Virus record (IMG/VR): IMGVR_UViG_3300048113_001121
Span: 62,001 to 126,000 of that record
DNA: 64,000 bases
Strand: one strand, 5' to 3'
Source: a virus
Below the pieces are notes generated by a model that was not told the DNA's origin, did no database searches, and worked only from the letters and a program-made list of their open reading frames with translations. This document shows positions 1 to 64,000 of this stretch, one piece after another; within the stretch, counting starts at the first letter, position 1, and every line of letters begins with the position of its first letter. Made by a program: the position numbers and the translations under genes.

Positions 1-71
1 TTTAACGCGTAAGGGGTATCTTTTACACACCTAGCATATTCCAATAAAACTTGCTCTCTTGATAGTCCCAT
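1..71 (-). CDS. Partial N-terminus, possible large terminase subunit
   Basis: Only the first 23 codons lie in the window; the gene runs off the left edge. The visible peptide starts MGLSREQVLLEYARC and continues VKDTPYALK. The pattern of a short helix, a Cys and then a D-P/T-x-Y segment resembles the N-terminus of myovirus large terminases, where a similar segment precedes the ATPase domain. This is a resemblance only, because no Walker motif is inside the window. It lies just downstream of the scaffold-like minus-strand genes on the same strand, a fitting place for a packaging gene. Confidence 0.35.
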   Translation of the reverse strand, partial: MGLSREQVLLEYARCVKDTPYAL

Positions 72-91
72 CTATACATAATAAGTTTTTT

Positions 92-1363
92 TTATGATAA
101 AGAAATACCCAACCCGTCTAAAAGACCTGAAAGGTCATCATCATCGTCATCATCGTCATCGTCATACTGTGATATTGCATCTTCATAATCTTGAGACTTT
201 AATTCTTCTATAATCTCATCCACCATTTTAGCTACAATTTTTTTACCATCATCAGAACCAGACATAATCATTTTAGCAACATCGAAAAATTCATCAGTAG
301 TTAATGAAGAAAATCGTGAAAATAAATAATTTTGTATTTCTCTTAAATCGTCATCGTATAATTTTTCAGGATACGAAGCCATAAATTTTTCCCAAATTAC
401 TGGTCCTAATCGTAAATCCCATATTTCGTAAGGTAATGTATCTTGAGATGCCATAACCATATCCGCAGCTTTAGGGTCGTCAGGTAATCCTTGGGTACCT
501 AAGACTTCGTAAACACCTTTTAGAAGTTCATGTATCAATATAGGAAAAAACAATCCTTTAGCCTTTATAGTTGGTGGGTCAGTAGTATCATCAACTTCTT
601 CCTTACCTTCCATTCCTTGACCACTTTCAGCAGCTTTCATAACCATTTCATCTGGCATAATCCAGTATAATAAATCATTAACGGACATTAATACACCATA
701 TAAATTTAATAGTTTTGGGTCAAGTTTTTCTAACTCATCTTTAACTAAATGATACATGTAATGACCTTTTTTAGATGCTCCTTGAATTAAAGTGTTAATA
801 AAACGTCTTTTAGCCTTTTCTAAGTCAAACTTTTCAAAAGCGGCCATAAAATTCTCTAAATCATCTTCCGCTTCATTTTCTTCAACACCAAACTGGTCTA
901 AAACATCTTCGTCTTCAGGTTCTTCAGAATCCTTTCTCATTTTTGACATATCAATCTGACCTGGCATAGACGTTAATTCAACATCATATTGAAATGCATC
1001 ATCAGGTAATGATAATTCTTTTTTAACGACATCAACAGCCAATTGCTCCAAATAACCTTCATTATTTGACTCAATCTGTTTTACTTGTTTAACGGCTTGC
1101 ATCAACATACCCTGTAAATTCATTAACTGATTCTGAGTTACTTCATTTACACCTGTATATCTCTTAACTTTTTCAACTACATCACGAAATCTTTTTGATG
1201 CGACTAACTGTTCAAATGAATTATCTAATTCATCATTGTCTTTCCTCGGTAACCCCGGATTATCAGACATAGGTGTCTCACCTTTTTCTAATTTTGATTG
1301 AATTCCTTGGTCCATTCTTTCAGGACCATCATATTCGATTTGTTCTTTAATTTTTTTCTTCAT
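92..1363 (-). CDS. Acidic phage protein with C-terminal poly-Asp tract
   Basis: 423 residues of unknown function. The N-terminus has an IKEQ site at residues 5-8, a variant of the [IL]-x-E sites found on other late proteins here. The middle is helical, with a hydrophobic segment around residues 265-330 (LFFPILIHELLKGVYEVLG, then LPYEIWDLRLGPVIWEKF). The C-terminus carries eleven consecutive Asp residues before a short SGLLDGLG tail. It overlaps the upstream gene by 17 nt on the same strand, so the two are translationally linked. Position beside the terminase-like start and the acidic scaffold-like genes suggests a head assembly or virion role, which is an inference. Confidence 0.75.
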   Translation of the reverse strand: MKKKIKEQIEYDGPERMDQGIQSKLEKGETPMSDNPGLPRKDNDELDNSFEQLVASKRFRDVVEKVKRYTGVNEVTQNQLMNLQGMLMQAVKQVKQIESNNEGYLEQLAVDVVKKELSLPDDAFQYDVELTSMPGQIDMSKMRKDSEEPEDEDVLDQFGVEENEAEDDLENFMAAFEKFDLEKAKRRFINTLIQGASKKGHYMYHLVKDELEKLDPKLLNLYGVLMSVNDLLYWIMPDEMVMKAAESGQGMEGKEEVDDTTDPPTIKAKGLFFPILIHELLKGVYEVLGTQGLPDDPKAADMVMASQDTLPYEIWDLRLGPVIWEKFMASYPEKLYDDDLREIQNYLFSRFSSLTTDEFFDVAKMIMSGSDDGKKIVAKMVDEIIEELKSQDYEDAISQYDDDDDDDDDDLSGLLDGLGISLS

Positions 1364-2498
1364 CTTTAAATGATATATTTAGATTGTCAAATTTAAGAAA
1401 ATTTGGTAAGTCTTTATCCTCCACCTTAGCTTTAGGTGCTGGTTTGTGTTTCGGTTGGTAAGGATTTTTTCTCTTTGGTTTTGTACGAGTAGGTGTCTTC
1501 ACAGGAGCTTCTTTAGTCCCAGGTCCTTGTTCAATAATATCCATTAAATCTTTTTTAGTCATAGAAGGTTTATTTACATCTTTTATCAAAGATACAATAC
1601 TTTCTTCAATTTTTCTAATATTTTCTTTACGTTCCTTAATTTGTTTACCAACAGAACTAACACATGCATCAAATTTCTTCTCAGCGTTTTTCTTCCAAGT
1701 TTTTTTAGGTCCATACTTACCTTGTATACTATCCATACAAATGGCATACTCACTATCCTCTTCAAACATACCTAAAGTAGTCATAACAGGGCGTATAATA
1801 GTATCATCTACCTTTTTGCTCTTCTTCTTTTTCTTTTTACCCTTCTCTTCCGCAATACCCATACCGTCACCACCAGCTTTAGGATTAACTCCATAATTAG
1901 CGGGTCCGTCATCATTACCAACACTATTACCATCATAAGGGTTATAACCTGATTCTTTTTCTAATGAATTATCAGCATCTTTATCTTCTAATAGTTCATT
2001 ATCATCATCATGTAACTCATCGGCAGGTTCAAACATTTTAACTAACATGTTAAAGTTATCAGTAAAGTAACTTCTTAAATAAGCTCTTTTACCATGTACT
2101 ATTAATCCGTCTCTATCTGTTTCATACTCTTCCCAATCGTCCCAATAGAAATCAACTGCGTCTTCGACAGCGTCTTCTAATTCACGACTAAAAGGACTTG
2201 GCATTTTTTCGGGTTCACCTAATTGTTTGTGAATTGATTGATTGAAGAAATGTTGGTCAGAACTACCCCACTCATTTAATTCTTCTTCACCTAATTCATT
2301 GGATAGTTGTTGTGCCGACTGGTTGGCCATTGCAAGGTCATTTTTTATTTTTTCTGTCTTATCGCTAGTCGTGTCTTGTTCGTTAACTAGTTTCTTATGT
2401 AAAACACTGATTTGTTTACCGTCTAATTTCTTAAGGGTATTTAATTTAAATCCCTCCCTTAATAAGTCCATTATTTTAAATTTACTTTTCATCTTCAA
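1347..2498 (-). CDS. Probable late/virion protein, Lys/Pro-rich tail
   Basis: 383 residues, function unknown. The N-terminal 45 residues hold LLREG, then TLKKLDGKQISVLHKKL and VNEQ, which gives two [LV]-x-E sites around a predicted helix, the same layout as other tagged proteins here. Then come a helical part, a low-complexity Asp/Gly/Asn stretch, a basic run KGKKKKKKSKK near residue 220, a conserved-looking domain with two Cys (CMDSIQGKYGPKK and DACVSSVGKQI), and a Lys/Pro-rich linker near the end. It sits between two overlapping minus-strand genes (17 nt on each side). Confidence 0.75.
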   Translation of the reverse strand: MKMKSKFKIMDLLREGFKLNTLKKLDGKQISVLHKKLVNEQDTTSDKTEKIKNDLAMANQSAQQLSNELGEEELNEWGSSDQHFFNQSIHKQLGEPEKMPSPFSRELEDAVEDAVDFYWDDWEEYETDRDGLIVHGKRAYLRSYFTDNFNMLVKMFEPADELHDDDNELLEDKDADNSLEKESGYNPYDGNSVGNDDGPANYGVNPKAGGDGMGIAEEKGKKKKKKSKKVDDTIIRPVMTTLGMFEEDSEYAICMDSIQGKYGPKKTWKKNAEKKFDACVSSVGKQIKERKENIRKIEESIVSLIKDVNKPSMTKKDLMDIIEQGPGTKEAPVKTPTRTKPKRKNPYQPKHKPAPKAKVEDKDLPNFLKFDNLNISFKDEEKN

Positions 2499-2892
2499 TA
2501 AAACTTTTTTCGTAACTTAATACGATATCTCTTTCATATAGTTTATCTTCTACAGATTTAACACTATCTCCGTAACCGAAAACTAATCTTTTAAATTTAT
2601 CATTTATAATCGAGTCACTATCTTCATTTTCCCACGCTAAAGATATAACTCCATCAATCGAATCATATACACCAAAAAAGTCAGAATCTTGTATTAAATG
2701 TAAATCAATGTTTACGTTTCTTAAAACACCAACTTTCTTTATATATTGAATATGGGGTGGTGAAGGGTTACCATTAGCTGGTTGTGCGTCCCATTCATCA
2801 CCCCATACATCGTCTACATCTGAAAAGATGAATTCGTATATATTATCCCCTTTATAATTGGGACCTAATTCATTTATATAAACTAATTTCAT
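2482..2892 (-). CDS. Conserved-looking phage protein of unknown function
   Basis: 136 residues starting MKLVYINELGPNYKGDNIYE, a hydrophobic start with an INE site at 6-8 and then an alpha/beta sequence rich in Asp and aromatic residues. No catalytic motif is visible. Its start lies 4 nt inside the upstream scaffold-like gene and its end 17 nt inside the next gene, so it belongs to one operon with them. It may be a head or packaging accessory protein, judged from position only. Confidence 0.75.
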   Translation of the reverse strand: MKLVYINELGPNYKGDNIYEFIFSDVDDVWGDEWDAQPANGNPSPPHIQYIKKVGVLRNVNIDLHLIQDSDFFGVYDSIDGVISLAWENEDSDSIINDKFKRLVFGYGDSVKSVEDKLYERDIVLSYEKSFIEDEK

Positions 2893-4103
2893 AGTAACTC
2901 ACCTTTAGAAGTTACTTTAAATTGTTTTTTACCAGATTCAAAAATTAAATTTCCTTTATTAGTTTTACCTAAAAATTTAATATTAGTATTTTCTTTAAGT
3001 ATAAACTCTGAAGTTAATTCCTGTTCAATACTCTCTGATAATCTTTTTATTTCTTTTTTAACTGATATATTGTTAACTTTCTCAGCTAAGAATTTCTTAA
3101 TTTTTTTAGATTCTGTAATCTTTTTTTCACCATCGGTAACTACAAAGTACTTTTCTAATACCTTATCAACTTTTGACTCACCAAATATTTCATCAACCAT
3201 AGATTTCATAGAATCACCTTCAGCCATTTCACCTTCAGGTTCTTCCATATCCATATCCATATCTAAGTCTAAATCTAAATCTAATTCATCATCACCAGAT
3301 TCAACATCAATATCAACTTCACCTTCCATATCATAATCAGTTTCATCTTCTTCAAAATTAGCTAAAATATCTTCTTTATCTTCTTCAGAAAGTTTGTCTA
3401 ATTCAACTGCAGATATAATTGAATTTAAAACGTACTTAATGTCTTCAGAGGATAATCCTTGATTTTTATCGTAAGTTCTTAGTTTCTGTCCTATTTTACC
3501 TGTTAATTTTTGAATTACCTTGAATGAGCTCTCTTCATCTTCAACCTCAACCTCAACTTCTTCTTCTTCAGTATCATCTAAATCTAAATCCATATCTAAA
3601 TCATCAACACTTTCTTCAGAATCCATATCCATATCAACATCCATATCAACATCCATATCTAAATCCGCTTCAGGTTCCATTGATGGTTCATCAACATCGA
3701 TATCAACGTCAACTTTAGGTTCTGGTGTTTTTAAAACAAATTTCTTTTGTTCACCTATAATGTTAACTCCTTCAGTATTTTCATGTATTCTATTAAGTTC
3801 ACCAGCAATAAGATTCACTTTTTTCATTGCTTGAGAAAATGATTTGTAATGTTTACGGTTCTGCATTGGTTCGTTATAATCAAGTTCTGATTCACTTATA
3901 CCAACTTTTACTACGTATCCTGTTTTTTCTTTTACAATTCCGTAGTACTTTCCATCGGCCATCTGAATTGAATAGTCGGCTTTGGAGTTTTTGTTTTCAC
4001 TTAAAGTAGTGGGTTTTGAACCATAATTAGAAATCTCAAGAATTCTACTAATTTGTTCTTGACCTTCTAATTTCTCACTACCTAGAGGTTTTAAATCTGC
4101 CAT
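2889..4103 (-). CDS. Acidic scaffold/prohead-core-like protein
   Basis: 404 residues. An N-terminal alpha/beta part (residues 1-125) is followed by two very acidic low-complexity blocks built from DMDVD and DLDLD units (about 130-190 and 255-300). Between them is a helical segment, LTGKIGQKLRTYDKNQGLSS plus EDIKYVLNSIISAVELDKLS, of a kind seen in prohead core or scaffold proteins of large myoviruses. The C-terminus (330-404) is helical and then beta. Acidic repeats, abundance of helix and the neighbours suggest a scaffold or core function. It overlaps the next gene by 4 nt. The acidic DNA repeats produce Ser-rich open frames on the other strand that are not genes. Confidence 0.75.
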   Translation of the reverse strand: MADLKPLGSEKLEGQEQISRILEISNYGSKPTTLSENKNSKADYSIQMADGKYYGIVKEKTGYVVKVGISESELDYNEPMQNRKHYKSFSQAMKKVNLIAGELNRIHENTEGVNIIGEQKKFVLKTPEPKVDVDIDVDEPSMEPEADLDMDVDMDVDMDMDSEESVDDLDMDLDLDDTEEEEVEVEVEDEESSFKVIQKLTGKIGQKLRTYDKNQGLSSEDIKYVLNSIISAVELDKLSEEDKEDILANFEEDETDYDMEGEVDIDVESGDDELDLDLDLDMDMDMEEPEGEMAEGDSMKSMVDEIFGESKVDKVLEKYFVVTDGEKKITESKKIKKFLAEKVNNISVKKEIKRLSESIEQELTSEFILKENTNIKFLGKTNKGNLIFESGKKQFKVTSKGELL

Positions 4104-4132
4104 ATCTCTATATTTTTAATATTTTTTAATTT

Positions 4133-4291
4133 TTAATTATATAAACCATTAACTCCACCCAATCTAACAGTGTCGCACTGAGTAATTGATTGATTTTTAT
4201 CGTTCACATATGTAGCATGCATTGGTGTAAATGAGGTTGTCCCACTCACAGGTATTGTGTATTCTGTCGATGTACATCCAGTTTGTGCCAT
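4133..4291 (-). CDS. Small unknown protein, 52 aa
   Basis: An open frame of 53 codons starting MAQTGCTSTEYTIPVSGTTS and ending VRLGGVNGLYN. Two Cys and many Thr/Ser suggest a small beta protein, perhaps a minor structural component. A late-type box (TATTTATT) lies 13 nt before the start, and the frame fills the gap upstream of the scaffold-like gene on the same strand, so it probably heads that operon. It is too short for most gene finders. Confidence 0.6.
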   Translation of the reverse strand: MAQTGCTSTEYTIPVSGTTSFTPMHATYVNDKNQSITQCDTVRLGGVNGLYN

Positions 4292-4304
4292 AATAGTTTT
4301 TTAT

Positions 4305-4312
4305 AATAAATA
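4305..4312 (-). promoter_or_regulatory. Late-type box TATTTATT
   Basis: Gap of 13 nt to the start of the 52-aa protein. It probably drives the whole operon that reads through to position 92. Confidence 0.6.
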
Positions 4313-4364
4313 TACCGTAAGTTAAGAATTTCCATTTTTTCTTAGCCTACGTTATAATTATAGT

Positions 4365-5108
4365 TTATTTTTGCTCAGATAAAGAAAGACGATTATCAAT
4401 AACATCATTCTGAAAATCGAATAGTTTCTGTATATATCCATTCCTTCTTAGATATTTAAAAACTAAATTCTCATAAGAGTATTCACCCTCTTTTTCTAAA
4501 CCACAACCTCTATATTTTTTTAACTTATCTTTTACTTTTTGTATTTTCTCTAAAGAAGTCTCTAAATCATCATCCGATTCTTCAACATCATCAATCACTA
4601 AATCTATTATGTCTTCCCACTGCTCAACCTTATCAGTAATAATTTTTTTATTGATATTAACCTCCTCTTTAGTAGGTTCAACTAACCATTCATTAAATAA
4701 TACTGAATACACCCCTGTTGATATGTGTGGTTCATTTATATCTTGAACATATAGTTCAACTTCATAACCTTTAACGGTTATATCGTGTGTGGAGTTAAAT
4801 AATGTTTTTTTTAGTTTAAATAAGTCCTTATAAAGTTCCTTTTCATTTCCTGACTCATTAAAGTCATACATAATGTGTAAATCTATATCTGAAAATTCGG
4901 ACCAATTGTAATTAGATAGTGACCCGGTCATTGTTATATCTTGTATAAAAATGTCGTAATCTAAAAACTCAATGAATTTATTAGCGATTTCGATTAACTG
5001 TAAACGAATTTCTTCTTTCATCACGGCATTTGTAGGGTCATCAGGATTATCCCAAATAGTGGGATTTAACTCATCTTTTACATCAAAACTAGAAATTATA
5101 TTATCCAT
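4365..5108 (-). CDS. Nucleotidyltransferase-domain protein
   Basis: 247 residues. The segment TGSLSNYNWSEFSDIDLHI (about residues 61-79) fits the DNA polymerase beta-like nucleotidyltransferase signature: a G-S motif, a spacer and D-x-D metal ligands, followed by VELYVQD as a likely third acidic strand. The family transfers a nucleotide to a protein, RNA or small molecule; the substrate is unknown. The C-terminal 90 residues are helical and charged. It has its own late-type box 3 nt before the ATG, so it may act late or be carried by the virion. Confidence 0.75.
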   Translation of the reverse strand: MDNIISSFDVKDELNPTIWDNPDDPTNAVMKEEIRLQLIEIANKFIEFLDYDIFIQDITMTGSLSNYNWSEFSDIDLHIMYDFNESGNEKELYKDLFKLKKTLFNSTHDITVKGYEVELYVQDINEPHISTGVYSVLFNEWLVEPTKEEVNINKKIITDKVEQWEDIIDLVIDDVEESDDDLETSLEKIQKVKDKLKKYRGCGLEKEGEYSYENLVFKYLRRNGYIQKLFDFQNDVIDNRLSLSEQK

Positions 5109-5111
5109 GTT

Positions 5112-5119
5112 TATAAATA
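5112..5119 (-). promoter_or_regulatory. Late-type box TATTTATA
   Basis: The box ends 3 nt before the ATG of the nucleotidyltransferase gene, so the mRNA is probably leaderless. Confidence 0.65.
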
Positions 5120-5129
5120 GTGAGTTTTA

Positions 5130-5378
5130 TTACTTTGTTAATTTTTTATATTTGTATTTCCTTCCTATCTCTTTATTAAAGAATCCTCCTTGAGATTCTG
5201 CCATTCTAAATTTAGTATACATTGAGTGTGGTACTTTTTCGTATTCGTACTCCATACCATTTTTAAATGTTACCACTAACTTCTCATTAGAGGTATTATA
5301 AACTGTCTTTTTTAAGTTAGATGAGTCAATTTCATTTATGATTAATTTCCCTTCTATTTTTTCATTTTTAATTGCCAT
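5130..5378 (-). CDS. KTSC domain protein
   Basis: 82 residues. IDSSNLKKTVYNTSNEKLVV followed by FKNGMEYEYEKVPHSMYTKF and a C-terminal SQGGFFNKEIGRKYKYKKL matches the KTSC domain, a small alpha/beta domain named after the KTSC sequence of lysyl-tRNA synthetase-associated proteins and common in phages. Its biochemical role is not established. The ATG lies upstream of the nucleotidyltransferase gene on the same strand. No clear promoter box lies next to it; a TATTTATA-like sequence at 5411-5418 overlaps the terminator of the preceding gene. Confidence 0.8.
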   Translation of the reverse strand: MAIKNEKIEGKLIINEIDSSNLKKTVYNTSNEKLVVTFKNGMEYEYEKVPHSMYTKFRMAESQGGFFNKEIGRKYKYKKLTK

Positions 5379-5410
5379 AATATATTTTTTTAATAAGTAT
5401 AGGAATAATA

Positions 5411-5441
5411 TATAAATAAAAAACCCTCCGTATGGAGGGTT
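5411..5441 (-). terminator. Rho-independent terminator
   Basis: On the minus strand AACCCTCC and GGAGGGTT pair over an ATAC loop and are followed by TTTTATTTATA. It lies directly after the stop codon of the UVR-motif gene. Confidence 0.85.
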
Positions 5442-5446
5442 CTTTA

Positions 5447-5800
5447 TTACTTTCTTAAGTTTTTAATTTTATCCCTAAGTTTAATCGATTCTTCAAAATT
5501 CTCTTCAGTAATAGAAATACCTAATTTTTCTTTTAAGTCTTTTATTTCTTTTCCATTTTTTTCCAAGTTTTTAATTTTGTCTCTAAGTTCAACCGCTAAT
5601 TCAAAATTTTCTTCTGATATAGCATTATCTAATTCTTTTTTTAATTGATTCGTATTATTATCGGTAGTACTCGTAGTCGATTTACTATCGTAATAAAAAA
5701 TGTATCCATTAGGTCCTACTTTATAGTAAGTTGGTTTTATTTCATTAAAGAATGAGTCAAACTCATCGAATAGTTCATTAAATTTTCTTTTTCCAAACAT
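5447..5800 (-). CDS. UVR-motif protein, possible ClpC adaptor
   Basis: 117 residues when started at MFGKRKFNELFDEF; an in-frame ATG 15 codons upstream overlaps promoter sequence and is less likely. After an N-terminal part and a Ser/Thr-rich linker come two UVR motifs: LKKELDNAISEENFELAVEL followed by RDKIKNLE, and a second copy ending EESIKLRDKIKNLRK. UVR motifs are coiled-coil protein-binding elements of UvrB, UvrC, ClpC and the ClpC co-activator McsA. The gene is divergent from the phage clpC, 210 nt away, so a role in ClpC function is plausible. The zinc-binding Cys pairs of McsA are absent, so it is not a standard McsA. Confidence 0.75.
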   Translation of the reverse strand: MFGKRKFNELFDEFDSFFNEIKPTYYKVGPNGYIFYYDSKSTTSTTDNNTNQLKKELDNAISEENFELAVELRDKIKNLEKNGKEIKDLKEKLGISITEENFEESIKLRDKIKNLRK

Positions 5801-5827
5801 ATTATTAGTTTTTTTTATTTTATTGTT

Positions 5828-5835
5828 TATCTTTG
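5828..5835 (+). promoter_or_regulatory. Host-like -7 element TATCTTTG
   Basis: Fits the Bacteroidetes TAnnTTTG element and points toward clpC, which begins about 175 nt downstream. Confidence 0.6.
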
Positions 5836-5845
5836 TACTTAACAA

Positions 5846-6010
5846 ATGGCAAAAAACGTACCATAAGTTATATAATGTCCATATGACTCATCATTATAGA
5901 GGAATAGTGACATAATGACAGTTAACCTAAATTTAATATGACAAAATGTCAAGTAGTTGATAAACGAACAATTTTTGTTATATTAGTAATGATAAATTAA
6001 TTAATATAAT
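5846..6010 (+). other. clpC leader region with minute open frames
   Basis: A 165-nt stretch between the promoter and clpC. It holds several tiny ATG frames, such as MAKNVP-stop at 5846-5866 and others of 8-20 codons, but no protein-size gene. They could be chance in AT-rich DNA, or a regulatory leader. No strong hairpin was found. Confidence 0.3.
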
Positions 6011-8029
6011 ATGATAGAAGAAGTAGACCCAAACGAAAAGGGTGGTCGTAACCCTAAAGAAGTGAGTAACTCTAAAACACCTGTGTTAGATAATTTTTCT
6101 CGTGACCTAATTAAACATGCTGAACAAGGTAAACTTGACCCTGTTGTTGGTCGTGAGAGAGAAATTAATCGTATCGCACAAATCCTTTCCCGTAGAAAGA
6201 AAAACAACCCAATTATCATTGGTGAACCAGGAGCGGGTAAAACTGCCATAGTAGAAGGTTTAGCTATGAAAATTTTTGAAGGTGATTGTCCTCAAAACTT
6301 ATGTGATAAAAGAATAGTATCATTAGATATGACATCTATTGTCGCTGGAACTAAATATCGTGGACAATTTGAAGAAAGATTAAAAGTTATCTTAGATGAG
6401 TTATATGAAAACCCTGAAATAATTGTCTTCATTGATGAGATACACACTATTATTGGTGCAGGTAACTCTTCAGGTTCGTTAGATGCGTCTAATATATTTA
6501 AACCGGCATTAGCAAGGGGTGAACTCCAATGTATTGGGGCAACAACTCTTGATGAGTATCGAGAGAATATTGAAAAGGATGGTGCACTTGAGCGTCGTTT
6601 TCAGAAAGTAGTAGTTGACGGTGCAACACCTAAAGAGACATTAATAATTTTACAGAATTTAAAATCAAGGTATGAATTTCATCATAAAGTAAGTTATAGT
6701 GATGAATCATTAGAGGCTTGTGTGACCTTAGCAGATAGATATATTACTGATAGAGAATTTCCTGATAAGGCAATTGATATTATGGATGAGGTAGGTGCCA
6801 GTGCGCAAATCAATGTTAAATTACCTGAAGTTATTGAAAAGTTGAAGGAACAAGCATCATCTATAAAAGATGAGAAAATACAAGTCGTGAAATCTCAACA
6901 ATATGAGAAAGCAGCAGAACTTAGGGATAAGGAGAAAAAGATTCTAAAGAAATTAGATTCGGAAAAGGTTAAGTTTGAAAAACAAAAGGATGTTACACGT
7001 AAACCAATAACTGAAGATATGGTTTATAATGTAGTTGCAACTATGACTAAAATTCCAGTTAGTCGTTTAAACAATGATGAAAAAGAATCTTTACTAAATC
7101 TTGAAGATAATCTCAATACCACAGTAATTGGTCAAGAATTGGCGGTTCAAAAGATTTCAAAGGCGATACGTAGAAATCGTGTAGGAATTAAAGACCCAAA
7201 TAGACCAATAGGTTCTTTTATCTTCTTAGGTTCTACCGGTATAGGTAAAACTCATTTAGCTAAACAATTAGCTAAAGAAATTTTTGGAGATGAGGATGCG
7301 TTAATAAGAATGGATATGTCTGAATATCAAGAAAAATATACGATGTCTAGACTTATTGGTTCACCTCCCGGATATGTCGGTCATGACCAAGGAGGACAAT
7401 TAACTGAAGCAGTTAAGAATAAACCATATTCCGTAGTTTTGTTTGATGAAATTGAAAAGGCTAATAAAGATATATTCTCACTACTCTTACAAATGATGGA
7501 TGATGGTCACCTTACAGATAGTTTCGGTCGTAAAATAAATTTCAAAAATTGTTTGATAATTATGACTTCTAACTTAGGAGTTAAAAAACTTCAAGATTTC
7601 GGTACAGGTGTTGGTTTTGAAACAACAAACAGAATGTCGAATAATGAAGAAATGAAAAAAGCTCTCCTTCAAAAAGAGTTAAAAAATCATTTTACTCCTG
7701 AATTTTTAAATCGTGTTGACGAAGTGGTGGTATTTAACCCACTAAAAGAAAAAGAAGTTTCACAAATAGTTGAGATTGAATTACTAAAATTAACAACACG
7801 TTTAGAAGATATGAACTACAATATCACTATTAGTGATACGGTTAAAGAATTTATTTCAAATGTTGGATTTGATGAAAAATATGGGGCACGTCCGATTAAA
7901 AGAGCAATTCAAGAAAAGATTGAAGACTTAATATCTGAAGAAGTTTTACGTGGTACAATCACTGAAGACAAACCATTTGTTCTTGATATGAAAGATGAAG
8001 AAGAACTTATTGTAAAGAAAGGGAATTAA
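6011..8029 (+). CDS. clpC: ClpC-type AAA+ unfoldase lacking the N domain
   Basis: 672 residues, shorter than host ClpC (about 810-850) because the N-terminal Clp repeat domain is missing; homology begins at the linker [20 protein letters not shown]. Both ATPase modules are intact: Walker A at 71-79 (GEPGAGKTA), Walker B FIDE at 140-143, pore loop KYRG at 115-118, second Walker A GSTGIGKT at 407-414, Walker B LFDE at 477-480, pore loop GYVG at 454-457. The middle domain has a UVR-like segment, [15 protein letters not shown] (296-310). A VGF tripeptide at 534-536 sits where ClpP-binding unfoldases have their IGF/LGF/VGF docking loop. It should unfold proteins and feed them into ClpP, which is encoded at 48121. 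Confidence 0.93.
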
Positions 8030-8045
8030 TTTTCCCTTTTCTTTT
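8018..8045 (+). terminator. Terminator of clpC
   Basis: AAAGGGAA and TTCCCTTT pair across TTAAT, followed by a T-rich run. The clpC stop codon lies inside the hairpin. Confidence 0.7.
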
Positions 8046-8064
8046 TTATTTGAAGAATAAATTG

Positions 8065-8072
8065 TATATTTG
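8065..8072 (+). promoter_or_regulatory. Host-like -7 element TATATTTG
   Basis: Followed by TACTC and 19 nt later the peptidase ATG at 8092. It argues against the in-frame ATG at 8050, which lies upstream of the promoter. Confidence 0.7.
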
Positions 8073-8091
8073 TACTCTAAATAATAAACAA

Positions 8092-9204
8092 ATGGATAAT
8101 ACACGACTCAATAGACTAAAAGACGTACTATCAGTACCAACAAAAACGTATCAGGAAGAAAATATGGTACAATACCTACGCGACGTATTGGATGCAATGC
8201 CCGATGTTGAGTATTATACTGACGACATGAATAATGTCTACGCCACTAAAGGTACTTTAAATGAGGGTGAGTATTATCCAATGTTTATTGCCCACACAGA
8301 CACAGTACATAGTTTGGTCGATGAAATAGTTGTTCAAGAAGAATCACTTATCAAACCCAACACCTTTGGACATACTTACGGTGATGAAGAATTTCTATCC
8401 CTAAAGGGTTATACACCAAACGGTAGTCCAACAGGTATTGGTGGAGATGATAAGTGTGGTGTTTTTATCGCATTAGAGCTTTTAAGAGCCCTACCCAAAG
8501 TTAAAGTTGGACTATTTGTGTCCGAAGAAACGGGGTGTCACGGTTCGAGTAAATGTGATATTAACTTCTTGAACGATGTGGGTTATGCGGTTCAATTTGA
8601 TGCACCTGGAAATAACTTAATTACTGAGGTATGTTCAGGAACAAGATTGTACGAAAAGGATGGGGATTTTATTAATAAAGCTTTACCACTTTTTAATGAA
8701 ATTATGGGGGTTAATGCCGACCCACAATCTCACCCATATACTGATGTCTCTCAGATTAAACGTAAAGGGGATTTTAGTTGTATTAATTTCTCATGTGGTT
8801 ATTACAATATGCACACAGAGAATGAATTTGTAGTTGTAGATGATGTTAACAGAGCGGTAGAATTTTCTATTAAATTAGTTAATAGACTTGAAAATAAGAA
8901 ATATATCTATGAGTACGAAAAACCTAATTATAACGACTACGGGACTCTATTTGATGTTAATGATGACGTTTTAGGTGAGTGGGACGACTATGAAGAAGAG
9001 ACCTATGAATTAGAAAATATCACAGTAACCGATTACAAAGAAGGGTTATCAATTGAATCTAAGTTTACTGGTGACGTTATCTATATGGATGAAAGTGAAG
9101 TGGGGGAACTCTATGAAATTTTAAGAGAAAAATTACTGTCAATGAATTATCAAGACGAACTTGATGAGGCTTCGGCAGAAGGTTCTACAAGATTTTTTAA
9201 TTAA
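8092..9204 (+). CDS. M20-family zinc peptidase (peptidase T-like)
   Basis: 370 residues from the ATG just behind a promoter. The metal ligands of the M20 family are visible: HTD at 68-70, the DD pair in GIGGDDKCG (119-120), EE in SEETG (145-146), an acidic residue in QFDAPG, and a His in MHTEN near the C-terminal end. The family includes di- and tripeptidases (PepV, PepT). The last 90 residues are a phage-specific acidic extension. Lying directly after clpC, it could break Clp-made peptides down to amino acids; that link is an inference. It converges with the next gene with 4 nt overlap. Confidence 0.85.
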   Translation: MDNTRLNRLKDVLSVPTKTYQEENMVQYLRDVLDAMPDVEYYTDDMNNVYATKGTLNEGEYYPMFIAHTDTVHSLVDEIVVQEESLIKPNTFGHTYGDEEFLSLKGYTPNGSPTGIGGDDKCGVFIALELLRALPKVKVGLFVSEETGCHGSSKCDINFLNDVGYAVQFDAPGNNLITEVCSGTRLYEKDGDFINKALPLFNEIMGVNADPQSHPYTDVSQIKRKGDFSCINFSCGYYNMHTENEFVVVDDVNRAVEFSIKLVNRLENKKYIYEYEKPNYNDYGTLFDVNDDVLGEWDDYEEETYELENITVTDYKEGLSIESKFTGDVIYMDESEVGELYEILREKLLSMNYQDELDEASAEGSTRFFN

Positions 9205-11117
9205 TCCTCAAATGGGTCAAATAATTGATAATTAGAAATTAACTTCTCTATTGTCGATAATTTGGCCCTTCCTTTTTTAATTTTCCATTGTGGGTTATTT
9301 CTACGTAGTTCAAAATCTATTTTATTATCTTCAGGTTTTATCCCTTTTATTTCTATCGTAACATCACCATTAGGACCATTTAAAGTTTCAACTTCTATTT
9401 TTTCGTTAAAACCAAACTTTTTTTCTACCACATTAAAAATTCTTTTATATTCCTCAATATCTACATAGTCATCAGACTCCTCAATTTTTTCAAGTAACTT
9501 ATCTAAAGCAGAGTCCATAGGGCTATCAAAATAATACTTAAAGGTTTCGTCATCTACGTGTTCATACGCCATATTGTGAGGTTCTTCAACATTCATACTG
9601 ATATTTTCATCCATATACCACTCTAACATTTCTTTTAAACTCAAAGATTTACTGTACTCGATATTACTGTCATACATTTTTATTAAATCATCGATTGATA
9701 CTGAGTATTTATAGAAACATGTATCTTCTAGTTTAAACCCTTCAGGTTCATATAAGTTACACAACTCATCTGTAAGTGCCTTTTGGACACCTATTTTCAT
9801 AGATTCGTCTTGAGCGTTACCATACGCATCATCAAAACTTTCGTAGAAATCGTTATCAAAATTCATTAAAAAATCACCCATTTTGGATAAAGGGAAATTA
9901 TCATTATCAACTAATGATAAATCGTATAACTCATAATAATCCTTTAAATCTTTACCTAACTCTTTGAATTTTTTTAACTTTTCTCTTGATACGTTTGGAG
10001 AAGTTTTGAATGAACCTTTAAATTTATCACCAAGTAATTCAAGTATTTTTTTTAATGTTTTTAGGTGTGATGAATTAAGTGAGTACAAAGGGTACCCTTC
10101 TTTGATGTCTTCTTCAAAATTATAACGGTCATAATAATAATTATCCATACCGTAAGGTAGTTCAATAGCGTTTGAGTAACTACTAAGTTCATAGTCTTCT
10201 AACTGTTCGTTCATTATAGAAAGAAACTCTTCAGCACCTTCAAATCTAAGGTATACTTGTTCAGTATCCATATAATTAAAATATCGTGCGGTAAGTGTTT
10301 GTTTTGAGGCCTTTAATTTACCCTCTTTAACTTTAATTAATTTTTCGTAATCAGTATTACCTTTAAGTATTTTTTTAAGTACTTCAGAAATCGGCTCAAA
10401 CCTATCAAGTAAAAAATCTTCACTCCTTTGATTATCTTTTTGGTCGTAAATCCAAATATTACCATTTTCATTAATATTAATGGCCATTTTACCTAAAGTT
10501 TCGTCACTAGACTGTTTATCAATTACGTAAACTAATACTCCAGAATCACCATATCGATTAAAATAACTTCGATTATCTTTAGACGCCGTACACCATTTAG
10601 TATTTGCACCATAGTAACATGACGCATCATGACTATAAGGTCTTACCACTAAAAATCTACTATCCTCATAAAGTTTATCGGTATCTTTTATGGCCTCTCT
10701 TTCTAATTCTCTATCTTTTTTCTTTTTGTCCATTGCAGATAAGACCGTTTGTAACTCCCAATATGACTTATATCTGTGTATATCTTTAGGAGCACCTTTT
10801 ATATATGTGTCATTAATACCTGAATGTAATTTTTTAGCTAAATCAATATCTTTATCAGTAATTGTTAATGATAGGTCGTGGAAAGTATTAATTAAATCTG
10901 TAATTTGAGTGATAACATCGGGAAGTGACGCACCATCATTAATTTTCATGAATTCAATTACTTGTTTAATAGTCCACTCAGAATACTTCTTAGTGCTCGA
11001 TGGGTCACTATCAATAATCTTAGATATAAAATTATTATCTTTGTATATTGGCTCATCACCATACTTAGAAATAAGATTCTCTTTTTTACCTTCGTTTAAT
11101 AATGTACTGAATTTCAT
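9201..11117 (-). CDS. Large tagged late protein with YGANTKWCTA motif
   Basis: 638 residues. The N-terminus MKFSTLLNEGKKE strongly resembles the T4 capsid-targeting peptide, with LNE at 7-9. The segment ASCYYGANTKWCTASKDN, then YFNRYGDSGVLVYVIDK (about 165-205) is a recognisable motif of phage proteins; it recalls the PcfJ-type G-x-x-x-x-x-C-V plus strand pattern but has no known function. The remainder is acidic and mostly helical, with a last domain of beta strands. A late-type box lies 13 nt before the ATG. I infer a virion or head-internal protein. Confidence 0.75.
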   Translation of the reverse strand: MKFSTLLNEGKKENLISKYGDEPIYKDNNFISKIIDSDPSSTKKYSEWTIKQVIEFMKINDGASLPDVITQITDLINTFHDLSLTITDKDIDLAKKLHSGINDTYIKGAPKDIHRYKSYWELQTVLSAMDKKKKDRELEREAIKDTDKLYEDSRFLVVRPYSHDASCYYGANTKWCTASKDNRSYFNRYGDSGVLVYVIDKQSSDETLGKMAININENGNIWIYDQKDNQRSEDFLLDRFEPISEVLKKILKGNTDYEKLIKVKEGKLKASKQTLTARYFNYMDTEQVYLRFEGAEEFLSIMNEQLEDYELSSYSNAIELPYGMDNYYYDRYNFEEDIKEGYPLYSLNSSHLKTLKKILELLGDKFKGSFKTSPNVSREKLKKFKELGKDLKDYYELYDLSLVDNDNFPLSKMGDFLMNFDNDFYESFDDAYGNAQDESMKIGVQKALTDELCNLYEPEGFKLEDTCFYKYSVSIDDLIKMYDSNIEYSKSLSLKEMLEWYMDENISMNVEEPHNMAYEHVDDETFKYYFDSPMDSALDKLLEKIEESDDYVDIEEYKRIFNVVEKKFGFNEKIEVETLNGPNGDVTIEIKGIKPEDNKIDFELRRNNPQWKIKKGRAKLSTIEKLISNYQLFDPFED

Positions 11118-11130
11118 TTAAAACTTTTAT

Positions 11131-11138
11131 AATAAATA
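11131..11138 (-). promoter_or_regulatory. Late-type box TATTTATT
   Basis: 13 nt before the ATG of the 638-aa tagged protein. Confidence 0.65.
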
Positions 11139-11163
11139 GTATATTAATAGGATAATTGGTTTT

Positions 11164-11178
11164 AAAGGCTTATATTTG
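11164..11178 (+). promoter_or_regulatory. Extended host-like promoter AAAGGCTTATATTTG
   Basis: The TATATTTG element ends 4 nt before the ATG of the CAP protein gene, so transcription should start at or next to the start codon. The AAAGGCT extension recurs at 13492 and 21635. Confidence 0.7.
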
Positions 11179-11182
11179 TTAT

Positions 11183-11698
11183 ATGAAAAAGATACTACTA
11201 ATATTACTAACACTTATTTCTATCGTAAGTTACTCACAGGACTTAGGTGAAATACAAAGACATTTACTGAATTTAGTAAATGAAGAAAGAAGTAATAGAG
11301 GTTTAAGTACTTTTGTAACCGACACACTAATAAATAATGGGGCTAAAATACATACCGATTACTTAAGTACGATAAGAAGTTACAAACAAGTGTCCCACAC
11401 TAATCCTAACTTAAAATATAAATACCCATCTGATAGAATTAAAATTGCAAGTAATTCAAAATATACTAATTCATCAGAAAATGTAACCGCGTTTACCTAC
11501 GACTCATCTAAAACAGATTTAGAAATCGCTACACAAGCTCATAATAATTTTATGAATTCAAAATACCATAAAATGAATGTTTTAACTGAATATGGGGATT
11601 ATCTTAATGAAGGTTATATATTACCAAGTCACTATGGTCACCACGTTGTTTACAATAAAAAATTGAATGCAATTATTGTAGTTCAAATGTTTCCGTAA
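11183..11698 (+). CDS. Secreted CAP-domain protein
   Basis: 171 residues. A signal peptide (MKKILLILLTLISIVSYSQ) is followed by a CAP/SCP domain: LNLVNEERSNRGLS, a His in KIHTDYL, SHTNPN, SSENV and AHNNFMNSKYHKMNVL, the usual CAP helices with His and Glu residues at the central cavity. CAP proteins are secreted and act as lipid binders, proteases or nucleases in different organisms. A second phage CAP gene lies at 59288 with the same promoter geometry. The start is fixed by the promoter 4 nt upstream. Confidence 0.85.
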   Translation: MKKILLILLTLISIVSYSQDLGEIQRHLLNLVNEERSNRGLSTFVTDTLINNGAKIHTDYLSTIRSYKQVSHTNPNLKYKYPSDRIKIASNSKYTNSSENVTAFTYDSSKTDLEIATQAHNNFMNSKYHKMNVLTEYGDYLNEGYILPSHYGHHVVYNKKLNAIIVVQMFP

Positions 11699-11710
11699 AA
11701 TAAATTATAA

Positions 11711-12961
11711 TTAACCCCTTCTTTGATTAGAGAACGTAAAGATTATATCTTTTAAATAAGCTACTTTAATCTTCTCACCATCCACCACTGCAGTTCTAAC
11801 GGCAGATTTAGTAGTAATTTTTGGGGAATAGTAACTTATTGGACCATCAGTTGCCGGATTTGGATTTGTAGTCCCTATCATCGGTGGTCGAGTACCTAAC
11901 ATACCAACTAACTTTCCGTCAACTATGAAACCACTATCGGTAAGTTTAGCATCTAAGACTCCGTCAAACTCCCAATCAATACCTAACTCATCTGCACGTT
12001 CAACACTAAGTGCCAAGTGCCAAGTACCATTACCGTAACTGTCCCAAACTCTATAACCTTCTCTATATTTACCTACTCCGTCAGCATAAACAGGAACCAT
12101 CCACTTTGTTGACTCATTCTTAATCTTTTTACCAGGTGTTTTTTCTCCATCAATTTTTAATTCATTTTTTACTTCATATTGTTCAGCATTTGGTTCTAAA
12201 GTAATTTTTCTGAATTCCTCACCTCTTTTATCGTCGCCTTGTCCGTAGAAGTTATCTCCCTTTTTTACTTTGATTTTTAAATCGAATCCTGTTTCTTCTT
12301 TAATTGCGTTAATTAAAGCTTGTGCGTATTGATTAGCCCTCATATCAGCTAAATACTGATTCATTTCTTTAGGGTCAGTTTTACCGTTATATGGTTTTGC
12401 ACTTGGGTGGTCTAATTTAGAATAACCACTTGGTACCTTTAACGTAGGTGTACCTGAATCGGCACTACCCTTAATTGTTACATTAGTTAATTTATCCCCT
12501 CCACCAGCATTTATATATTTAATAAAATCGTTTACAATCTTCTTAAACTGTACATTAGCCTCAGGATACTTATCAAAGTAAGGCATAACCATATTATCCG
12601 CATATGGAAGACTACTTCCCTGTACGTTATATATTGGAATGGTAACTATAACGTTAGGTGGTGTTTCTTTACCTGGTATTTCCTTACCACCACCAACTAA
12701 CTTAGTTATGTATCTAATGTCATATCTACCTTCACCTACATTTACCGCTAATGGATTTGTTGGGTTAACATCAAAGTTAAGTGAACCAGAAACTTCCTGA
12801 TTCCAATTTTCAGACCTACCCTTCTGTTCATATTTTTTTCTGTCTCGTCTAGAAAACTTTGTTTTAACACCAGTTAAATCACCTCTTCTCTGTTCTTCAA
12901 TTACTTGTTTTACGATATTTTCAATATCACCTTCCGTTAACTTTATATGTCTTTTAACCAT
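11711..12961 (-). CDS. Tagged late protein with OmpA-like region
   Basis: 416 residues. The N-terminus has the full tag LTEGDIENIVKQVIEEQ (residues 8-24), nearly identical to that of the gene at 59795 although the rest differs. Residues about 155-275 resemble the OmpA C-terminal peptidoglycan-binding fold: VTIKGSADSG in the place of GHTD, NQYLADMRANQYAQALINAI as the long helix, and EEFRKITLEPN as the last strand. A late-type box lies 17 nt upstream. A head- or tail-carried protein that contacts the cell wall is one reading; the fold assignment is from pattern only. Confidence 0.7.
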   Translation of the reverse strand: MVKRHIKLTEGDIENIVKQVIEEQRRGDLTGVKTKFSRRDRKKYEQKGRSENWNQEVSGSLNFDVNPTNPLAVNVGEGRYDIRYITKLVGGGKEIPGKETPPNVIVTIPIYNVQGSSLPYADNMVMPYFDKYPEANVQFKKIVNDFIKYINAGGGDKLTNVTIKGSADSGTPTLKVPSGYSKLDHPSAKPYNGKTDPKEMNQYLADMRANQYAQALINAIKEETGFDLKIKVKKGDNFYGQGDDKRGEEFRKITLEPNAEQYEVKNELKIDGEKTPGKKIKNESTKWMVPVYADGVGKYREGYRVWDSYGNGTWHLALSVERADELGIDWEFDGVLDAKLTDSGFIVDGKLVGMLGTRPPMIGTTNPNPATDGPISYYSPKITTKSAVRTAVVDGEKIKVAYLKDIIFTFSNQRRG

Positions 12962-12978
12962 TTTTAATGTATTTTTAT

Positions 12979-12986
12979 TATAAATA
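12979..12986 (-). promoter_or_regulatory. Late-type box TATTTATA
   Basis: 17 nt before the ATG of the OmpA-like tagged protein, back to back with the tmRNA promoter. Confidence 0.65.
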
Positions 12987-12987
12987 G

Positions 12988-13018
12988 TTTCTTATTAGAA
13001 AAAAAGTATTTATATTTG
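12988..13018 (+). promoter_or_regulatory. tmRNA promoter
   Basis: TTTC at 12988 and TATATTTG at 13011-13018 are separated by 19 nt, the standard Bacteroidetes spacing. The mature tmRNA begins 31 nt downstream, so the 5' end is probably processed. Confidence 0.75.
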
Positions 13019-13048
13019 TACCAAGAAACAAATGTTCTTTGAAAATAT

Positions 13049-13438
13049 GGGGGCGAATGGAATTGATTGGCAGGGTCAGTTATACGGGGCACGTAGTCAA
13101 ACTTCATCTATGACTTAAATCTATGATGGAAATTTTTTAGACGGCAACGTACTAAACAAAATGTCAGCTCTAGGTTTACTTAGAACTGAACAAGTAGCTG
13201 TAGCGTAAGACGTTAACAGTGAAGAGGGGTCGGTCAGGACATATACCTTTCAACAGAAGTCCGTTGTGTGGTGGAAAAACGATTAAACCCTAAATTGAAT
13301 CGTACATCTATTGTTAGTGGAGGATGTAAAAATTGAACTAAATATTACGGAACATTGTGAACTAATGTTGTCCTAAACGTGTAGTCCTTTATAGGTGGAC
13401 TGAACAAGACGCGGGTTCGAATCCCGCCGCCTCCACCA
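13049..13438 (+). ncRNA. ssrA: tmRNA (transfer-messenger RNA)
   Basis: 390 nt. The 5' GGGGGCG pairs with CGCCTCC at the 3' end, followed by A and an encoded CCA. The 3' part has GCGGGTTCGAATCCCGC as the T arm, and TAAACGTGTAGTCC resembles the helix-2 region of bacterial tmRNA. The message part follows TTTTTTAGAC, close to the AAUAGUC that precedes the E. coli resume codon. The RNA rescues ribosomes stalled on broken mRNA and tags the product for proteolysis. It is one-piece and complete. A bidirectionally clear terminator follows. A phage-borne copy is unusual and would work together with the phage ClpC and ClpP. Confidence 0.93.
13143..13208 (+). other. tmRNA tag reading frame, 21 codons
   Basis: Read from GGC, the best match to the resume position, the frame encodes a 21-residue peptide beginning GNVLNKMSAL and ending TEQVAVA, then TAA. 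Host-type tags are normally 8-15 residues and end ALAA. The VAVA end keeps a small hydrophobic C-terminus but is not the canonical degron. The resume codon is inferred from context; the frame and stop codon are seen directly. Confidence 0.65.
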
Positions 13439-13442
13439 ATAG

Positions 13443-13479
13443 ATGCCAATTAAATTAATTTTAGTTGGCATTTTTTTTT
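13443..13479 (+). terminator. Terminator of tmRNA gene
   Basis: ATGCCAA and TTGGCAT flank an AT-rich inner stem and are followed by nine T residues. Confidence 0.85.
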
Positions 13480-13506
13480 GATATATGGTAAAAAGGCTTA
13501 TCTTTG
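13477..13506 (+). promoter_or_regulatory. Host-like promoter with AAAGGCT extension
   Basis: TTTG at 13477-13480, then AAAGGCTTATCTTTG ending at 13506 (18-nt spacing). It overlaps the tmRNA terminator and drives the gene at 13547. Confidence 0.7.
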
Positions 13507-13546
13507 TAGGGTAATCATCAGTAATCACCATAAAAAAAATATCATC

Positions 13547-14296
13547 ATGACAGTAACAGGAATCAACATCGAAGAAAAAGTAAGAAACTACCAAGGAGCA
13601 AACACATTCATTCAAAAATTACAACCATCACTTTTAAAGTGGGGTCGTCTAACACCAAAACAATACGCAGTGGCAGAAAAACTAATCATGAAAGAAGTAC
13701 GTTTAGGGGAAGTTAAAATTGAAGAACTACCTATGGAGTTAAAGGCTATCGTACAATACACAGGAGAATCTAACTTCGTTAATGACCTAAAAGTTAAATA
13801 CAAAAAATACCGTCAGTTGACTGAAAAACAAGTTTCTGCTGGTTACAAAGCGATTGACCGTGAGATTCAAAAAGACTCTCAAAAAGAGTTGAACATAAAA
13901 TTGGTTGGTAACACAATCAAACTCGGTCGCAAAATCGCTCTAAGTATCAAAGAGAACTACGATATGGATTTTCACCCAATCTTAGTTGATGTTACAGAAG
14001 TGATGACTATTTCTAACAAAGCCTTCAAATTGAAAGCTAAACTCACAAAGGACAACGCAGGTATCTGCAGATGTTGTGGACGAACTCTTACTGATGAGAT
14101 GTCCCAAGTTACAGGTATCGGTCCGGTATGTGCAGGGTACGTAGGTGTTAAACACCCAAAGAACTCTAACGATGTTGCCAAGTTCAAAGAGGACATGTCC
14201 AACAAAATCGATGAAATCGGAGAATTCGAGTTTTGGATTCCAAAACGAGCAATCATCGAATGGAAAGGGACGGCAGGAGTAATGTTGAGATGGTAG
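13547..14296 (+). CDS. Zinc-ribbon protein of unknown function
   Basis: 249 residues; the ATG was chosen because it lies 40 nt behind the promoter, while an upstream in-frame ATG overlaps it. Near residue 185 is CRCCGRTLTDEMSQVTGIGP followed by VCAGY, a small zinc-binding unit with the GIGPVCA signature of DUF6011-type domains in phages and plasmids. The rest is helical and Lys-rich. Codons are visibly less AT-extreme than in its neighbours (many ACC, AAC, ATC), which may reflect high expression or recent acquisition. Confidence 0.75.
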   Translation: MTVTGINIEEKVRNYQGANTFIQKLQPSLLKWGRLTPKQYAVAEKLIMKEVRLGEVKIEELPMELKAIVQYTGESNFVNDLKVKYKKYRQLTEKQVSAGYKAIDREIQKDSQKELNIKLVGNTIKLGRKIALSIKENYDMDFHPILVDVTEVMTISNKAFKLKAKLTKDNAGICRCCGRTLTDEMSQVTGIGPVCAGYVGVKHPKNSNDVAKFKEDMSNKIDEIGEFEFWIPKRAIIEWKGTAGVMLRW

Positions 14297-14326
14297 AAAG
14301 AGTGGGGGGAGTGATGACCCCCCATT

Positions 14327-15076
14327 TTATTTTAAATCTTCTTCAGTGGGTTCTGTTAATGAATTACCCGCACTCATGTAACGAGTCTGATAAGTATAAT
14401 CTTCTTTAGTTGCAATAGCATTCAAATTAGACGTGTAGAGCTCTCTTAAATCTTTTCGGGGGTGAGTAGTCGTAACGGCAGATAAAAACTCGTCAGACAC
14501 TATTATATTCTTTTTTAAGGTATCTAAATGGTCCTCCACTAACTTCCTTAACCCCTCTTTATTTAATATGTAAGTATGTGTGTTATAAAAATAGGAAGGT
14601 CTTATAAAATGTTCTTTACCTATTTCGTAAGAACTATGTATGTTTGGGAAATTTACATGTAATGGATTATGTGACATTAAACATAAGTCCCATTGATAAT
14701 CGATAAGTTCTTCGAATATAGACCATTGTAATGTGCCGTCAGTGTCAAAATCATCCTCAAGTATCATTATATTTTCATACCCATTTAAATAAGCGTCTTC
14801 CCAACACATAGTATGTGAAATCATACCACCAGCTTCACCATACGTAGTGGGTCTCTCCCACCAATGCCAATTAGGGTTTAAATCTGAAATATTCCAATTA
14901 TGGTATAACTCATAACCTAAATCAGTTTCAGTTTTTAAACGAGTACCTAAAAATGCATCAATAATGAATACTGGAGTGTCGTAAGGTAAAGGTATTTTAC
15001 TCAACCTGTTGTATAGGTCTTGTATATATTCTTCACTATGGTCTAAAGAAATAACATATACTTGGTCTAATTTCAT
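14327..15076 (-). CDS. Glycosyltransferase family 25 (LPS-type)
   Basis: 249 residues. VYVISLDHSEEY at the N-terminus, GEAGGMISHTMCWEDAYLNG near 85-104 and IMILEDDFD (106-114) follow the GT25 pattern, with the acidic LEDD as nucleotide-sugar/metal site. GT25 enzymes transfer sugars to LPS or to hydroxylated collagen-like residues. A phage enzyme could modify host surface sugars or virion proteins; three oxygenase-type genes lie at 23-26 kb. The promoter is not clear: TATATTTTATAA at 15091-15102 is a weak version of the late box. Confidence 0.82.
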   Translation of the reverse strand: MKLDQVYVISLDHSEEYIQDLYNRLSKIPLPYDTPVFIIDAFLGTRLKTETDLGYELYHNWNISDLNPNWHWWERPTTYGEAGGMISHTMCWEDAYLNGYENIMILEDDFDTDGTLQWSIFEELIDYQWDLCLMSHNPLHVNFPNIHSSYEIGKEHFIRPSYFYNTHTYILNKEGLRKLVEDHLDTLKKNIIVSDEFLSAVTTTHPRKDLRELYTSNLNAIATKEDYTYQTRYMSAGNSLTEPTEEDLK

Positions 15077-15199
15077 GGAAGTACTTTTTATTATAAAATA
15101 TATTACTTACGAATAAATTAAAGGATTACCCATATAAAATTTAAAGCACCATCACAAAAATACATATAAAGTTTTTAACCACAAAATTATAACACCATT

Positions 15200-15234
15200 A
15201 AAATAAAAAAAGGTACCGTTTCCGATACCTTTTA
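15200..15234 (-). terminator. Terminator
   Basis: Minus-strand AAAAGGTATCG and CGGTACCTTTT pair over a GAAA tetraloop and run into TTTATTTT. It follows the 15269 gene and ends the operon that begins at 20897. Confidence 0.85.
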
Positions 15235-15268
15235 ATAGATTGAATTACCCCCTTTTTCTTAAAAAAGT

Positions 15269-15898
15269 TTATGAAAGCATATTATCTCTAATGTCTTTCA
15301 ACTTTAATTCCATTTTGGAATTAACGTCCCCTATAACAGGCTTCAACTTATCGACAAATGTGTCTTCAAGTTTTTTGACCATATCTGAGTTGTCTGTACT
15401 CACCATTGAATATTTACTACCCATATCTTCGGAGTATGCTTGAGATATTTTCTGAGCCAAAAATCTTGGGTCATTAAATAATTCCGATACTTCGTCCATT
15501 TCAGTGTTACCTATAGCACTAACTAATATTTCTTGTTCAATATCAGTAAGTTGTAACTTACTTTTTAAGTATTCAGCCAATTTTTCTTTAACTATGTCAA
15601 GAAAACGAGGACCTTCCTCATCAAACATTTGACTTAATACTTGAACCATATTTTCATTAATTACTTTCTGGTTAATACCATGAGACTTTAATGTTCTCAC
15701 TTCATTAAACAGTACATTAAACGTTTTATTATTTTGTATTGTGGAGTGTTTATTTATATTTTTAGGTACCATAGAGAATCTACCTTTAACTATTTTTTCT
15801 TCAGTTAATGATACCTTTTTTTCTTCTTGTAAAATTTGAATGTTTCTTCTTATTGAATCTTGTATACCCATTTTATTAATCTTGTTTTTTCCAAACAT
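15269..15898 (-). CDS. Tagged late protein, helical
   Basis: 209 residues, function unknown. The N-terminal 45 residues contain ILQEEKKVSLTEEKIVKGRF, with an LTE site at 31-33. The rest is helical and charged (EEGPRFLDIVKEKLAEYL, then NDPRFLAQKISQAYSEDMGS). It overlaps the upstream gene by 23 nt and is the last member of a five-gene minus-strand operon of large tagged proteins. A virion or assembly role is inferred from tag and context. Confidence 0.72.
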   Translation of the reverse strand: MFGKNKINKMGIQDSIRRNIQILQEEKKVSLTEEKIVKGRFSMVPKNINKHSTIQNNKTFNVLFNEVRTLKSHGINQKVINENMVQVLSQMFDEEGPRFLDIVKEKLAEYLKSKLQLTDIEQEILVSAIGNTEMDEVSELFNDPRFLAQKISQAYSEDMGSKYSMVSTDNSDMVKKLEDTFVDKLKPVIGDVNSKMELKLKDIRDNMLS

Positions 15899-17288
15899 GA
15901 AACGATTCTGTAAATTCAGAGCTTTTCACTTTTGTCTTTTTATAGTTTGAGTCTTCAACAGGTCTCTTAAATAAATATCCCTGACCTTTAAGTTTTTCTA
16001 ATATCTCTTTTTGTTTTTTTGTAAAATCATTACCAACCTCATCAGAACTAACCAAAGATGCTAAACCTTTAAGTTCTTTTTGTTTCATAACCTCCTCATA
16101 AGGTTCTTCTTTAACTGGTTGATTAACCACTAATTTAGGTTCTTTGACCTCAACCTCTTTTTTAAATTCAATATCTTTATTGATATCTCCTTTAACTATT
16201 TCAAAATCCCTATCATCAGGTCCATCGTTATTTTTAATTGAGAAGTACTGTGTCCCTACAAGACCACCTAATCCTTTTTCCTCACCAAACCCTAAATTAA
16301 CATTAGAATCTTTTGGGTATGAACCCAATTTAATTAGTTGACCATCTTCTTTATCAGAACCCTTAGCTCTTACTACGGCCATAACAAAACCTCTATCACC
16401 AACAATATTTTGACTATGTAAGTCTTTTAAATGTTGTTCGATATCTCTTTTATCTTGTAAATCAAATATTACTCTTTCTTTACCTTTTTCTGAAACAGTA
16501 TAAAAATATATGTCTCTTAATTTTTCTTCTATTTTGTCTGATATTGATTTCATTTCTTTTTGTTCAAATATTTTATTTTCATGTAAAGATGTTGTGAAGT
16601 ATTCTGTTAGTTTAATCCATCCCGGTTGACCACCCGCTTTTTCGTCATCATAAAAAAACCATTCACCATTTTCTTTCTTTAATTTAAATGGTTTATATTT
16701 ACCATTTTCAACTCTACTTTCACCCTGAAAAAATAATTCACCATTATTATCAAATAACGAGTCTTTAATTATTTTAGGTTGAGTATCACCTGATATATTT
16801 TTCCATATTGGAAAATCATCTATAATGGCACTTTTTTTAAATCCAGTACATATACCACCACCTTCTATTACGGGTTTACACAATTTTAATGTCGCTTTGG
16901 TTGACGTTAAACTACCTTCACTGTCGGTACATCTAATACAAAAATTAGATTTCCAATTAGTAGTTGGGGAATTATCGTTACCACCATTATCATCATTATC
17001 ATCATTGTCATCATTATCGTTATTTGATTGTTCACCTACATTCTCAATTCCCGTACATGTAAAAGTCCTAACCTCTCCAGAGGTATTACTAGCAATGGTC
17101 ATGTTCGGATAAATAGTATAATCCTTATCACTTGCTGTTGTTACCTTAATTACATCTTCGGTCCCATCTTTTGTGATTTCAAACTTTTTAGCATTACCCT
17201 TTCTAAATATCTGTGGTAGACATTCTTTATCACGAATGTACTCTAATCTTTGAATGTTAATACTTTTTTCTTCGTTTAGTTGTTTCAT
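15876..17288 (-). CDS. Tagged late protein with Asn/Asp repeat
   Basis: 470 residues. It starts MKQLNEEKSINIQ with an LNE site at 4-6. A DNDDNDDNDDN linker separates an N-terminal beta domain, with a CTG motif, from a middle domain carrying FCIRCTD and GGGICTG (four Cys in all, possibly disulphides or zinc). The second half is alpha/beta with FKPFK-type strands and ends in a Lys-rich tail. No family was recognised. It lies 12 nt after the upstream gene in a run of virion-like proteins. Confidence 0.72.
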   Translation of the reverse strand: MKQLNEEKSINIQRLEYIRDKECLPQIFRKGNAKKFEITKDGTEDVIKVTTASDKDYTIYPNMTIASNTSGEVRTFTCTGIENVGEQSNNDNDDNDDNDDNGGNDNSPTTNWKSNFCIRCTDSEGSLTSTKATLKLCKPVIEGGGICTGFKKSAIIDDFPIWKNISGDTQPKIIKDSLFDNNGELFFQGESRVENGKYKPFKLKKENGEWFFYDDEKAGGQPGWIKLTEYFTTSLHENKIFEQKEMKSISDKIEEKLRDIYFYTVSEKGKERVIFDLQDKRDIEQHLKDLHSQNIVGDRGFVMAVVRAKGSDKEDGQLIKLGSYPKDSNVNLGFGEEKGLGGLVGTQYFSIKNNDGPDDRDFEIVKGDINKDIEFKKEVEVKEPKLVVNQPVKEEPYEEVMKQKELKGLASLVSSDEVGNDFTKKQKEILEKLKGQGYLFKRPVEDSNYKKTKVKSSEFTESFHVWKKQD

Positions 17289-17299
17289 AATATTATTTT

Positions 17300-19174
17300 T
17301 TAAAAGTCTTCATTCTCTAATGGTTTAACTATATTACCACCTTCTAACTCGTTTTCGATTTTTTCCATTTCTGCTTTCATTTCATCAAGTTCCCCCTCCA
17401 AACCACCAATAAAACTATCTTGTTTTGTTGGTGAACTTAAAACTTGTTCAGATTCAACAAGTAAATTAACTACATTCATTACAAAACCAGGGTCCAATGT
17501 TGCCAACTCCAAAAGAAACATACCCCCTTCGTCATCAGTATCTATTTTATTACCGGCAAAAGGTATAGCTTGTTTTATTATTTCTTCAAAAAGATTTTTA
17601 TCATCGTCAAGTTCTTCAATACCTCTATGCCACAATGCCCAATTAATTGCCCATTTGTTTATTCCAGTCGCATCCGTTAAAAATCTACACGCCTCAATTT
17701 TTTTAGCTATTTGATTTTTTCTACTTTCCATTTTTTGTCTTGTGGTATCCCCCTTAACCTCAAGATTTTTCGTACACGCTTTAAAGTCATCCCTTTTGAG
17801 CCAACTCATTGCTGCTCCGCCAAGGACAGGTACTATACTCAAGACTAAGTTAATTTTAAAAGAGTTTAATATCACATCTCTAACATACGCGACCTTTGCA
17901 GATTTAGGCCCATAGTTGTCTATTAATTTTTTGTAATTTTTTTTACTTTTTCCCCATGGGAAACCTCTTTTAGAACCTGAAAGAAACAAATTCGAAATAT
18001 TAGCTCTAATTTTCTGTCTGAGGACTTTATCAGATTCAGCTACTCCCTTTATGGCCTTAATAGGGTTAACACTTTCGTCGCCCCAAAACTTAAATACTGA
18101 AAAAAAGTCATCTGTAATACCTTTCCAAAATTGTTCCCAAGCGGGTACATGTTTTGCGGTCTTACCCCATAGTTTATAAAAATCCCAACCACCGTCTGTT
18201 TCTTTAGTTAATGACTTCCAAACTCTTTTGAATTCTGGGTCTTTTGATGCTACATCATCCAAATAGTTTTTAATCGACACAAATTCATTATTACTTTTCT
18301 TATAAAGTGTCTCCATCTCTTTTTTTAATTGAGTATCTAATTTACCATAAAGATTTGTATTGGTTGTCTTTGTTCTTGCCGCGGCTATCTTTTTAATTTT
18401 ATTAGCTCTCTCGTCAACAATACCGGCCAATTCTTTTAATCTTTTACTTATTTCAAGGTTAAAAGTCCTTTTAGGGTTAGCTAAAATTAATATTTCTTCG
18501 TCTGACAGAGATTCTTTGACTTTTTTCCATTTTGAACTATCAAATATATCGGATACCTTAGTTCCATCTTTCAAAGTCATTGAATTTTTTTCAGGTATTT
18601 TACTACTAGCCACTTTAAGTGTCTCATCTGCGGTTTTTACTAAATCGGCAACTTCCTTAGATATCTTAGACATTAACGAGTCAGGTACTATATTACTATT
18701 TTTAATCGTTACCATTACATCTTTCATGACCGTATCATAAGCGTCCTGAAGACTAAGACCCTTTTCTTTTATTAAGTTTTTTATTGCGGTATCGGCATCC
18801 GTAACTAATTTACCAAGACTCTCATATAATTTTTCAGAGTTAAATATTGAATCAACAAGTTTTTCATAGACCTTAGGGTCTGTTTTTTTAGAAAGTTCTA
18901 ATACATTATCAACACTCTGTTTTAATGTTGTTGTGTTATCAGTTAAATCTTTCATTTCTTTTTTAAGTAAAGTGGATAACTCATCTGAAACTTTAACTCC
19001 TCCAATAACTATTTCATCAGCAGCTGATTTTACTATTAAAGAAGGGTCTACATTCTTACCTGCCTTTACACCCATCATCAATAAATCATCCCAAAACGAT
19101 TCATTTATAATGAATTTTAAACCCATTATATCTTGTATTCTACTAACTTCAGTTATTATTTTTTTATTCTTCAT
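17300..19174 (-). CDS. Large tagged late protein with one hydrophobic segment
   Basis: 624 residues. The tag is ITEVSRIQDIMG at 6-17 with a second site INES near 23-26. A long helical region (30-330) is followed by a Trp/Lys-rich part and a hydrophobic stretch INLVLSIVPVLGGAAMSWL near 435, which could be a membrane segment; then two Cys (KACTKN, EACRF) and an acidic helical end. The architecture of long coiled helices plus one membrane-compatible segment is seen in ejected head or tail proteins. It overlaps the upstream gene by 11 nt. Confidence 0.72.
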   Translation of the reverse strand: MKNKKIITEVSRIQDIMGLKFIINESFWDDLLMMGVKAGKNVDPSLIVKSAADEIVIGGVKVSDELSTLLKKEMKDLTDNTTTLKQSVDNVLELSKKTDPKVYEKLVDSIFNSEKLYESLGKLVTDADTAIKNLIKEKGLSLQDAYDTVMKDVMVTIKNSNIVPDSLMSKISKEVADLVKTADETLKVASSKIPEKNSMTLKDGTKVSDIFDSSKWKKVKESLSDEEILILANPKRTFNLEISKRLKELAGIVDERANKIKKIAAARTKTTNTNLYGKLDTQLKKEMETLYKKSNNEFVSIKNYLDDVASKDPEFKRVWKSLTKETDGGWDFYKLWGKTAKHVPAWEQFWKGITDDFFSVFKFWGDESVNPIKAIKGVAESDKVLRQKIRANISNLFLSGSKRGFPWGKSKKNYKKLIDNYGPKSAKVAYVRDVILNSFKINLVLSIVPVLGGAAMSWLKRDDFKACTKNLEVKGDTTRQKMESRKNQIAKKIEACRFLTDATGINKWAINWALWHRGIEELDDDKNLFEEIIKQAIPFAGNKIDTDDEGGMFLLELATLDPGFVMNVVNLLVESEQVLSSPTKQDSFIGGLEGELDEMKAEMEKIENELEGGNIVKPLENEDF

Positions 19175-20897
19175 TTTCTTGTTTTTTTAATATTTCTTCC
19201 ATTTTTGCTATGGTATCTTCACCAACCACACCATCAAATCCTTCACCACCAAGATAATCTAGTTGGAATTCATAAACGGCACTTGACGTATCTGGCCCAA
19301 AATCCGCGTCTGGTTTATCACTTAAATAAACTTTATTTTCGTTATCTTTAGTTTTTATTTTATTTAATAATGTTTGAACGTATTTCGTGGAGACCCCCTT
19401 GTCCCCTTCTTGGATGGTACCCGTTCCATTTCTCAACATTTTAACGGTTATGTTATGACCACTTCTAAATGAAATGGTATCCTTTAAACTACTTCCAAGT
19501 TTATCTAAATCTATTTTTTCTGCGTCGGTTGGACCCTTAGTATATGAAGCTATAAGCCCCCCACCTTCTTCAGTATTAGGAATTTCTTTTATTGATTTTT
19601 CAATCGCACCTTTAATTTTATCGATACCGTTTGTATTTTCAGTTCCGTCCTCATTCCAAACTAAACTCCAAAGACCTTTACCCATTAATTTAAGGACCTC
19701 ACCTATACCTTCATCATATGCCATATCCATTATTGCTCCATAATCTGAACCTATTTGTTTTGAAGTTCCGTCAGGTAGTTCTGCAATAAAATTTCTCATT
19801 CTTCTTCTCTTTTCCTCGCCAAGAGATTTACCGACACTGTAGGCCAACCAAATTTGGTCAAATGTATATGTAAGACCCACAGCTAAACCTAATCCTTTAG
19901 ATAACTTCGCTAACGCATATAATTGTTTACCAAGAGGTAACTTAAGTAACATTGACTTTGCTTTTAGTACCGAGTATTTAAGTGTTTCTTTAGACAATAA
20001 TGAAGCATTTTTTATACTCGCCTTTCTAAAAATTAGATATTTTTCTAAATCGGCTTTAGGTAAATTTTCTAAACCTTTTTCACTCACATTCTTTATTATT
20101 TTTACCATATCGTCAGGTGCACCTGCAACTTCTTGTAAAACCTTTAATTCGTACTTACCTAAACCTTTAAACATTTTAATTACCTTAAAAAATTCATCAC
20201 CTGGTATTACAGCTAAAGCTCCTGCCATTCCAGCTGAATAATAATCTCTTTCCTCTATGTAAAGATACGCGTCTGCAAGGGCTACACCACCTGCGGCTAC
20301 TAATGAAACAGTACTTACAGTACCTAAAGCTACTGCTACAGAACCTCCAGCGGTAAAAGGTGCCGCGGCAATCGCAGCAACAAAACCTAACCCAATAAGT
20401 CCCATTTCTAAATAACCTAACGTCTCATGAGTACCTCTATTTTCGGCTTTAGGTCCATAAAAAGAACTCCAATCATTCCAATCCATATCATAAATTTCAT
20501 CTAAGTACTTATCACTACTACAATAAACTGTTGTATTTGATGTACAATCACAAGATTTTACTTTACCACATAATTTTACAACGGCTCTTTCAGACTTGTA
20601 TGGTAAGTAGTATTTACCATTTTTACCACTTTTACGAGGTTCTTGAGGTTCTTCATTGGTAATATATAGTGACATTTCATCGTCAAGTTGTTCAGCTTCA
20701 GTTTTCTCTTTCGGTTTGGATTTTTTAGTCTTATTAGGGCCGGGAATCTTTGTTCCTGTTATCGATGTAGTACCTGGTTTACCAATATTACGTGTCCAAG
20801 CTGGGTCTTGTTCCATTAAAGTCTTAGACCTATCGTAGTTCATTAAAACAACAATTTGTTTTAATTCTTCCGTTATTATTTTATTATTGTTATCCAT
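19164..20897 (-). CDS. Tagged protein with membrane segments and C-terminal peptidoglycan-binding domain
   Basis: 577 residues. The tag is IITEELKQIVVLMNYDRSKT (6-25) followed by LMEQ. Residues 100-150 hold several Cys (KLCGKVKSCDCTSN). From about 160 to 215 there are Gly/Ala-rich membrane-like segments (GLIGLGFVAAIAAAPFTAGG and more) of the kind seen before toxin domains and in ejection proteins. Near 330 another hydrophobic helix follows. The last 75 residues form a PG-binding-1 type repeat: QEGDKGVSTKYVQTLLNKI, DADFGPDTSSAVYEFQ and GVVGEDTIAKM. A late box lies 5 nt before the ATG. It probably acts at the cell envelope during entry. Confidence 0.78.
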   Translation of the reverse strand: MDNNNKIITEELKQIVVLMNYDRSKTLMEQDPAWTRNIGKPGTTSITGTKIPGPNKTKKSKPKEKTEAEQLDDEMSLYITNEEPQEPRKSGKNGKYYLPYKSERAVVKLCGKVKSCDCTSNTTVYCSSDKYLDEIYDMDWNDWSSFYGPKAENRGTHETLGYLEMGLIGLGFVAAIAAAPFTAGGSVAVALGTVSTVSLVAAGGVALADAYLYIEERDYYSAGMAGALAVIPGDEFFKVIKMFKGLGKYELKVLQEVAGAPDDMVKIIKNVSEKGLENLPKADLEKYLIFRKASIKNASLLSKETLKYSVLKAKSMLLKLPLGKQLYALAKLSKGLGLAVGLTYTFDQIWLAYSVGKSLGEEKRRRMRNFIAELPDGTSKQIGSDYGAIMDMAYDEGIGEVLKLMGKGLWSLVWNEDGTENTNGIDKIKGAIEKSIKEIPNTEEGGGLIASYTKGPTDAEKIDLDKLGSSLKDTISFRSGHNITVKMLRNGTGTIQEGDKGVSTKYVQTLLNKIKTKDNENKVYLSDKPDADFGPDTSSAVYEFQLDYLGGEGFDGVVGEDTIAKMEEILKKQENEE

Positions 20898-20902
20898 TAC
20901 TT

Positions 20903-20910
20903 TATAAATA
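20903..20910 (-). promoter_or_regulatory. Late-type box TATTTATA
   Basis: 5 nt before the ATG of the 577-aa protein; it should drive the operon down to 15269. Confidence 0.65.
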
Positions 20911-20912
20911 TG

Positions 20913-21584
20913 TTAATTAAGGGGATTTGACTTACCTCTACTTATTCCTGTTTCCCACGTACCTGTGGAATCAATATGATTACCCTTACCTCTATTAACA
21001 CCACTGTTCCATACTGCTACAGTTAATGTGTTAGCGGGACCTCTACTTATTCCCGTTTCCCATGTTGTAACATTGGCATTTGTTGATGAGGAATCAGCCT
21101 CTCCACCACCGTCTTCTTGTTCTCCCATCTCTTCTTTGTCACCATAGATTTCAGGGTCTTTTAATCCGTATTTTTTAATCATCTCACCAGCAACTGAATT
21201 TGCCTCATCTTCAATAGGTCCACCAACGTTGGATACCTTACCTTCAAGGTCCCCTTTTTCATTTTGCATGTGATGTACTAACTCATGAGCGATAGAACGT
21301 AAAACGTCTACCAATGCCCTTCCTAAGGTAAAGACTCTTATTTCAGAATCCTCAAATTTCTCATCTTCACCGTCTTTGTACTTATAAACTGCGGTTGTCT
21401 TAATTCCGTCTTTATCATTTTGAAGTTTAACTTCAACGTCATTATTGATGTTAAGTTCTTTTTTTACGAAATCGACAAAATCATCAATGGTCTTTTTCTC
21501 TGAGGAATCAAATTGTGATTCGCCTTCAGATATGATACCCATGATTCCTTTTATTCGTGATATTTCATTTATTAAGTGACCCAT
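20913..21584 (-). CDS. Tagged zinc metalloprotease-like protein with C-terminal repeats
   Basis: 223 residues. The tag LINEISRIKGIMGIISEGE covers residues 3-22. A gluzincin-like active site follows: RSIAHELVHHM (HExxH) and, about 25 residues later, IEDEANSVAGEM with the presumed third ligand Glu. After an acidic linker the C-terminus carries three copies of a short repeat (TWETGISRG, VWNSGVNRG, TWETGISRG, each followed by x-x-N). The enzyme could cut cell-wall or host proteins after entry, or virion proteins during assembly. A late box lies 5 nt before the ATG. Confidence 0.8.
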   Translation of the reverse strand: MGHLINEISRIKGIMGIISEGESQFDSSEKKTIDDFVDFVKKELNINNDVEVKLQNDKDGIKTTAVYKYKDGEDEKFEDSEIRVFTLGRALVDVLRSIAHELVHHMQNEKGDLEGKVSNVGGPIEDEANSVAGEMIKKYGLKDPEIYGDKEEMGEQEDGGGEADSSSTNANVTTWETGISRGPANTLTVAVWNSGVNRGKGNHIDSTGTWETGISRGKSNPLN

Positions 21585-21589
21585 AATTC

Positions 21590-21597
21590 AATAAATA
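21590..21597 (-). promoter_or_regulatory. Late-type box TATTTATT
   Basis: 5 nt before the ATG of the metalloprotease-like gene. Confidence 0.6.
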
Positions 21598-21620
21598 TTA
21601 TAAAAAAGCATTATCTTCCA

Positions 21621-21649
21621 TTGCAGTTAAATAAAAAGGCTTATCTTTG
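21621..21649 (+). promoter_or_regulatory. Host-like promoter with AAAGGCT extension
   Basis: TTGC at 21621, then AAAGGCTTATCTTTG ending at 21649. It precedes the lipoprotein gene by 24 nt. Confidence 0.7.
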
Positions 21650-21673
21650 TATTAAATAAAATACATAAACATT

Positions 21674-22153
21674 ATGAAAAATATACTATTCCTTTTATCT
21701 TTACTCATCACATTAGTTGGATGTGAGAAATACGAACTAGAAACTTACCCTACATTAGATGGTACATACCTTGTTAGTTTTATTAGACACGATGGTGTCA
21801 ATACCTATGAAGGGTACGATGAAAATAACACAACATATGATGGTATGGTATCTACAACTATTGGTGATTTAAATGTTGGTACTGAAAAGGTTTCATTTAG
21901 TGGTAGAACTTTCTACAAAGGTTATCAAGTAACTCAAGGAAGTGATGATTGGACCGAATCATATTACTGTGAAGTGATTCAAGGAATCGATGGTTATTGG
22001 GATGATTTATTGATTGATTATGACGGACTCCCAAGGAACTTTATAATTGAAGAAGATGGTTTAGAACATTTGGTACTAAAATTTCCTAATCAACACTTGA
22101 ATAATGGTGAAAATGTTAATATGTGGATTAGACTCTCAAGAGTAGGTCCTTAA
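21674..22153 (+). CDS. Predicted lipoprotein
   Basis: 159 residues. The N-terminus MKNILFLLSLLITLVGCEKY is a lipoprotein signal with the lipobox LVGC, so Cys17 should be lipidated and the mature protein anchored in the envelope. The remainder is a small beta-rich domain (GTYLVSFIRHDG, VSFSGRTFYKGYQV, FIIEEDGLEHLVLKF) without a recognised family. Phage lipoproteins often block superinfection; that role is a guess here. It has a host-like promoter and a terminator of its own, so it is an independent unit. Confidence 0.8.
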   Translation: MKNILFLLSLLITLVGCEKYELETYPTLDGTYLVSFIRHDGVNTYEGYDENNTTYDGMVSTTIGDLNVGTEKVSFSGRTFYKGYQVTQGSDDWTESYYCEVIQGIDGYWDDLLIDYDGLPRNFIIEEDGLEHLVLKFPNQHLNNGENVNMWIRLSRVGP

Positions 22154-22157
22154 ATAG

Positions 22158-22188
22158 AAAAAGTGGTCAATCGACCACTTTTACTTTT
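22158..22188. terminator. Bidirectional terminator between convergent genes
   Basis: GTGGTC and GACCAC pair over AATC, flanked by A-run and T-run on both sides, between the lipoprotein gene and the minus-strand gene ending at 22181. Confidence 0.85.
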
Positions 22189-22681
22189 TTAATATGTTTT
22201 GAACGTGTCTTATATTTCTAATAAACTTTTCAGGGTTTTCTTTTGCCCATTCCTTAATAGATTCGGGTAGTTTGGATTTTTTTAATTCTTCCATCACGAC
22301 AACACTTAGATTCCTTTCTTTACCTCCATTAGACTCAACCATAACGTCACCTAACGACATTAATAAGTCTCTCTTAAGTTTAGGTGTCTCAGCGGAGAAA
22401 GTTATTGAGAACTCATTATTTTCGGCCCACGACCTTAAATCTTTTAAGTTTAAAAACTTTTTCTCTTCAAAAGGGAATTTTTTTAATAACCTGTCAGGTG
22501 AAGTGTAAATACCATATATTTTCATACTAGGACTAACTAATAAAGTTATTTTGTGTTCATCCATCCCAAAGAAAACGGGTTTCTTTAAGAAGATTTTACC
22601 TAATAATCTATTAATAAGTTCAACCATAGAAGAACCCTGAGATTTTTCATTATCGTTATGTGGTGTAAAATTTCCTGACAT
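22181..22681 (-). CDS. Hypothetical late protein
   Basis: 166 residues with no recognised family. The N-terminus is hydrophilic, followed by an alpha/beta sequence (KITLLVSPSMKIYGIYTSPD, then a Lys-rich helix) and a helical end IKEWAKENPEKFIRNIRHVQ. The late-type box lies 3 nt before the ATG. Confidence 0.7.
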   Translation of the reverse strand: MSGNFTPHNDNEKSQGSSMVELINRLLGKIFLKKPVFFGMDEHKITLLVSPSMKIYGIYTSPDRLLKKFPFEEKKFLNLKDLRSWAENNEFSITFSAETPKLKRDLLMSLGDVMVESNGGKERNLSVVVMEELKKSKLPESIKEWAKENPEKFIRNIRHVQNILKK

Positions 22682-22684
22682 AAC

Positions 22685-22692
22685 TATAAATA
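22685..22692 (-). promoter_or_regulatory. Late-type box TATTTATA
   Basis: 3 nt before the ATG of the 166-aa gene. Confidence 0.65.
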
Positions 22693-22695
22693 GTC

Positions 22696-23013
22696 TTAAT
22701 TATATTCTTCTTCAGGTTTTCTATCAGGAAAAACAATATAATATTCATTTAAAAATGATAACAACTCATCTTCATCAATAAATTGTTCATCAACCTCTTC
22801 TACCTCATCATTCCATGTTTCCATACCATCAAAATCCATGTCATAGTCATCAAAAATATCTGTAGTCATATCAATATTATATCCAAACTCTTCAACATAA
22901 TGATATTCAATAGTATCGGATACAATATTATCATTGTTTAACACTTGAAACTCGACTTTTAGTATATTATTACTTTTATTTATATATGAACTTATAATTT
23001 CTATAATTTCCAT
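22696..23013 (-). CDS. Small acidic hypothetical protein
   Basis: 105 residues, very acidic (DDYDMDFDGMETWNDEVEEV). It ends with a helix DEDELLSFLNEYYIVFPDR. The divergent gene at 23061 has the same length, the same kind of beta strands at its start and a similar end (KNDLLEFIIDYFSDKDYPEL), so the two may be old paralogues. Function unknown. Confidence 0.65.
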   Translation of the reverse strand: MEIIEIISSYINKSNNILKVEFQVLNNDNIVSDTIEYHYVEEFGYNIDMTTDIFDDYDMDFDGMETWNDEVEEVDEQFIDEDELLSFLNEYYIVFPDRKPEEEYN

Positions 23014-23060
23014 TTCCTTAATTAAATAAATCGTTTATTTTATATACAAATATCTAAAAA

Positions 23061-23378
23061 ATGACAAAACACCTAATAGAACTACTTGATTATGATTTTA
23101 TTGACGGAACATTAAACATAATGTTTTCACTAAATAATGAAGAAGGATACAGAGAAATAGAAATTTGTGAAGGAGACTTCTCAGATTATATTGAATCAAT
23201 AGGAAATTTAGAAGTATTTAGTGACGAATGGGATTACGCGACAGAAAGTCATTACACCAAAGATTGGGTCATATCATATGATGAGTATATTGAGGATTAT
23301 TTAGAGAAGAATGATTTACTAGAATTTATTATTGACTACTTTTCAGATAAGGATTATCCTGAACTAATAATAGAATAA
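23061..23378 (+). CDS. Small acidic hypothetical protein
   Basis: 105 residues, possible paralogue of the divergent gene at 22696. It begins a plus-strand run with the two oxygenase-like genes that follow (3- and 14-nt gaps). No motif recognised. Confidence 0.68.
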   Translation: MTKHLIELLDYDFIDGTLNIMFSLNNEEGYREIEICEGDFSDYIESIGNLEVFSDEWDYATESHYTKDWVISYDEYIEDYLEKNDLLEFIIDYFSDKDYPELIIE

Positions 23379-23381
23379 TAC

Positions 23382-23960
23382 ATGAGAGTTAATACATTAA
23401 TAATTGATGATTTCTATATCAATCCTGATGAGGTAAGAGAATACGCCTTAACTCAAGATTTTGATGTAGATGGTAATTACCCTGGTCATCGTACAGTCTC
23501 ACATTTAGATGACGACTTAAAAGATAGTTTACAGAATTTAGTAGAACCATTTGCAGGTAAAATCACATATTGGGGAGGAGACTATTCAGGTAGTTTTCAA
23601 TACACAACATCAGAAGACCGTTCTTGGATACATTCAGATAGTACCACAGGATGGGCAGCAGTATTATACTTAACTCCAGACGCACCTGTAAGTTCAGGTA
23701 CTGGATTATATAAACATAAAGAAACAGGTCTTTGCGGTTGGGATAATAGTAAATATACTGAGGAAGAGACTTCGTTAGCCCCTCATATGTCAGAAGCCAG
23801 AGATTATACTAAATGGGACTTAGTCGATAGATTAGGTAATAAATTTAATCGTTTAGTAATGTATCGTTCAGATAACTATCACGTATCAATGGATTACTTT
23901 GGTAAAGATAAGTATGATGGTAGATTGTTTCAGGTATTCTTTTTTACAACTGAATACTAA
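23382..23960 (+). CDS. Fe(II)/2-oxoglutarate oxygenase-like protein (DUF6445-type)
   Basis: 192 residues. FQYTTSEDRSWIHSDSTTGW holds the H-x-D pair, then AAVLYLTPDAPVSSGTGLY is the core strand, and RLVMYRSDNYHVSMDYFG plus GRLFQVFFF carries the second His and an Arg that could bind 2-oxoglutarate. This is the double-stranded beta-helix layout of DUF6445 proteins, known from phages and tailoring loci. The substrate is unknown. It directly precedes a second oxygenase. Confidence 0.75.
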   Translation: MRVNTLIIDDFYINPDEVREYALTQDFDVDGNYPGHRTVSHLDDDLKDSLQNLVEPFAGKITYWGGDYSGSFQYTTSEDRSWIHSDSTTGWAAVLYLTPDAPVSSGTGLYKHKETGLCGWDNSKYTEEETSLAPHMSEARDYTKWDLVDRLGNKFNRLVMYRSDNYHVSMDYFGKDKYDGRLFQVFFFTTEY

Positions 23961-23974
23961 TTATAAATTAAAAT

Positions 23975-24691
23975 ATGAAAGATTTAATTAACCCTAATTT
24001 AGACTTAAAAAAAATACATAAATCCTTTAAAGAGAAGGGTTATGTTGTTATAGATAACTACTTAAAAGATGAAGTCGCTGAAAATTTAAATAATTTCTTT
24101 AGTTATGAAATGCCCACCGATTGGTGGTCAATAGCTACGTTTCCGTCTAAAAATATTAATGGAGTTAGTTATTTTAGAAATACACCTGAAGAATACAATA
24201 ACATACAGAAAGCAAGACAATACTCCACAGACTCTTTTGGTAGAAACGAATTTTCATATTCTTTTCATCGAACTTTAGATAATCATTTTGATGATTGTGA
24301 TTGTACCGAATGTCAGATTAGAAAGTTTTTGGATGGTAATGAATCTCACGACTTAGTCTCAAAAGTAACTGATTTAACAATTACGGGCTCTAATGAGGTT
24401 TTCGCTGCTTGTTATGTTCCTGGTGATTTTTTATCACCACATCAAGATAGTCCTAATGGCATTATCGGATTCGTTTTACAGTTAACTAAAGATTGGAAAC
24501 CTGAATATGGTGGATTACTACATTTTTTAAATGATGATGGGGATGTTGTTGAAAATGTTGAAACACCTAAATTTAATAGTTTAACACTATTCTTACTACC
24601 TGAAGATAAAGGTAAACTACATTATGTTTCCCACGTAAACCCAGGAACACCTGAGATACGATTATCCCTCACTGGTTGGTATAGGAATTAA
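23975..24691 (+). CDS. Fe(II)/2-oxoglutarate oxygenase (prolyl hydroxylase-like)
   Basis: 238 residues. Metal ligands are intact: YVPGDFLSPHQDS (H-x-D), then a distal His in LHYVSHVNPG, and an Arg about ten residues later in EIRLSLTGWY for 2-oxoglutarate. GGLLHFLND is the usual GG-x-L strand. A CDCTEC cluster lies in an inserted loop near residue 110. These enzymes hydroxylate protein or small-molecule substrates. It converges with the next gene with 30 nt overlap. Confidence 0.85.
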   Translation: MKDLINPNLDLKKIHKSFKEKGYVVIDNYLKDEVAENLNNFFSYEMPTDWWSIATFPSKNINGVSYFRNTPEEYNNIQKARQYSTDSFGRNEFSYSFHRTLDNHFDDCDCTECQIRKFLDGNESHDLVSKVTDLTITGSNEVFAACYVPGDFLSPHQDSPNGIIGFVLQLTKDWKPEYGGLLHFLNDDGDVVENVETPKFNSLTLFLLPEDKGKLHYVSHVNPGTPEIRLSLTGWYRN

Positions 24692-25069
24692 TTCGGGGTG
24701 TAAGTCAAAAACCATTTTTATTAATGTTTCTAAACAGTAACATTCCTTACCTGATTGGTCGTAAATTAATTGACCATCCACCACACTAATTATTCTAGGG
24801 TTAAATTGGTGATGTTTGTAATCCCATATTATACTATCGTTCAACCCAAAATATTCCATAATTTTTGGATTTTCATTTATAGTGGTTTGGAAAAATACTA
24901 CTTCAGGAAATTCGTCATTTAAATTTTTATTTACACTTTCTATTTTATCATTAAAAGGTTTAATACTTAAAGTGGAGTCTTCTTGACCTTCCTTAAATAA
25001 AAACCATATAATCTTATGGTGTTTAGTTATGTGTTCAAATAGATTATTATCGTTTACGTTATATACCAT
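24662..25069 (-). CDS. Hypothetical protein, possible thioredoxin-like fold
   Basis: 135 residues: a leading helix, strand KIIWFLFKEG, helix, strand VVFFQTTIN, then RIISVVDGQLIYDQSG, which recalls the P-x-h-x-h-x-x-x-G strand pair of thioredoxin-like proteins. The usual CxxC is absent; only CYC appears late. The fold call is weak. It starts one base inside the preceding minus-strand gene's stop region and is co-transcribed with the degenerate oxygenase gene. Confidence 0.6.
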   Translation of the reverse strand: MVYNVNDNNLFEHITKHHKIIWFLFKEGQEDSTLSIKPFNDKIESVNKNLNDEFPEVVFFQTTINENPKIMEYFGLNDSIIWDYKHHQFNPRIISVVDGQLIYDQSGKECYCLETLIKMVFDLHPELIPIPTSEG

Positions 25070-25668
25070 TATCTAAAAGTTTTTCCCGTTACATTTAAAG
25101 TTATTGTACGTTTTACGCCTGAAAGTATAGGTGTGGTTCTTTGTAGTAAGTAAGATGGGAATATGACCACATCGCCGACACTAAACTTAGGTCGTAATAT
25201 TTCATAACCACAATTAAACTCAGTATCCCCACCATTATATTCTTCTTTAAGAGATAAATGTAGAGTTACTGATAATTTATTAGTATTTGAATTTACTATA
25301 TCAGAATACCATAAGTAATGACCACTATTATCTGTATAGGTGTTATACTCCATAAATTGATTAATACCATCCACATTAAAATTCCAACCCATTTCCTGAT
25401 TAGCACTAACAGATAAATCATAAATTTTATCATAAATCCATGAAGTCTCATCATTTATTGGTAAGTAACTAACGCTATTTCTTCTTTTCGTATCGACAGA
25501 AATATCGGAATAATCCAATTCGTTAATTTCTGAATCTAATTTTTCACATATTAATATTATATCATTAATTTCTTTATCATTAAATATTTCTTTATAATAG
25601 TAGTAATTTAACATATCGGGGATAGTATCAATAGTTTCGGTTTTGGCGGTAAAATTTGTTTTAGACAT
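25069..25668 (-). CDS. 2-oxoglutarate oxygenase fold protein with lost metal ligands
   Basis: 199 residues. The overall pattern is a phage-type dioxygenase: YNGGDTEFNCG, FSVGDVVIFPSYLLQRTTPI and SGVKRTITLNVTG. In active relatives the first ligand pair reads W-H-x-D and the later strand reads L-x-H-R-V-T-P. Here they read WYSD and LLQRTTP, so both His ligands are replaced (by Tyr and Gln) while the Asp and the Arg remain. It is probably not an Fe enzyme any more; a binding or regulatory role is possible. Confidence 0.75.
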   Translation of the reverse strand: MSKTNFTAKTETIDTIPDMLNYYYYKEIFNDKEINDIILICEKLDSEINELDYSDISVDTKRRNSVSYLPINDETSWIYDKIYDLSVSANQEMGWNFNVDGINQFMEYNTYTDNSGHYLWYSDIVNSNTNKLSVTLHLSLKEEYNGGDTEFNCGYEILRPKFSVGDVVIFPSYLLQRTTPILSGVKRTITLNVTGKTFR

Positions 25669-25718
25669 AGATTTCTATTATATTATTATTATCTTTATAA
25701 AATAAAAGTAAGTGACCT

Positions 25719-25913
25719 ATGACAGATATCAATATAAGTAATTATTATTTTAAAGCCGAAAATGTTTTATTTTCATGTACTAACCTATCTCAAGTAAAAA
25801 ATTCATTAAACTATATTAAACTTTATTATAAGTTAACGGGAGATTATTGTGGGTACACAATTTTAGTTAGAAAGTATCATAAACTACTAAATGAGTTAAC
25901 TACGAATGATTAA
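25719..25913 (+). CDS. Small hypothetical protein
   Basis: 64 residues, helical, with LSQVKNSLNYIKLYYKLTGD and a C-terminal KYHKLLNEL. Such short proteins occur in front of phage tail or glycosylation genes, but no function is known. Its stop overlaps the start of the GT17 gene by 8 nt, so they are co-translated. Confidence 0.65.
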   Translation: MTDINISNYYFKAENVLFSCTNLSQVKNSLNYIKLYYKLTGDYCGYTILVRKYHKLLNELTTND

Positions 25914-27591
25914 TCAAAAAATAATTGATAGTTTTTTATTTTATAATGAATTAGATTTACTAGAATTAAGACTTGAAGAGTTGTATGACCATGTTGACTT
26001 ATTTTTAATTGTAGAGTCAACTAAAACTTTTACGGGAAAGGATAAACCATTATATTTTAAAGAGAATATTAATCGTTTTTCAAAGTGGAAAGATAAGATA
26101 AAACATTATATTGTTAAAGATACTCCAACAATAGTTAGTGAAAATATAATACAATCCCACACCACTATTGATTCTCAAAAAACTATAGAGTTCTATCGAG
26201 AGTCACACCAAAGAAACTCTATAGGTTTAGCACTAAAAGAATTAAAACTTAATTTTGAAGACATTATCATAGTTTCCGATGTTGATGAATTTCCTAATCA
26301 TAAAATTTTTAACAAATTATCTGATGATTTACCATATGGTCCTGTAATTTTTAAACAAAAATGGTTAGTATGGAATACTAAATTAGAAAAAATGCATTAC
26401 TGGTTAGGTTCTACCGCTTTTTATTACTCTCATTATATATCAAATAATAAAATATTTCAAAAAATTAGAGATGATAGATGGTCAGAGTATGAAGACACCC
26501 GTTTCACAATTAAAGAGAATGGGGGGTTCCATTTCTCTTGGTTTGGGGATTTTAATTTTATAAGACAGAAATTAAATGCTTTCTCACACACCGAACTATT
26601 GACTGAATTTTGGGACGATGATAATAACATCACTAACTTAATTAAAGACATGTACGCGTCGAATGGTATAGATAAAGATGGTACTACCGGTAAACTAAAA
26701 CCTTTTACTCAAGATAATTATGATTTACCTAAAATATGGGATAAGATTAAAAACACAGAAATTAACATTAAACAACCAAAAATTTACGATTGTTTTTTAT
26801 TTGACCATGAATTAGATATGTTAAATTTGAGGTTACATGAGATGAATAACTATGTTGACCATTTCATATTAATCGAATCTAGAAATAGTCATACAGGTAA
26901 AGATAAAGAGTTATTTTTTCAAAAACATAAAGGTTTATTTTCTAAATTTTTACACAAAATTGAACATGTAGTGATTGATTTACCAAATGAAATTTTATAT
27001 GAACCTCACCCATTAGGTGTAAATGACGAGGATAATCTCAATAAATTTAGAGAAAACTATAATAGAAACGCAATAAAAGATACTTTAGAAAGAATAATAC
27101 CTAACGATGATGATGTAATATTAATCTCAGATGTGGATGAAATATGGGACAATGACATACTGAGTAGACTTAAAAATAATCAAGTAACTTTTGACACTTT
27201 TAAAACTATACTTCAAAGATGGCACTATTGGAATTTTAAATGGGATTTTGAAAATATGTTTTGGCCAGGACCCGCCTTTTGTAGATGGTCTTATTTAAAG
27301 AGTACAACACCACAAAAAATAAGAAATGTTAGGTATGAACAAGAAACACATCTTAATGATATTAATGGGTGGCATTTATCATGGTTTGGTAATGTTGAAT
27401 GTAATATGCATAAATTAAGAAATACCCATCACCAAGAATTAAATATACATGATAAAGAATCAGTACGTAATATGATTAATAATGGTTATCTATTTGATGG
27501 TGAAAAAATGGTTAGTTTAGAATGGGACTACTACCCAAAATATAGACATTTGATTGAAGATGGTAAGTTATATAAAAATATTCATGAATAA
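25906..27591 (+). CDS. Tandem GT17-family glycosyltransferase
   Basis: 561 residues made of two copies of a GT17 (beta-1,4-GlcNAc transferase type) domain. Copy one (1-270) has DSFLFYNELDLLELRLEELY, FLIVESTKTFTGKDKPLYF and DIIIVSDVDEFP; copy two (285-561) has DCFLFDHELDMLNLRLHEMN, ILIESRNSHTGKDKELFF and VILISDVDEIW. Both keep the D-V-D-E metal motif and the GWHLSWFG / GGFHFSWFG strand near the end. Two active sites could build a disaccharide or act on two acceptors. It lies beside the oxygenases, a setting that fits glycosylation of a virion or host surface component. Confidence 0.88.
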   Translation: MINQKIIDSFLFYNELDLLELRLEELYDHVDLFLIVESTKTFTGKDKPLYFKENINRFSKWKDKIKHYIVKDTPTIVSENIIQSHTTIDSQKTIEFYRESHQRNSIGLALKELKLNFEDIIIVSDVDEFPNHKIFNKLSDDLPYGPVIFKQKWLVWNTKLEKMHYWLGSTAFYYSHYISNNKIFQKIRDDRWSEYEDTRFTIKENGGFHFSWFGDFNFIRQKLNAFSHTELLTEFWDDDNNITNLIKDMYASNGIDKDGTTGKLKPFTQDNYDLPKIWDKIKNTEINIKQPKIYDCFLFDHELDMLNLRLHEMNNYVDHFILIESRNSHTGKDKELFFQKHKGLFSKFLHKIEHVVIDLPNEILYEPHPLGVNDEDNLNKFRENYNRNAIKDTLERIIPNDDDVILISDVDEIWDNDILSRLKNNQVTFDTFKTILQRWHYWNFKWDFENMFWPGPAFCRWSYLKSTTPQKIRNVRYEQETHLNDINGWHLSWFGNVECNMHKLRNTHHQELNIHDKESVRNMINNGYLFDGEKMVSLEWDYYPKYRHLIEDGKLYKNIHE

Positions 27592-27593
27592 AA

Positions 27594-27617
27594 AAAGGAC
27601 GGTTAAAACCGTCCTTT
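27594..27617 (+). terminator. Terminator of the GT17 gene
   Basis: AAAGGACGGTT and AACCGTCCTTT form a hairpin directly after the stop codon. The hairpin is symmetric and could act on both strands. Confidence 0.8.
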
Positions 27618-27649
27618 AATAATTTTCGAATAGAACCGAAAGTTATTTA

Positions 27650-28486
27650 TTAATTAAATTTATTAAATCTATTAAACATTTCTCTTATTGTTTTTCTATC
27701 CTTATCAAACGACTCATGTAAGTCCTCATCAACTTCTTCGTACATAGAACCACATTCCACACATTCACCTTCATCAAGTTCAGAACCACACTGTTCACAA
27801 GTATCACACTCTTCACCCATCTCTTTTGATAATGAAAAAATCTTACCAATAGGTTTATCCATTTTAGCTACGGTTACTAAACTTTCGTCAGTCTCACCAC
27901 AACCCTCACACATTTCTTCATCTATTGTCTTTGAGTCTGTTTCAACAAAACCTATTGACATGTTGGTAACTTGTTCACCATATACATCAGCATCACCACC
28001 CTGTGAATCAAACTCATACGCGGAATCTTCATCATTAAATTTTTCTTTTCCGTCCATGTGAGTATCCATCATACTCTCCTCATCATGATATTCTGCGGGT
28101 GACATATCACCACCAAACATTTTCATTATGGAATCAATATCTAAACCATATGAATCATCAGAATAAGAACCATCAAATTGTTCAGGTCCACCTGAATCAT
28201 AATCGTAAGCTGAATCCACATTAGATAAATCCATGTCGTCAGCCTCCATTTCGTTAGTTTCTTTTTTTGATTTTACCTTCGATTCATTCACATTATGATT
28301 ACGATAAGTTTTTACGTTACCTTGATTATCAACAGTGATACCCCCATCGTCTTTAATACTATTATCAACCGTTAATGGTTGTAAATTACTTGGTACGTTA
28401 CCTGTGGCATAACCATTATAAAATGATGAATGATTTTGAAGAATAGAATTTCTTTCTTCGTCTGATATTGTCATATAATTTCTCAT
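27650..28486 (-). CDS. Acidic late protein with zinc ribbons
   Basis: 278 residues. The N-terminus MTISDEERNSILQNHSSF is a short helix that differs from the [IL]-x-E tag. The middle is Asp/Ser/Gly-rich and disordered. The C-terminal part holds CEGCGETDE and then CDTCEQCG with CVECGSM, likely one or two zinc ribbons, and ends in a basic helix. The late-type box lies 15 nt before the ATG. It may be a virion or assembly protein; no family recognised. Confidence 0.72.
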   Translation of the reverse strand: MRNYMTISDEERNSILQNHSSFYNGYATGNVPSNLQPLTVDNSIKDDGGITVDNQGNVKTYRNHNVNESKVKSKKETNEMEADDMDLSNVDSAYDYDSGGPEQFDGSYSDDSYGLDIDSIMKMFGGDMSPAEYHDEESMMDTHMDGKEKFNDEDSAYEFDSQGGDADVYGEQVTNMSIGFVETDSKTIDEEMCEGCGETDESLVTVAKMDKPIGKIFSLSKEMGEECDTCEQCGSELDEGECVECGSMYEEVDEDLHESFDKDRKTIREMFNRFNKFN

Positions 28487-28501
28487 AATCTTTGTTTTTA
28501 C

Positions 28502-28509
28502 TATAAATA
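28502..28509 (-). promoter_or_regulatory. Late-type box TATTTATA
   Basis: 15 nt before the ATG of the zinc-ribbon protein. Confidence 0.65.
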
Positions 28510-28573
28510 TGTTGATATATTCATTTCTCGTTTGACATAGTAAACGGATTAAGTTATATTTTAAATAAAAACT

Positions 28574-28831
28574 ATGAATAGAGAAGAAATAGATGAAATT
28601 GCTGAAGGAGCAATTGTTATGGATGGATTTGATGATTGTATCGTTGGAGTTAGCGAAGAATTTGGTCGTGGAACAAGAATTGTGTATTCAAAACAACGTA
28701 TAATTCAAAAAATGGTAAAAACTGACCTTATGACTGAGGAAGAGGCCGATGAATATTTTTATTTTAATATGGTAGGTGGTCATTTCGGTGAAAGAAACCC
28801 AATTTTCTTAACTACTTCTATGGCAGTTTAA
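28574..28831 (+). CDS. Small hypothetical protein
   Basis: 85 residues starting MNREEIDEIAEGAIVMDGFD, with an alpha/beta pattern and a helix MTEEEADEYFYFNM. This resembles widespread small phage proteins of unknown function that keep the phrase GAIVMDGFDDCI. It is followed 40 nt later by another small gene with its own promoter. Confidence 0.72.
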   Translation: MNREEIDEIAEGAIVMDGFDDCIVGVSEEFGRGTRIVYSKQRIIQKMVKTDLMTEEEADEYFYFNMVGGHFGERNPIFLTTSMAV

Positions 28832-28842
28832 TATTTTATCCG

Positions 28843-28850
28843 TATATTTG
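28843..28850 (+). promoter_or_regulatory. Host-like -7 element TATATTTG
   Basis: 21 nt before the ATG at 28872. Confidence 0.65.
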
Positions 28851-28871
28851 TTTTAACGAAAAAAACACAAT

Positions 28872-29264
28872 ATGTCAGATTTTATAGAACAATTTAAAGC
28901 AGATAAAGGGGTGAGGGACTTAATTAAGAGAAAAGTCTTAACCTCACAAGATTTAAGAGCATCTTGGAGATATGACTCCCACGACTTGAATTTCAGAATT
29001 ACTCACATTAAGAGACACAGTGAATGGAGTACCTCATTATTTGTTAATGTTGCGGTTTCTGGTGGATTGAAAGGTTGGGGTTGGAGAACTGATGAAAATG
29101 GTCTATGTAATATTAATAATACTCGTGACTTTCGTAGTGCCATCTCAAGAAATCGTGAGATTAGACGTTTTGTTGAAAAGTCGGTAGCACATGAACTTAA
29201 ACTTTTTGGGATTAAATCGTGGGAGGTTAATATTGGTAAATTAAATATTAAAGAATCTATTTAA
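28872..29264 (+). CDS. Hypothetical protein
   Basis: 130 residues, basic, with KRKVLTSQDLRASWRYDSHD, a Trp-rich GGLKGWGWRTDENG and a helix NREIRRFVEKSVAHELKLFG. No known domain. It is an early-type gene by its promoter and abuts the convergent DUF4314 gene. Confidence 0.68.
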   Translation: MSDFIEQFKADKGVRDLIKRKVLTSQDLRASWRYDSHDLNFRITHIKRHSEWSTSLFVNVAVSGGLKGWGWRTDENGLCNINNTRDFRSAISRNREIRRFVEKSVAHELKLFGIKSWEVNIGKLNIKESI

Positions 29265-29900
29265 TTATCTACCGAACATCATCATATAGTATTTAAGAGC
29301 CTTACTAGTTAGGGTTCTTATTTTTTTCTCTAAATTTCTATTCGAATAGTCATCGGTCCCTTCGTCTTCAACCATTTTCATAGCCATTCTAATAAATTCA
29401 TCTCTTGTTTGTTGAGACATCTTCATTAACTCCTCAACCATGTCTTCATCATATTCTCTACCTGACTTCATTTCTTCAAATTCAATAAATTTTTGAAGAT
29501 ATTTTGGTCCAGAGACTAAAAATTGACCTGATTCGAACATATTAACTAAACCTGACTCCCTAATCTTACTTAAAAAGTCAAAGAATATTTTTTCATTAGA
29601 ATACTTAAAAATTTCTTTAAGACTTATTAGGTTATCTAAATTTGGGTTATTATGAGCTTCTTTGATATTTGTTTTTAAATCTCTCTCCATCATCCATATG
29701 TCCTCTGAAGACACTAAAGATAATGATGAACCATTTTCCCATTTAACTGAAATTATCTCCTCACCCTCATCAAACGGGTCTTTAGTGACGTTATTTACCA
29801 CACCTTTAGTACCACCAGGAACTGGTGAATATGGGTCTTTCATATAAATTAAAATTATATTATCACCTTCCTTTACACTTGGGTTTACATCTTTAGCCAT
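29265..29900 (-). CDS. DUF4314-type domain protein, late
   Basis: 211 residues. Residues 10-70 read GDNIILIYMKDPYSPVPGGT then KGVVNNV and VKWENGSSLSLVSSEDIW, matching the DUF4314 pattern of a small beta-barrel (G-T-x-G-x-V, then V-x-W-D/E-N-G-S). The rest is a helical acidic tail ending in a Met-rich YYMMMFGR. Function unknown. A late-type box lies 14 nt upstream. Confidence 0.75.
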   Translation of the reverse strand: MAKDVNPSVKEGDNIILIYMKDPYSPVPGGTKGVVNNVTKDPFDEGEEIISVKWENGSSLSLVSSEDIWMMERDLKTNIKEAHNNPNLDNLISLKEIFKYSNEKIFFDFLSKIRESGLVNMFESGQFLVSGPKYLQKFIEFEEMKSGREYDEDMVEELMKMSQQTRDEFIRMAMKMVEDEGTDDYSNRNLEKKIRTLTSKALKYYMMMFGR

Positions 29901-29914
29901 TTAAAGTCTTTTAA

Positions 29915-29922
29915 AATAAATA
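29915..29922 (-). promoter_or_regulatory. Late-type box TATTTATT
   Basis: 14 nt before the ATG of the DUF4314-type gene; divergent from the box at 29952. Confidence 0.6.
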
Positions 29923-29951
29923 TAACGTATAACAGTTTAGTATTAGTGACA

Positions 29952-29959
29952 TATTTATA
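29952..29959 (+). promoter_or_regulatory. Late-type box TATTTATA
   Basis: 14 nt before the GTG start of the membrane protein at 29974; one of the plus-strand examples. Confidence 0.65.
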
Positions 29960-29973
29960 ATAAAACATTACAA

Positions 29974-30603
29974 GTGAAAGTTTTAGTTACAGAAGAACAA
30001 TATCAAGTATTATTAAACGAGAGAATCGGAGAACAAGTAACGTCTACCTTAAAAAGGTTAGATAAATTACTTAAAAAAATAATTACAGACGTAAAACAAC
30101 AATTTGGTATTAGTACTAAATTCGCCCTGACTTACGGAGCAGGTATCGGTGCACTTATGGAGCCTGTTGAAAAATACCTTAATGGTCAGTTTACAGGTTT
30201 AGAATCTTGGCAGGTATCCTCATTGGTTATTGCCGCAATATCTATCGTTTATTTTGAAGGTAAAGAGTACGATAAACTCAGAAAAGATATTGAACAACAA
30301 GGTTTAGATGATGAATTAAAGTCTGCGGTTAGTAAAACTCAACAACTTAAAGATAAATTTAGTGCAATGTTAAGCGTTCTTGGTATTAGTGTGTATAGAG
30401 GTGGAGATATATTAGCATACACTTTTTTATTACCTATTTTAGGTATGATTATTAATGTCGCAAATACCTTTGGTTTTGATTCTGTAGAAATGGCAACATT
30501 AACAACATCATTAGTTCATTCAGGTCTTATAACTGTTTCGTCAGTAGTCTTTAGAGACGTAATGCAGAAAATTGCTAGTAAGTTATCTAGTCGACATCGA
30601 TAA
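29974..30603 (+). CDS. Tagged membrane protein
   Basis: 209 residues from a GTG start. The tag is LVTEEQYQVLLNERIGEQ (4-21), with three [ILV]-x-E sites. Then a Lys-rich helix leads into hydrophobic segments near 45-60, 80-95, 145-165 and 175-195, which could span a membrane. It may be a virion membrane-active protein or a late holin-type protein. It overlaps the convergent SAP-domain gene by 17 nt. Confidence 0.7.
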   Translation: MKVLVTEEQYQVLLNERIGEQVTSTLKRLDKLLKKIITDVKQQFGISTKFALTYGAGIGALMEPVEKYLNGQFTGLESWQVSSLVIAAISIVYFEGKEYDKLRKDIEQQGLDDELKSAVSKTQQLKDKFSAMLSVLGISVYRGGDILAYTFLLPILGMIINVANTFGFDSVEMATLTTSLVHSGLITVSSVVFRDVMQKIASKLSSRHR

Positions 30604-30919
30604 AATTAAAATCTTTATCGACCTCATAGTAGTGTACACTCATTGAGTAGTATAGGTCTTTAACTTTATTTTTTTCTCTTAGTTTACCAATCTGTTTTCT
30701 TTTGTCAGATTCACCCATCATTATACCGATAACTTTTTTACCTTTTGGTGGTTTATATTCAGTCGGTAAACTAACAGTGACTGGTACTGGTTTAATAAAA
30801 TCTAAAATACTATTAATTAATTTTGTTTTTGTACCTGTACGGTGAAGAGAGTACTCTTTACAGATTAGTTTAATTTCAACTAATGATAACTTCTTTAAAT
30901 TTTCTCGCGTGTGTTCCAT
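30587..30919 (-). CDS. SAP-domain protein
   Basis: 110 residues. LKKLSLVEIKLICKEYSLHR followed by GTKTKLINSILDFI (8-42) is a SAP motif, two short helices that bind DNA. After a linker, KGKKVIGIMMGESDKRKQIG and a beta end follow. It could act on phage or host DNA in transcription, replication or packaging. The host-like promoter element ends 4 nt before the ATG, so its mRNA is probably leaderless. Confidence 0.78.
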   Translation of the reverse strand: MEHTRENLKKLSLVEIKLICKEYSLHRTGTKTKLINSILDFIKPVPVTVSLPTEYKPPKGKKVIGIMMGESDKRKQIGKLREKNKVKDLYYSMSVHYYEVDKDFNFIDVD

Positions 30920-30923
30920 ATAA

Positions 30924-30931
30924 CAAAGATA
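30924..30931 (-). promoter_or_regulatory. Host-like -7 element TATCTTTG
   Basis: 4 nt before the ATG of the SAP-domain gene, the same gap as at both CAP genes. Confidence 0.7.
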
Positions 30932-30966
30932 CGGATTTTATCTTAATAAAAAAAATGCAATATAAT

Positions 30967-31434
30967 TTAATCGGGAATATGTACTATATTTTTTACACTA
31001 AACCAATTATATTCGAAACCATATTTTGCTTTAGCATTATATTCATCATTGTGATTAGTCCAATCAAAACTACATGAACTTAAAAAACCAACCATATCAT
31101 CACCCTCATCATCGGAGGTTTTAGTTACAAATTCCATATTTTCATTTAAGTGATAATCACCAAATGTATTTATCACTGCGGATAAAATTTTATCTAATTC
31201 TTTACATAATGGTCCGTGGTCTGGGTCATCTACCATGAAAGGAATTTCAACTTCAAAATAAACTGTACCGTTTTGATTAGCACCATATATTTTAGTTATT
31301 AAATTTGTCGCTTTTAATTTCCTAAGTAGTGGGGATTTACTTTCAACTACGTACAATAGTATTTGTACGGCTCTTCTAGCTACACCTCTAAATTCTTCTT
31401 CACTTTTAAATTCCATATCTTTTTTCGTATTCAT
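30967..31434 (-). CDS. Hypothetical late protein
   Basis: 155 residues, alpha/beta (ARRAVQILLYVVESKSPLLR, then TVYFEVEIPFMVDDPDHGPL and a C-terminal NWFSVKNIV strand). No family recognised. Its start overlaps the upstream metalloprotease-like gene by 29 nt, and both share the late box at 32267. Confidence 0.68.
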   Translation of the reverse strand: MNTKKDMEFKSEEEFRGVARRAVQILLYVVESKSPLLRKLKATNLITKIYGANQNGTVYFEVEIPFMVDDPDHGPLCKELDKILSAVINTFGDYHLNENMEFVTKTSDDEGDDMVGFLSSCSFDWTNHNDEYNAKAKYGFEYNWFSVKNIVHIPD

Positions 31435-32263
31435 CAGATAAGAAAGAGATTAACTCTAACGAATCTTTATCATTTAGTTGATGTGCGTACTGACTTCTTT
31501 TAAACCAATCACCTATAACTTGTTTAATTGGTTGATTACGAAGTTTAGCGACTCTTATAATACCTTTAAGTTCTGCAGGTATTTCGTGACTTTGTTTATA
31601 ATACTCTTTACCTGTTGGGTCTTCATCCCCCTCTTCTTTAAAATGTATTTCATTATCAGGTCTCATATAATTTTCTTGAAATATATGTTCTATTTCGTGA
31701 GCAACTACGTCATTTATATCTGCAATTAAATCGTACATAAGTGAAGGGTAATGTTCAGGATTAATAATTATTAGTACTGAAATTGTATCTCCGTCAGACA
31801 TTAATGCCCCATTAATCATGTAGGGTTCTTTTATACTATAATCGGCATTGTAAGTTAATTCTATGGAGAATGACGGTATATTGTACGACCTACTTATGTT
31901 TAACTTTTTAAAGTCATTATCAAAGTCATATTCAATTTCATTCGTTTCAGTGATGTCTTCAGGTAAAAAGTATTCACCATAATTTTCACTTTTAACAATA
32001 TTTGTTATGTCTCTAACTATACGTCTAATTGGTTCATTAATACCCTTAGCCTCATTTATGATGTTAGACTCATTGATAGATTCTTTAACAGTTAATAGTA
32101 ACTCATTTGTAATAGTTTCGGGATTTTCGTCTTCATAAAACCCTGTTTTTATTCTAAAATAGTTGTTCTTACCTAAATTACGCGCATAAGACTCAGAACC
32201 TACACTATTAGTTATAGTTTCTATAATACCATCATAATAATCTTGAAATTCATTACTTATCAT
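31406..32263 (-). CDS. Zinc metalloprotease-like late protein
   Basis: 285 residues when started at MISNEFQDYYDG, which lies 3 nt after a late box; an upstream in-frame ATG would include the promoter. INDVVAHEIEHIFQENYM contains HExxH and, about 40 residues later, SHEIPAELKGI offers the third Glu ligand. Residues 75-100 contain several INE/INEA/INEP sequences, the same local motif as the tag but internal. Gluzincin-like fold is inferred; substrate unknown. Confidence 0.78.
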   Translation of the reverse strand: MISNEFQDYYDGIIETITNSVGSESYARNLGKNNYFRIKTGFYEDENPETITNELLLTVKESINESNIINEAKGINEPIRRIVRDITNIVKSENYGEYFLPEDITETNEIEYDFDNDFKKLNISRSYNIPSFSIELTYNADYSIKEPYMINGALMSDGDTISVLIIINPEHYPSLMYDLIADINDVVAHEIEHIFQENYMRPDNEIHFKEEGDEDPTGKEYYKQSHEIPAELKGIIRVAKLRNQPIKQVIGDWFKRSQYAHQLNDKDSLELISFLSDEYEKRYGI

Positions 32264-32266
32264 ACT

Positions 32267-32274
32267 AATAAATA
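32267..32274 (-). promoter_or_regulatory. Late-type box TATTTATT
   Basis: 3 nt before the chosen ATG at 32263; this spacing supports that start. Confidence 0.65.
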
Positions 32275-32276
32275 TA

Positions 32277-32759
32277 TCAGTATCTGTTAAGTAGAAAAGG
32301 AATTGATAAACCCGCACCGAATTCTATAGTATTAGAAACATTTAGAATCAAAGCGATGTCTATTGAACGTGAATTTTGAGTAATAAGTTTAATTGGGTGT
32401 AGTCTAATCATTACATCGGGGTAAAAATCCGCAGGTTCACTTGTATAAAGAACCATTTTACCCCCAACCCCTACATTGATACCGTTTCTTAAAAATCCAT
32501 AATTAATACCTAACCTATTTGGGTAGGCTCCCGTTTGATTTATAATCGGGACCCCTCCAGTGTTAATTATATTTAATTGGCCCGTAGTATATATTCCCCA
32601 TGGGGCATATGGGTTACGACTATTGATTACAGATGTGTTAATATTATCTGTGGAAAGAAATAAGTCTCCACTACCAAATAACACACCAACCGTAGATGAT
32701 TGTGAATAAACATTAGATATTGTCAGAAAAAATGTAATAATAATTGTAGTAAATCTCAT
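32277..32759 (-). CDS. Exported protein, probable small outer-membrane beta-barrel
   Basis: 160 residues. Signal peptide MRFTTIIITFFLTISNVYSQ, then alternating hydrophobic strands with Gly (GVLFGSGDLFLS, NYGFLRNGINVGVGGKMVLY) and a last strand SIPFLLNRY ending in an aromatic residue, as outer-membrane proteins do. It may change the surface of the infected cell, for example against a second phage; that is a guess. Its promoter is host-like, unlike its late neighbours. Confidence 0.72.
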   Translation of the reverse strand: MRFTTIIITFFLTISNVYSQSSTVGVLFGSGDLFLSTDNINTSVINSRNPYAPWGIYTTGQLNIINTGGVPIINQTGAYPNRLGINYGFLRNGINVGVGGKMVLYTSEPADFYPDVMIRLHPIKLITQNSRSIDIALILNVSNTIEFGAGLSIPFLLNRY

Positions 32760-32780
32760 AAATGTTTTTTTTTAATAAAA

Positions 32781-32788
32781 CAAATATA
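32781..32788 (-). promoter_or_regulatory. Host-like -7 element TATATTTG
   Basis: 21 nt before the ATG of the exported beta-barrel gene. Confidence 0.65.
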
Positions 32789-32812
32789 ACCACAAAATTT
32801 TAAATAAACAAA

Positions 32813-33664
32813 TTACAGACTCTTTAACATTTCAATTAAAGGTGGATAAGGGTAAACGTCAAATTTGTCCTTACGATAATTGGTATGACTCCATATCCCA
32901 ACACCCCCATGATTTGCTAACTTGTTAAATTCAAATGGTCCCCAATCACTTCTATCAGCATCATTGTATGTTCTTACAGCGTACTTGGTATTTCCTCCGT
33001 TAAGTCCATCTTCGGTTAAAACTTTACCATTTAATCCTAAGTAACCTTTTTCATTTAAAAATTGTTGTTTCTCCAAAACATTTAAACCTTTAAATGATTG
33101 TTTAGTATCAAACAGTTCAACCATACCTTTACAAACATCAATACCATATTCTAAACTATATTTATCTATCAAAAATTTAACAGACTCTATTTGTTTGTCG
33201 GTATATTTTTGATAGTATCGATATCCTCTCCAATTTTTACCTAAATCTACAACATCCTCTTCAGGTACTTTACTATTAACATATGTGAAATATTCCCCCT
33301 TAACTGATTTTACTAATGGACCATAGTTACAAATTTCTATACCTATAGATTGTTCATTTAACTCTCTATTATTAGAATTCTTAGTACCTAAATGATGTGC
33401 CCATTGTTCAACAGGTAATCCTTGTACTATAACACCATCCCAATCTGTATTACCATCTCTAGTAGATTTTCCTCCAACAACAAATTGAGTGGCAACTCTT
33501 AATGGTCTACCACCTTTAGTCCTGTCTCTATCCCATGAACTAAATACCCAATCTGGTCTGTGACTACCTGCCGTGTGGTGTAAAACTATAGTCTTTTTGT
33601 CTGTTTTATTTGAATAATACTCATCCCCCTCTAAATATTGTTTTTTTATATCAATTTTTTTCAT
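32813..33664 (-). CDS. N-acetylmuramoyl-L-alanine amidase (endolysin)
   Basis: 283 residues. Amidase-2 fold: KKTIVLHHTAGS (first zinc His), WAHHLG, SIGIEICNYG, and HTNYRKDKFDVYPYP, with the second His and the Lys/Asp near the end. It cleaves the bond between muramic acid and the stem peptide. There is no signal peptide, so it needs a holin or similar to reach the wall. A late-type box lies 19 nt upstream, the expected timing for lysis. Confidence 0.9.
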   Translation of the reverse strand: MKKIDIKKQYLEGDEYYSNKTDKKTIVLHHTAGSHRPDWVFSSWDRDRTKGGRPLRVATQFVVGGKSTRDGNTDWDGVIVQGLPVEQWAHHLGTKNSNNRELNEQSIGIEICNYGPLVKSVKGEYFTYVNSKVPEEDVVDLGKNWRGYRYYQKYTDKQIESVKFLIDKYSLEYGIDVCKGMVELFDTKQSFKGLNVLEKQQFLNEKGYLGLNGKVLTEDGLNGGNTKYAVRTYNDADRSDWGPFEFNKLANHGGVGIWSHTNYRKDKFDVYPYPPLIEMLKSL

Positions 33665-33671
33665 ATCTTTG
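33664..33671 (+). promoter_or_regulatory. Host-like -7 element TATCTTTG
   Basis: 25 nt before the ATG at 33697. It begins at the first base of the divergent endolysin gene. Confidence 0.6.
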
Positions 33672-33683
33672 TCTATGTATAAT

Positions 33684-33691
33684 AATAAATA
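33684..33691 (-). promoter_or_regulatory. Late-type box TATTTATT
   Basis: 19 nt before the endolysin ATG; the two promoter classes are interleaved in this 30-nt gap. Confidence 0.65.
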
Positions 33692-33696
33692 TAACT

Positions 33697-34122
33697 ATGA
33701 ACAATATTAATTTTTTTGCAGATAGACTTAGAAAAATAGGTGACGAAGCACTAAAGGAAGCCTTGTACCTAAATTTGAATGTTAACGAAGTTTTATTATC
33801 CTATGAAATTGCGGGAATTCCTTCACCAATTATGATTAAGAGAAATACGTGGGCCGACATGGAAAGAGGATGGGGTAACGGTTACGTTAAAATTATTCCC
33901 TCACATAAAGACCACGGAAAGGGTTATGACGATATTGATGTAAGTGTACATGGAGGTTTAACATTTTCAGAAACCATACTATCAGGTGATGAATGGCCTG
34001 AAGGTCATTGGGTAGGTTTCGATACCGCACACTCAGGTGATGACATCAGATTGTGGCCTAAAGAATCTGTTTTAGATGAAACTAAAGATTTATTTAGTCA
34101 AATTTATAAAATTAAAAGATAG
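33697..34122 (+). CDS. Conserved-looking phage protein
   Basis: 141 residues from the ATG behind the promoter. The phrase DHGKGYDDIDVSVHGGLTFS followed by WVGFDTAHSGDD is found in many small phage and plasmid proteins of unknown function; conserved His and Asp could be catalytic or metal ligands. It begins a plus-strand series of ten or more genes. Confidence 0.75.
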   Translation: MNNINFFADRLRKIGDEALKEALYLNLNVNEVLLSYEIAGIPSPIMIKRNTWADMERGWGNGYVKIIPSHKDHGKGYDDIDVSVHGGLTFSETILSGDEWPEGHWVGFDTAHSGDDIRLWPKESVLDETKDLFSQIYKIKR

Positions 34123-34129
34123 TGAATTT

Positions 34130-34723
34130 ATGAAGATTTTATTTAAACTATTTTTAATATTTTTAAGTTTACCATTACATAGTCAAACATTAACTATTGA
34201 GAATGATACTATAAAAACTGATATATTTGATGTTGTATACTCTGAAGAATTGGAACAACCCTTATGGATATCATATAAAGTATTATGTCCGATGGGAACT
34301 CAAAGTAGAAGTGGTTTAAATTTCTATACAAACGATAGTATTCAAACCTCAGATATTGATGATTATAAAGACAATGTTTGGGATAGAGGCCATTTAGCTC
34401 CCGCGGCCGCGTTTAACTGCGATAGGGAAACACTTAAAAAAACATTTACATATTTAAATTGTGTTCTACAACATGAAGGATTAAATCGTGGACCGTGGAG
34501 AGAATTAGAAGAGTTTGAAAGAGGATTATCAAAAGTTTATGATAATGTTTGGGTAGAAATCATAGTAAAGTTCGAAGGTGAACTTGAAAAAGTATTAGGC
34601 GGAGCAACAATTCCTTCAGGGTTTTTAAAGACCATAAAATTTGACAATAAGGAAATAATGTTTTACTTTCCTAATATTGACGTTTCTGGTGAGGACTGGG
34701 GACACTTTAAAGTAATGAATTAA
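34130..34723 (+). CDS. Secreted DNA/RNA non-specific endonuclease
   Basis: 197 residues from MKILFKLFLIFLSLPLHSQ, a signal peptide; the longer frame start lacks one. The DRGH motif (WDRGHLAPAAAF, His is the general base) and the helix with YLNCVLQHEGLNRGPWRELE (Asn binds the metal, then N-x-G-x-W) mark the NucA/EndA family. The mature enzyme should act in the periplasm or outside. It could degrade incoming DNA of rivals or DNA released at lysis. It is close to its neighbours (7 and 1 nt). Confidence 0.87.
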   Translation: MKILFKLFLIFLSLPLHSQTLTIENDTIKTDIFDVVYSEELEQPLWISYKVLCPMGTQSRSGLNFYTNDSIQTSDIDDYKDNVWDRGHLAPAAAFNCDRETLKKTFTYLNCVLQHEGLNRGPWRELEEFERGLSKVYDNVWVEIIVKFEGELEKVLGGATIPSGFLKTIKFDNKEIMFYFPNIDVSGEDWGHFKVMN

Positions 34724-34724
34724 A

Positions 34725-35126
34725 ATGAGTAAAAAACCAATGGAATTATTAAATACACATCCAATAAAAAAATCTGATTTAGGATTCCACGGTAACTTAT
34801 TTGGGGGTAAATTATTAGCTTGGTTAGATGCAAGTGCCGCCGCGTTTGCTATGCAAGTTGCTGATACCCCACGAATGGTTACTGTCAAGATTGATGAATG
34901 TATTTTTAAAAAACCGGCTAAAGAGGGTCAACTAATAAAAATGTATGGTGAGGTAGAAAGTATTGGTACCACATCATTAACTCTTTACATGGAAGCACGT
35001 TCACATAATGTTTACTCAGGTAATCAAACAATTATATTATCAACTAAAATTAAATTCGTTAGAATTGATGAAACGGGGGACCCCATCCCAATATCTCAAA
35101 GGGTTAAAAATAAATACATTAAATAA
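34725..35126 (+). CDS. Acyl-CoA thioesterase, hotdog fold
   Basis: 133 residues. FHGNLFGGKLLAWLDASAAA then MVTVKIDECIFKKPAKEGQL matches the YciA/BACH type of acyl-CoA thioesterase, with Asn/Asp in the active-site turn and the characteristic second strand. It hydrolyses acyl-CoA to free fatty acid and CoA. A phage copy could alter host membrane lipid supply. It follows the nuclease gene by 1 nt and precedes the FKBP gene. Confidence 0.87.
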   Translation: MSKKPMELLNTHPIKKSDLGFHGNLFGGKLLAWLDASAAAFAMQVADTPRMVTVKIDECIFKKPAKEGQLIKMYGEVESIGTTSLTLYMEARSHNVYSGNQTIILSTKIKFVRIDETGDPIPISQRVKNKYIK

Positions 35127-35143
35127 ATTAAATAACAAAAAAA

Positions 35144-35575
35144 ATGAAAGTAGAAAAAGGTAACAATGTTAAAGTTCACTACACGGGAACTTTAGAAGAT
35201 GGTCAAGAATTTGACAGTTCACATAAACGTGGAGAAACCCTTAATTTTGCAGTTGGAACTGGACAAATGATAGCTGGTTTTGATGCCGCAGTTGAAGGTA
35301 TGGAAGTTGGTGAAGTAAAAGATGTGACTTTAGACCCAACACAAGCGTATGGTGAAAGAAAAGAGGAGGCAGTAATGCCAGTTAATCGTAAGAACTTCCC
35401 TGAAGATTTTAAAGTTGAAATAGGTGGTATGGTTCAAGGTCAGACTGAACAAGGTATGCCGATTCAAGCAACTATCGTAGGCGAAGATGAAGAAAATCTA
35501 ATTTTAGATATGAACCACCCACTCGCTGGTAAGTCACTAAACTTTAATATTGAATTAGTAGAAATAGGAGAATAA
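35144..35575 (+). CDS. FKBP-type peptidyl-prolyl isomerase (SlyD-like)
   Basis: 143 residues. VKVHYTGTLEDGQEFDSS, GTGQMIAGFDAAVEGMEVGE and NHPLAGKSLNFNIELVEI are the FKBP strands, and the insert between them (YGERKEEAVMPVNRKNFPED on to VQGQTEQGMPIQATI) is the IF domain of SlyD. The His-rich metal tail of SlyD is missing. It should fold or chaperone phage proteins. Its last base is the first base of the next gene. Confidence 0.9.
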   Translation: MKVEKGNNVKVHYTGTLEDGQEFDSSHKRGETLNFAVGTGQMIAGFDAAVEGMEVGEVKDVTLDPTQAYGERKEEAVMPVNRKNFPEDFKVEIGGMVQGQTEQGMPIQATIVGEDEENLILDMNHPLAGKSLNFNIELVEIGE

Positions 35576-36012
35576 TGGTTTATTGGTTTACAGGGCAGCC
35601 GTCACACGGTAAGACCGTATTGGCTAATATGTTTAAAGAATCTCATCTACCTACCGCATATAGAATTGATGGTGATGAGATGAGAGAATTGTTTACTAAT
35701 AAAGATTATTCGATTAAAGGTAGGGTAACTAATGTGGATGCTGCTCAAAAAATTTCACATTATTTACACAATCAAGGAGATGACGTAATAGTTTCTTTAG
35801 TTTCACCTTATATTGACCAAAGAGAAGAGTTTAAAAAACTATTAGGTAAAGATTTAGTTGAAATTTACATTCATACATCAGAACCTAGAGAAAGAGACCA
35901 CTTTAGGTCTGATGCGTATGTAGCACCTAAGGAAAACTTTATCGATATCGATACCACTGTAGATACACCTGAAGAATCTCTTCAAAAAATTATATCTAAA
36001 TTAGGATGGTAG
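35575..36012 (+). CDS. APS kinase-like P-loop kinase
   Basis: 145 residues. Walker A GQPSHGKT (7-14), then RIDGDEMRELFTNKDYS, GRVTNVDAAQKISHYL and VEIYIHTSEPRERDHFRS follow the CysC (adenylylsulfate kinase) order. The helix after DGD is degenerate, so the substrate may be another alcohol. It overlaps the HAD gene by 7 nt, and with the nucleotidyltransferase after it forms a three-gene unit that could make an activated small molecule for surface modification. Confidence 0.8.
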   Translation: MVYWFTGQPSHGKTVLANMFKESHLPTAYRIDGDEMRELFTNKDYSIKGRVTNVDAAQKISHYLHNQGDDVIVSLVSPYIDQREEFKKLLGKDLVEIYIHTSEPRERDHFRSDAYVAPKENFIDIDTTVDTPEESLQKIISKLGW

Positions 36013-36374
36013 ATAAGAAATCGACAATATTTTGTGACATAGATGGAACGATATTCAAATATCGAAAGTTTGAAACGTATGAAACTTCATCTGTAGATGT
36101 TTTACCTGAAGTAAAAGAAAAGTTAGAGTCGTGGAGTAAAGAAGGTCATATGGTAATTTTAACTACCGCACGACCAGATTATCTCTACGACCATACTGTT
36201 AAAGAATTGAAAGAGAACGGTATAATCTATGACCGTTTAATTACAGGAATTGAGAGGGGTCCGAGAATCTTAATTAATGATATGGACCCTAATAAACCGG
36301 GTCAACGAGCGTTTGGAGTAAACCTTAATAGAAATGAGGGATTCAAAGGTATTGATTGGTCTAATTATATTTAA
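36006..36374 (+). CDS. HAD-like phosphatase
   Basis: 122 residues. FCDIDGTIF (9-17) is the D-x-D nucleophile motif, VILTTARPDYL the Thr motif, and LINDMDP a late acidic motif. Small size and absence of a large cap suggest a phosphatase on a small or sugar phosphate, similar to capsule-type HADs. It overlaps the kinase gene and is 9 nt before the nucleotidyltransferase. Confidence 0.82.
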   Translation: MVDKKSTIFCDIDGTIFKYRKFETYETSSVDVLPEVKEKLESWSKEGHMVILTTARPDYLYDHTVKELKENGIIYDRLITGIERGPRILINDMDPNKPGQRAFGVNLNRNEGFKGIDWSNYI

Positions 36375-36383
36375 ATTTAAATT

Positions 36384-36776
36384 ATGAGTGATTGGAGTAG
36401 TAAATTTCACGTAGAGTCATCAATGCCGGCTAGAGATGGTCAGTATGCGATGTTTGTAGGTAGATGGCAACCTTTACATAAAGGTCATCAAGAGTTATTT
36501 AAACAGGCAATGGATAAAGGTAAAAATGTTTTAATCTGTATTAGAGACGGAAAACCTAACGAAAAAAATCCATTTACCGCAACAGAAGTTAAAGAAAATA
36601 TTATGAATCATTATTCTTCTGAAGTCGAATCAGGTAAAGTCGCAGTGACTATTATTCCCGATATTTGTTCAATTGAATTCGGTAGAGGAGTTGGTTATGA
36701 TATAATTGAACACACACCCCCTTCTGAAATTGGAAATATCTCAGCAACTAAGATTCGTAAAGAAATGGGTCTTTAA
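36384..36776 (+). CDS. Cytidylyltransferase-like nucleotidyltransferase
   Basis: 130 residues. FVGRWQPLHKGHQELFKQAM carries the HxGH signature of the nucleotidylyltransferase superfamily and NISATKIRKEM the C-terminal S/T-x-x-x-R motif. Such enzymes join a nucleotide to phosphocholine, glycerol phosphate, nicotinamide mononucleotide or sulfate. Together with the APS kinase-like and HAD proteins this suggests synthesis of an activated intermediate; which one is not known. Confidence 0.83.
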   Translation: MSDWSSKFHVESSMPARDGQYAMFVGRWQPLHKGHQELFKQAMDKGKNVLICIRDGKPNEKNPFTATEVKENIMNHYSSEVESGKVAVTIIPDICSIEFGRGVGYDIIEHTPPSEIGNISATKIRKEMGL

Positions 36777-36795
36777 AGTCAAAAATCAATTTATT

Positions 36796-36829
36796 ACGAC
36801 TCATTTTTTAATTTAAATGGGTCGTTTTT
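36796..36829 (+). terminator. Terminator
   Basis: ACGACTCATTT pairs with AAATGGGTCGT and a T run follows; ends the transcription unit that starts at 33697. Confidence 0.82.
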
Positions 36830-36854
36830 AACTAATTAATGAACCAAAAAAAAT

Positions 36855-37454
36855 ATGAAATTTAATAAGAAAGAATTGTTTTATTATTGTAATAATGAAT
36901 TACGTTATAAAAAGTTAAATAAGATAAAAATACTAATTCCTTCATTAATCCTATTAATCATATTTTTATCCATATTGTTAATACCCATTAATAAATCTTT
37001 AAGTCGTGATATTACAAATACTGATGATTTTGAATCTAATATCTCGGTAATTAATATTAACGATACTTTAAATGATTTCTCGGAAGATAAACTAATAGAA
37101 ATGTTAGTTTCTTTAAACGTTAAGTTCCCACATATAGTGTTGGCACAATCTAAGCTTGAGACAGGTAATTACTCTTCTAAAATATTTAAGGAAAACCATA
37201 ACCTTTTTGGTATGAAAGAGGCTAGAGTTAGAATACATACATCTAAGGGTACTCAATTTAATCATGCGTATTATAGTCACTGGAGAGAATCGGTTTATGA
37301 CTACGCCTTCTACCAATGTCGTTATTTATCTACATTACATACTGAAGATGAATATTACACTTACTTATCAAAGTCATACGCCGAGGCAACAAATTACGTA
37401 AACATATTAAAATCTATGGTTATAAAAGAAAAATTAAAAGATAAGTTTTTTTAA
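36855..37454 (+). CDS. Membrane-anchored glucosaminidase
   Basis: 199 residues. A basic start is followed by a transmembrane helix IKILIPSLILLIIFLSILLI (24-43), then a domain with IVLAQSKLETGNYSSKIF and NHNLFGMK, the Bax/FlgJ-type glucosaminidase signature with a catalytic Glu in LETG. YSHWRESVYDYAFY is the usual second motif. It would cut peptidoglycan glycans from the periplasmic face, as a lysis or wall-remodelling enzyme. Confidence 0.85.
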   Translation: MKFNKKELFYYCNNELRYKKLNKIKILIPSLILLIIFLSILLIPINKSLSRDITNTDDFESNISVININDTLNDFSEDKLIEMLVSLNVKFPHIVLAQSKLETGNYSSKIFKENHNLFGMKEARVRIHTSKGTQFNHAYYSHWRESVYDYAFYQCRYLSTLHTEDEYYTYLSKSYAEATNYVNILKSMVIKEKLKDKFF

Positions 37455-37491
37455 TCGAAATATTATGTTTATATTAGCCAAAAGAAATAAA

Positions 37492-38187
37492 ATGAAAATC
37501 ACATTCATATCTGACACACACACAAAACATCATCAGGTAACGTCACAGTTGCCAGGTGGTGATTTGTTGGTCCATGCCGGTGACTTTTCTTCACGAGGTT
37601 ATGAACATGAGGTGGATGGATTTTTTGATTGGTTCAATAAGTTGGATAACTACACCAATAAGATTGTCATCGCTGGTAACCACGACCTTATGTTTGAGGA
37701 CAACCCAATGTTAGCTAAAGACATCATGAGTTACTATCCTAACGTTACTTACCTTCAGGACAACATTGAAGTTATCGGTGAGGATTACCAATCTTCGGTA
37801 AAAGTTTATGGCTCTCCGTGGCAACCTGAATTTTATAATTGGGCATTTAACCTACCACGCAACGGTGAGGAGTTAAAGGAGAAGTGGAATGAGATTCCAC
37901 ATAACATGGACATCGTGGTCACTCACGGACCCGCATATGGTTATTTAGATACCGTTGTGGGGCAATATATAAACCTGGGGTGTCAGTTGTTGACTGAACG
38001 GTTAAAGGTCGTTAAACCGAAGATACACGTGTGTGGACACATCCACAGTGGGTATGGTTATAAGTTTGATAATGGTACACACTACATCAACGCATCAGTC
38101 TTAGGTGAAGATTACATTTTTAAAAATAAACCCTTAACTGTGGAGTGGGACCCAAATACAAATAAAATTGAATTTTTAGATTATTAA
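37492..38187 (+). CDS. Calcineurin-like metallophosphoesterase
   Basis: 231 residues from MKITFISDTHTKHHQ; nine codons of an upstream frame look like leader. Metal ligands are all visible: D-x-H (SDTH), GD (VHAGDFS), GNHD, a His in VTHGP and GHIH. Codons are less AT-rich than in the neighbours (many ACC, AAC, GTC), as in the gene at 13547. The class cleaves phosphomono- or diesters; the exact substrate is unknown. Confidence 0.88.
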   Translation: MKITFISDTHTKHHQVTSQLPGGDLLVHAGDFSSRGYEHEVDGFFDWFNKLDNYTNKIVIAGNHDLMFEDNPMLAKDIMSYYPNVTYLQDNIEVIGEDYQSSVKVYGSPWQPEFYNWAFNLPRNGEELKEKWNEIPHNMDIVVTHGPAYGYLDTVVGQYINLGCQLLTERLKVVKPKIHVCGHIHSGYGYKFDNGTHYINASVLGEDYIFKNKPLTVEWDPNTNKIEFLDY

Positions 38188-38192
38188 TTAAA

Positions 38193-38804
38193 ATGAAATA
38201 CAAATTAGAAGTTTACGGATGGTCAATGGAGGCGATGGGACATTCATTAAATGACCAACAATTAGAGGATGTAGATATCCTTATGAAAGACAATAACTGT
38301 GATGAACTATGGCAGATTAGGTCTGAGTTAGAAGACGTTGTTGACGATATGTGGGGTCCCGATTTATTTCATATGAATGCACCCTTTTATAACGGTAGTA
38401 CGTTCTTTAGAGTTGTAGATGAAAATGAAAAAGTAATTTTAGAATTTGATGAGAAAGATTTGGGTGACTTATATGAAAATGTTGAAGATGTTGATGATTT
38501 ATACCCCTATGAATCCCATTTCGCATCACCTAATTACCGTAACGATGGTGTTAAACATATTATGTTAGTTGTTGATGAAAATAAAGGTGGATTTTGTGAA
38601 ATGTTATTTGAATCTGACGAGGAACTTAAACCTGAAGATTTTTCTGTAATGGGAGGCGGTATTGATACACCTTTAGGTGAATGGGATTTTATCTCACGTA
38701 TTTTCTTTAAAGATACCCTACTTGAGATTGACGATTGGTTAGATAATCGAGGTAAAGCGGCAACATTAGAGATTTATGCTGAAGATGGGAGAATCATACA
38801 TTAA
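38193..38804 (+). CDS. Acidic hypothetical protein
   Basis: 203 residues, strongly acidic, alpha/beta, with FHMNAPFYNGSTFFRVVDEN, KHIMLVVDENKGGFCEMLFE and a C-terminal LEIYAEDGRI. No family recognised. It follows the phosphoesterase by 5 nt and is linked to the next small gene by a TAATG overlap. Confidence 0.7.
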   Translation: MKYKLEVYGWSMEAMGHSLNDQQLEDVDILMKDNNCDELWQIRSELEDVVDDMWGPDLFHMNAPFYNGSTFFRVVDENEKVILEFDEKDLGDLYENVEDVDDLYPYESHFASPNYRNDGVKHIMLVVDENKGGFCEMLFESDEELKPEDFSVMGGGIDTPLGEWDFISRIFFKDTLLEIDDWLDNRGKAATLEIYAEDGRIIH

Positions 38805-38926
38805 TGAAACTAACTAAAATTAAATTAAATAATCAGAATCGTATGTTACGTATTGGTTTTGGTTTAAATAAAGGAAATAAATTCTTTAGAATTGATTTAT
38901 GGTGGATAGGTTACAGATTATCCTAA
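38804..38926 (+). CDS. Small basic protein, 40 aa
   Basis: A 41-codon frame whose ATG uses the last A of the preceding stop codon, so it is likely translated by coupling. It begins MKLTKIKLNNQNRMLRIGFG and ends IDLWWIGYRLS. Basic and aromatic; function unknown. Confidence 0.5.
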   Translation: MKLTKIKLNNQNRMLRIGFGLNKGNKFFRIDLWWIGYRLS

Positions 38927-38933
38927 AATAAAA

Positions 38934-38964
38934 TTTGACAATTGAAATAACTTAACTATATTTG
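38934..38964 (+). promoter_or_regulatory. Consensus host-like promoter before the RNA region
   Basis: TTTG at 38934-38937 and TATATTTG at 38957-38964 with exactly 19 nt between them, the best match to the Bacteroidetes consensus in the window. Confidence 0.85.
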
Positions 38965-38969
38965 TAGAG

Positions 38970-39150
38970 TACAAACAAGTACAAAACTATTTTAAAAATG
39001 AATAAACGAAACACACATAATATAATATTAAGAAACTTATCAAGGATAAGAATCTTTAGTGTTATGTGATAGTTCGGTAAAACATAATGTAAAAAATAGA
39101 CTTAAAGCTATGAAAAAGAAGAAGCCCGAACAGAGATGTTCGGGTTTTTT
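38970..39150 (+). ncRNA. Candidate small RNA or short leader transcript
   Basis: The stretch between a consensus promoter and a strong terminator is about 180 nt. It contains only a 23-codon frame (38998-39069, MNKRNTHNIILRNL...) with poor coding character. It could be a small RNA, a leader peptide with attenuator in front of the tRNA cluster, or both. Confidence 0.45.
39125..39150 (+). terminator. Strong Rho-independent terminator
   Basis: CCCGAACA and TGTTCGGG pair over GAGA and are followed by TTTTTT. Confidence 0.9.
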
Positions 39151-39215
39151 GTTTTATATTAGCAGTGTTCTTTGACATCAAGATTAAGTAACGACACAGT
39201 ATTCGGTAAAATACT

Positions 39216-39288
39216 GACCTCTTAGCTCAGCTGGTAGAGCATCACACTTTTAATGTGAGGGTCCAGGGTTCGAACCCCTGAGGGGTCA
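39216..39288 (+). tRNA. tRNA-Lys (anticodon TTT)
   Basis: Complete cloverleaf: acceptor GACCTCT/AGGGGTC, D arm GCTC/GAGC, anticodon stem TCACA/TGTGA with loop CTTTTAA, T arm AGGGTTCGAACCCCT. CCA is not encoded. Directly upstream, CAGTATT and AATACTG form a small hairpin. Confidence 0.95.
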
Positions 39289-39348
39289 CTATCGCCAATA
39301 CTAAATCGAGTTTTGCACCTCTACATAAAATATGGGTGTTTTCAACAT

Positions 39349-39422
39349 GGGGATGTAGCTCAGTTGGTTAGAGCAGGACTCTTATATGGTCAAGGTCGTA
39401 GGTTCAATTCCTACCGTCCCTA
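39349..39422 (+). tRNA. tRNA-Ile (anticodon TAT)
   Basis: Acceptor GGGGATG/CGTCCCT, D arm GCTC/GAGC, T arm GTAGGTTCAATTCCTAC. The anticodon loop is CTTATAT, giving UAU for AUA codons. The anticodon stem has a G-A mismatch and a G-U pair. Bacteria usually read AUA with a lysidine-modified CAU tRNA, so UAU is unusual and may serve the AUA-rich phage genes. Confidence 0.85.
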
Positions 39423-39498
39423 CAATTAAATTAATTTAATAAAATAGTTGTTACTTAATCATTTGTACCGTACATTTACAGTATTGAAAGATATAGAT

Positions 39499-39584
39499 GC
39501 CGAAGTGGTGGAATTGGTAGACACGAGGGACTTAAAATCCCTTGGACAGTAATGTCCGTGACGGTTCGAGCCCGTCCTTCGGTA
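39499..39584 (+). tRNA. tRNA-Leu (anticodon TAA)
   Basis: 86 nt, class II. Acceptor GCCGAAG/CTTCGGT, anticodon stem AGGGA/TCCCT with loop CTTAAAA, long variable arm GGACAGTAATGTCC, T arm GACGGTTCGAGCCCGTC. Confidence 0.95.
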
Positions 39585-39587
39585 CAC

Positions 39588-39650
39588 AGATAGGGAGTTA
39601 TCCAATACGCGTTGGAACTAGATAACTTTAAAATAGAACCCTATCTTTTA
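39588..39650 (+). ncRNA. Structured RNA element A
   Basis: Three nested stems: AGATAGGG with CCCTATCT, AGTTATC with GATAACT, and CCAA with TTGG, then TTTT. It lies 3 nt after tRNA-Leu. It may be a terminator-like or processing structure, or an independent RNA. No known RNA family was recognised. Confidence 0.55.
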
Positions 39651-39671
39651 CATGTACCCAACATACAATTT

Positions 39672-39764
39672 AAGAGAGGTAGTGAAGCTACAATGATATA
39701 GAAAAAGGTAAGGGTTAACCTCTATATCGTAGTAACCCCGAAAGACCCGAAACCTCTCTTTTAC
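39672..39764 (+). ncRNA. Structured RNA element B with possible pseudoknot
   Basis: Outer stem AAGAGAGGT with ACCTCTCTT (39672-39680 and 39752-39760), inner stem CTAC-GATATAG with CTATATC-GTAG, and GGGTTA in the inner loop complementary to TAACCC downstream (39712-39717 with 39733-39738), which would form a pseudoknot. It lies just before tRNA-Arg and shares the trailing string TCTTTTACATG with element A. Confidence 0.55.
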
Positions 39765-39766
39765 AT

Positions 39767-39840
39767 GCACCCATAGCTCAGCTGGATAGAGCATCTGCCT
39801 TCTAAGCAGACGGTCTCAGGTTCGAATCCTGATGGGTGTA
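39767..39840 (+). tRNA. tRNA-Arg (anticodon TCT)
   Basis: Acceptor GCACCCA/TGGGTGT, D arm GCTC/GAGC, anticodon stem TCTGC/GCAGA with loop CTTCTAA, T arm TCAGGTTCGAATCCTGA. It reads AGA, a common Arg codon in this phage. Confidence 0.95.
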
Positions 39841-39848
39841 CTAAATAC

Positions 39849-39964
39849 GGGGAGTTAGTCAAAGTGGTACGACGCTCCAACCTTAAGACAGAAAGCATCA
39901 TACTAGTTACTCGATGTGATTAAGTTGGTTAGTAGAGGTAGGGGTTCGAATCCCCTACTCCCCC
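39849..39964 (+). tRNA. Interrupted tRNA with ~35-nt extra sequence in the anticodon loop
   Basis: Acceptor GGGGAGT/ACTCCCC and T arm AGGGGTTCGAATCCCCT are perfect. The D arm is GTC/GAC. The only good anticodon stem is CCAAC (39877-39881) with GTTGG (39924-39928), which leaves a 42-nt loop in place of 7. The loop contains CATC/GATG, so the extra part can fold. The anticodon cannot be assigned without knowing the splice sites, if any. Length 116 nt. It may be an intron-containing, a degenerate or a modified tRNA. Confidence 0.6.
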
Positions 39965-39967
39965 GCT

Positions 39968-40039
39968 CTTAGATAGGTTTAACAACCGAACAACGAGGCG
40001 TCAAATCTCACGCCTACAAGTCGAAAGACGGAGTCTAAG
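39968..40039 (+). ncRNA. tRNA-size cloverleaf-like RNA element C
   Basis: 72 nt. Outer stem CTTAGA/TCTAAG encloses three hairpins: GGTT/AACC (39976-39987), AGGCGT/ACGCCT (39996-40015) and GTC-GAAA-GAC (40020-40029). The layout and length copy a tRNA, but the T-loop TTCRA and other tRNA constants are missing. It could be a tRNA mimic or a worn-down tRNA. Confidence 0.5.
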
Positions 40040-40050
40040 TGGAGTAATTA

Positions 40051-40277
40051 TACCGAATGGTGGAATTGGAAGACACGAGTCACTGTTAATGACTAATGTA
40101 TCACACATGATGAGAAATGGGGTAACATCCATAGTGAAAAGAAGGAGGATGAATTGCCCCTAGATTAATCATCTACTCAAGAATAGGTAAGAGTTTGTAG
40201 TACCTTAAAGATTTATTCCTAACCAATATTGTTTATACTCTATTGGGACATCCGTGACAGTTGTAGTTGGATAAAAT
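40051..40277 (+). pseudogene. tRNA-Leu-like element with long insertion
   Basis: The first 44 nt match the tRNA-Leu at 39499 in the D region (TGGTGGAATTGG and AGACACGAG), then have a perfect anticodon arm AGTCA-CTGTTAA-TGACT with anticodon GTT. About 146 nt of extra, well-paired sequence follow (GGGGTAACATCC with GGATG...TTGCCCC; CCAATA with TATTGG), and then a variable-arm-like GGGACATCCGTGAC. The T arm and acceptor 3' half are not recognisable. It is either a decayed tRNA with an inserted element or a new RNA built from a tRNA. Confidence 0.5.
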
Positions 40278-40288
40278 AGACTGTTAAC

Positions 40289-40362
40289 GGACTTTTAGCT
40301 CAGTTGGTTAGAGCACCGCACTCATAATGCGTAGGTCGATGGTTCGAGTCCATCAAGGTCCA
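40289..40362 (+). tRNA. tRNA-Met (anticodon CAT)
   Basis: Acceptor GGACTTT/AAGGTCC, D arm GCTC/GAGC, anticodon loop CTCATAA, T arm GATGGTTCGAGTCCATC. The acceptor does not have the mismatch of initiator tRNAs, so it is an elongator Met, or an Ile2 tRNA if the C is lysidinylated. Confidence 0.92.
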
Positions 40363-40407
40363 CTAGTGAGTTCTTTGACATAAAAATTAAATTAAAAAAT
40401 AGAAATT

Positions 40408-40743
40408 ATGGAAATAACATCATTTATTTTAGGTGTATGTACAGTCATTGTATTAGTAATGGTTGTGGGTACGTTTGTGAACTATATGACAACAAAGTCC
40501 TTAAAAGAGGAAATAAACCGACTGAATCGAGAAAACGAAAATCAGTATAACGAATCTGAAAAGATTAAAAAAGAACTAATAGATTATGTGGATAGTCTAC
40601 ATAATATTAGTGAAAATAACATGAACGAAGTCTACCGTCATATTGACAGTAGAGTAGATAAAACTGTAAATGGTATGAGCGAACACGTTGCAGAAATTTA
40701 TAGACAAATAGATAGTAACAAAAAATCCGTTGTTAACGGATAA
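40408..40743 (+). CDS. Membrane-anchored coiled-coil protein
   Basis: 111 residues. A transmembrane helix (FILGVCTVIVLVMVVGTFVN, 6-25) is followed by a continuous coiled coil (LKEEINRLNRENENQYNESE on to the end) with two IDS repeats. One membrane helix plus coiled coil is the shape of inner-membrane spanins, but position among tRNAs and lack of an outer-membrane partner make that uncertain. Confidence 0.7.
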   Translation: MEITSFILGVCTVIVLVMVVGTFVNYMTTKSLKEEINRLNRENENQYNESEKIKKELIDYVDSLHNISENNMNEVYRHIDSRVDKTVNGMSEHVAEIYRQIDSNKKSVVNG

Positions 40744-40776
40744 TAAATAAAACGTTAAAGAACTCACTTTTTAACT

Positions 40777-40837
40777 ATGCACGAAAAAACCATCATTAGG
40801 TAACTTTTTTACACTTAATGTTGGTTTTTTCATGCAT
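40777..40837 (+). terminator. Long imperfect hairpin
   Basis: ATGCACGAAAAAACCATCAT and its downstream partner pair over about 24 bp with three mismatches, loop of 13 nt. It overlaps the -33 region of the following promoter. It may terminate the tRNA transcript or control the next promoter. Confidence 0.6.
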
Positions 40838-40843
40838 TTACCA

Positions 40844-40851
40844 TATATTTG
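40844..40851 (+). promoter_or_regulatory. Host-like -7 element TATATTTG
   Basis: TTGG at 40821 stands 19 nt before it. 21 nt to the ATG at 40873. Confidence 0.75.
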
Positions 40852-40872
40852 TACTCTAATAAAAAAACACTT

Positions 40873-41088
40873 ATGGGTAATATACTTAGTAAAATTGCAG
40901 ACATGGAAGAAGATGGTACACTACCAAAATTTAACCCTAACTATTATGTTGACGTTTTAAACTTAGCCAGAACGAAAGGACTAAGATTAGAGGTTATGTA
41001 TACAGCTATGGATATTGTTAGAGAGCAACCTAATTTAACTAATGAGGTCGCCATTATTCAATCGGCTAAAAAATGGAATTTAGTATAA
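40873..41088 (+). CDS. Small hypothetical protein
   Basis: 71 residues from MGNILSKIADMEEDG; the upstream in-frame ATG lies inside the promoter. Helical, with VDVLNLARTKGLRLEVMYTA then MDIVREQPN. It lies between the promoter and tRNA-Thr, so the two are probably one transcript. Confidence 0.68.
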   Translation: MGNILSKIADMEEDGTLPKFNPNYYVDVLNLARTKGLRLEVMYTAMDIVREQPNLTNEVAIIQSAKKWNLV

Positions 41089-41091
41089 AAA

Positions 41092-41165
41092 GCTTCCTTA
41101 GCTCAGTTGGCTAGAGCAGCTGATTTGTAATCAGCAGGTCGTGGGTTCGAGTCCCTCAGGAAGCT
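41092..41165 (+). tRNA. tRNA-Thr (anticodon TGT)
   Basis: Acceptor GCTTCCT/AGGAAGC, D arm GCTC/GAGC, anticodon stem GCTGA/TCAGC with loop TTTGTAA, T arm GTGGGTTCGAGTCCCTC. Discriminator base T. Confidence 0.95.
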
Positions 41166-41180
41166 CAAAATTTATTTATT

Positions 41181-41480
41181 ATGAGTCTTAAAAAAATACA
41201 AGAGGAATATAGAGAAACACCAAACAAGGAGTTAGTTAGTGCTGTGTTCGATAATTTTATATTTGGTCTACTTGGGGCAATCTTAGTTGTCTTTATCGCA
41301 GAAAGAGTGGATATATTAGTACTTTTAGGGTATATGATTTACTACTTTTTCTTAGGGAGAGTTGTTAATAGACCTAAATACGTAACAAGTTTAGGTAAAT
41401 TTATTATATTTCCTGTACCAACCGCAATAGGGGCGTTTGTAGGATATAAATTGGCTTATTATTTAACACTTTTATTTTAA
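41181..41480 (+). CDS. Membrane protein, three helices
   Basis: 99 residues. Hydrophobic segments at about 25-45 (NFIFGLLGAILVVFIAERV), 47-62 (LVLLGYMIYYFFLGRVV) and 75-97. The order with a short cytoplasmic start resembles RDD-type membrane proteins, but the match is loose. It lies 15 nt after tRNA-Thr. Confidence 0.68.
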   Translation: MSLKKIQEEYRETPNKELVSAVFDNFIFGLLGAILVVFIAERVDILVLLGYMIYYFFLGRVVNRPKYVTSLGKFIIFPVPTAIGAFVGYKLAYYLTLLF

Positions 41481-41484
41481 AATT

Positions 41485-41622
41485 ATGAAATTTTCAATAT
41501 CAACTATAGTATCTCAAATTTATCTTATACCATATATGAAAATAACTTACGATAGATTTCTAAATGGTGATTTAGAACTGTGTATAGGTTGGATTAATAA
41601 AGAAATAGTTATATCAATTTAA
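41485..41622 (+). CDS. Small hypothetical protein, 45 aa
   Basis: A 46-codon frame 4 nt after the membrane protein gene: MKFSISTIVSQIYLIPYMKI ... LCIGWINKEIVISI. Beta-rich; unknown. Confidence 0.45.
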   Translation: MKFSISTIVSQIYLIPYMKITYDRFLNGDLELCIGWINKEIVISI

Positions 41623-41663
41623 AAAAAAATAATATTTTTAGTAAAACTTAAAGAAATATTACT

Positions 41664-41671
41664 TATATTTG
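41664..41671 (+). promoter_or_regulatory. Host-like -7 element TATATTTG
   Basis: 38 nt before the ATG at 41710. Confidence 0.65.
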
Positions 41672-41709
41672 TACCAACGAAATAATTAAACATTTAAAAA
41701 AATAAAAAC

Positions 41710-41889
41710 ATGGGTAAAGAAGAAACAATTGCACCTGAGGTGAAGTCAAAAGTAGAAGAGTACGCTTACAAGCACTACAAAATGTTCAAAAACAAAACAC
41801 TTTTAATTAGTGAGAAAGAGAATTGTTTTCTCGTGTCTTCACACAAAGACGGCTCACCATTAGTGTTAGGTAAATCAATTTTAAATTAA
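41710..41889 (+). CDS. Small hypothetical protein, 59 aa
   Basis: A 60-codon frame behind a promoter: MGKEETIAPEVKSKVEEYAY, then a beta part LLISEKENCFLVSSHKDGSP. The next gene follows after 9 nt. Unknown function. Confidence 0.6.
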   Translation: MGKEETIAPEVKSKVEEYAYKHYKMFKNKTLLISEKENCFLVSSHKDGSPLVLGKSILN

Positions 41890-41898
41890 ATAATTAAT

Positions 41899-42186
41899 AT
41901 GGCTTATAAAAATCAAAAAGGTGAGAACCTTTATCTATTTGGTTGGTTGGAAGCTCCCGCAGGAACTGTGGGTACTAAAGACTTCCGACCAACCACAGGA
42001 GGGAATAGTGAATGGGCAATGACCAAACGTGAGGCAATCGCTAAAGTTAATCGACAACAAAAAGAGTCTCAAAAAAAGTATCCAACTCATGTTCGTTTAC
42101 GTGTGGACCCTAATACTGTTAGGAGAGCAAAGACTTATGAACAGTTCGCATCTTTTGATAGAGGTCTAATTATGATGACCATTTAA
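41899..42186 (+). CDS. Small basic hypothetical protein
   Basis: 95 residues, with GENLYLFGWLEAPAGTVGTK and a basic helix TKREAIAKVNRQQKESQKKY, ending GLIMMTI. No family recognised. Codons are less AT-rich than average here. Confidence 0.68.
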   Translation: MAYKNQKGENLYLFGWLEAPAGTVGTKDFRPTTGGNSEWAMTKREAIAKVNRQQKESQKKYPTHVRLRVDPNTVRRAKTYEQFASFDRGLIMMTI

Positions 42187-42231
42187 CGTTTTTTGGGAAC
42201 CAATAATGTGATTATAAGAAGGTAAGTTTTG

Positions 42232-42239
42232 TATTTATA
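42232..42239 (+). promoter_or_regulatory. Late-type box TATTTATA
   Basis: 39 nt before the ATG of the sorting-domain protein; the spacing is longer than usual, so this call is weaker. Confidence 0.45.
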
Positions 42240-42278
42240 GTGTTAAACTAAACAATTCAAAACTTATCTCTCTTAATA

Positions 42279-43883
42279 ATGAAAAAAATACTATTTTTAT
42301 TAATCTTCCTAAACACATTTTTAGTAAAAGGTCAATGTGACATTTCAATTAATGACTTTAATTTTACCACAGGAGAATTAGTGGTGGAAGTCATTAACTC
42401 AGAAAACTGTGGATGTAATGACCTCACCGATATTGAAACCACCTGTAATACTTCAAGTAGTGGTTCTATTCAAAATAATGAAACAATAAGTCATATTGTT
42501 TTAGGTTTACACTTAGATGGTTTTGATTACCAATGGACTGATTGCGTCAGTGGTAATAACCATCCAGGGTGGACCTTTAAAAGTAAAAGTTTTTTTGGTA
42601 ATTCTGTTTTAGAAACAGGCGACACATGGAGTACTAACATCTATGATTTTTATGGCTCCACCAATGACTGCTGGTCCGATATTTTATCAAATAATGAAGA
42701 GTGTGTTGAATTAGTCATTTGGCAAATTAACCTATCTCAAACTTCTGAAGTTGCAGATGGAGGATGGGCAGTTAATCCTAATGTGGCTAATCAAACTCAA
42801 AATTATCCTGATTTTAATTTATTAGACAATGTGGTTACTATGTGTCCTGTGGTTTTCCCTGGTTGTACCGACCCTTTCGCACTAAACTATAATGAGGACG
42901 CAACAGAGGATGACGGTACTTGTGTTTTTTCAATAGGTCCCGACCCAATCATAATTGATGTTACTATTTCTGAAGAAGAATGTGAAGTATTTGATGCGGG
43001 TATTTTATCATCATTCGTTTATGAAGCAACTTTAGTAAACATAGGGACTGAAGCGGTTACAAATTTTTGCCTTAGTGATTTTTTAGGTACCACTTTTAAT
43101 TGTTTTAATGGGGTTTCTAATTTAGCAGTCTGGATTCAACCTGGAGATACGATTACCGTGAGTGGTACGATTAATGGAGCGGGTACATGGATATCAGGAC
43201 AAGGTAATTACTTTACAATTACGAGTGTACCTAATGAAATTATTACTGGTAATAATAACTTTGTATTTAATATGGTAACCGGTGTTGATTGTGAACTACC
43301 TCCACCCCCATGTGATACTATCTACGTAACTGAAACAGAATTCTTAACTGACACTATCTACGTAACTGAAACAGAATTCTTAACTGACACTATCTACGTA
43401 ACTGAAACAGAATTCTTAACTGACACCCTTTATATAACACAAACCCTTACGGATACAGTAGAAGTCTTGGTGGATAATTACATTTATGAAACTGATACAC
43501 TAACAGTTATTGAAACTCAGTTAATTGATTGTGAAACTGGAGAAGAATGTGTTGACCCACCAGGATTAAGTGAATGTTGGCCTTGGACAGTTTATATCCC
43601 AAATACGTTCACCCCAAATAATGACGGAATTAATGATATATGGCAAATTATATATGATTTAGATTGTTGGGTTGACGTGGAGTTTAAAATTTTTAATAGG
43701 TGGGGGTCTCAAATATATTATGGATTTGTTGAGGATTTTGAAACTTACCCGTATTGGGATGGGAGTATAAATGGTGGAGATTATTATGTTTCAGATGGGG
43801 TATATCTTTACACTTTTTATGGTCGTAAAAGTGATTCACCTGAGATTTTAGAGGAGTCTGGATATATAACAATATTTAGGTAA
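42279..43883 (+). CDS. Secreted protein with type IX secretion sorting domain
   Basis: 534 residues. Signal peptide MKKILFLLIFLNTFLVKGQ. Around residue 200 is GCTDPFALNYNEDATEDDG, a short repeat unit common in marine Flavobacteria surface proteins, followed by a beta domain (220-335). Then three copies of DTIYVTETEFLT and two degenerate ones form a Thr/Glu stalk. The last 95 residues (IPNTFTPNNDGINDIWQI, FKIFNRWGSQIYY, SDGVYLYTFYGR, GYITIFR) are the CHU_C / gliding-motility C-terminal domain, the type B signal of the Bacteroidetes type IX secretion system. The host would export it and put it on the cell surface. Confidence 0.9.
   Translation: MKKILFLLIFLNTFLVKGQCDISINDFNFTTGELVVEVINSENCGCNDLTDIETTCNTSSSGSIQNNETISHIVLGLHLDGFDYQWTDCVSGNNHPGWTFKSKSFFGNSVLETGDTWSTNIYDFYGSTNDCWSDILSNNEECVELVIWQINLSQTSEVADGGWAVNPNVANQTQNYPDFNLLDNVVTMCPVVFPGCTDPFALNYNEDATEDDGTCVFSIGPDPIIIDVTISEEECEVFDAGILSSFVYEATLVNIGTEAVTNFCLSDFLGTTFNCFNGVSNLAVWIQPGDTITVSGTINGAGTWISGQGNYFTITSVPNEIITGNNNFVFNMVTGVDCELPPPPCDTIYVTETEFLTDTIYVTETEFLTDTIYVTETEFLTDTLYITQTLTDTVEVLVDNYIYETDTLTVIETQLIDCETGEECVDPPGLSECWPWTVYIPNTFTPNNDGINDIWQIIYDLDCWVDVEFKIFNRWGSQIYYGFVEDFETYPYWDGSINGGDYYVSDGVYLYTFYGRKSDSPEILEESGYITIFR
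43314..43421 (+). repeat. Three tandem 36-nt repeats
   Basis: Three almost identical copies (one base change in the first) inside the stalk of the sorting-domain protein, each encoding 12 residues. Near identity at silent sites points to recent slippage or duplication. Confidence 0.95.
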
Positions 43884-43884
43884 T

Positions 43885-44304
43885 ATGAAAACATTACTAA
43901 TCCCATTACTTCTCTTTATACCATTTAACTCTATTTCCCAATGTCAACAATATGTGTTTTCAACTGTTCCTGCAACGGAATGGTCCACATGGACATATGT
44001 CAATTGTGAAACATTAGATACTAACACATTTAGTATACCATGTTGTCAATACACTTTACCTCGTTGTGCAATCATAGGTTCACCAACTTTAATCGAAGGT
44101 GACGGGTTCCATGCCCTAATGGTTAATCCTGTAGGGGAACCTTGGGAAGATTGTGAACAATACAATGAGGAACCATGTGTTGGTGACATTGATGGTGACG
44201 GAATCATCACTGTTTTGGATTTATTATTATACCTTTCAGAACCGTATGTAGGTATAGGTGATTTAGAAGGTATTATTCAGAATTTTGGAAATCAATGTGA
44301 TTAA
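43885..44304 (+). CDS. Secreted protein with dockerin-like calcium motif
   Basis: 139 residues. Signal peptide MKTLLIPLLLFIPFNSISQ, a Cys-rich middle (five Cys in SIPCCQYTLPRCA and neighbours), and VGDIDGDGIITVLDLLLYLS near 105-124, which has the D-x-D-x-D-G-x-I-x-x-x-D calcium loop of dockerin or EF-hand type. It starts one base after the stop of the sorting-domain gene, so the two are co-expressed and may interact outside the cell. Confidence 0.78.
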   Translation: MKTLLIPLLLFIPFNSISQCQQYVFSTVPATEWSTWTYVNCETLDTNTFSIPCCQYTLPRCAIIGSPTLIEGDGFHALMVNPVGEPWEDCEQYNEEPCVGDIDGDGIITVLDLLLYLSEPYVGIGDLEGIIQNFGNQCD

Positions 44305-44362
44305 TTTAAAATATTAATTTACTGATAAGTTTTTTTATCTTATATTATTACAAATTAATAAT

Positions 44363-44749
44363 ATGAGATTAGCACTTATTGCCCATGACGGTAAAAAATC
44401 AGATATGGTAGCGTTTGTCATGAAACGTTTAAAATTCTTTAACAACAACAACGTATCATTAGTAACCACAGGTACAACAGGTAAAAAAATTACACACGCA
44501 GGTATCGATAAAGTTGAAGCAGTAAACAGTGGTCCTTTAGGTGGTGATGCTGAAATTGGGGCTATGGTTACTCGTGGAGAAATAGACGGTGTAATATTCT
44601 TTAGGGACCCGTTAGATAAACATCCACACGATGTAGATATTTCAATGTTAATGAGGTTATGTGATGTTCATAATATACCGTTAGCCACCAATTATAAGAG
44701 TGGACATATAATGGTTAAATATTTTGATTCTAAGTTGAATGTGAATTAA
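44363..44749 (+). CDS. mgsA: Methylglyoxal synthase
   Basis: 128 residues, close to the size of the smallest family members. LALIAHDGKKSDMVAFV, LVTTGTTGKKI (phosphate loop), NSGPLGGDAEIGAMV with the catalytic Asp, and FFRDPLDKHPHDVDISML with the conserved His and Asp are all present. It converts dihydroxyacetone phosphate to methylglyoxal and phosphate. A phage copy could release phosphate for DNA synthesis or poison rival growth. Confidence 0.92.
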   Translation: MRLALIAHDGKKSDMVAFVMKRLKFFNNNNVSLVTTGTTGKKITHAGIDKVEAVNSGPLGGDAEIGAMVTRGEIDGVIFFRDPLDKHPHDVDISMLMRLCDVHNIPLATNYKSGHIMVKYFDSKLNVN

Positions 44750-44772
44750 ATTTTTATTATAATTAAAACGTT

Positions 44773-45363
44773 ATGAACACTAAAAACAAAAAACATCTTA
44801 TAGTTATTGGTCACCCCGACCACAAATCGTTTTGTTATAATGGTATCTTTAAGACTATTATTAACGAATTAGAAAATGGTGGTGAAACGTATAAAATAAT
44901 TGATGTCTATGAAGATAAATTACATAGAAACAAAGAAGAGCTGATTAAAGAATATCAAAGTTTAGTTACGTGGTCAACTCACATTTATTTTATATCTCCC
45001 GTTTGGTGGTTTAGAATGGTACCTAAAATGGAAACCTTTTTTGATGAGGTTTTTACACCTGGATTTGCCTATAAATTTGTACCTTTATTTGGTATGTACG
45101 CATACCCAAAACCATTTCTTAGTGATAAAAAAGTTAGAACATATATCACACATGGGGCACCGATGTTACCTGTTATTACATTGTATCTTAATTCAGTTAA
45201 GTTGAGATTAGTGATGGGAGTTTATACTTTTGTTTTTGGTTGGAGTCCATCAAGATGGCGTAAAACTAAACAGTTTTGGTCTGTTCCTTTTGTTAGTGAC
45301 AAAAAACGTAAGAAATATTTAGAAATAGTTAAAAAAGACATTAAAAGAGATTTAAGAAAATGA
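44773..45363 (+). CDS. NAD(P)H-quinone reductase-like flavoprotein
   Basis: 196 residues. Flavodoxin-like fold: HLIVIGHPDHKSFCYNGIF, the WSTHIYFISPVWWFRMVPKM flavin/substrate loop and KVRTYITHGAPM are features of the NQO/MdaB family. It would reduce quinones or aldehydes with NAD(P)H. It lies 23 nt after methylglyoxal synthase and overlaps the next small gene, so a joint role in carbonyl stress is possible. Confidence 0.82.
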   Translation: MNTKNKKHLIVIGHPDHKSFCYNGIFKTIINELENGGETYKIIDVYEDKLHRNKEELIKEYQSLVTWSTHIYFISPVWWFRMVPKMETFFDEVFTPGFAYKFVPLFGMYAYPKPFLSDKKVRTYITHGAPMLPVITLYLNSVKLRLVMGVYTFVFGWSPSRWRKTKQFWSVPFVSDKKRKKYLEIVKKDIKRDLRK

Positions 45364-45500
45364 AAAATTTGAAAAAGGTATTTAACCGACAAGGTAAAAC
45401 TGAGTCACAGATGAAAGCAAGTTATCTTGGAGCGTTTGTAGGTTTTGTGGGTATGTTAGTATTGGGGGTAATTTATTTATTAATGAAATTATTAACTTAA
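45360..45500 (+). CDS. Small membrane protein, 46 aa
   Basis: The ATG overlaps the preceding stop as ATGA. A basic start MKNLKKVFNRQGKTES is followed by one transmembrane helix (LGAFVGFVGMLVLGVIYLLM). The next gene starts 2 nt later. Confidence 0.55.
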   Translation: MKNLKKVFNRQGKTESQMKASYLGAFVGFVGMLVLGVIYLLMKLLT

Positions 45501-45502
45501 GT

Positions 45503-46042
45503 ATGACAAAAATAATTAATTTGTTTGGTGGACCCTGTTCAGGAAAGTCTACGATATCATCTGGTTTATTTTACGAACTTAAACGAAGAGATATAAGTTG
45601 TGATAACCCTTATGAGTTTCCTAAGCAAGTTGCTTGGGAAAAAAATGATTCTCAAATAAATGACCAACTATTCATATTTGCTAATCAACATAGAGGTATA
45701 GTACGTTCTTACGGTAAAGTAGATTATATAATTGTGGACTCACCTATTTTACTTTCTTTAGCGTATAAAAATGGATATGAAAGTGGTTATCCATCAACAT
45801 TATATAATGACACTTTTGATAAAATGGTTTTAGACGTATTCAACAAGTATGAAAATATAAATATTTTTTTAGACCGACCTGATAATTTTCAAGATGAAGG
45901 TAGATTACAAAACCATAAAGAGTCTTTAGATTTTGACAATAAAATAAAATCAATAATGGATAAAAACGAAATAAGTTATAGAACATTAAAAGTTAATGAT
46001 AAAACTATAGAATATATACTAACATTTACATTAGGGTTATAA
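45503..46042 (+). CDS. P-loop nucleotide kinase-like protein
   Basis: 179 residues. Walker A GGPCSGKST (9-17) in INLFGGPCSGKSTISSGLFY, a Walker B-like strand YIIVDSPILLSL, and INIFLDRPDNFQDEGRLQNH similar to the lid of deoxynucleoside or NadR-type kinases (AAA_28). Likely phosphorylates a nucleoside or nucleotide; the substrate is not clear. Confidence 0.8.
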   Translation: MTKIINLFGGPCSGKSTISSGLFYELKRRDISCDNPYEFPKQVAWEKNDSQINDQLFIFANQHRGIVRSYGKVDYIIVDSPILLSLAYKNGYESGYPSTLYNDTFDKMVLDVFNKYENINIFLDRPDNFQDEGRLQNHKESLDFDNKIKSIMDKNEISYRTLKVNDKTIEYILTFTLGL

Positions 46043-46057
46043 TAATAAAATAATATT

Positions 46058-46225
46058 ATGGAACATAGAAGATTATACGAAATTAAAATAGAAACTCTTG
46101 AAAAAGAAAATGAATCCTTAAAAAAAGAACTTGAAAAACAAGAATTAATTAAGGAGGGATATAAAGAAGAAATTTCTAAATGGAATAAAAAATATAAAGA
46201 TTTACGAAAACAAATAACAGGATAA
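46058..46225 (+). CDS. Small coiled-coil protein, 55 aa
   Basis: A 56-codon frame between two genes with small gaps: LYEIKIETLEKENESLKKEL runs on as a continuous coiled coil. Function unknown. Confidence 0.55.
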   Translation: MEHRRLYEIKIETLEKENESLKKELEKQELIKEGYKEEISKWNKKYKDLRKQITG

Positions 46226-46228
46226 GAT

Positions 46229-46471
46229 ATGGGATTTCACAAAAGATGGATTACTGAAGAGGTATTAGTTGATAGGTTTAGAAAAGGGGGTATCTCCGAG
46301 ATTGAGTCATATTTAGGACATGCTGACGCATTTGTAACAAACGATAAACTATCAAGTGAAGTTATCGATTTATTTAATACGCCACATTTAGATAATATTG
46401 AAAGATGGGATTTAATTTCTAATTTAATCTCAATTAGAACCATAGAAATTGATATGAAAGATTTTAAATAA
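46229..46471 (+). CDS. Small hypothetical protein
   Basis: 80 residues starting MGFHKRWITEEVLVDRFRKG, helical, followed by TPHLDNIERWDLISNLISIR. No family recognised. It ends the run that began at 45503. Confidence 0.65.
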   Translation: MGFHKRWITEEVLVDRFRKGGISEIESYLGHADAFVTNDKLSSEVIDLFNTPHLDNIERWDLISNLISIRTIEIDMKDFK

Positions 46472-46497
46472 TGTTTTATTAATTAAACATTATTAAC

Positions 46498-46505
46498 TAT
46501 ATTTG
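46498..46505 (+). promoter_or_regulatory. Host-like -7 element TATATTTG
   Basis: 18 nt before the ATG at 46524. Confidence 0.7.
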
Positions 46506-46523
46506 TTTAAATAAATAAACATT

Positions 46524-47027
46524 ATGAATATATTTGTATTAGATTGGGACGTAAAAAAATGTGCAGAATATCATAACGACAAACATGTTGTTAAAATGAT
46601 TTTAGAAACCGCTCAACTTCTTTGTGGGGTACACCATATTGTTAACAAAGACAATACTGACATCCCTTATAAATTATCACATAAAAACCATCCATGTTCT
46701 ATATGGGCACGTGAAAGTCTAACTAATTATCTATGGTTATGTGAGTTAGGTTTAGAACTTTGTAAGGAATATACCTACCGGTACGGTAAACGTCATAAGT
46801 CTTTAGATGTTATAGAATGGTGTGTTGTGAATAAACCTAATATTCTTGATAAAGATTTAACAGAACCCGCTAAGGCGATGCCTGAAAAATATAAAGTTAA
46901 ATCTGTTGTTGAATCTTATAGAAACTATTATCTTGGTGATAAAGCTTACTTTTCTAAATGGAAAAATAGAGAAACTCCTGAGTGGTTTAATCAGGGAGTA
47001 GAGAGTAAACTTTCCCTAGTTTCTTAA
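46524..47027 (+). CDS. Conserved phage protein with DKHVVKM motif
   Basis: 167 residues. MNIFVLDWDVKKCAEYHNDK, HVVKMILETAQLL, HPCSIWARES, YTYRYGKRHKS and AMPEKYK...ESYRNYYLGDKAYFSKWKNR are landmarks of a protein found in many T4-like and marine phages, of unknown biochemical function. Conserved His, Lys and acidic residues suggest an enzyme acting on nucleic acid. It converges with the next gene with 41 nt overlap. Confidence 0.8.
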   Translation: MNIFVLDWDVKKCAEYHNDKHVVKMILETAQLLCGVHHIVNKDNTDIPYKLSHKNHPCSIWARESLTNYLWLCELGLELCKEYTYRYGKRHKSLDVIEWCVVNKPNILDKDLTEPAKAMPEKYKVKSVVESYRNYYLGDKAYFSKWKNRETPEWFNQGVESKLSLVS

Positions 47028-48048
47028 TTAGTTTTTTTGATGTGGTTTTTAAATATTTTTCTATATCAGTATAGAATTTCATAACATTATTTTCATACTT
47101 ATCAAACCCTTTTTGGTATTTATCAAATTGTTTAGCCTTATCTCCCATAAAACCTATCTCAGCTTCTAAATCGTTATCAACTAATGAGTCACCATAATTT
47201 TGTCGTCTATTGTTAGAGGCACTTATGTACGCAATACGTAACACTAAATTAACTTTTTCATCGTCACTCAAATTATTTAAGTCTGTACCAATATCAACTT
47301 GACTTAATAGTTCATCTACAGAATCCATATTTGAGTATATTTCCTTTACCATTTCATCCACACTAAATCTCATTGATTCCATAACTATAAAGTATTCTTT
47401 TTTAAGGAAATCTAAAAATCCAGACTTACCAATACCTTTAGTTTTTAATTTGGCATAAAGTTCTGTTGGTCTTACAGAATTTTCTATCTCATCTAAATAA
47501 TATAAATCATAGAACATTCTTTGTATCGCACTTATTGGGAAGTCAAACATCTCAGTATTTGCTTGGTACTCTGAAACTTTTTCAACATTAGTATACGGTG
47601 TTTTTAAATCGTCAAACTCATGTTTTAATTCGTGAGATAGGGCACTTACTGTTTGTACTTTTGATTTATTTATTGAATCTATCACATCTTTTACCGACCA
47701 ATCTTCAGGTACTGGTTTATCTATAGATAATATAACCTTACCATTTTTATTAACTTTCATCAAAACATAATCACTACCTACCTTACCTATAGTATTTTTT
47801 CTATAAACCATCATATTAGCCTCACCATACTTATCACTATCAGGTCTGAGTGTTAAATCTATTTCCACATCATTTATTTCTTCATCTCCAATCATGTAAG
47901 GTTCAACGGGTTTAAAATTAACTTTATATTCGGTTTGACCGTCTTTTATCATATGGGTAACCTTTGACTTAAAATCGTTATATAATTTTTCGCCAGCATC
48001 TACAATACCTTTTGGAACCCCAACCGCTTCGTTTAATTTTATACTCAT
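46987..48048 (-). CDS. Tagged zinc metalloprotease-like protein
   Basis: 353 residues. The N-terminus MSIKLNEAVGVPKG has an LNE site at 5-7 followed by Ala, like a T4 capsid-targeting peptide. ALSHELKHEFDDL holds HExxH, and YLDEIENSVRPTELYAKLK, about 55 residues later, provides the presumed third Glu. The rest is helical. A late-type box lies 37 nt upstream. It is the third HExxH protein of the window; the three differ outside the active site. Confidence 0.78.
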   Translation of the reverse strand: MSIKLNEAVGVPKGIVDAGEKLYNDFKSKVTHMIKDGQTEYKVNFKPVEPYMIGDEEINDVEIDLTLRPDSDKYGEANMMVYRKNTIGKVGSDYVLMKVNKNGKVILSIDKPVPEDWSVKDVIDSINKSKVQTVSALSHELKHEFDDLKTPYTNVEKVSEYQANTEMFDFPISAIQRMFYDLYYLDEIENSVRPTELYAKLKTKGIGKSGFLDFLKKEYFIVMESMRFSVDEMVKEIYSNMDSVDELLSQVDIGTDLNNLSDDEKVNLVLRIAYISASNNRRQNYGDSLVDNDLEAEIGFMGDKAKQFDKYQKGFDKYENNVMKFYTDIEKYLKTTSKKLIKKLGKVYSLLPD

Positions 48049-48073
48049 ACTTTTCTATTTGGCATTTTTTACT

Positions 48074-48081
48074 TACCTTTG
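48074..48081 (+). promoter_or_regulatory. Host-like -7 element TACCTTTG
   Basis: 39 nt before clpP. It overlaps the intergenic space used by the divergent late box. Confidence 0.6.
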
Positions 48082-48085
48082 TTAC

Positions 48086-48093
48086 TATAAATA
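48086..48093 (-). promoter_or_regulatory. Late-type box TATTTATA
   Basis: 37 nt before the ATG of the metalloprotease-like gene. Confidence 0.55.
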
Positions 48094-48120
48094 TAACGTT
48101 AAAACTAAAATTAAAAAAAT

Positions 48121-48792
48121 ATGGATTACGGAAAAGATTTTCAAAAATACGCAATGAGCGACCATAACGTGTCGTCACTAACAATGCACCATTATCAAAA
48201 AGAACTACAAGGTTCAATGACCCCCTACATTTTAGAGGAGAGAGAGATGAGAGCAACTCAATTAGATATATTCTCAAGATTAATGAGAGACAGACTATTA
48301 TGGGTCGCAGGTACAGTAAATGATGCAATGTCAACAGTAGTACAAGCTCAACTAATGTATTTAGATTCTGTAGATAATATGGATATTACGATGCACATCG
48401 ATTCACCAGGTGGTTCAGTAAAATCAGGACTATCTATGGTAGATGTTATGCACTATATAAAATCAGATATCGTAACAGTTAACACGGGTATGGCAGCATC
48501 GATGGGTTCTATTCTTTTAGGTGCGGGAACTAAAGGTAAACGTTCATCTTTAAGATTCTCAAGAACTATGTTACACCAATCATCAGGAGGTGCGGTTGGT
48601 AATATACAAGATGCAGAAATCACTATGAGAGAATGGACTAAGTTAAATGACACTTTGTTTAACTTATTAGGTGAATTTTGCGATAAAGATGCCGAGGTAG
48701 TAAAACAAGACGCATCTCGTGATTTATGGTTATCTGCTGAAGATGCTTTAGAGTATGGAATTATAGATGAAATCATAAAGACTAAAAAATAA
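48121..48792 (+). CDS. clpP: ClpP-type serine protease
   Basis: 223 residues. The catalytic triad is intact: Ser127 in GMAASMGS, His152 in MLHQSSGG and Asp201 in ASRDLWLS; the oxyanion strand HIDSPGGSV (92-100) is present. Compared with host ClpP it has a longer N-terminus (about 50 residues before the core), which may alter the axial gate. It should form a ring and degrade proteins delivered by ClpC (gene at 6011), including tmRNA-tagged ones. It could also join with host ClpP or ClpX; self-assembly is not provable here. Confidence 0.92.
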   Translation: MDYGKDFQKYAMSDHNVSSLTMHHYQKELQGSMTPYILEEREMRATQLDIFSRLMRDRLLWVAGTVNDAMSTVVQAQLMYLDSVDNMDITMHIDSPGGSVKSGLSMVDVMHYIKSDIVTVNTGMAASMGSILLGAGTKGKRSSLRFSRTMLHQSSGGAVGNIQDAEITMREWTKLNDTLFNLLGEFCDKDAEVVKQDASRDLWLSAEDALEYGIIDEIIKTKK

Positions 48793-48805
48793 CAATTTAG
48801 TGGTA

Positions 48806-48838
48806 AAAACCCTCACATTTGTGGGGGTTTTATTTACT
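48806..48838 (+). terminator. Terminator of clpP
   Basis: AAAACCCTCAC pairs with GTGGGGGTTTT over ATTT, then a T-rich run. Confidence 0.85.
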
Positions 48839-48870
48839 TTAGTATATTATACTTAGATATTTGTTATAAT

Positions 48871-49095
48871 ATGGGAAAAACTAAAGTAAATCTTAAAAGA
48901 CATCTACTTAAAACTATTACATGGAGAATAATCGGAACAATAGATACCGTTGTTATTGGTTGGGTTGTTTCAGGTGACCCCCTAATTGGTTTAACTATCG
49001 GTTCATTTGAAATAATAACCAAAATGATACTCTATTTTATACATGAACGTGTGTGGTACAAAATTAATTTTGGTACTAAAAGGGTTACCAAATAG
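48871..49095 (+). CDS. DUF2061 membrane protein
   Basis: 74 residues. HLLKTITWRIIGTIDTVVIG, then GDPLIGLTIGSFEIITKMIL followed by YFIHERVWYKI is the DUF2061 signature, a small protein with two membrane helices and no known activity. Usually chromosomal; the phage copy has kept every landmark. Confidence 0.85.
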   Translation: MGKTKVNLKRHLLKTITWRIIGTIDTVVIGWVVSGDPLIGLTIGSFEIITKMILYFIHERVWYKINFGTKRVTK

Positions 49096-49116
49096 AAAAA
49101 ACTCCGTAAACACGGA

Positions 49117-49124
49117 TATTTATT
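49117..49124 (+). promoter_or_regulatory. Late-type box TATTTATT
   Basis: 19 nt before the ATG at 49144. Confidence 0.55.
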
Positions 49125-49143
49125 AGTTATAAAGAAAGATTTA

Positions 49144-49767
49144 ATGGATTGGATAAGAATATTAGAAGTATTAGTTACCTCGGTTAGCTCAATAATTGTA
49201 GCTTTAGTAGGTGCTGGTTTCTTTAGACAAATGAGAGACAAACAGGAGAAAAGTAGGTCTAAAGAGAAACTAATGGAACAAATCAAAAAAGACGAGATAG
49301 TACATCTCGCAATAAGAGACGTTAGACGAAGTTATAACGCCGATAGAGTATATATATGGCAATTTCATAATGGGGGTAGTTTTTATACGACCTCACCGAT
49401 GCAAAAATTATCAATTACTTATGAAAGATGTTCCGATGGATTAGAACGAAAAGCCGAAAAAAATCAAAATCATTTAATAACTAGTTTTACAAGTTACATC
49501 AAAGACACTATGGATGGTAAAATGTACTTCCCTAATGTCGAGGATATGAATGATATAGGTTTAAGGTCATTAGCTTATTCAAGTGGAACAAGAGGTCACT
49601 GTGCCGTACCTATATATGATAAAGACAAGCATTTAGTCGCTATACTTTGTTTAGATTGGGTTTTTAGTGAAATACCTAAACAATATTTAAAGAAGGATGG
49701 TCAATTTACCCAAGATTTTATAGACGAATTTAGTACTGATGCTGACACATTAGACCCATACTTATAA
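49144..49767 (+). CDS. Membrane-anchored GAF-like sensor domain protein
   Basis: 207 residues. A transmembrane helix (VLVTSVSSIIVALVGAGFF, 9-27) and a short coil lead into a domain with RRSYNADRVYIWQFHNGGSF, MQKLSITYERCSDG, GHCAVPIYDKDKHLVAILCL, which fits a GAF-type fold (Y-x-W/F-HNG is typical of a phage and plasmid subgroup). Such domains bind small ligands; the ligand is unknown. The next gene begins 1 nt after its stop. Confidence 0.78.
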   Translation: MDWIRILEVLVTSVSSIIVALVGAGFFRQMRDKQEKSRSKEKLMEQIKKDEIVHLAIRDVRRSYNADRVYIWQFHNGGSFYTTSPMQKLSITYERCSDGLERKAEKNQNHLITSFTSYIKDTMDGKMYFPNVEDMNDIGLRSLAYSSGTRGHCAVPIYDKDKHLVAILCLDWVFSEIPKQYLKKDGQFTQDFIDEFSTDADTLDPYL

Positions 49768-49768
49768 T

Positions 49769-50020
49769 ATGTTTAATAAACATTTAAAACATTGTCTAAA
49801 ATATCAAAAAGTTATATTAATCTTTTTGAGTTTATCATTATTATCTGTGGTAGACACTATAAAAGGTTATATAATAAGTGAATGTGGATACACAAAAGAA
49901 TTCTGGATGGTAGAGTCAATTTCTTTACTATTATCTGTATTTTTACTATACTACTTATGGAACAATATCAATGATGGTTATTGTTACACTAAGAAAAAAG
50001 AAAGTAAAAATATAGATTAA
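49769..50020 (+). CDS. Two-helix membrane protein
   Basis: 83 residues with hydrophobic segments KVILIFLSLSLLSVVDTI and SISLLLSVFLLYYLWNNI separated by a short loop with one Cys. Unknown; a holin-like role is possible from shape alone. Confidence 0.65.
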   Translation: MFNKHLKHCLKYQKVILIFLSLSLLSVVDTIKGYIISECGYTKEFWMVESISLLLSVFLLYYLWNNINDGYCYTKKKESKNID

Positions 50021-50022
50021 AC

Positions 50023-50271
50023 ATGAAATTCACTTTAGACACTACAGAAAAAACAATTACAATAGAGGGTAATTTTACAAAAGTAGAGATGACCCAACTA
50101 TTCGATATACTAGATATCGAAAATATAGAGGAGTATACAATTCAAACAAAATCTCCTGATTTTTGGTATCAAACCAACACGTATAATCCTGATATACAAC
50201 TATACTCAACAAATAACACATTCGATAATAACTTAAAAGTCGTATATAAAAATATAGTAGACTCAATATAG
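50023..50271 (+). CDS. Small hypothetical protein
   Basis: 82 residues, beta-rich (KFTLDTTEKTITIEGNFTKV, then QTNTYNPDIQLYSTNNTFD). Follows the membrane protein after 2 nt. Unknown. Confidence 0.65.
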   Translation: MKFTLDTTEKTITIEGNFTKVEMTQLFDILDIENIEEYTIQTKSPDFWYQTNTYNPDIQLYSTNNTFDNNLKVVYKNIVDSI

Positions 50272-50291
50272 TATAATTATATTTTAGTTTA

Positions 50292-50299
50292 TATTTATT
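50292..50299 (+). promoter_or_regulatory. Late-type box TATTTATT
   Basis: 3 nt before the ATG at 50303; the gap is GTT as at 57706. Confidence 0.65.
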
Positions 50300-50302
50300 G
50301 TT

Positions 50303-50611
50303 ATGGGTACTTCAATGGAAAAATTCTTAGATAAAACTAAATCAGACAATAAAATTGTAGATATGTATACTGACGTAAGAAAATGGTTACAGTCAGAAGG
50401 TCATACCACAATAACATCACAATCTATAAGTAAAGCTCCACACGATATATGGAGATTAATGGAAAATCTTAGAGGTGAAGTTTCAGTCTTAAGAGACACA
50501 TTAAGAAGATACGGTATTTTAGAGTCTGACGATGTCTATGAGGAATGGTTGAAAAGTAGACTAAGTAAAATAGATAAACAGTACCCACTAATAGACGAAA
50601 GAAATGATTAA
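50303..50611 (+). CDS. Hypothetical late protein
   Basis: 102 residues, helical and charged: MEKFLDKTKSDNKIVDMYTD, then APHDIWRLMENLRGEVSVLR and a basic end. The start codon is fixed by the late box. It overlaps the next gene by 8 nt. Confidence 0.7.
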   Translation: MGTSMEKFLDKTKSDNKIVDMYTDVRKWLQSEGHTTITSQSISKAPHDIWRLMENLRGEVSVLRDTLRRYGILESDDVYEEWLKSRLSKIDKQYPLIDERND

Positions 50612-50861
50612 TTTTATAAAAAACTTATTTAAACCTAAATTTGTCCCTCAGGATGAAATACAAGAGTTTCTTGTGAGTATTAATTTTAAACAATGTTCAG
50701 TAAATAAGAATGAATTAATAAAAGATAATAGTAACCATAAAATTATTTATAATATGGATAAGTTATCTGTTAGTATAACTAAAGATGGTGGTACTATTGT
50801 TTTAAAATCTTTCGGTAACATTACTAAAATTAAGAGATTTATATCTAAATACTCTATTTAA
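50604..50861 (+). CDS. Small hypothetical protein
   Basis: 85 residues, basic, starting MINFIKNLFKPKFVPQDEIQ, alpha/beta. Overlaps the previous gene by 8 nt and the convergent gene by 4 nt. Unknown. Confidence 0.65.
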   Translation: MINFIKNLFKPKFVPQDEIQEFLVSINFKQCSVNKNELIKDNSNHKIIYNMDKLSVSITKDGGTIVLKSFGNITKIKRFISKYSI

Positions 50862-51700
50862 ACACCAGTAAATTTTATTTTATTAACATCGTCTTTAAAG
50901 TAAAGTGGACTAATCTCACTAAAACTTTTAAGATATTCTATTCTAGACGAATCTTTTAAGTCCCAGTAAGGTCCGTGCTCATCTTCAAAGTCACCTATTA
51001 ATTCATGGTCCACTTCAGAATCACTCTTAAGTAATATTACAGCCCCTTTATTTGAATCTAAGACCTCCGTTATTTTATGAGTATAATCCTGATGATTTAA
51101 TTCGTTAAGTTTTTCTACCATATTAACGTCCCCAATAACCCATGTAGAACTACCGAAGTGAACTGATTCTTCATCTTCCTCAACCTCACCATCACTACAA
51201 TCTGGACAACTATATGTCCCCATACCGTCACACTGAGTACACTCTATTTCACCTGACCCATTACACATACCACATTCATCATCTTCATCACTATCCCCAT
51301 AAGGTTCACCCTCACCTGTACCTTCACATTCATGACACGTTTCTGAACCTGTATTTAAACACTCACGACAGTCTGCATCTCCAAGACCTGCACAATTTTC
51401 ACATGAGATATCTCTAGCAAATAATTCATCCACATCACTCAGAGATAACATATATACTTCGTTCTCACTTCTCCATATTGCCGTTTCAATATCGTCACCC
51501 TTAAACATAAAGAATATGATAAAAGATAATTTTACGATTTCTTTATTTGATAATGTAGTTTTTACTAATCTTTTTGTTGGCGGTAAGGACATGATTTGTC
51601 TTAATATATAACTCGCTCCAGGTGTTTCCTTAAATTTATTATTTGAAACTACCTTCTCGATATAAGTTTTAATTATTTTTGCTAGTTGAGCTAAATCCAT
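50858..51700 (-). CDS. DnaJ-type zinc-finger protein without J domain
   Basis: 280 residues. Between about 130 and 200 are six CxxC elements in DnaJ style: CENCAGLG, CRECLNTG, CHECEGTG, CGMCNGSG, CTQCDGMG and CPDCSDG, which would bind two or three zinc ions. There is no J domain with HPD, so it does not recruit DnaK in the normal way; it may bind unfolded protein or RNA. The flanks are unknown. A late-type box lies 15 nt upstream. Confidence 0.8.
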   Translation of the reverse strand: MDLAQLAKIIKTYIEKVVSNNKFKETPGASYILRQIMSLPPTKRLVKTTLSNKEIVKLSFIIFFMFKGDDIETAIWRSENEVYMLSLSDVDELFARDISCENCAGLGDADCRECLNTGSETCHECEGTGEGEPYGDSDEDDECGMCNGSGEIECTQCDGMGTYSCPDCSDGEVEEDEESVHFGSSTWVIGDVNMVEKLNELNHQDYTHKITEVLDSNKGAVILLKSDSEVDHELIGDFEDEHGPYWDLKDSSRIEYLKSFSEISPLYFKDDVNKIKFTGV

Positions 51701-51715
51701 TGTATTACGTTTTAA

Positions 51716-51723
51716 TATAAATA
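51716..51723 (-). promoter_or_regulatory. Late-type box TATTTATA
   Basis: 15 nt before the zinc-finger gene; six bases away from the plus-strand box at 51730. Confidence 0.65.
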
Positions 51724-51729
51724 TTCAGA

Positions 51730-51737
51730 TATTTATT
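51730..51737 (+). promoter_or_regulatory. Late-type box TATTTATT
   Basis: 14 nt before the ATG at 51752, arranged back to back with the minus-strand box. Confidence 0.65.
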
Positions 51738-51751
51738 TAAAAATACAAGAT

Positions 51752-52522
51752 ATGTCAAGCGTTTCAAGAATTAAGAACCTTATGAGAATAACAGAGCAAC
51801 AAAAAATTGTGGCACCTTCGGTTAACATAGATGCGTTAATTACTATGTTATTATTTATAAAGGATAAAAATCCTGAAGTAATTGAGGATATAGAAGACTT
51901 TGAGGATGTTGATTTTTCTGAATTTACTGGAGTAAGTCTAAGTAATTACATTAGTAAAAATTTACCTTTATTTGGTTTACCTAAATTTGATGGAGCAATT
52001 GAAGATTTTTATGGGAATTTTATATTAAATAATATTACGTTAATTCGTAATGGTGAAACTGACAAAACTAAGTATACCATACCAACTCTTAAAAAATTTG
52101 AAGTATTAGGTGAAGAAAGGTATAGTGGTAGAAAAGGTGATTATTATAAATTATTCCTTGAAGGTTACTCAGAAGAGTTTATCACTAGACAAATTGAAAC
52201 AGGAGAAATTGATGTATCAATGGGGGAATTCATTGAAGAAGAATGGGGTGATACATGGGATACTGAAAGGTTTGTAGATGATATTAAAGAAGTACCTATG
52301 AATACCGACACCTCATATAAGACTCCGTCAAATAATTCATTAAAAGAAGATGTAGAGATTCAACCTGAAATTAAATCGGAAGACTTCATGGATTTCGTTA
52401 ACGGTGAATACGATATTGAAACATTAGAATTAATGCAGTCAGTAATATCGGGTAGAGTTCGTAAACTAAAAAGTTTAATCGATATCGCCAATCGAAAAGA
52501 AATCAAAGGTTATAGAAAATAA
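51752..52522 (+). CDS. Tagged late protein
   Basis: 256 residues. The N-terminus MSSVSRIKNLMRITEQQKI shares SRIxxIM with the tags at 17300 and 20913 and has an ITE site at 13-15. The rest is acidic and alpha/beta with no recognised domain; the end RVRKLKSLIDIANRKEIKGY is basic. It shows that the tag also occurs on plus-strand late genes. Confidence 0.72.
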   Translation: MSSVSRIKNLMRITEQQKIVAPSVNIDALITMLLFIKDKNPEVIEDIEDFEDVDFSEFTGVSLSNYISKNLPLFGLPKFDGAIEDFYGNFILNNITLIRNGETDKTKYTIPTLKKFEVLGEERYSGRKGDYYKLFLEGYSEEFITRQIETGEIDVSMGEFIEEEWGDTWDTERFVDDIKEVPMNTDTSYKTPSNNSLKEDVEIQPEIKSEDFMDFVNGEYDIETLELMQSVISGRVRKLKSLIDIANRKEIKGYRK

Positions 52523-52525
52523 AAA

Positions 52526-52550
52526 GGGAGATGGTAGCGAAACCTCTCCC
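52526..52550. terminator. Bidirectional hairpin
   Basis: GGGAGA and TCTCCC pair with GGT/ACC inside. Seen from the minus strand the stem is followed by TTTTTATTTT, so it mainly ends the minus-strand metallothionein-like gene. Confidence 0.7.
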
Positions 52551-52598
52551 CTTAATCGCTCATAACTATAAGCGGTCCTAAACTCCTACAACAACAGA

Positions 52599-52730
52599 TT
52601 ACCTGTCATACGGAGCCATATGTTTACTCTCTTCAGAGTCATTACCTTTAAACTTACATGTACAGTTTTCACACGTACATCCTTCATTTAGACATTTTTC
52701 TTTTTTACAAGTACAATTTTCACAAGCCAT
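52599..52730 (-). CDS. Metallothionein-like small Cys-rich protein
   Basis: 43 residues with eight Cys in the first 28: CENCTCKKEKC, then GCTCENCTCKFKG. Two CENCTCK units suggest an internal duplication. It could bind zinc or copper; no enzyme motif. The gene lies upstream of a terminator and 4 nt downstream of the next minus-strand gene, so it is the last gene of that unit. Confidence 0.65.
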   Translation of the reverse strand: MACENCTCKKEKCLNEGCTCENCTCKFKGNDSEESKHMAPYDR

Positions 52731-52734
52731 AATT

Positions 52735-52950
52735 TTATTTTTTTACGTTTAGAAATTTTTCAACTTCTTTATTATTAGGGATACCCATTTCACGATTACA
52801 TTCACAACAATACACTCTCATGTTGTTGGTCCCATCTTTAAATTTAACACGAGTCTCTTTATGAGTACACTTTTCTTGTATACTCGTCATTTCAGTCTCT
52901 AAATGTTTAATTTGTTTTTCAATGTTATTAATTTTTTCTGCATTTCCCAT
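52735..52950 (-). CDS. Coiled-coil zinc-finger protein
   Basis: 71 residues. An N-terminal coil (INNIEKQIKHLETEMTSIQE) is followed by KCTHKETRVKF and MRVYCCECNREMG, probably one zinc site (C-x-H ... C-C-x-C). Adjacent to the Cys-rich 43-aa gene. Function unknown. Confidence 0.68.
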   Translation of the reverse strand: MGNAEKINNIEKQIKHLETEMTSIQEKCTHKETRVKFKDGTNNMRVYCCECNREMGIPNNKEVEKFLNVKK

Positions 52951-52978
52951 TCTTCCTATTTAAATTATTTATGGAATA

Positions 52979-53341
52979 CTATTTAAAATCAAATATAATA
53001 CTTATATTTTGTTTTTCAAAATAGTTGTCAATCTTTTTTTTAAAATCAGGTAAAGCTCTTAAAAACTCTATCAGATTCATAAACTTTTGATTAACCTCCC
53101 CCTCACTACTCATGTGAGATAATATCAAATTCTCTAAAGAACTGGCTTTTAATGGTAACATATTTTCTTTAATATTCAACTGTTCTTTCAATTCATCAGG
53201 TAACTCAAATGAAAGGGTATGTGAATGGTCACTTGAATCACTTAGAGGTATCACCTCGAAGTCAAAAAGACCACTTGGTCTCTTAGGTCCAAGCATAACG
53301 AAAAAGTCTCTCAATAGTTCTAATGCAACTTTGTTACTCAT
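52979..53341 (-). CDS. Hypothetical late protein
   Basis: 120 residues, alpha/beta, starting MSNKVALELLRDFFVMLGPK. LFDFEVIPLSDSSDHSHTLS contains paired strands. No family recognised. The late-type box ends 3 nt before its ATG. Confidence 0.68.
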   Translation of the reverse strand: MSNKVALELLRDFFVMLGPKRPSGLFDFEVIPLSDSSDHSHTLSFELPDELKEQLNIKENMLPLKASSLENLILSHMSSEGEVNQKFMNLIEFLRALPDFKKKIDNYFEKQNISIIFDFK

Positions 53342-53344
53342 GTT

Positions 53345-53352
53345 AATAAATA
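53345..53352 (-). promoter_or_regulatory. Late-type box TATTTATT
   Basis: 3 nt before the ATG at 53341. Confidence 0.6.
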
Positions 53353-53384
53353 TTAGTACTTTGGTTAAATATAGTTTTTATAAC

Positions 53385-53392
53385 TATTTATG
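53385..53392 (+). promoter_or_regulatory. Late-type box TATTTATG
   Basis: 3 nt before the ATG at 53396. Its last three bases are themselves an in-frame ATG (53390), but the spacing rule favours the second one. Confidence 0.55.
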
Positions 53393-53395
53393 AAT

Positions 53396-54253
53396 ATGAG
53401 TATCGACACACAATATGGAATGTTATTTAAGTTTATGAACCAATCTAGGTCTAAATATATGGGATTAGATTTAACTTATGACTTCGAACTTTTACCTGAA
53501 AATAGAATTTCTGTAGATATCTTCGCTGAAGGTAATTTTGATTTACCCATTAGAACTAAACAAATGTTTCGTAATATGTTTATGGAATTCTTTTTAAAAG
53601 ATTCCAAATATTTTAACATACCGAGAAGTACTGTTGGGTTACTTGATTTCAATAATATATTATTAAACGGTGAGAGACTTGGAGATAGAATAACAATGGA
53701 TGATAACTTTAAAAAAGACTTAGTCAATGTTGAATCTAAATTAAAAAAATACTACTCAATTGATATTGCCGATTATCCACAGGGGTCATTTAGATTAGAG
53801 TCCTTCGATAATGATTTAAAAACCTATATTGAAATATTGGATGAAGATTCATTAATGTATACTGTTGATATTAAAGACTCTCAAAAAATAACACTAAATG
53901 GTAATGAGTTTAATCGAAATACTATAGTGGACTTTTTAGACTCAGTAGATATAGGTTCACCAGATACTGACCCCGATTCAATATTTGAATCTATTTCAAA
54001 TGCAGTTTGGGAAAACTCTGTTGAAGGGGATGGTACTTCTTTGGAATTATTTTGGGATAAATTAATGTCAAATGGTATGAACTACCAAAATTACTTTATG
54101 GAAAATGTGGGGATGTTGTCTGTTGTTAATTTAAATAGTTATGATGGTATGTTTAACGATAATATACATAACTATAATACTGAATCACAATCAGAGGTTC
54201 TATCAATATTTGTTGGTTGGTTAGAAACTAATAAGGGTAAGTATAAACTTTAA
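53396..54253 (+). CDS. Hypothetical late protein
   Basis: 285 residues from MSIDTQYGMLFKFMNQ. Acidic, alpha/beta, with ELLPENRISVDIFAEGNFDL and SLMYTVDIKDSQKITLNGNE. It has the flavour of several medium-size late proteins here (54250, 57709, 58155) with paired strands around a conserved D-x-x-x, but real homology among them is unproven. It converges with the next gene with 4 nt overlap. Confidence 0.68.
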   Translation: MSIDTQYGMLFKFMNQSRSKYMGLDLTYDFELLPENRISVDIFAEGNFDLPIRTKQMFRNMFMEFFLKDSKYFNIPRSTVGLLDFNNILLNGERLGDRITMDDNFKKDLVNVESKLKKYYSIDIADYPQGSFRLESFDNDLKTYIEILDEDSLMYTVDIKDSQKITLNGNEFNRNTIVDFLDSVDIGSPDTDPDSIFESISNAVWENSVEGDGTSLELFWDKLMSNGMNYQNYFMENVGMLSVVNLNSYDGMFNDNIHNYNTESQSEVLSIFVGWLETNKGKYKL

Positions 54254-54765
54254 GAAATCTTTTTCCAAACACTACTATTCTCTGAACCAATGAAAGTATC
54301 TAAATCTTCATCGTAATTTAGTATTGTCTCACCTCTATGATTAATGAGATTAAAATCAACATAAGGTACGTCCCCTAATGACAAACCCATTAACCTAAGG
54401 AATTTTTGTGAAATATATGGAAATATAACATTTTTAATAAATTCATACCCATTAAATTCTAAGAAACTATCGGCCTCAAGTTCAGGACGTAATTTATATA
54501 CCTTTTTTAATTCTGGCATACTATCAGATATTTCATAAAAACCTTCTGTATTTAAAATCACATTAATAACTAGAGTACCCGGTTGTATCATTTCATAACC
54601 ACCGTATTTAATTGGCTCTTTAGAAGGTACAAAGTCTAACTCGATATCCTTTATTTTACCATCTAATACCTCATGGTCCATAACCATATTAGAATATTTA
54701 GCAATATCATCATACGACTTAGGCATTATCTTATTAAACATGTTATTCATTAAATTAAAATCCAT
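54250..54765 (-). CDS. Hypothetical late protein
   Basis: 171 residues: an N-terminal helix, then beta strands KIKDIELDFVPSKEPIKYGG, TLVINVILNTEGFYEIS, and a helical end IFPYISQKFLRLMGLSLGD. No family recognised. The late-type box ends 3 nt before the ATG. Confidence 0.68.
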   Translation of the reverse strand: MDFNLMNNMFNKIMPKSYDDIAKYSNMVMDHEVLDGKIKDIELDFVPSKEPIKYGGYEMIQPGTLVINVILNTEGFYEISDSMPELKKVYKLRPELEADSFLEFNGYEFIKNVIFPYISQKFLRLMGLSLGDVPYVDFNLINHRGETILNYDEDLDTFIGSENSSVWKKIS

Positions 54766-54768
54766 ACA

Positions 54769-54776
54769 TATAAATA
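54769..54776 (-). promoter_or_regulatory. Late-type box TATTTATA
   Basis: 3 nt before the ATG at 54765. Confidence 0.65.
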
Positions 54777-54790
54777 TATGTGACCACCTT

Positions 54791-54925
54791 ATGTTTCAAG
54801 ACTTTCTTAAAATAGTGTTATTAATACGGGACGAAGGACCCGTTAAAAAAAATTTTTTAGAACAAAAGGACCGACCGAAGGTCGAGAAAAACGGTCCGAA
54901 ATATCCGATACCGGCATATGAATGA
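54791..54925 (+). CDS. Possible small protein or structured RNA, 44 codons
   Basis: The frame begins MFQDFLKIVLLIRDEGPVKK and ends in a Pro/Lys-rich tail (NGPKYPIPAYE). Codons CCG, CGG, CGA and GTC are frequent, unlike the rest of the phage. The same bases hold two hairpins: ACGGG with CCCGT (54826-54843) and GGACCG with CGGTCC (54868-54897) around GACC-GAA-GGTC. Protein and RNA readings are both open. Confidence 0.3.
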   Translation: MFQDFLKIVLLIRDEGPVKKNFLEQKDRPKVEKNGPKYPIPAYE

Positions 54926-55439
54926 TTAATTAAGTATATTAAATCATTATATTCACACCATCTAAAGGTATTTCCAAAGAGTTTATTCCGACAGATACCT
55001 AAAAAAAACCCTCTTTTCATCGGTGAAATCCCCATTTAGTTATACTTTTAGGTGATTTTATTCACTAATGGTCATAACCCCCTCCCTTACTGTCGGAATC
55101 CCCCATTTAGAAATAGTTATAAGGCACCATCCCTATATTACAGTTAATGGTGTTCTAAGTGGTGTTTTGTAGGACGTTTCGTAGATGAAACCGTGTTTTT
55201 AGGTGATTTGGTTATAAGAGGGTGGGTTTATATGAGTCTTTAACCACACTACACTTTGGTTTTCTTCTCCTTACGGAGAATTATAGGTAGTGTATTTTAT
55301 AATAGACTGTTTCTCCACCCTGTTCTATAGGGATTATATGTTTACCCATATAGATACCCCCCTTTCTTATCCTTTATATGTATATCCGTATAATACCCCT
55401 TTCTTTTACTGTGTGTATATAAAGGGTGGGTATTATCTT
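54926..55439. other. Gene-free, hairpin-rich stretch
   Basis: About 510 nt with no convincing gene. It has a 10-bp inverted repeat ATTCCGACAG/CTGTCGGAAT (54985-54994 and 55090-55099), AGGTAT/ATACCT inside it, a nested hairpin ACACTAC/GTAGTGT enclosing TTCTCC-TTAC-GGAGAA (55246-55293), and near-repeated phrases (ATCCCC-ATTTAG-TTATA twice; TTTTAGGTGATTT twice). Base use is richer in C and G runs than elsewhere. A large structured RNA, an origin or a packaging site are candidates. Confidence 0.5.
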
Positions 55440-55589
55440 ATGGACTCTATAAAGGAGAATGTCTTATATAATACGTTGAGGAAACTTTGGAGTTATAACC
55501 TTGAGGTTTATAATAGAAAGTTTTATAGAGACCCGCCGCCTGAGAAATGTAGAGACAAAAAAATTATAGTTTTATTTCCTCCCCGTTAG
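55440..55589 (+). CDS. Possible small basic protein, 49 aa
   Basis: MDSIKENVLYNTLRKLWSYN ... VYNRKFYRDPPPEKCRDKK, basic and plausible as a peptide. A longer frame upstream looks random. No promoter box is visible, and it overlaps the convergent gene by 26 nt. Confidence 0.35.
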   Translation: MDSIKENVLYNTLRKLWSYNLEVYNRKFYRDPPPEKCRDKKIIVLFPPR

Positions 55590-55860
55590 AATCATACTCC
55601 CTTAATACGGTTTTATAGTTCCCTTTAAACTTATTACCTTTAATTAGAACTTCTTTAATGAAGTCTTCGGCTTCAAGTACACCACCTTTAAAGTGTAGGG
55701 GGAATTTCTTTAGATTCTTAATACCTATGGAATCGTGTGTGACATATGTCCACCATTTAAAGAATAGAAATGATTTTTGTTGTTGTACAAAGAAACATAC
55801 ATCGAAGGATATCCCCTTACCGTTATAGAACTCTTCTCGAATTACTCTGTACTTACTCAT
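55564..55860 (-). CDS. Small hypothetical protein
   Basis: 98 residues. FDVCFFVQQQKSFLFFKWWT then KKFPLHFKGGVLEAEDFIKE: beta hairpins and one helix. Unknown function, early-type promoter. Codon choice (more CCC, GAG) matches the gene-free stretch beside it rather than the late genes. Confidence 0.7.
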   Translation of the reverse strand: MSKYRVIREEFYNGKGISFDVCFFVQQQKSFLFFKWWTYVTHDSIGIKNLKKFPLHFKGGVLEAEDFIKEVLIKGNKFKGNYKTVLREYDSNGEEIKL

Positions 55861-55882
55861 ATAGTTATCTTTAAGTGTTCGA

Positions 55883-55890
55883 CAAATATA
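55883..55890 (-). promoter_or_regulatory. Host-like -7 element TATATTTG
   Basis: 22 nt before the ATG at 55860. Transcription would continue into the gene-free stretch. Confidence 0.65.
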
Positions 55891-55905
55891 GGATATAAAA
55901 TTTAC

Positions 55906-56982
55906 TTATACAAATGAATTCTTAACCATGTTCTCATAATGTGTTACGGTTTTACCGTCATTAGATACTTTATAGTTTTTGTTTGGGAATACTGCGATGT
56001 TTTTACCGTTAGAATATAATATGTAATCTATCTCTTTTTTTCTTTGGTACCAGTCTCTCATACCATATGTTTGAACTCTTACTCCTCCGTTCTTTAACCT
56101 CTCCATCTTGGACGCTGGTTTGGTTTGATACCCTTTACCATTAACTTTAAAGTCTACACCACTCACACGGTCCTCTATGGACCCTAAACAGTATTGTGAT
56201 ATATCTTCATCAGTTAGTGTTGGGTTCTCTCTCTTAACGATGTCTATGACCTCGGCCTCTGTCTTCCATCCTCTTTCGAATGACTGTAGGTTTCTTTTTA
56301 CTAACGATTGTAGTATTGGGCTATCTTTTCCGAATATCTCTTCTTTGTTTTCTTTTAGATAATCTTTAAACCCTTCTAAAGTTACCTCATCGTTTTCATC
56401 TTGGTATTTCTCTACTAATATTCTTATCACACCTGGATTGGTATCGAAGAAGTTTAGTATTGACCATCTCTCACCTTCCATCGCTGGAAAGATATCTATT
56501 ACACCTTCTAAGGTTTGACAATCAGGTTCAGAAATTTTTCCCCAATTATTTGGGTACACGTCTTTTAATATATCTAATATTAGTTGAGGTATTCCTGAGG
56601 CCTTTGTTTTCAGTGTATTAACTGATAAGTTTTCTGACTTTCTTTTATCAGACTTAACTAATAACGTTTCTAAAAATTTTGGATATAATTGTCTAAGGTC
56701 ATTAACACTAACCCACATTTTATCACCTTTAACTCTAATGTCTTCGGAATCGAAACTTAAATCTTCACCCGTTTTTTTATTGGTAAGTATAACATTAGTG
56801 GAATTGGCTATTTCAGAAGGACTTTTACTTAAGTCGTTAAAATAAACATTAATTGGTTTATCATATTTAGACCATACATTTGCCCTGCCGAATTCTATTT
56901 TTGCGATATCGGAAGAAACGTCTTGTGAATACATTTCCACAACATTTTCTTTTAATAAATTAACAAGTTTAATATCTTTCAT
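55906..56982 (-). CDS. Tagged late protein with possible PD-(D/E)XK-like end
   Basis: 358 residues. The N-terminus MKDIKLVNLLKENVVEMYSQ has LKE and VVE sites. The C-terminal 110 residues contain SIEDRVSGVDFKVNGKGYQT followed by K, then YQRKKEIDYILYSNGKNIAV, which resembles the D-(8-10)-[EQ]-x-K core of PD-(D/E)XK nucleases and a further acidic/Tyr strand. If right, it could be a head-carried nuclease acting on host DNA. The nuclease call rests on pattern only. The late box ends 4 nt before the ATG. Confidence 0.68.
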   Translation of the reverse strand: MKDIKLVNLLKENVVEMYSQDVSSDIAKIEFGRANVWSKYDKPINVYFNDLSKSPSEIANSTNVILTNKKTGEDLSFDSEDIRVKGDKMWVSVNDLRQLYPKFLETLLVKSDKRKSENLSVNTLKTKASGIPQLILDILKDVYPNNWGKISEPDCQTLEGVIDIFPAMEGERWSILNFFDTNPGVIRILVEKYQDENDEVTLEGFKDYLKENKEEIFGKDSPILQSLVKRNLQSFERGWKTEAEVIDIVKRENPTLTDEDISQYCLGSIEDRVSGVDFKVNGKGYQTKPASKMERLKNGGVRVQTYGMRDWYQRKKEIDYILYSNGKNIAVFPNKNYKVSNDGKTVTHYENMVKNSFV

Positions 56983-56986
56983 ATTA

Positions 56987-56994
56987 TATAAATA
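56987..56994 (-). promoter_or_regulatory. Late-type box TATTTATA
   Basis: 4 nt before the ATG at 56982. Confidence 0.65.
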
Positions 56995-57006
56995 TCTACG
57001 GTATTC

Positions 57007-57681
57007 TTATTGACAGGTGAAATTTTCCCCATCATAGGATATAGAAAGTGGTGACCTGTCAAAAAGGTCGGACATTATGTCATATAAGTCATCACAAGAA
57101 AAATATTCTCTTTCTTCAATAGTATCTGTAGATTGACGGTCTCCGTCCCTTAAGGGTGGTTGACCAACATACTCAACTCTCATATATGGATTATCTGTTT
57201 CCCCTTTATATAAATAGTAACCTATATCCGCCTCTCTAATACTGTCATAACTAAGTCCTTCATATTGAGACTGAAGATATAAAATTAATTTATTTTCCAA
57301 CCTATCTATTTCATTATCGACTAATTCGTCATTTACATATGTAAACATTGGCTCATCCATATAATCCTGTAAGTTAACATATCGTAAGGCCCTTCCAATA
57401 TGGTCACCTATTTCATATATGTATTCTCCATATTTTTTATCATATGTAGGTGATGGTTCAAATGTTTTATCAACATCAATATCAACATCAAATTCAAAAT
57501 AAAATGGGATAGTATCTGAAGCTGTGTTCTGCCAATTAGCTCTATTTTTACGTATCATCATTGAATACTCAATACCTCCAAATTTACTAAACACTAACGC
57601 ATCAAGAACTTTTACGGCCATTTTACCTTTTTCTTGTGCCTCAACCTTTAATTCACTATCTAAACTATTTTCTAACTCCAT
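57007..57681 (-). CDS. Hypothetical late protein
   Basis: 224 residues: helix, then FGGIEYSMMIRKNRANWQNT, IPFYFEFDVDIDVDKTFEPS, a helical middle and MRVEYVGQPPLRDG strands. Similar order to the 155-aa protein at 30967 (helix, Y/V-rich strand, E-F-D-V strand), so a distant relation is possible. Divergent from 57709 with a shared 27-nt promoter space. Confidence 0.68.
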   Translation of the reverse strand: MELENSLDSELKVEAQEKGKMAVKVLDALVFSKFGGIEYSMMIRKNRANWQNTASDTIPFYFEFDVDIDVDKTFEPSPTYDKKYGEYIYEIGDHIGRALRYVNLQDYMDEPMFTYVNDELVDNEIDRLENKLILYLQSQYEGLSYDSIREADIGYYLYKGETDNPYMRVEYVGQPPLRDGDRQSTDTIEEREYFSCDDLYDIMSDLFDRSPLSISYDGENFTCQ

Positions 57682-57685
57682 TTAA

Positions 57686-57693
57686 TATAAATA
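57686..57693 (-). promoter_or_regulatory. Late-type box TATTTATA
   Basis: 4 nt before the ATG at 57681. Confidence 0.7.
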
Positions 57694-57697
57694 GTTA

Positions 57698-57705
57698 TAT
57701 TTATA
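57698..57705 (+). promoter_or_regulatory. Late-type box TATTTATA
   Basis: 3 nt before the ATG at 57709. Two boxes lie 4 nt apart, one per strand, in a 27-nt gap; this is the cleanest example. Confidence 0.75.
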
Positions 57706-57708
57706 GTT

Positions 57709-58158
57709 ATGGATAAAGATATAGATAAAATAGTTGAAATAGGTAAAGTACTTTTAAATACACCAACATTAAGGTCAATATATAAAGATAAATTTGAGAT
57801 TAACTCTATTGATTTTGAATTTGTAGAAAAAACATCTAATAGTCAATTTACGGCACAATACGAACACTATATTTTTAAGGTAACATTATACACAGATATT
57901 TCACTTAATTTTGATGAAGGGATTAGAAGTGGTGAAATCGAAGGTTATGATGAAATAGAAAATGAAATATGGGAATACGGTATTGACCCATTTTATTTGG
58001 CGGATGTTATAATACCTGAGCAAATACTAAATATTATTTTACCTAAGGGTAAGAATGGACCTAAAGTGGCCATTGAATTATCTATAATTGGAGATGAAGG
58101 TCAAGTTATTTGGAATGACCATATGTTTGGTAGACCCGCTAGTTCTCAATTTCACTAA
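57709..58158 (+). CDS. Hypothetical late protein
   Basis: 149 residues, acidic, alpha/beta: INSIDFEFVEKTSNSQFTAQ, YIFKVTLYTDISLNFDEGIR, a helix and PKVAIELSIIGDEGQVIW. No family recognised. It converges with the next gene with 4 nt overlap. Confidence 0.7.
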   Translation: MDKDIDKIVEIGKVLLNTPTLRSIYKDKFEINSIDFEFVEKTSNSQFTAQYEHYIFKVTLYTDISLNFDEGIRSGEIEGYDEIENEIWEYGIDPFYLADVIIPEQILNIILPKGKNGPKVAIELSIIGDEGQVIWNDHMFGRPASSQFH

Positions 58159-58781
58159 CTAAAGTTATCGGTTAACCTTTCTTTATCTAAATCAGTTAAA
58201 GAACCCCACCACTCATCATCATCAACTCTAGCTATATTCCACATTTCAGTTTTATCGATTAACCCATTAAACATCAAAGGAAAACTATCTCCGGTTAACT
58301 TATCGACAACTGAACCATTATTTAGTTCTATCCACGCGTCAGGATTTGCCTTAAAATCATTCGCATCCCTATCTAAACTTCTACCCCATTTATCTTCGAA
58401 AGATTGTAAAGTTCTAAATGTGTTTTCGCCAGGTTTCCACTCAGGACCAACAAGTTGTATTGCTATTTGATTTGGTGATATATATTTAGTTAGATTTTCT
58501 AAATTAAATTGTAAGTCCATAGGTTGAGCGTACTTACCGTATCTAAATAGTGGTTCAATCTTCACATCAAATATTTCAGGAAGTATCTCTTTAGCCCTAA
58601 CAATAGCAGTATAATTTTCAGTGTCACCAAAATTAAAGTCCGTAACTTCTTCGCCAGTTTTCTCATCGATAATACTAACCACTTCATATTCACTATCGAA
58701 CCCATAATAGTTCATAGCTAAATTACGACCCACAGTATTGAGTAATTTTTCAAGACTCCACTTAAGTTTATTATCCTCCAT
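58155..58781 (-). CDS. Hypothetical late protein
   Basis: 208 residues: an N-terminal helix WSLEKLLNTVGRNLAMNYYG, beta strands YTAIVRAKEILPEIFDVKIE, and a Trp-rich C-terminal part DDEWWGSLTDLDKERLTDN. No family recognised. It follows the coiled-coil tagged gene by 8 nt and shares its promoter. Confidence 0.68.
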   Translation of the reverse strand: MEDNKLKWSLEKLLNTVGRNLAMNYYGFDSEYEVVSIIDEKTGEEVTDFNFGDTENYTAIVRAKEILPEIFDVKIEPLFRYGKYAQPMDLQFNLENLTKYISPNQIAIQLVGPEWKPGENTFRTLQSFEDKWGRSLDRDANDFKANPDAWIELNNGSVVDKLTGDSFPLMFNGLIDKTEMWNIARVDDDEWWGSLTDLDKERLTDNFS

Positions 58782-58789
58782 AAAGATTT

Positions 58790-59209
58790 TTACTTATTTT
58801 TCTTTTCGGAACTTTGCATCATTTGTTGTAATGCCTCGATATCTCTCTTAAGTTCGTCATCTCTTTCTTGAGAATCTGCTTTATCTTCTATATCTCTCTC
58901 TAAATTACCTATGTCTTTTTTATTCTTTTCAGAATAATCTAAACCTGTTCCATATGCTTTTTGATGTGACCCTGCAGTATCTAAACCTTTTTCTAATCTC
59001 ATTACTCTTTTATGTAATTCTTTAATGGCGTTTCCAACATCACTCATTGACTCTAAATCCTTTAAAACTATTACATCCGATAGATATTCAGGTAAATCAT
59101 AATCGACAACATCTGAAGTGTTACCATATAATCCTTGCTCTTTAATTACGTCTTTGATAACTGTCTTTAGTTGTGATTCAGTTATCACATATTTTTTTTC
59201 TGTTTTCAT
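58790..59209 (-). CDS. Tagged coiled-coil late protein
   Basis: 139 residues. The tag ITESQLKTVIKDVIKEQG (9-26) is the same design as those at 11711 and 59795. The remainder is a long coiled coil (ESMSDVGNAIKELHKRVMRL onward) with a basic end. A head-internal or tail-associated rod is one possibility. A late-type box lies 33 nt upstream. Confidence 0.75.
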   Translation of the reverse strand: MKTEKKYVITESQLKTVIKDVIKEQGLYGNTSDVVDYDLPEYLSDVIVLKDLESMSDVGNAIKELHKRVMRLEKGLDTAGSHQKAYGTGLDYSEKNKKDIGNLERDIEDKADSQERDDELKRDIEALQQMMQSSEKKNK

Positions 59210-59242
59210 TACTTAAATATTGATTTAAATTTATTTCTTTAT

Positions 59243-59250
59243 TATAAATA
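59243..59250 (-). promoter_or_regulatory. Late-type box TATTTATA
   Basis: 33 nt before the ATG at 59209. Confidence 0.55.
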
Positions 59251-59275
59251 TCATAGTTAATTCAAATATTTTTTG

Positions 59276-59283
59276 TATCTTTG
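59276..59283 (+). promoter_or_regulatory. Host-like -7 element TATCTTTG
   Basis: 4 nt before the ATG of the second CAP gene. Confidence 0.7.
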
Positions 59284-59287
59284 TAAT

Positions 59288-59791
59288 ATGAAAAGAAAAC
59301 TAATAACCATATTACTCAGTATACTAATGTTGAATGTGTATTCACAAACACCATTAGAGTCAAAAGTATTTCAAAAAATTAATGAGTACAGAGTAGAAAA
59401 TGGTCTTCATAAATTAAAATGGGATGATGCAACTTACAAATCCACTGTAGTTCACACTGAATATATGGTTAAGAATAATGAGTTATGTCATACCGAAGAT
59501 AGTGAAACACCTAGTTTTTGGAATCGATTAATGTTATTCCAAGATAACAGTTATATTGTTGGTAATGAAAATGTTTCCACCGTGTCAATAAATGGTATTG
59601 AAGACTCTATAGATAAAATTGCGGATAAAATAGTGTACTCATGGAAAACATCTAAAGGTCACAATCGTGCAATGTTAAATAAAGGTTCGACAGTAGGTGC
59701 TATAAGTTGTGGTGATGGTATTAAAATAAAAGATAACTATACCTTTAAAATAAAATACTCTACTTTTGTACTTTGGAATAATCTACTTTAG
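59288..59791 (+). CDS. Secreted CAP-domain protein, second copy
   Basis: 167 residues. Signal peptide MKRKLITILLSILMLNVYSQ, then QKINEYRVENGLHKLKWDDA, VVHTEYMVKN, CHTEDS, GNENVST, VYSWKTSKGHNRAMLNKGST: all core CAP features, with His and Glu at the cavity more complete than in the copy at 11183. The two are diverged but share promoter geometry. Exported by the host; substrate unknown. Confidence 0.87.
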   Translation: MKRKLITILLSILMLNVYSQTPLESKVFQKINEYRVENGLHKLKWDDATYKSTVVHTEYMVKNNELCHTEDSETPSFWNRLMLFQDNSYIVGNENVSTVSINGIEDSIDKIADKIVYSWKTSKGHNRAMLNKGSTVGAISCGDGIKIKDNYTFKIKYSTFVLWNNLL

Positions 59792-59794
59792 TAA

Positions 59795-61108
59795 TTAAAC
59801 CTCTTTAATGGTAATACACGGGTTAAATGTACCCATTGATTTTGAAACTCCAGGTTTAACATCTCCTGACCCTTTACCAAATGGTTCTTTAGGTCCATAT
59901 ACGATTCTCTTCGTAGTTTCACCACTTACTTCTTCATCAATATAAGCACATACCATAGGTGCCTCTCCGTGATATGTCCCACCTGGTCGTTGTGAAGACC
60001 TAGGTCTTAATAAGGTACCTTCAGTTCCTTTAATAGTCATATACACCTTTCCGTTTTTACTTTTAGATACTATCTTTGCTAACTGTTCTTTACTCACTGA
60101 AATCAAACTATAAACTGTATCGCCTTCTTGTTCAGGTGCCCTACGTTCGACATTTTCTTGATTTAAACCAATCATCGCCCCTTTCTCATTTCTTCGCTCA
60201 CCATTATTCATGTTTGAAATACCCACAGGTATTCCATTACAAGAAACTGTAAATGTTGCGTAATCACATTTATGGTTAGTACTACTTCTTTTCATTGTAA
60301 TACCCGTATCCATGGCACTCATATCTTGTTTGAAATATCCAACAATAATTTTAAGTCCTGTGGCACATTCAGTTAATCTAACAATATCGTCTCTATCTAA
60401 TGGTTTTTGCTCTAATTTTATAAAACCGTTAACAATAACATATTGTCCGGGGCCTTTATACTTATTTGAATCTCTTTTCTCATCAGTACAACCACCCGTA
60501 TCAGTAATACGGTATTCTGTTTTCTTTGGAGCCTTCAAATCTTTACCAACACCAAAACCTAAACTTTTACCGTTTTTATTAATATATGAGACCATATTCC
60601 CCCATCTACTATCGGCATAACCTTTATTTTTATTCCAATTACTATCCCCTTCTTTTGGTAGATTCACATATAGTTCTGAAGATAATTTTGACGATTCTAT
60701 CGGTTTACCACGATAATGAGTAGGTTGTAAAGGTCCGTTAAGGTAATTACTTGCAGACCCAATAACGTTATCAACTCTAACAAGTACTAAATCATATTTG
60801 GCATTTAATTGTTTACTCGACAATTCATCCTCAACCTGTTGTTTTAGTTGTAATAGTGCGTCTTGATAAACTTCATCACTTGAACCTGCCGTTGGGAAAT
60901 AAGCTCTTAAATGAAATTTGACTACCGCTGGTACATCACCACCTGTACCAAATTTTCCGTTTTCGTCTTTATATCTTATCTCGGTCTTTATAAATGGGGG
61001 TTTAATTTCATTAGTGCCCGTACATTTATTTGATTCGGCCTGTTCTGAAATTACCTTTTTTACGATATTTTCAATATCTATTTCTGTTAATTTTATTATC
61101 TTTCCCAT
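59795..61108 (-). CDS. Tagged late protein
   Basis: 437 residues. The tag LTEIDIENIVKKVISEQ (7-23) is almost the same as in the protein at 11711, while the bodies differ. The body is beta-rich with several Cys (NKCTGTN, TGGCTDEK, TECATG, HKCDYATFTVSCNG). Residues 120-185 (LVLVRVDNVIGSASNYLNG, then SRWGNMVSYINKNGKSLGFG) may be a second OmpA-like or related domain, but the match is weak. It shares an operon with the small genes at 61108 and 61235. Confidence 0.72.
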   Translation of the reverse strand: MGKIIKLTEIDIENIVKKVISEQAESNKCTGTNEIKPPFIKTEIRYKDENGKFGTGGDVPAVVKFHLRAYFPTAGSSDEVYQDALLQLKQQVEDELSSKQLNAKYDLVLVRVDNVIGSASNYLNGPLQPTHYRGKPIESSKLSSELYVNLPKEGDSNWNKNKGYADSRWGNMVSYINKNGKSLGFGVGKDLKAPKKTEYRITDTGGCTDEKRDSNKYKGPGQYVIVNGFIKLEQKPLDRDDIVRLTECATGLKIIVGYFKQDMSAMDTGITMKRSSTNHKCDYATFTVSCNGIPVGISNMNNGERRNEKGAMIGLNQENVERRAPEQEGDTVYSLISVSKEQLAKIVSKSKNGKVYMTIKGTEGTLLRPRSSQRPGGTYHGEAPMVCAYIDEEVSGETTKRIVYGPKEPFGKGSGDVKPGVSKSMGTFNPCITIKEV

Positions 61109-61254
61109 TACTTTTTTATTTCATTTGTATTATGTATAGTGACATTACCATAAACATCCTCCACTTCAAATTTATCTGAAACTTCTTCAATGTTAATAAC
61201 TTCTATTTCTCTAATATCTTTCTCTTCGTTTATATTAGTCTTGTTTTGACTCAT
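61108..61254 (-). CDS. Small acidic protein, 48 aa
   Basis: From MSQNKTNINEEKDIREIEVI; an INE site lies at 8-10. Strand VEDVYGNVTIHNTNEIKK at the end. It overlaps the upstream membrane gene by 20 nt and the following tagged gene by one base, and an earlier in-frame ATG inside the membrane gene is less likely. Confidence 0.55.
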   Translation of the reverse strand: MSQNKTNINEEKDIREIEVINIEEVSDKFEVEDVYGNVTIHNTNEIKK

Positions 61255-61477
61255 TTTCTGATTTTTTAGCGAACGCTTTAACTGTTGATACACCTAACAT
61301 AGTCGCCGAAAATATTAACATAGAGTTAAATAAATCCTCATTTATTGTGAACCAATGAAAACCGTCACCAATAAAGGCAATACATACTAAAACACCTGAA
61401 ATAATTCCTAGTGTCTTTTTAGATGAGTATTTATTGTCTTTTTTATCTTCTGTAAAAATATCTTGTATAAATTTCAT
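61235..61477 (-). CDS. Two-helix membrane protein, possible holin
   Basis: 80 residues. A charged start (FTEDKKDNKYSSKK) is followed by two hydrophobic segments, TLGIISGVLVCIAFIGDGFH and LFNSMLIFSATMLGVSTVKA, and a charged end. This is the usual shape of small Bacteroidetes phage holins, and it carries a late box 17 nt upstream; holin function is an inference. Confidence 0.65.
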   Translation of the reverse strand: MKFIQDIFTEDKKDNKYSSKKTLGIISGVLVCIAFIGDGFHWFTINEDLFNSMLIFSATMLGVSTVKAFAKKSENESKQD

Positions 61478-61494
61478 AACTTATAGTGTTTTAC

Positions 61495-61502
61495 TATAAA
61501 TA
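61495..61502 (-). promoter_or_regulatory. Late-type box TATTTATA
   Basis: 17 nt before the ATG at 61477. Confidence 0.6.
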
Positions 61503-61523
61503 TCCGTTTTTTCATTTAAATTC

Positions 61524-61868
61524 TTACTTCCAAAATAATTGTATACCTATTAGACTACACGCTAAGAATAAAGAAATGATAGTTTTAGTAGTAATACCTT
61601 CACCTAAGAAATACCAAGTTAAAAAAGTAAAAGAAATAATACCTGAACCAAAGGCGATGAACCTACCTGGCCATAACAGTCCGTCAAAGTGTTCAACCAT
61701 GAATCTTGTAGCGTAAATTAACACATAACTTATACTTGAACCCATAAAAATTGAAATTAAGAGTGGGTTTTTCTTAAACCAAGGCCAAACAAACTGACCG
61801 TTGGTCTGAAACCATATTGCCGCTTGTCCAATAAAGAAAAGAATGAAACCTATTAATAATTTATTCAT
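61524..61868 (-). CDS. Membrane protein, four helices
   Basis: 114 residues with hydrophobic segments at about 4-20, 33-52, 70-88 and 94-112. The end FTFLTWYFLGEGITTKTIIS resembles the last helices of small drug/metabolite transporter (EamA-type half) proteins. Substrate unknown; could alter the host envelope. Confidence 0.7.
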   Translation of the reverse strand: MNKLLIGFILFFIGQAAIWFQTNGQFVWPWFKKNPLLISIFMGSSISYVLIYATRFMVEHFDGLLWPGRFIAFGSGIISFTFLTWYFLGEGITTKTIISLFLACSLIGIQLFWK

Positions 61869-61919
61869 AATTTTTAATTTTATGAGTAAAATAGGTGTTT
61901 TTAGGGTAAATTAAAGGTT

Positions 61920-62558
61920 CTATTTAGTTAATGTTGGTAATTTGCTTACAGCTATGTCTGAATATCGGTCAATTAACCTTTCTATTTCAGAATAATCCCT
62001 AAATCCACTTTCAATATTATTACCTAACCCGTATTTTTTACGAATATACTTAAGTGCCTTGTAAATTTTAGGAAATGTACAACTATCATCATAGGCATCA
62101 AAAATATATGTTGTCATCTCATCTTTAATAAATTTTATAGGGTCCTGATGGTCATCTACCTGTTCAAGAATTTCAATTATTGTTTGGTCCATCCAATCTT
62201 TGGGTACATCCCAATCTGAATTATAATCATATTTAAATTTCATAGTAGGTTTACCCCCATAACCACCGTATTCTATGGTTACTGGATAGTTTTCAAGATT
62301 CCAATCTATCAAATCAATCTTTATATCACATTTTTCTCCATTATATTCATGATATTTGTGTTCCGAATCTAAAATTTCTTGAACTTCCTTCATCATATGT
62401 TGTTTCATATCACTAATTCCGTAATATTTACCTAAAATATCCAAATATTCTTCCATATTTTGAAATTTCCACCCAAAAAATAAACTATCTTTTATTCTTG
62501 GGGTCTCTGTTCGTCCCCAAAATTTCATTAAAACATTAATCTTATCTTTATAATCCAT
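61920..62558 (-). CDS. Hypothetical late protein
   Basis: 212 residues, acidic alpha/beta: KIDLIDWNLENYPVTIEYGG, KFKYDYNSDWDVPKDW and a helical end. No family recognised. It starts 3 nt after the stop of the upstream gene, so both use the box at 63555. Confidence 0.68.
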   Translation of the reverse strand: MDYKDKINVLMKFWGRTETPRIKDSLFFGWKFQNMEEYLDILGKYYGISDMKQHMMKEVQEILDSEHKYHEYNGEKCDIKIDLIDWNLENYPVTIEYGGYGGKPTMKFKYDYNSDWDVPKDWMDQTIIEILEQVDDHQDPIKFIKDEMTTYIFDAYDDSCTFPKIYKALKYIRKKYGLGNNIESGFRDYSEIERLIDRYSDIAVSKLPTLTK

Positions 62559-62561
62559 ATC

Positions 62562-63551
62562 TTAGTCTCTATATGTTGATGTTTCATAATTTACACCTTT
62601 TACCCACCCATAATCAGATAAAATATCTTCAATCTTTTGTTCAAAAATATATGTATCTAACCTATTCCAACCTTGAGTACACTCAGACCTATAACGTGGA
62701 TGTATTTGAACTTCTATGTCTTCTAATTTTTTTCTATATCTAAATACGATAGAATGAACACACGATTTACCTCTAGGTAGATTTTTTATTTCAGGTTTAA
62801 TCTTCTTGTTAACTACATTTTTAACATAACTATCAAAATCTTCAAATAAAACATATGTGGTTTTAACACTTACAGACTTTTGTCTTGCATCATAATTACT
62901 ACTATTCGCATTAACTAATCTGTTCCATATTCTACTTACAAAATCTCTAGTATTCTTGGCTTTTTTTATATTATCACCAGATTCCAATAACTTTTCAAGA
63001 TTTATTATTGGTTGTACATATAAATCCCCCCATCTAATTTCCTTAAAATTTAATTTTAACCAATCGGGGTACATTTTAGGGTTACCTTTTTTATGTATTT
63101 CTAAAAATTTTTCTAATGTTGGTAATAATTCAGTCGCCCTTTCTTCTTTTTGTTTAGCCTTTATTTTGTATACAACAGAATTAACGTGATTTTTTAAATT
63201 TCTAAGATAAATTGCTGATGTTCTTGGTATTTTCTTATCATTATATTGATTTTTACGTCCTTTATAATAGGTGAACAATTCTGTACGGTCATCCTCATCA
63301 TATTCTCTAATAAGAGTTAACGCAGACGCGATAACTAATTCATCATAAATTTTTACTATTTCATCTAAACTTAAATCTTCAATAGTATTGATATTAAATG
63401 ATAAGTTATCAATATTAACAATAGGGTTATTCTCAATACCCGTTAAAGGGTGGTCGTATTCAAAATCACGAGTACTCAATTGAGGGTGGTCCTCATATGG
63501 TACCGCATAACCACTTAAACTATCTATTAACTTATCGTATATTGACATCAT
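62562..63551 (-). CDS. Hypothetical late protein
   Basis: 329 residues, first ATG 3 nt behind a late box (a second ATG follows one codon later). Basic helical middle KNHVNSVVYKIKAKQKEERA, then GDLYVQPIINLEKLL, and a C-terminal part KSCVHSIVFRYRKKLEDIEV with HPRYRSECTQGWNRL. Two conserved-looking Cys and His could be functional. No family recognised. Confidence 0.68.
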   Translation of the reverse strand: MMSIYDKLIDSLSGYAVPYEDHPQLSTRDFEYDHPLTGIENNPIVNIDNLSFNINTIEDLSLDEIVKIYDELVIASALTLIREYDEDDRTELFTYYKGRKNQYNDKKIPRTSAIYLRNLKNHVNSVVYKIKAKQKEERATELLPTLEKFLEIHKKGNPKMYPDWLKLNFKEIRWGDLYVQPIINLEKLLESGDNIKKAKNTRDFVSRIWNRLVNANSSNYDARQKSVSVKTTYVLFEDFDSYVKNVVNKKIKPEIKNLPRGKSCVHSIVFRYRKKLEDIEVQIHPRYRSECTQGWNRLDTYIFEQKIEDILSDYGWVKGVNYETSTYRD

Positions 63552-63554
63552 ACT

Positions 63555-63562
63555 TATAAATA
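63555..63562 (-). promoter_or_regulatory. Late-type box TATTTATA
   Basis: 3 nt before the ATG at 63551. Confidence 0.65.
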
Positions 63563-63638
63563 TTAGTAGTAAGTAAAAAAAAAATACAATAACTTTTTTA
63601 AATCGTTTTTATTTACTACTTTTATAAAAAGAAATTAT

Positions 63639-63740
63639 ATGTTAAAAAAAATAAGAGTGTTTTTGAATTACCTAAAATGGTTAGAGGAAAAAAGAATCGA
63701 AGCCGCAATTAAAACAGGTAGCCCGGGGGCTTTAATGTAA
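63639..63740 (+). CDS. Small basic protein, 33 aa
   Basis: MLKKIRVFLNYLKWLEEKRI followed by EAAIKTGSPGALM; one amphipathic helix. The next gene begins 17 nt later with a similar Lys-rich start. Short, so moderate to low confidence. Confidence 0.4.
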   Translation: MLKKIRVFLNYLKWLEEKRIEAAIKTGSPGALM

Positions 63741-63757
63741 ATCTAAAAGTAAAAAAG

Positions 63758-64000
63758 ATGAAAGAAATAATAAGAAAGGTTAAATCAATGTTTGTAAAAA
63801 CACCAACCAAACCATTTATATGGCACCCTGAAGATTGGGAAACAGCTAAAAAGTACGCGAAGAGTCAACCCCACCCTGAAAATGATAAAGAATCATTGTG
63901 GGAATATGCCCAAAAATCACCATTAGATGATAGTTCTTATGTCTTATCAAGAATTAATGAATATTTAGAAAAATTAAAAAACCAAAACAAAGATGAGTAA
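63758..64000 (+). CDS. Small hypothetical protein
   Basis: 80 residues ending with TAA at the last base of the window. IRKVKSMFVKTPTKPFIWHP then DWETAKKYAKSQPHPENDKE; helical and charged. Unknown. Confidence 0.65.
   Translation: MKEIIRKVKSMFVKTPTKPFIWHPEDWETAKKYAKSQPHPENDKESLWEYAQKSPLDDSSYVLSRINEYLEKLKNQNKDE

Follow-up and report, generated by a model that had tools for sequence, protein, structure and literature searches.

The window analysed here is a stretch of 64,000 nucleotides, corresponding to bases 62001-126000 of an IMG/VR virus record that is 198,834 bases long and may be incomplete. Rfam places one tmRNA gene in the window (Table 1), with a match to the whole of covariance model RF00023 (model positions 1-374) at 84.7 bits and an E value of 2e-31, against a gathering score of 47 bits. 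A complete phage tmRNA had been proposed at this locus from the sequence alone, and the covariance-model search bears this out. The expected landmarks are likewise present: the acceptor stem (GGGGGCG/CGCCUCC) forms all seven pairs, including the G3.U70 identity pair for alanine, and the gene carries A73, an encoded CCA and an intact T arm. The TAGAC followed by GGC at 13138-13145 is an ordinary resume-codon context.

Table 1. Features of the tmRNA locus and of the protease genes in the window
Feature	Position in window	Strand	Basis
ClpC-type AAA+ unfoldase without N-domain	6011..8029	+	Pfam; aligns to ClpC 6em8
M42-like peptidase, adjoining clpC	8050..9204	+	PF05343, E 8.6e-7; constant neighbour
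ssrA tmRNA gene, complete, CCA encoded	13049..13438	+	Rfam RF00023 and relatives
Acceptor stem 5' half GGGGGCG, pairing with 13428-13434	13049..13055	+	sequence
TAGAC, directly 5' of the resume codon	13138..13142	+	sequence
Tag reading frame GNVLNKMSALGLLRTEQVAVA, 21 codons	13143..13205	+	sequence, relatives; same frame by ARAGORN in relatives
Tag stop codon TAA	13206..13208	+	sequence
T arm GCGGG-TTCGAAT-CCCGC	13411..13427	+	sequence and Rfam alignment
A73, then encoded CCA	13435-13438	+	sequence
Terminator-like hairpin ATGCCAA/TTGGCAT, then T run	13443..13479	+	sequence, by eye
ClpP-like protease	48121..48792	+	PF00574, 191.6 bits; PDB ClpP matches; triad motifs

Reading the tag from GGC, as originally proposed, proved accurate in position, length and sequence, giving the 21 residues of GNVLNKMSALGLLRTEQVAVA and then TAA. 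A shorter tag read from GCA (ATY-stop) was rejected, the other frames being full of stops in relatives: across 22 distinct relatives, frame 0 contained no stop codon, compared with 69 and 25 in the other two frames. Amino-acid identity among the relatives was also highest in frame 0 (0.64 versus 0.51 and 0.42). Where ARAGORN detected the relatives, it mostly reported this same frame, for example GNVLNKMETLGLLRESEVTVA and GETFAKLQAVGLLRTEEVYAA, each followed by a stop. None of the window ORFs has a tag-like ending.

The seven stem pairs, G3.U70 and A73 are kept in all 54 distinct relatives, and CCA is encoded in 35 of them. The RF00023 cut-off was exceeded in 39/42 relatives; the other three gave no match, two of these having the tag at a contig end. 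A single-sequence fold had a z value of -1.67 and was left out of the argument. ARAGORN, run on the window, missed the gene, and among 70 test loci of the long-tag family it recovered a tmRNA in just 21, so that surveys based on this program would undercount the family.

Relatives in IMG/VR were first found with an exact 15-base pattern and then with a degenerate one, for which all 41 matches carried a tag of this type, cut off in one case by the end of the contig. Since the degenerate pattern fixed parts of codons 1-7, two tag-independent searches were run. The first used the tmRNA backbone only (GGCAYGYNG ... TAGACG ... CTAARCRTGTAG) and returned 41 matches, every one with a tag of 21-22 codons, among them GNVLSKMETLGLVRESEVTVA, GNVLNNLETLGLISTQEVTVA, GNVLDKLSAVGFIRTEEVAVA and GNVYSQMELMGLVSVDSKVAVA. 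For the second, the window ClpC alone served as a protein query; a tmRNA was present in 37 of the 49 virus records scanned, with tags such as GETIAKLQAVGLLRTEEVTVA, GNTFAKLQAVGLLTTEEVTVA, GDVIENLQAVGLVRTEEVYAA and GNVYNEMAMFGLVADEAIVNA, the last carried by L252 and L254. In L277, L278, L279 and L282 the tag, read from the tmRNA coordinates, is GETIAKLQAVGL[LI]RTEEVTVA. No tmRNA was detected at one locus, L250, which has 8.1 kb of sequence 3' of clpC.

Pooling both searches gave 46 distinct nucleotide tags encoding 40 distinct peptides, 36 of 21 residues and four of 22; the ClpC-first tags in this pool were gathered with a loose motif, which makes them partly motif-dependent, and were also read motif-free. 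The tags take the form G-[NED]-[VT]-xxx-[ML]-xxx-G-[LF]-[LIV]-...-A. G1, G11 and the final A are invariant across the 46 tags, position 12 is L in 45, K6 and R14 are each found in 41, and position 13 is I, L or V. All tags have a terminal Ala preceded by a small or hydrophobic residue (TVA, AVA, VVA, YAA). The long tag of the window is thus a member of a conserved phage tag family and not a one-off. The emphasis initially laid on its internal Met was not borne out, position 7 being Met in 24 tags and Leu in 22. The amino acids of the long internal segment are conserved across many phages, so that this part of the tag is probably more than filler. Standard bacterial one-piece tmRNA (ssrA, RF00023) resembles the phage RNA in its fold, G3.U70 stem, T arm, resume context and Ala-ending tag, but the phage tag runs to 21-22 residues with a conserved internal segment, whereas the most frequent length in a tmRNA database whose viruses were taken from RefSeq is 10 residues (PMC11915505), about half that of the window tag.

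Codon substitution patterns point to the peptide as a target of selection. By the Nei-Gojobori method, the distinct backbone-scan tags gave a dN/dS of 0.37 (pS 0.51, pN 0.26), with the lowest value in the first third (0.19 for codons 1-7, then 0.36 and 0.62); the ClpC-first set gave 0.42 and the combined set 0.49. Variation is greatest at third codon positions. As measures that ignore RNA constraint and compare related sequences, these values support, without proving, selection on the tag peptide. Conservation of the tag region could instead stem from RNA structure, with the peptide serving for ribosome release only. This would suit related sequences of a structured RNA, and a column-permutation test on the tags indeed gave little separation (0.360 versus 0.355). 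However, Leu4 is kept in relatives across CTA, TTA, TTG and CTT, the length differences are whole codons and frame 0 is free of stops, and we consider an explanation by RNA structure highly improbable.

Within the data searched, the family of 21-22-residue tags was found in phages only. In 84,980 bacterial and archaeal species genomes, a degenerate pattern for the GNVLxKM-like form (this form only, as distinct from the GET... form) produced eight matches, none of them a tmRNA. A blastn search of INPHARED with the tmRNAs of the window and of L144 gave no match. If Bacteroidota tags are, as a rule, short ones like GETNYALAA, the phage tag would have the same start plus an added internal segment. 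A pattern for such short tags had no match in IMG/VR, and the literature search returned none of the corresponding strings. The host of this large phage is probably a member of the Bacteroidota, since the nearest SmpB relatives among named phages are those of Prevotella Lak phages and the window ClpP resembles Bacteroidota ClpP.

As to the partner protein SmpB, no PF01668 match was found in the 198.8 kb record of the window, which may be incomplete, and we therefore presume that this phage would rely on host SmpB. Among the relatives, smpB is present in 17 of 42 records, on the opposite strand and 91-2221 bases downstream of the tmRNA; none of 10 further records had it.

The window also encodes the parts of a Clp protease. 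Its ClpC-type protein finds its best PDB matches in ClpC and aligns to residues 146-797 of S. aureus ClpC (6em8), which it resembles in having two AAA+ modules, the TKYRG pore motif and the GxGF loop. Unlike the bacterial protein, it begins at about residue 146 and the N-domain is missing; with 674 codons from stop to stop, the frame is too short to accommodate one. This architecture is shared: all 13 ClpC lineages have the Pfam domains AAA, AAA_lid_9, AAA_2 and ClpB_D2-small and all 13 are without the N-domain. The ClpP-like protein has the Ser, His and Asp motifs (GMAASMGS, MLHQS, KQDASRD), although some of its PHROGs matches are to families that bear the name head maturation protease. ClpP is present in the window genome and in eight other records.

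A ClpC domain is encoded in 41 of the 42 records of the first set with this tag class, and in the sole exception only 115 bases separate the contig start from the tmRNA. Wherever both were matched (38 records), the ClpC domain is upstream of the tmRNA, on its strand and at a distance of 2.3-7.4 kb; gaps of about 1.2 kb also occur in the ClpC-first set. A synteny control with 16 ClpC lineages (65-89% identity, long flanks) found the tmRNA in all 16, and equal constancy for five other genes in the surroundings of clpC. Speaking for the tmRNA, the genes next to it turn over (the two before it in 1/16, the one after it in 11/16), with the tmRNA itself kept. The linkage of clpC and tmRNA therefore reflects, to some degree at least, a block of genes that one phage group has conserved. 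With five other flanking genes equally constant, linkage alone is weak evidence, and it was set aside as proof of a functional connection.

Taken together, the sequence comparisons lead us to favor, with moderate confidence, a working phage tmRNA whose tag is a phage-specific degron read by the phage ClpC, which would feed the phage ClpP. During infection, the tmRNA would be charged with alanine, enter stalled ribosomes together with SmpB, supplied by the host in this case and by the phage itself in some relatives, and append the 21-residue peptide; alanine charging, SmpB-dependent entry and tagging are steps that would follow from tmRNA biology in general. Such a degron, the most probable role of the tag, would combine the conserved GNVLxKMxxxGLxR-type segment with a hydrophobic terminus that finishes in Ala. 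As the adaptor-binding N-domain is absent, the phage ClpC would grip this tag directly and pass the tagged protein to ClpP for degradation; that the M42-like peptidase might trim the resulting peptides is only a guess. The original prediction had envisaged a possible steering of tagged proteins to the phage ClpC-ClpP in place of host proteases. Such steering is plausible and has partial support, given a conserved tag together with ClpC and ClpP in the same genome, while the argument from linkage was weakened by the synteny control.

The same tag could also be an ordinary degron for host proteases, in which just the final hydrophobic residues count and length is incidental. Any host has Clp proteases of its own, and the Ala ending after a small or hydrophobic residue, common to all tags, would suit them. 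However, G1, G11, L12 and the basic residue at position 14 are conserved far from this end, and constraint is weaker on the last third of the tag than on the preceding two, which makes a host degron somewhat unlikely in our view. Alternatively, the tag may be no degron at all, and would protect or re-route tagged proteins or keep them from host ClpXP; limiting host quality control on phage proteins is one example of such a role. Its C-terminus does differ from LAA, the ending of the E. coli tag, and we know of no degron counterpart of the internal segment. Yet an unfoldase and ClpP are encoded in the same genome, and we judge a protective tag to be improbable.

A degron read by the phage's own ClpC, the reading we prefer, suggests that the phage may have its own tag-and-degrade pathway. 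Whether this pathway would be orthogonal, with a phage tmRNA (plus SmpB in some) and a degron recognised by the N-less ClpC and ClpP and not by host Clp proteases, is a possibility to which we subscribe only tentatively. If true, the phage would decide the fate of proteins stalled during infection, and a tag private to phage enzymes would constitute a new degron-protease pair for laboratory use.

Both tmRNA and SmpB are known from phages. They have been described in huge phages including the Prevotella Lak phages (PMC7162821), tmRNA also in mycobacteriophages and Bacillus phage G (PMC4131195), and one survey counted a tmRNA in 402 of 18,146 phage genomes (PMC9004378). In the open-licence literature we found no description of a conserved long tag in phages or of its association with an N-less ClpC. 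Phage tmRNAs have been catalogued, and why a phage would bring one of its own becomes testable in vitro, with few purified parts, given a tag found here in phages only, a putative matching unfoldase and protease and, in some phages, SmpB.

Huge phages and Lak phages likewise encode a tmRNA, some with SmpB, as does phage G; their tags differ from those of the window family. The Lak tag DDEI[DE]FRMAA has 10 residues, the tag of huge phage LR756504, DNVNSFEQSILNELFAPVEMAVAA, has 24 and that of phage G, AKLNITNNELQVA, has 13, all outside the family. Given the tags of LR756504 and phage G, long tags may have arisen more than once.

Several observations on other records were made along the way. The tmRNA with the 24-residue tag lies within 279007-282363 of LR756504.1 (L159), a 636 kb huge phage, and is missed by ARAGORN. 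So are the tmRNAs of Lak phages A1, C1 and B5 (L160, L161 and L162), which score barely above the Rfam cut-off; smpB is far from the tmRNA in these genomes. Among long phage records, the huge phages LR745206 and LR756502 have the closest ClpC relatives (55-58% identity); a GOLLD RNA is present there and no tmRNA was found within 15 kb. At L135 12538-12943 and L136 9058-9464, in two huge phages with ClpC relatives, GOLLD RNA precedes the clpC match by about 2 and 6 kb.

Many other ClpC or SmpB matches in the 'phages' collection were set aside for their bacterial-contig appearance. The unannotated 'phage' record OR844998.1 (L137) carries a ribosomal L10 leader and resembles a bacterial contig, as does MT835488.1 (L154, L158), where L158 has a standard tmRNA with the tag ANDNKLAYAA and an adjoining smpB.

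Finally, the window contains two tRNA-like features on the plus strand. The first, at 39849-39964, is a 116-nt gene with an Rfam score of 39.4 bits that ARAGORN misses; its anticodon stem CCAAC/GTTGG apparently closes a loop of some 42 nt, so that the gene may encode an interrupted tRNA or one with an intron. The second, at about 40050-40125, has no clear T arm nearby and comprises a D arm and the anticodon arm AGTCA-CTGTTAA-TGACT, perhaps representing another interrupted or decayed tRNA.
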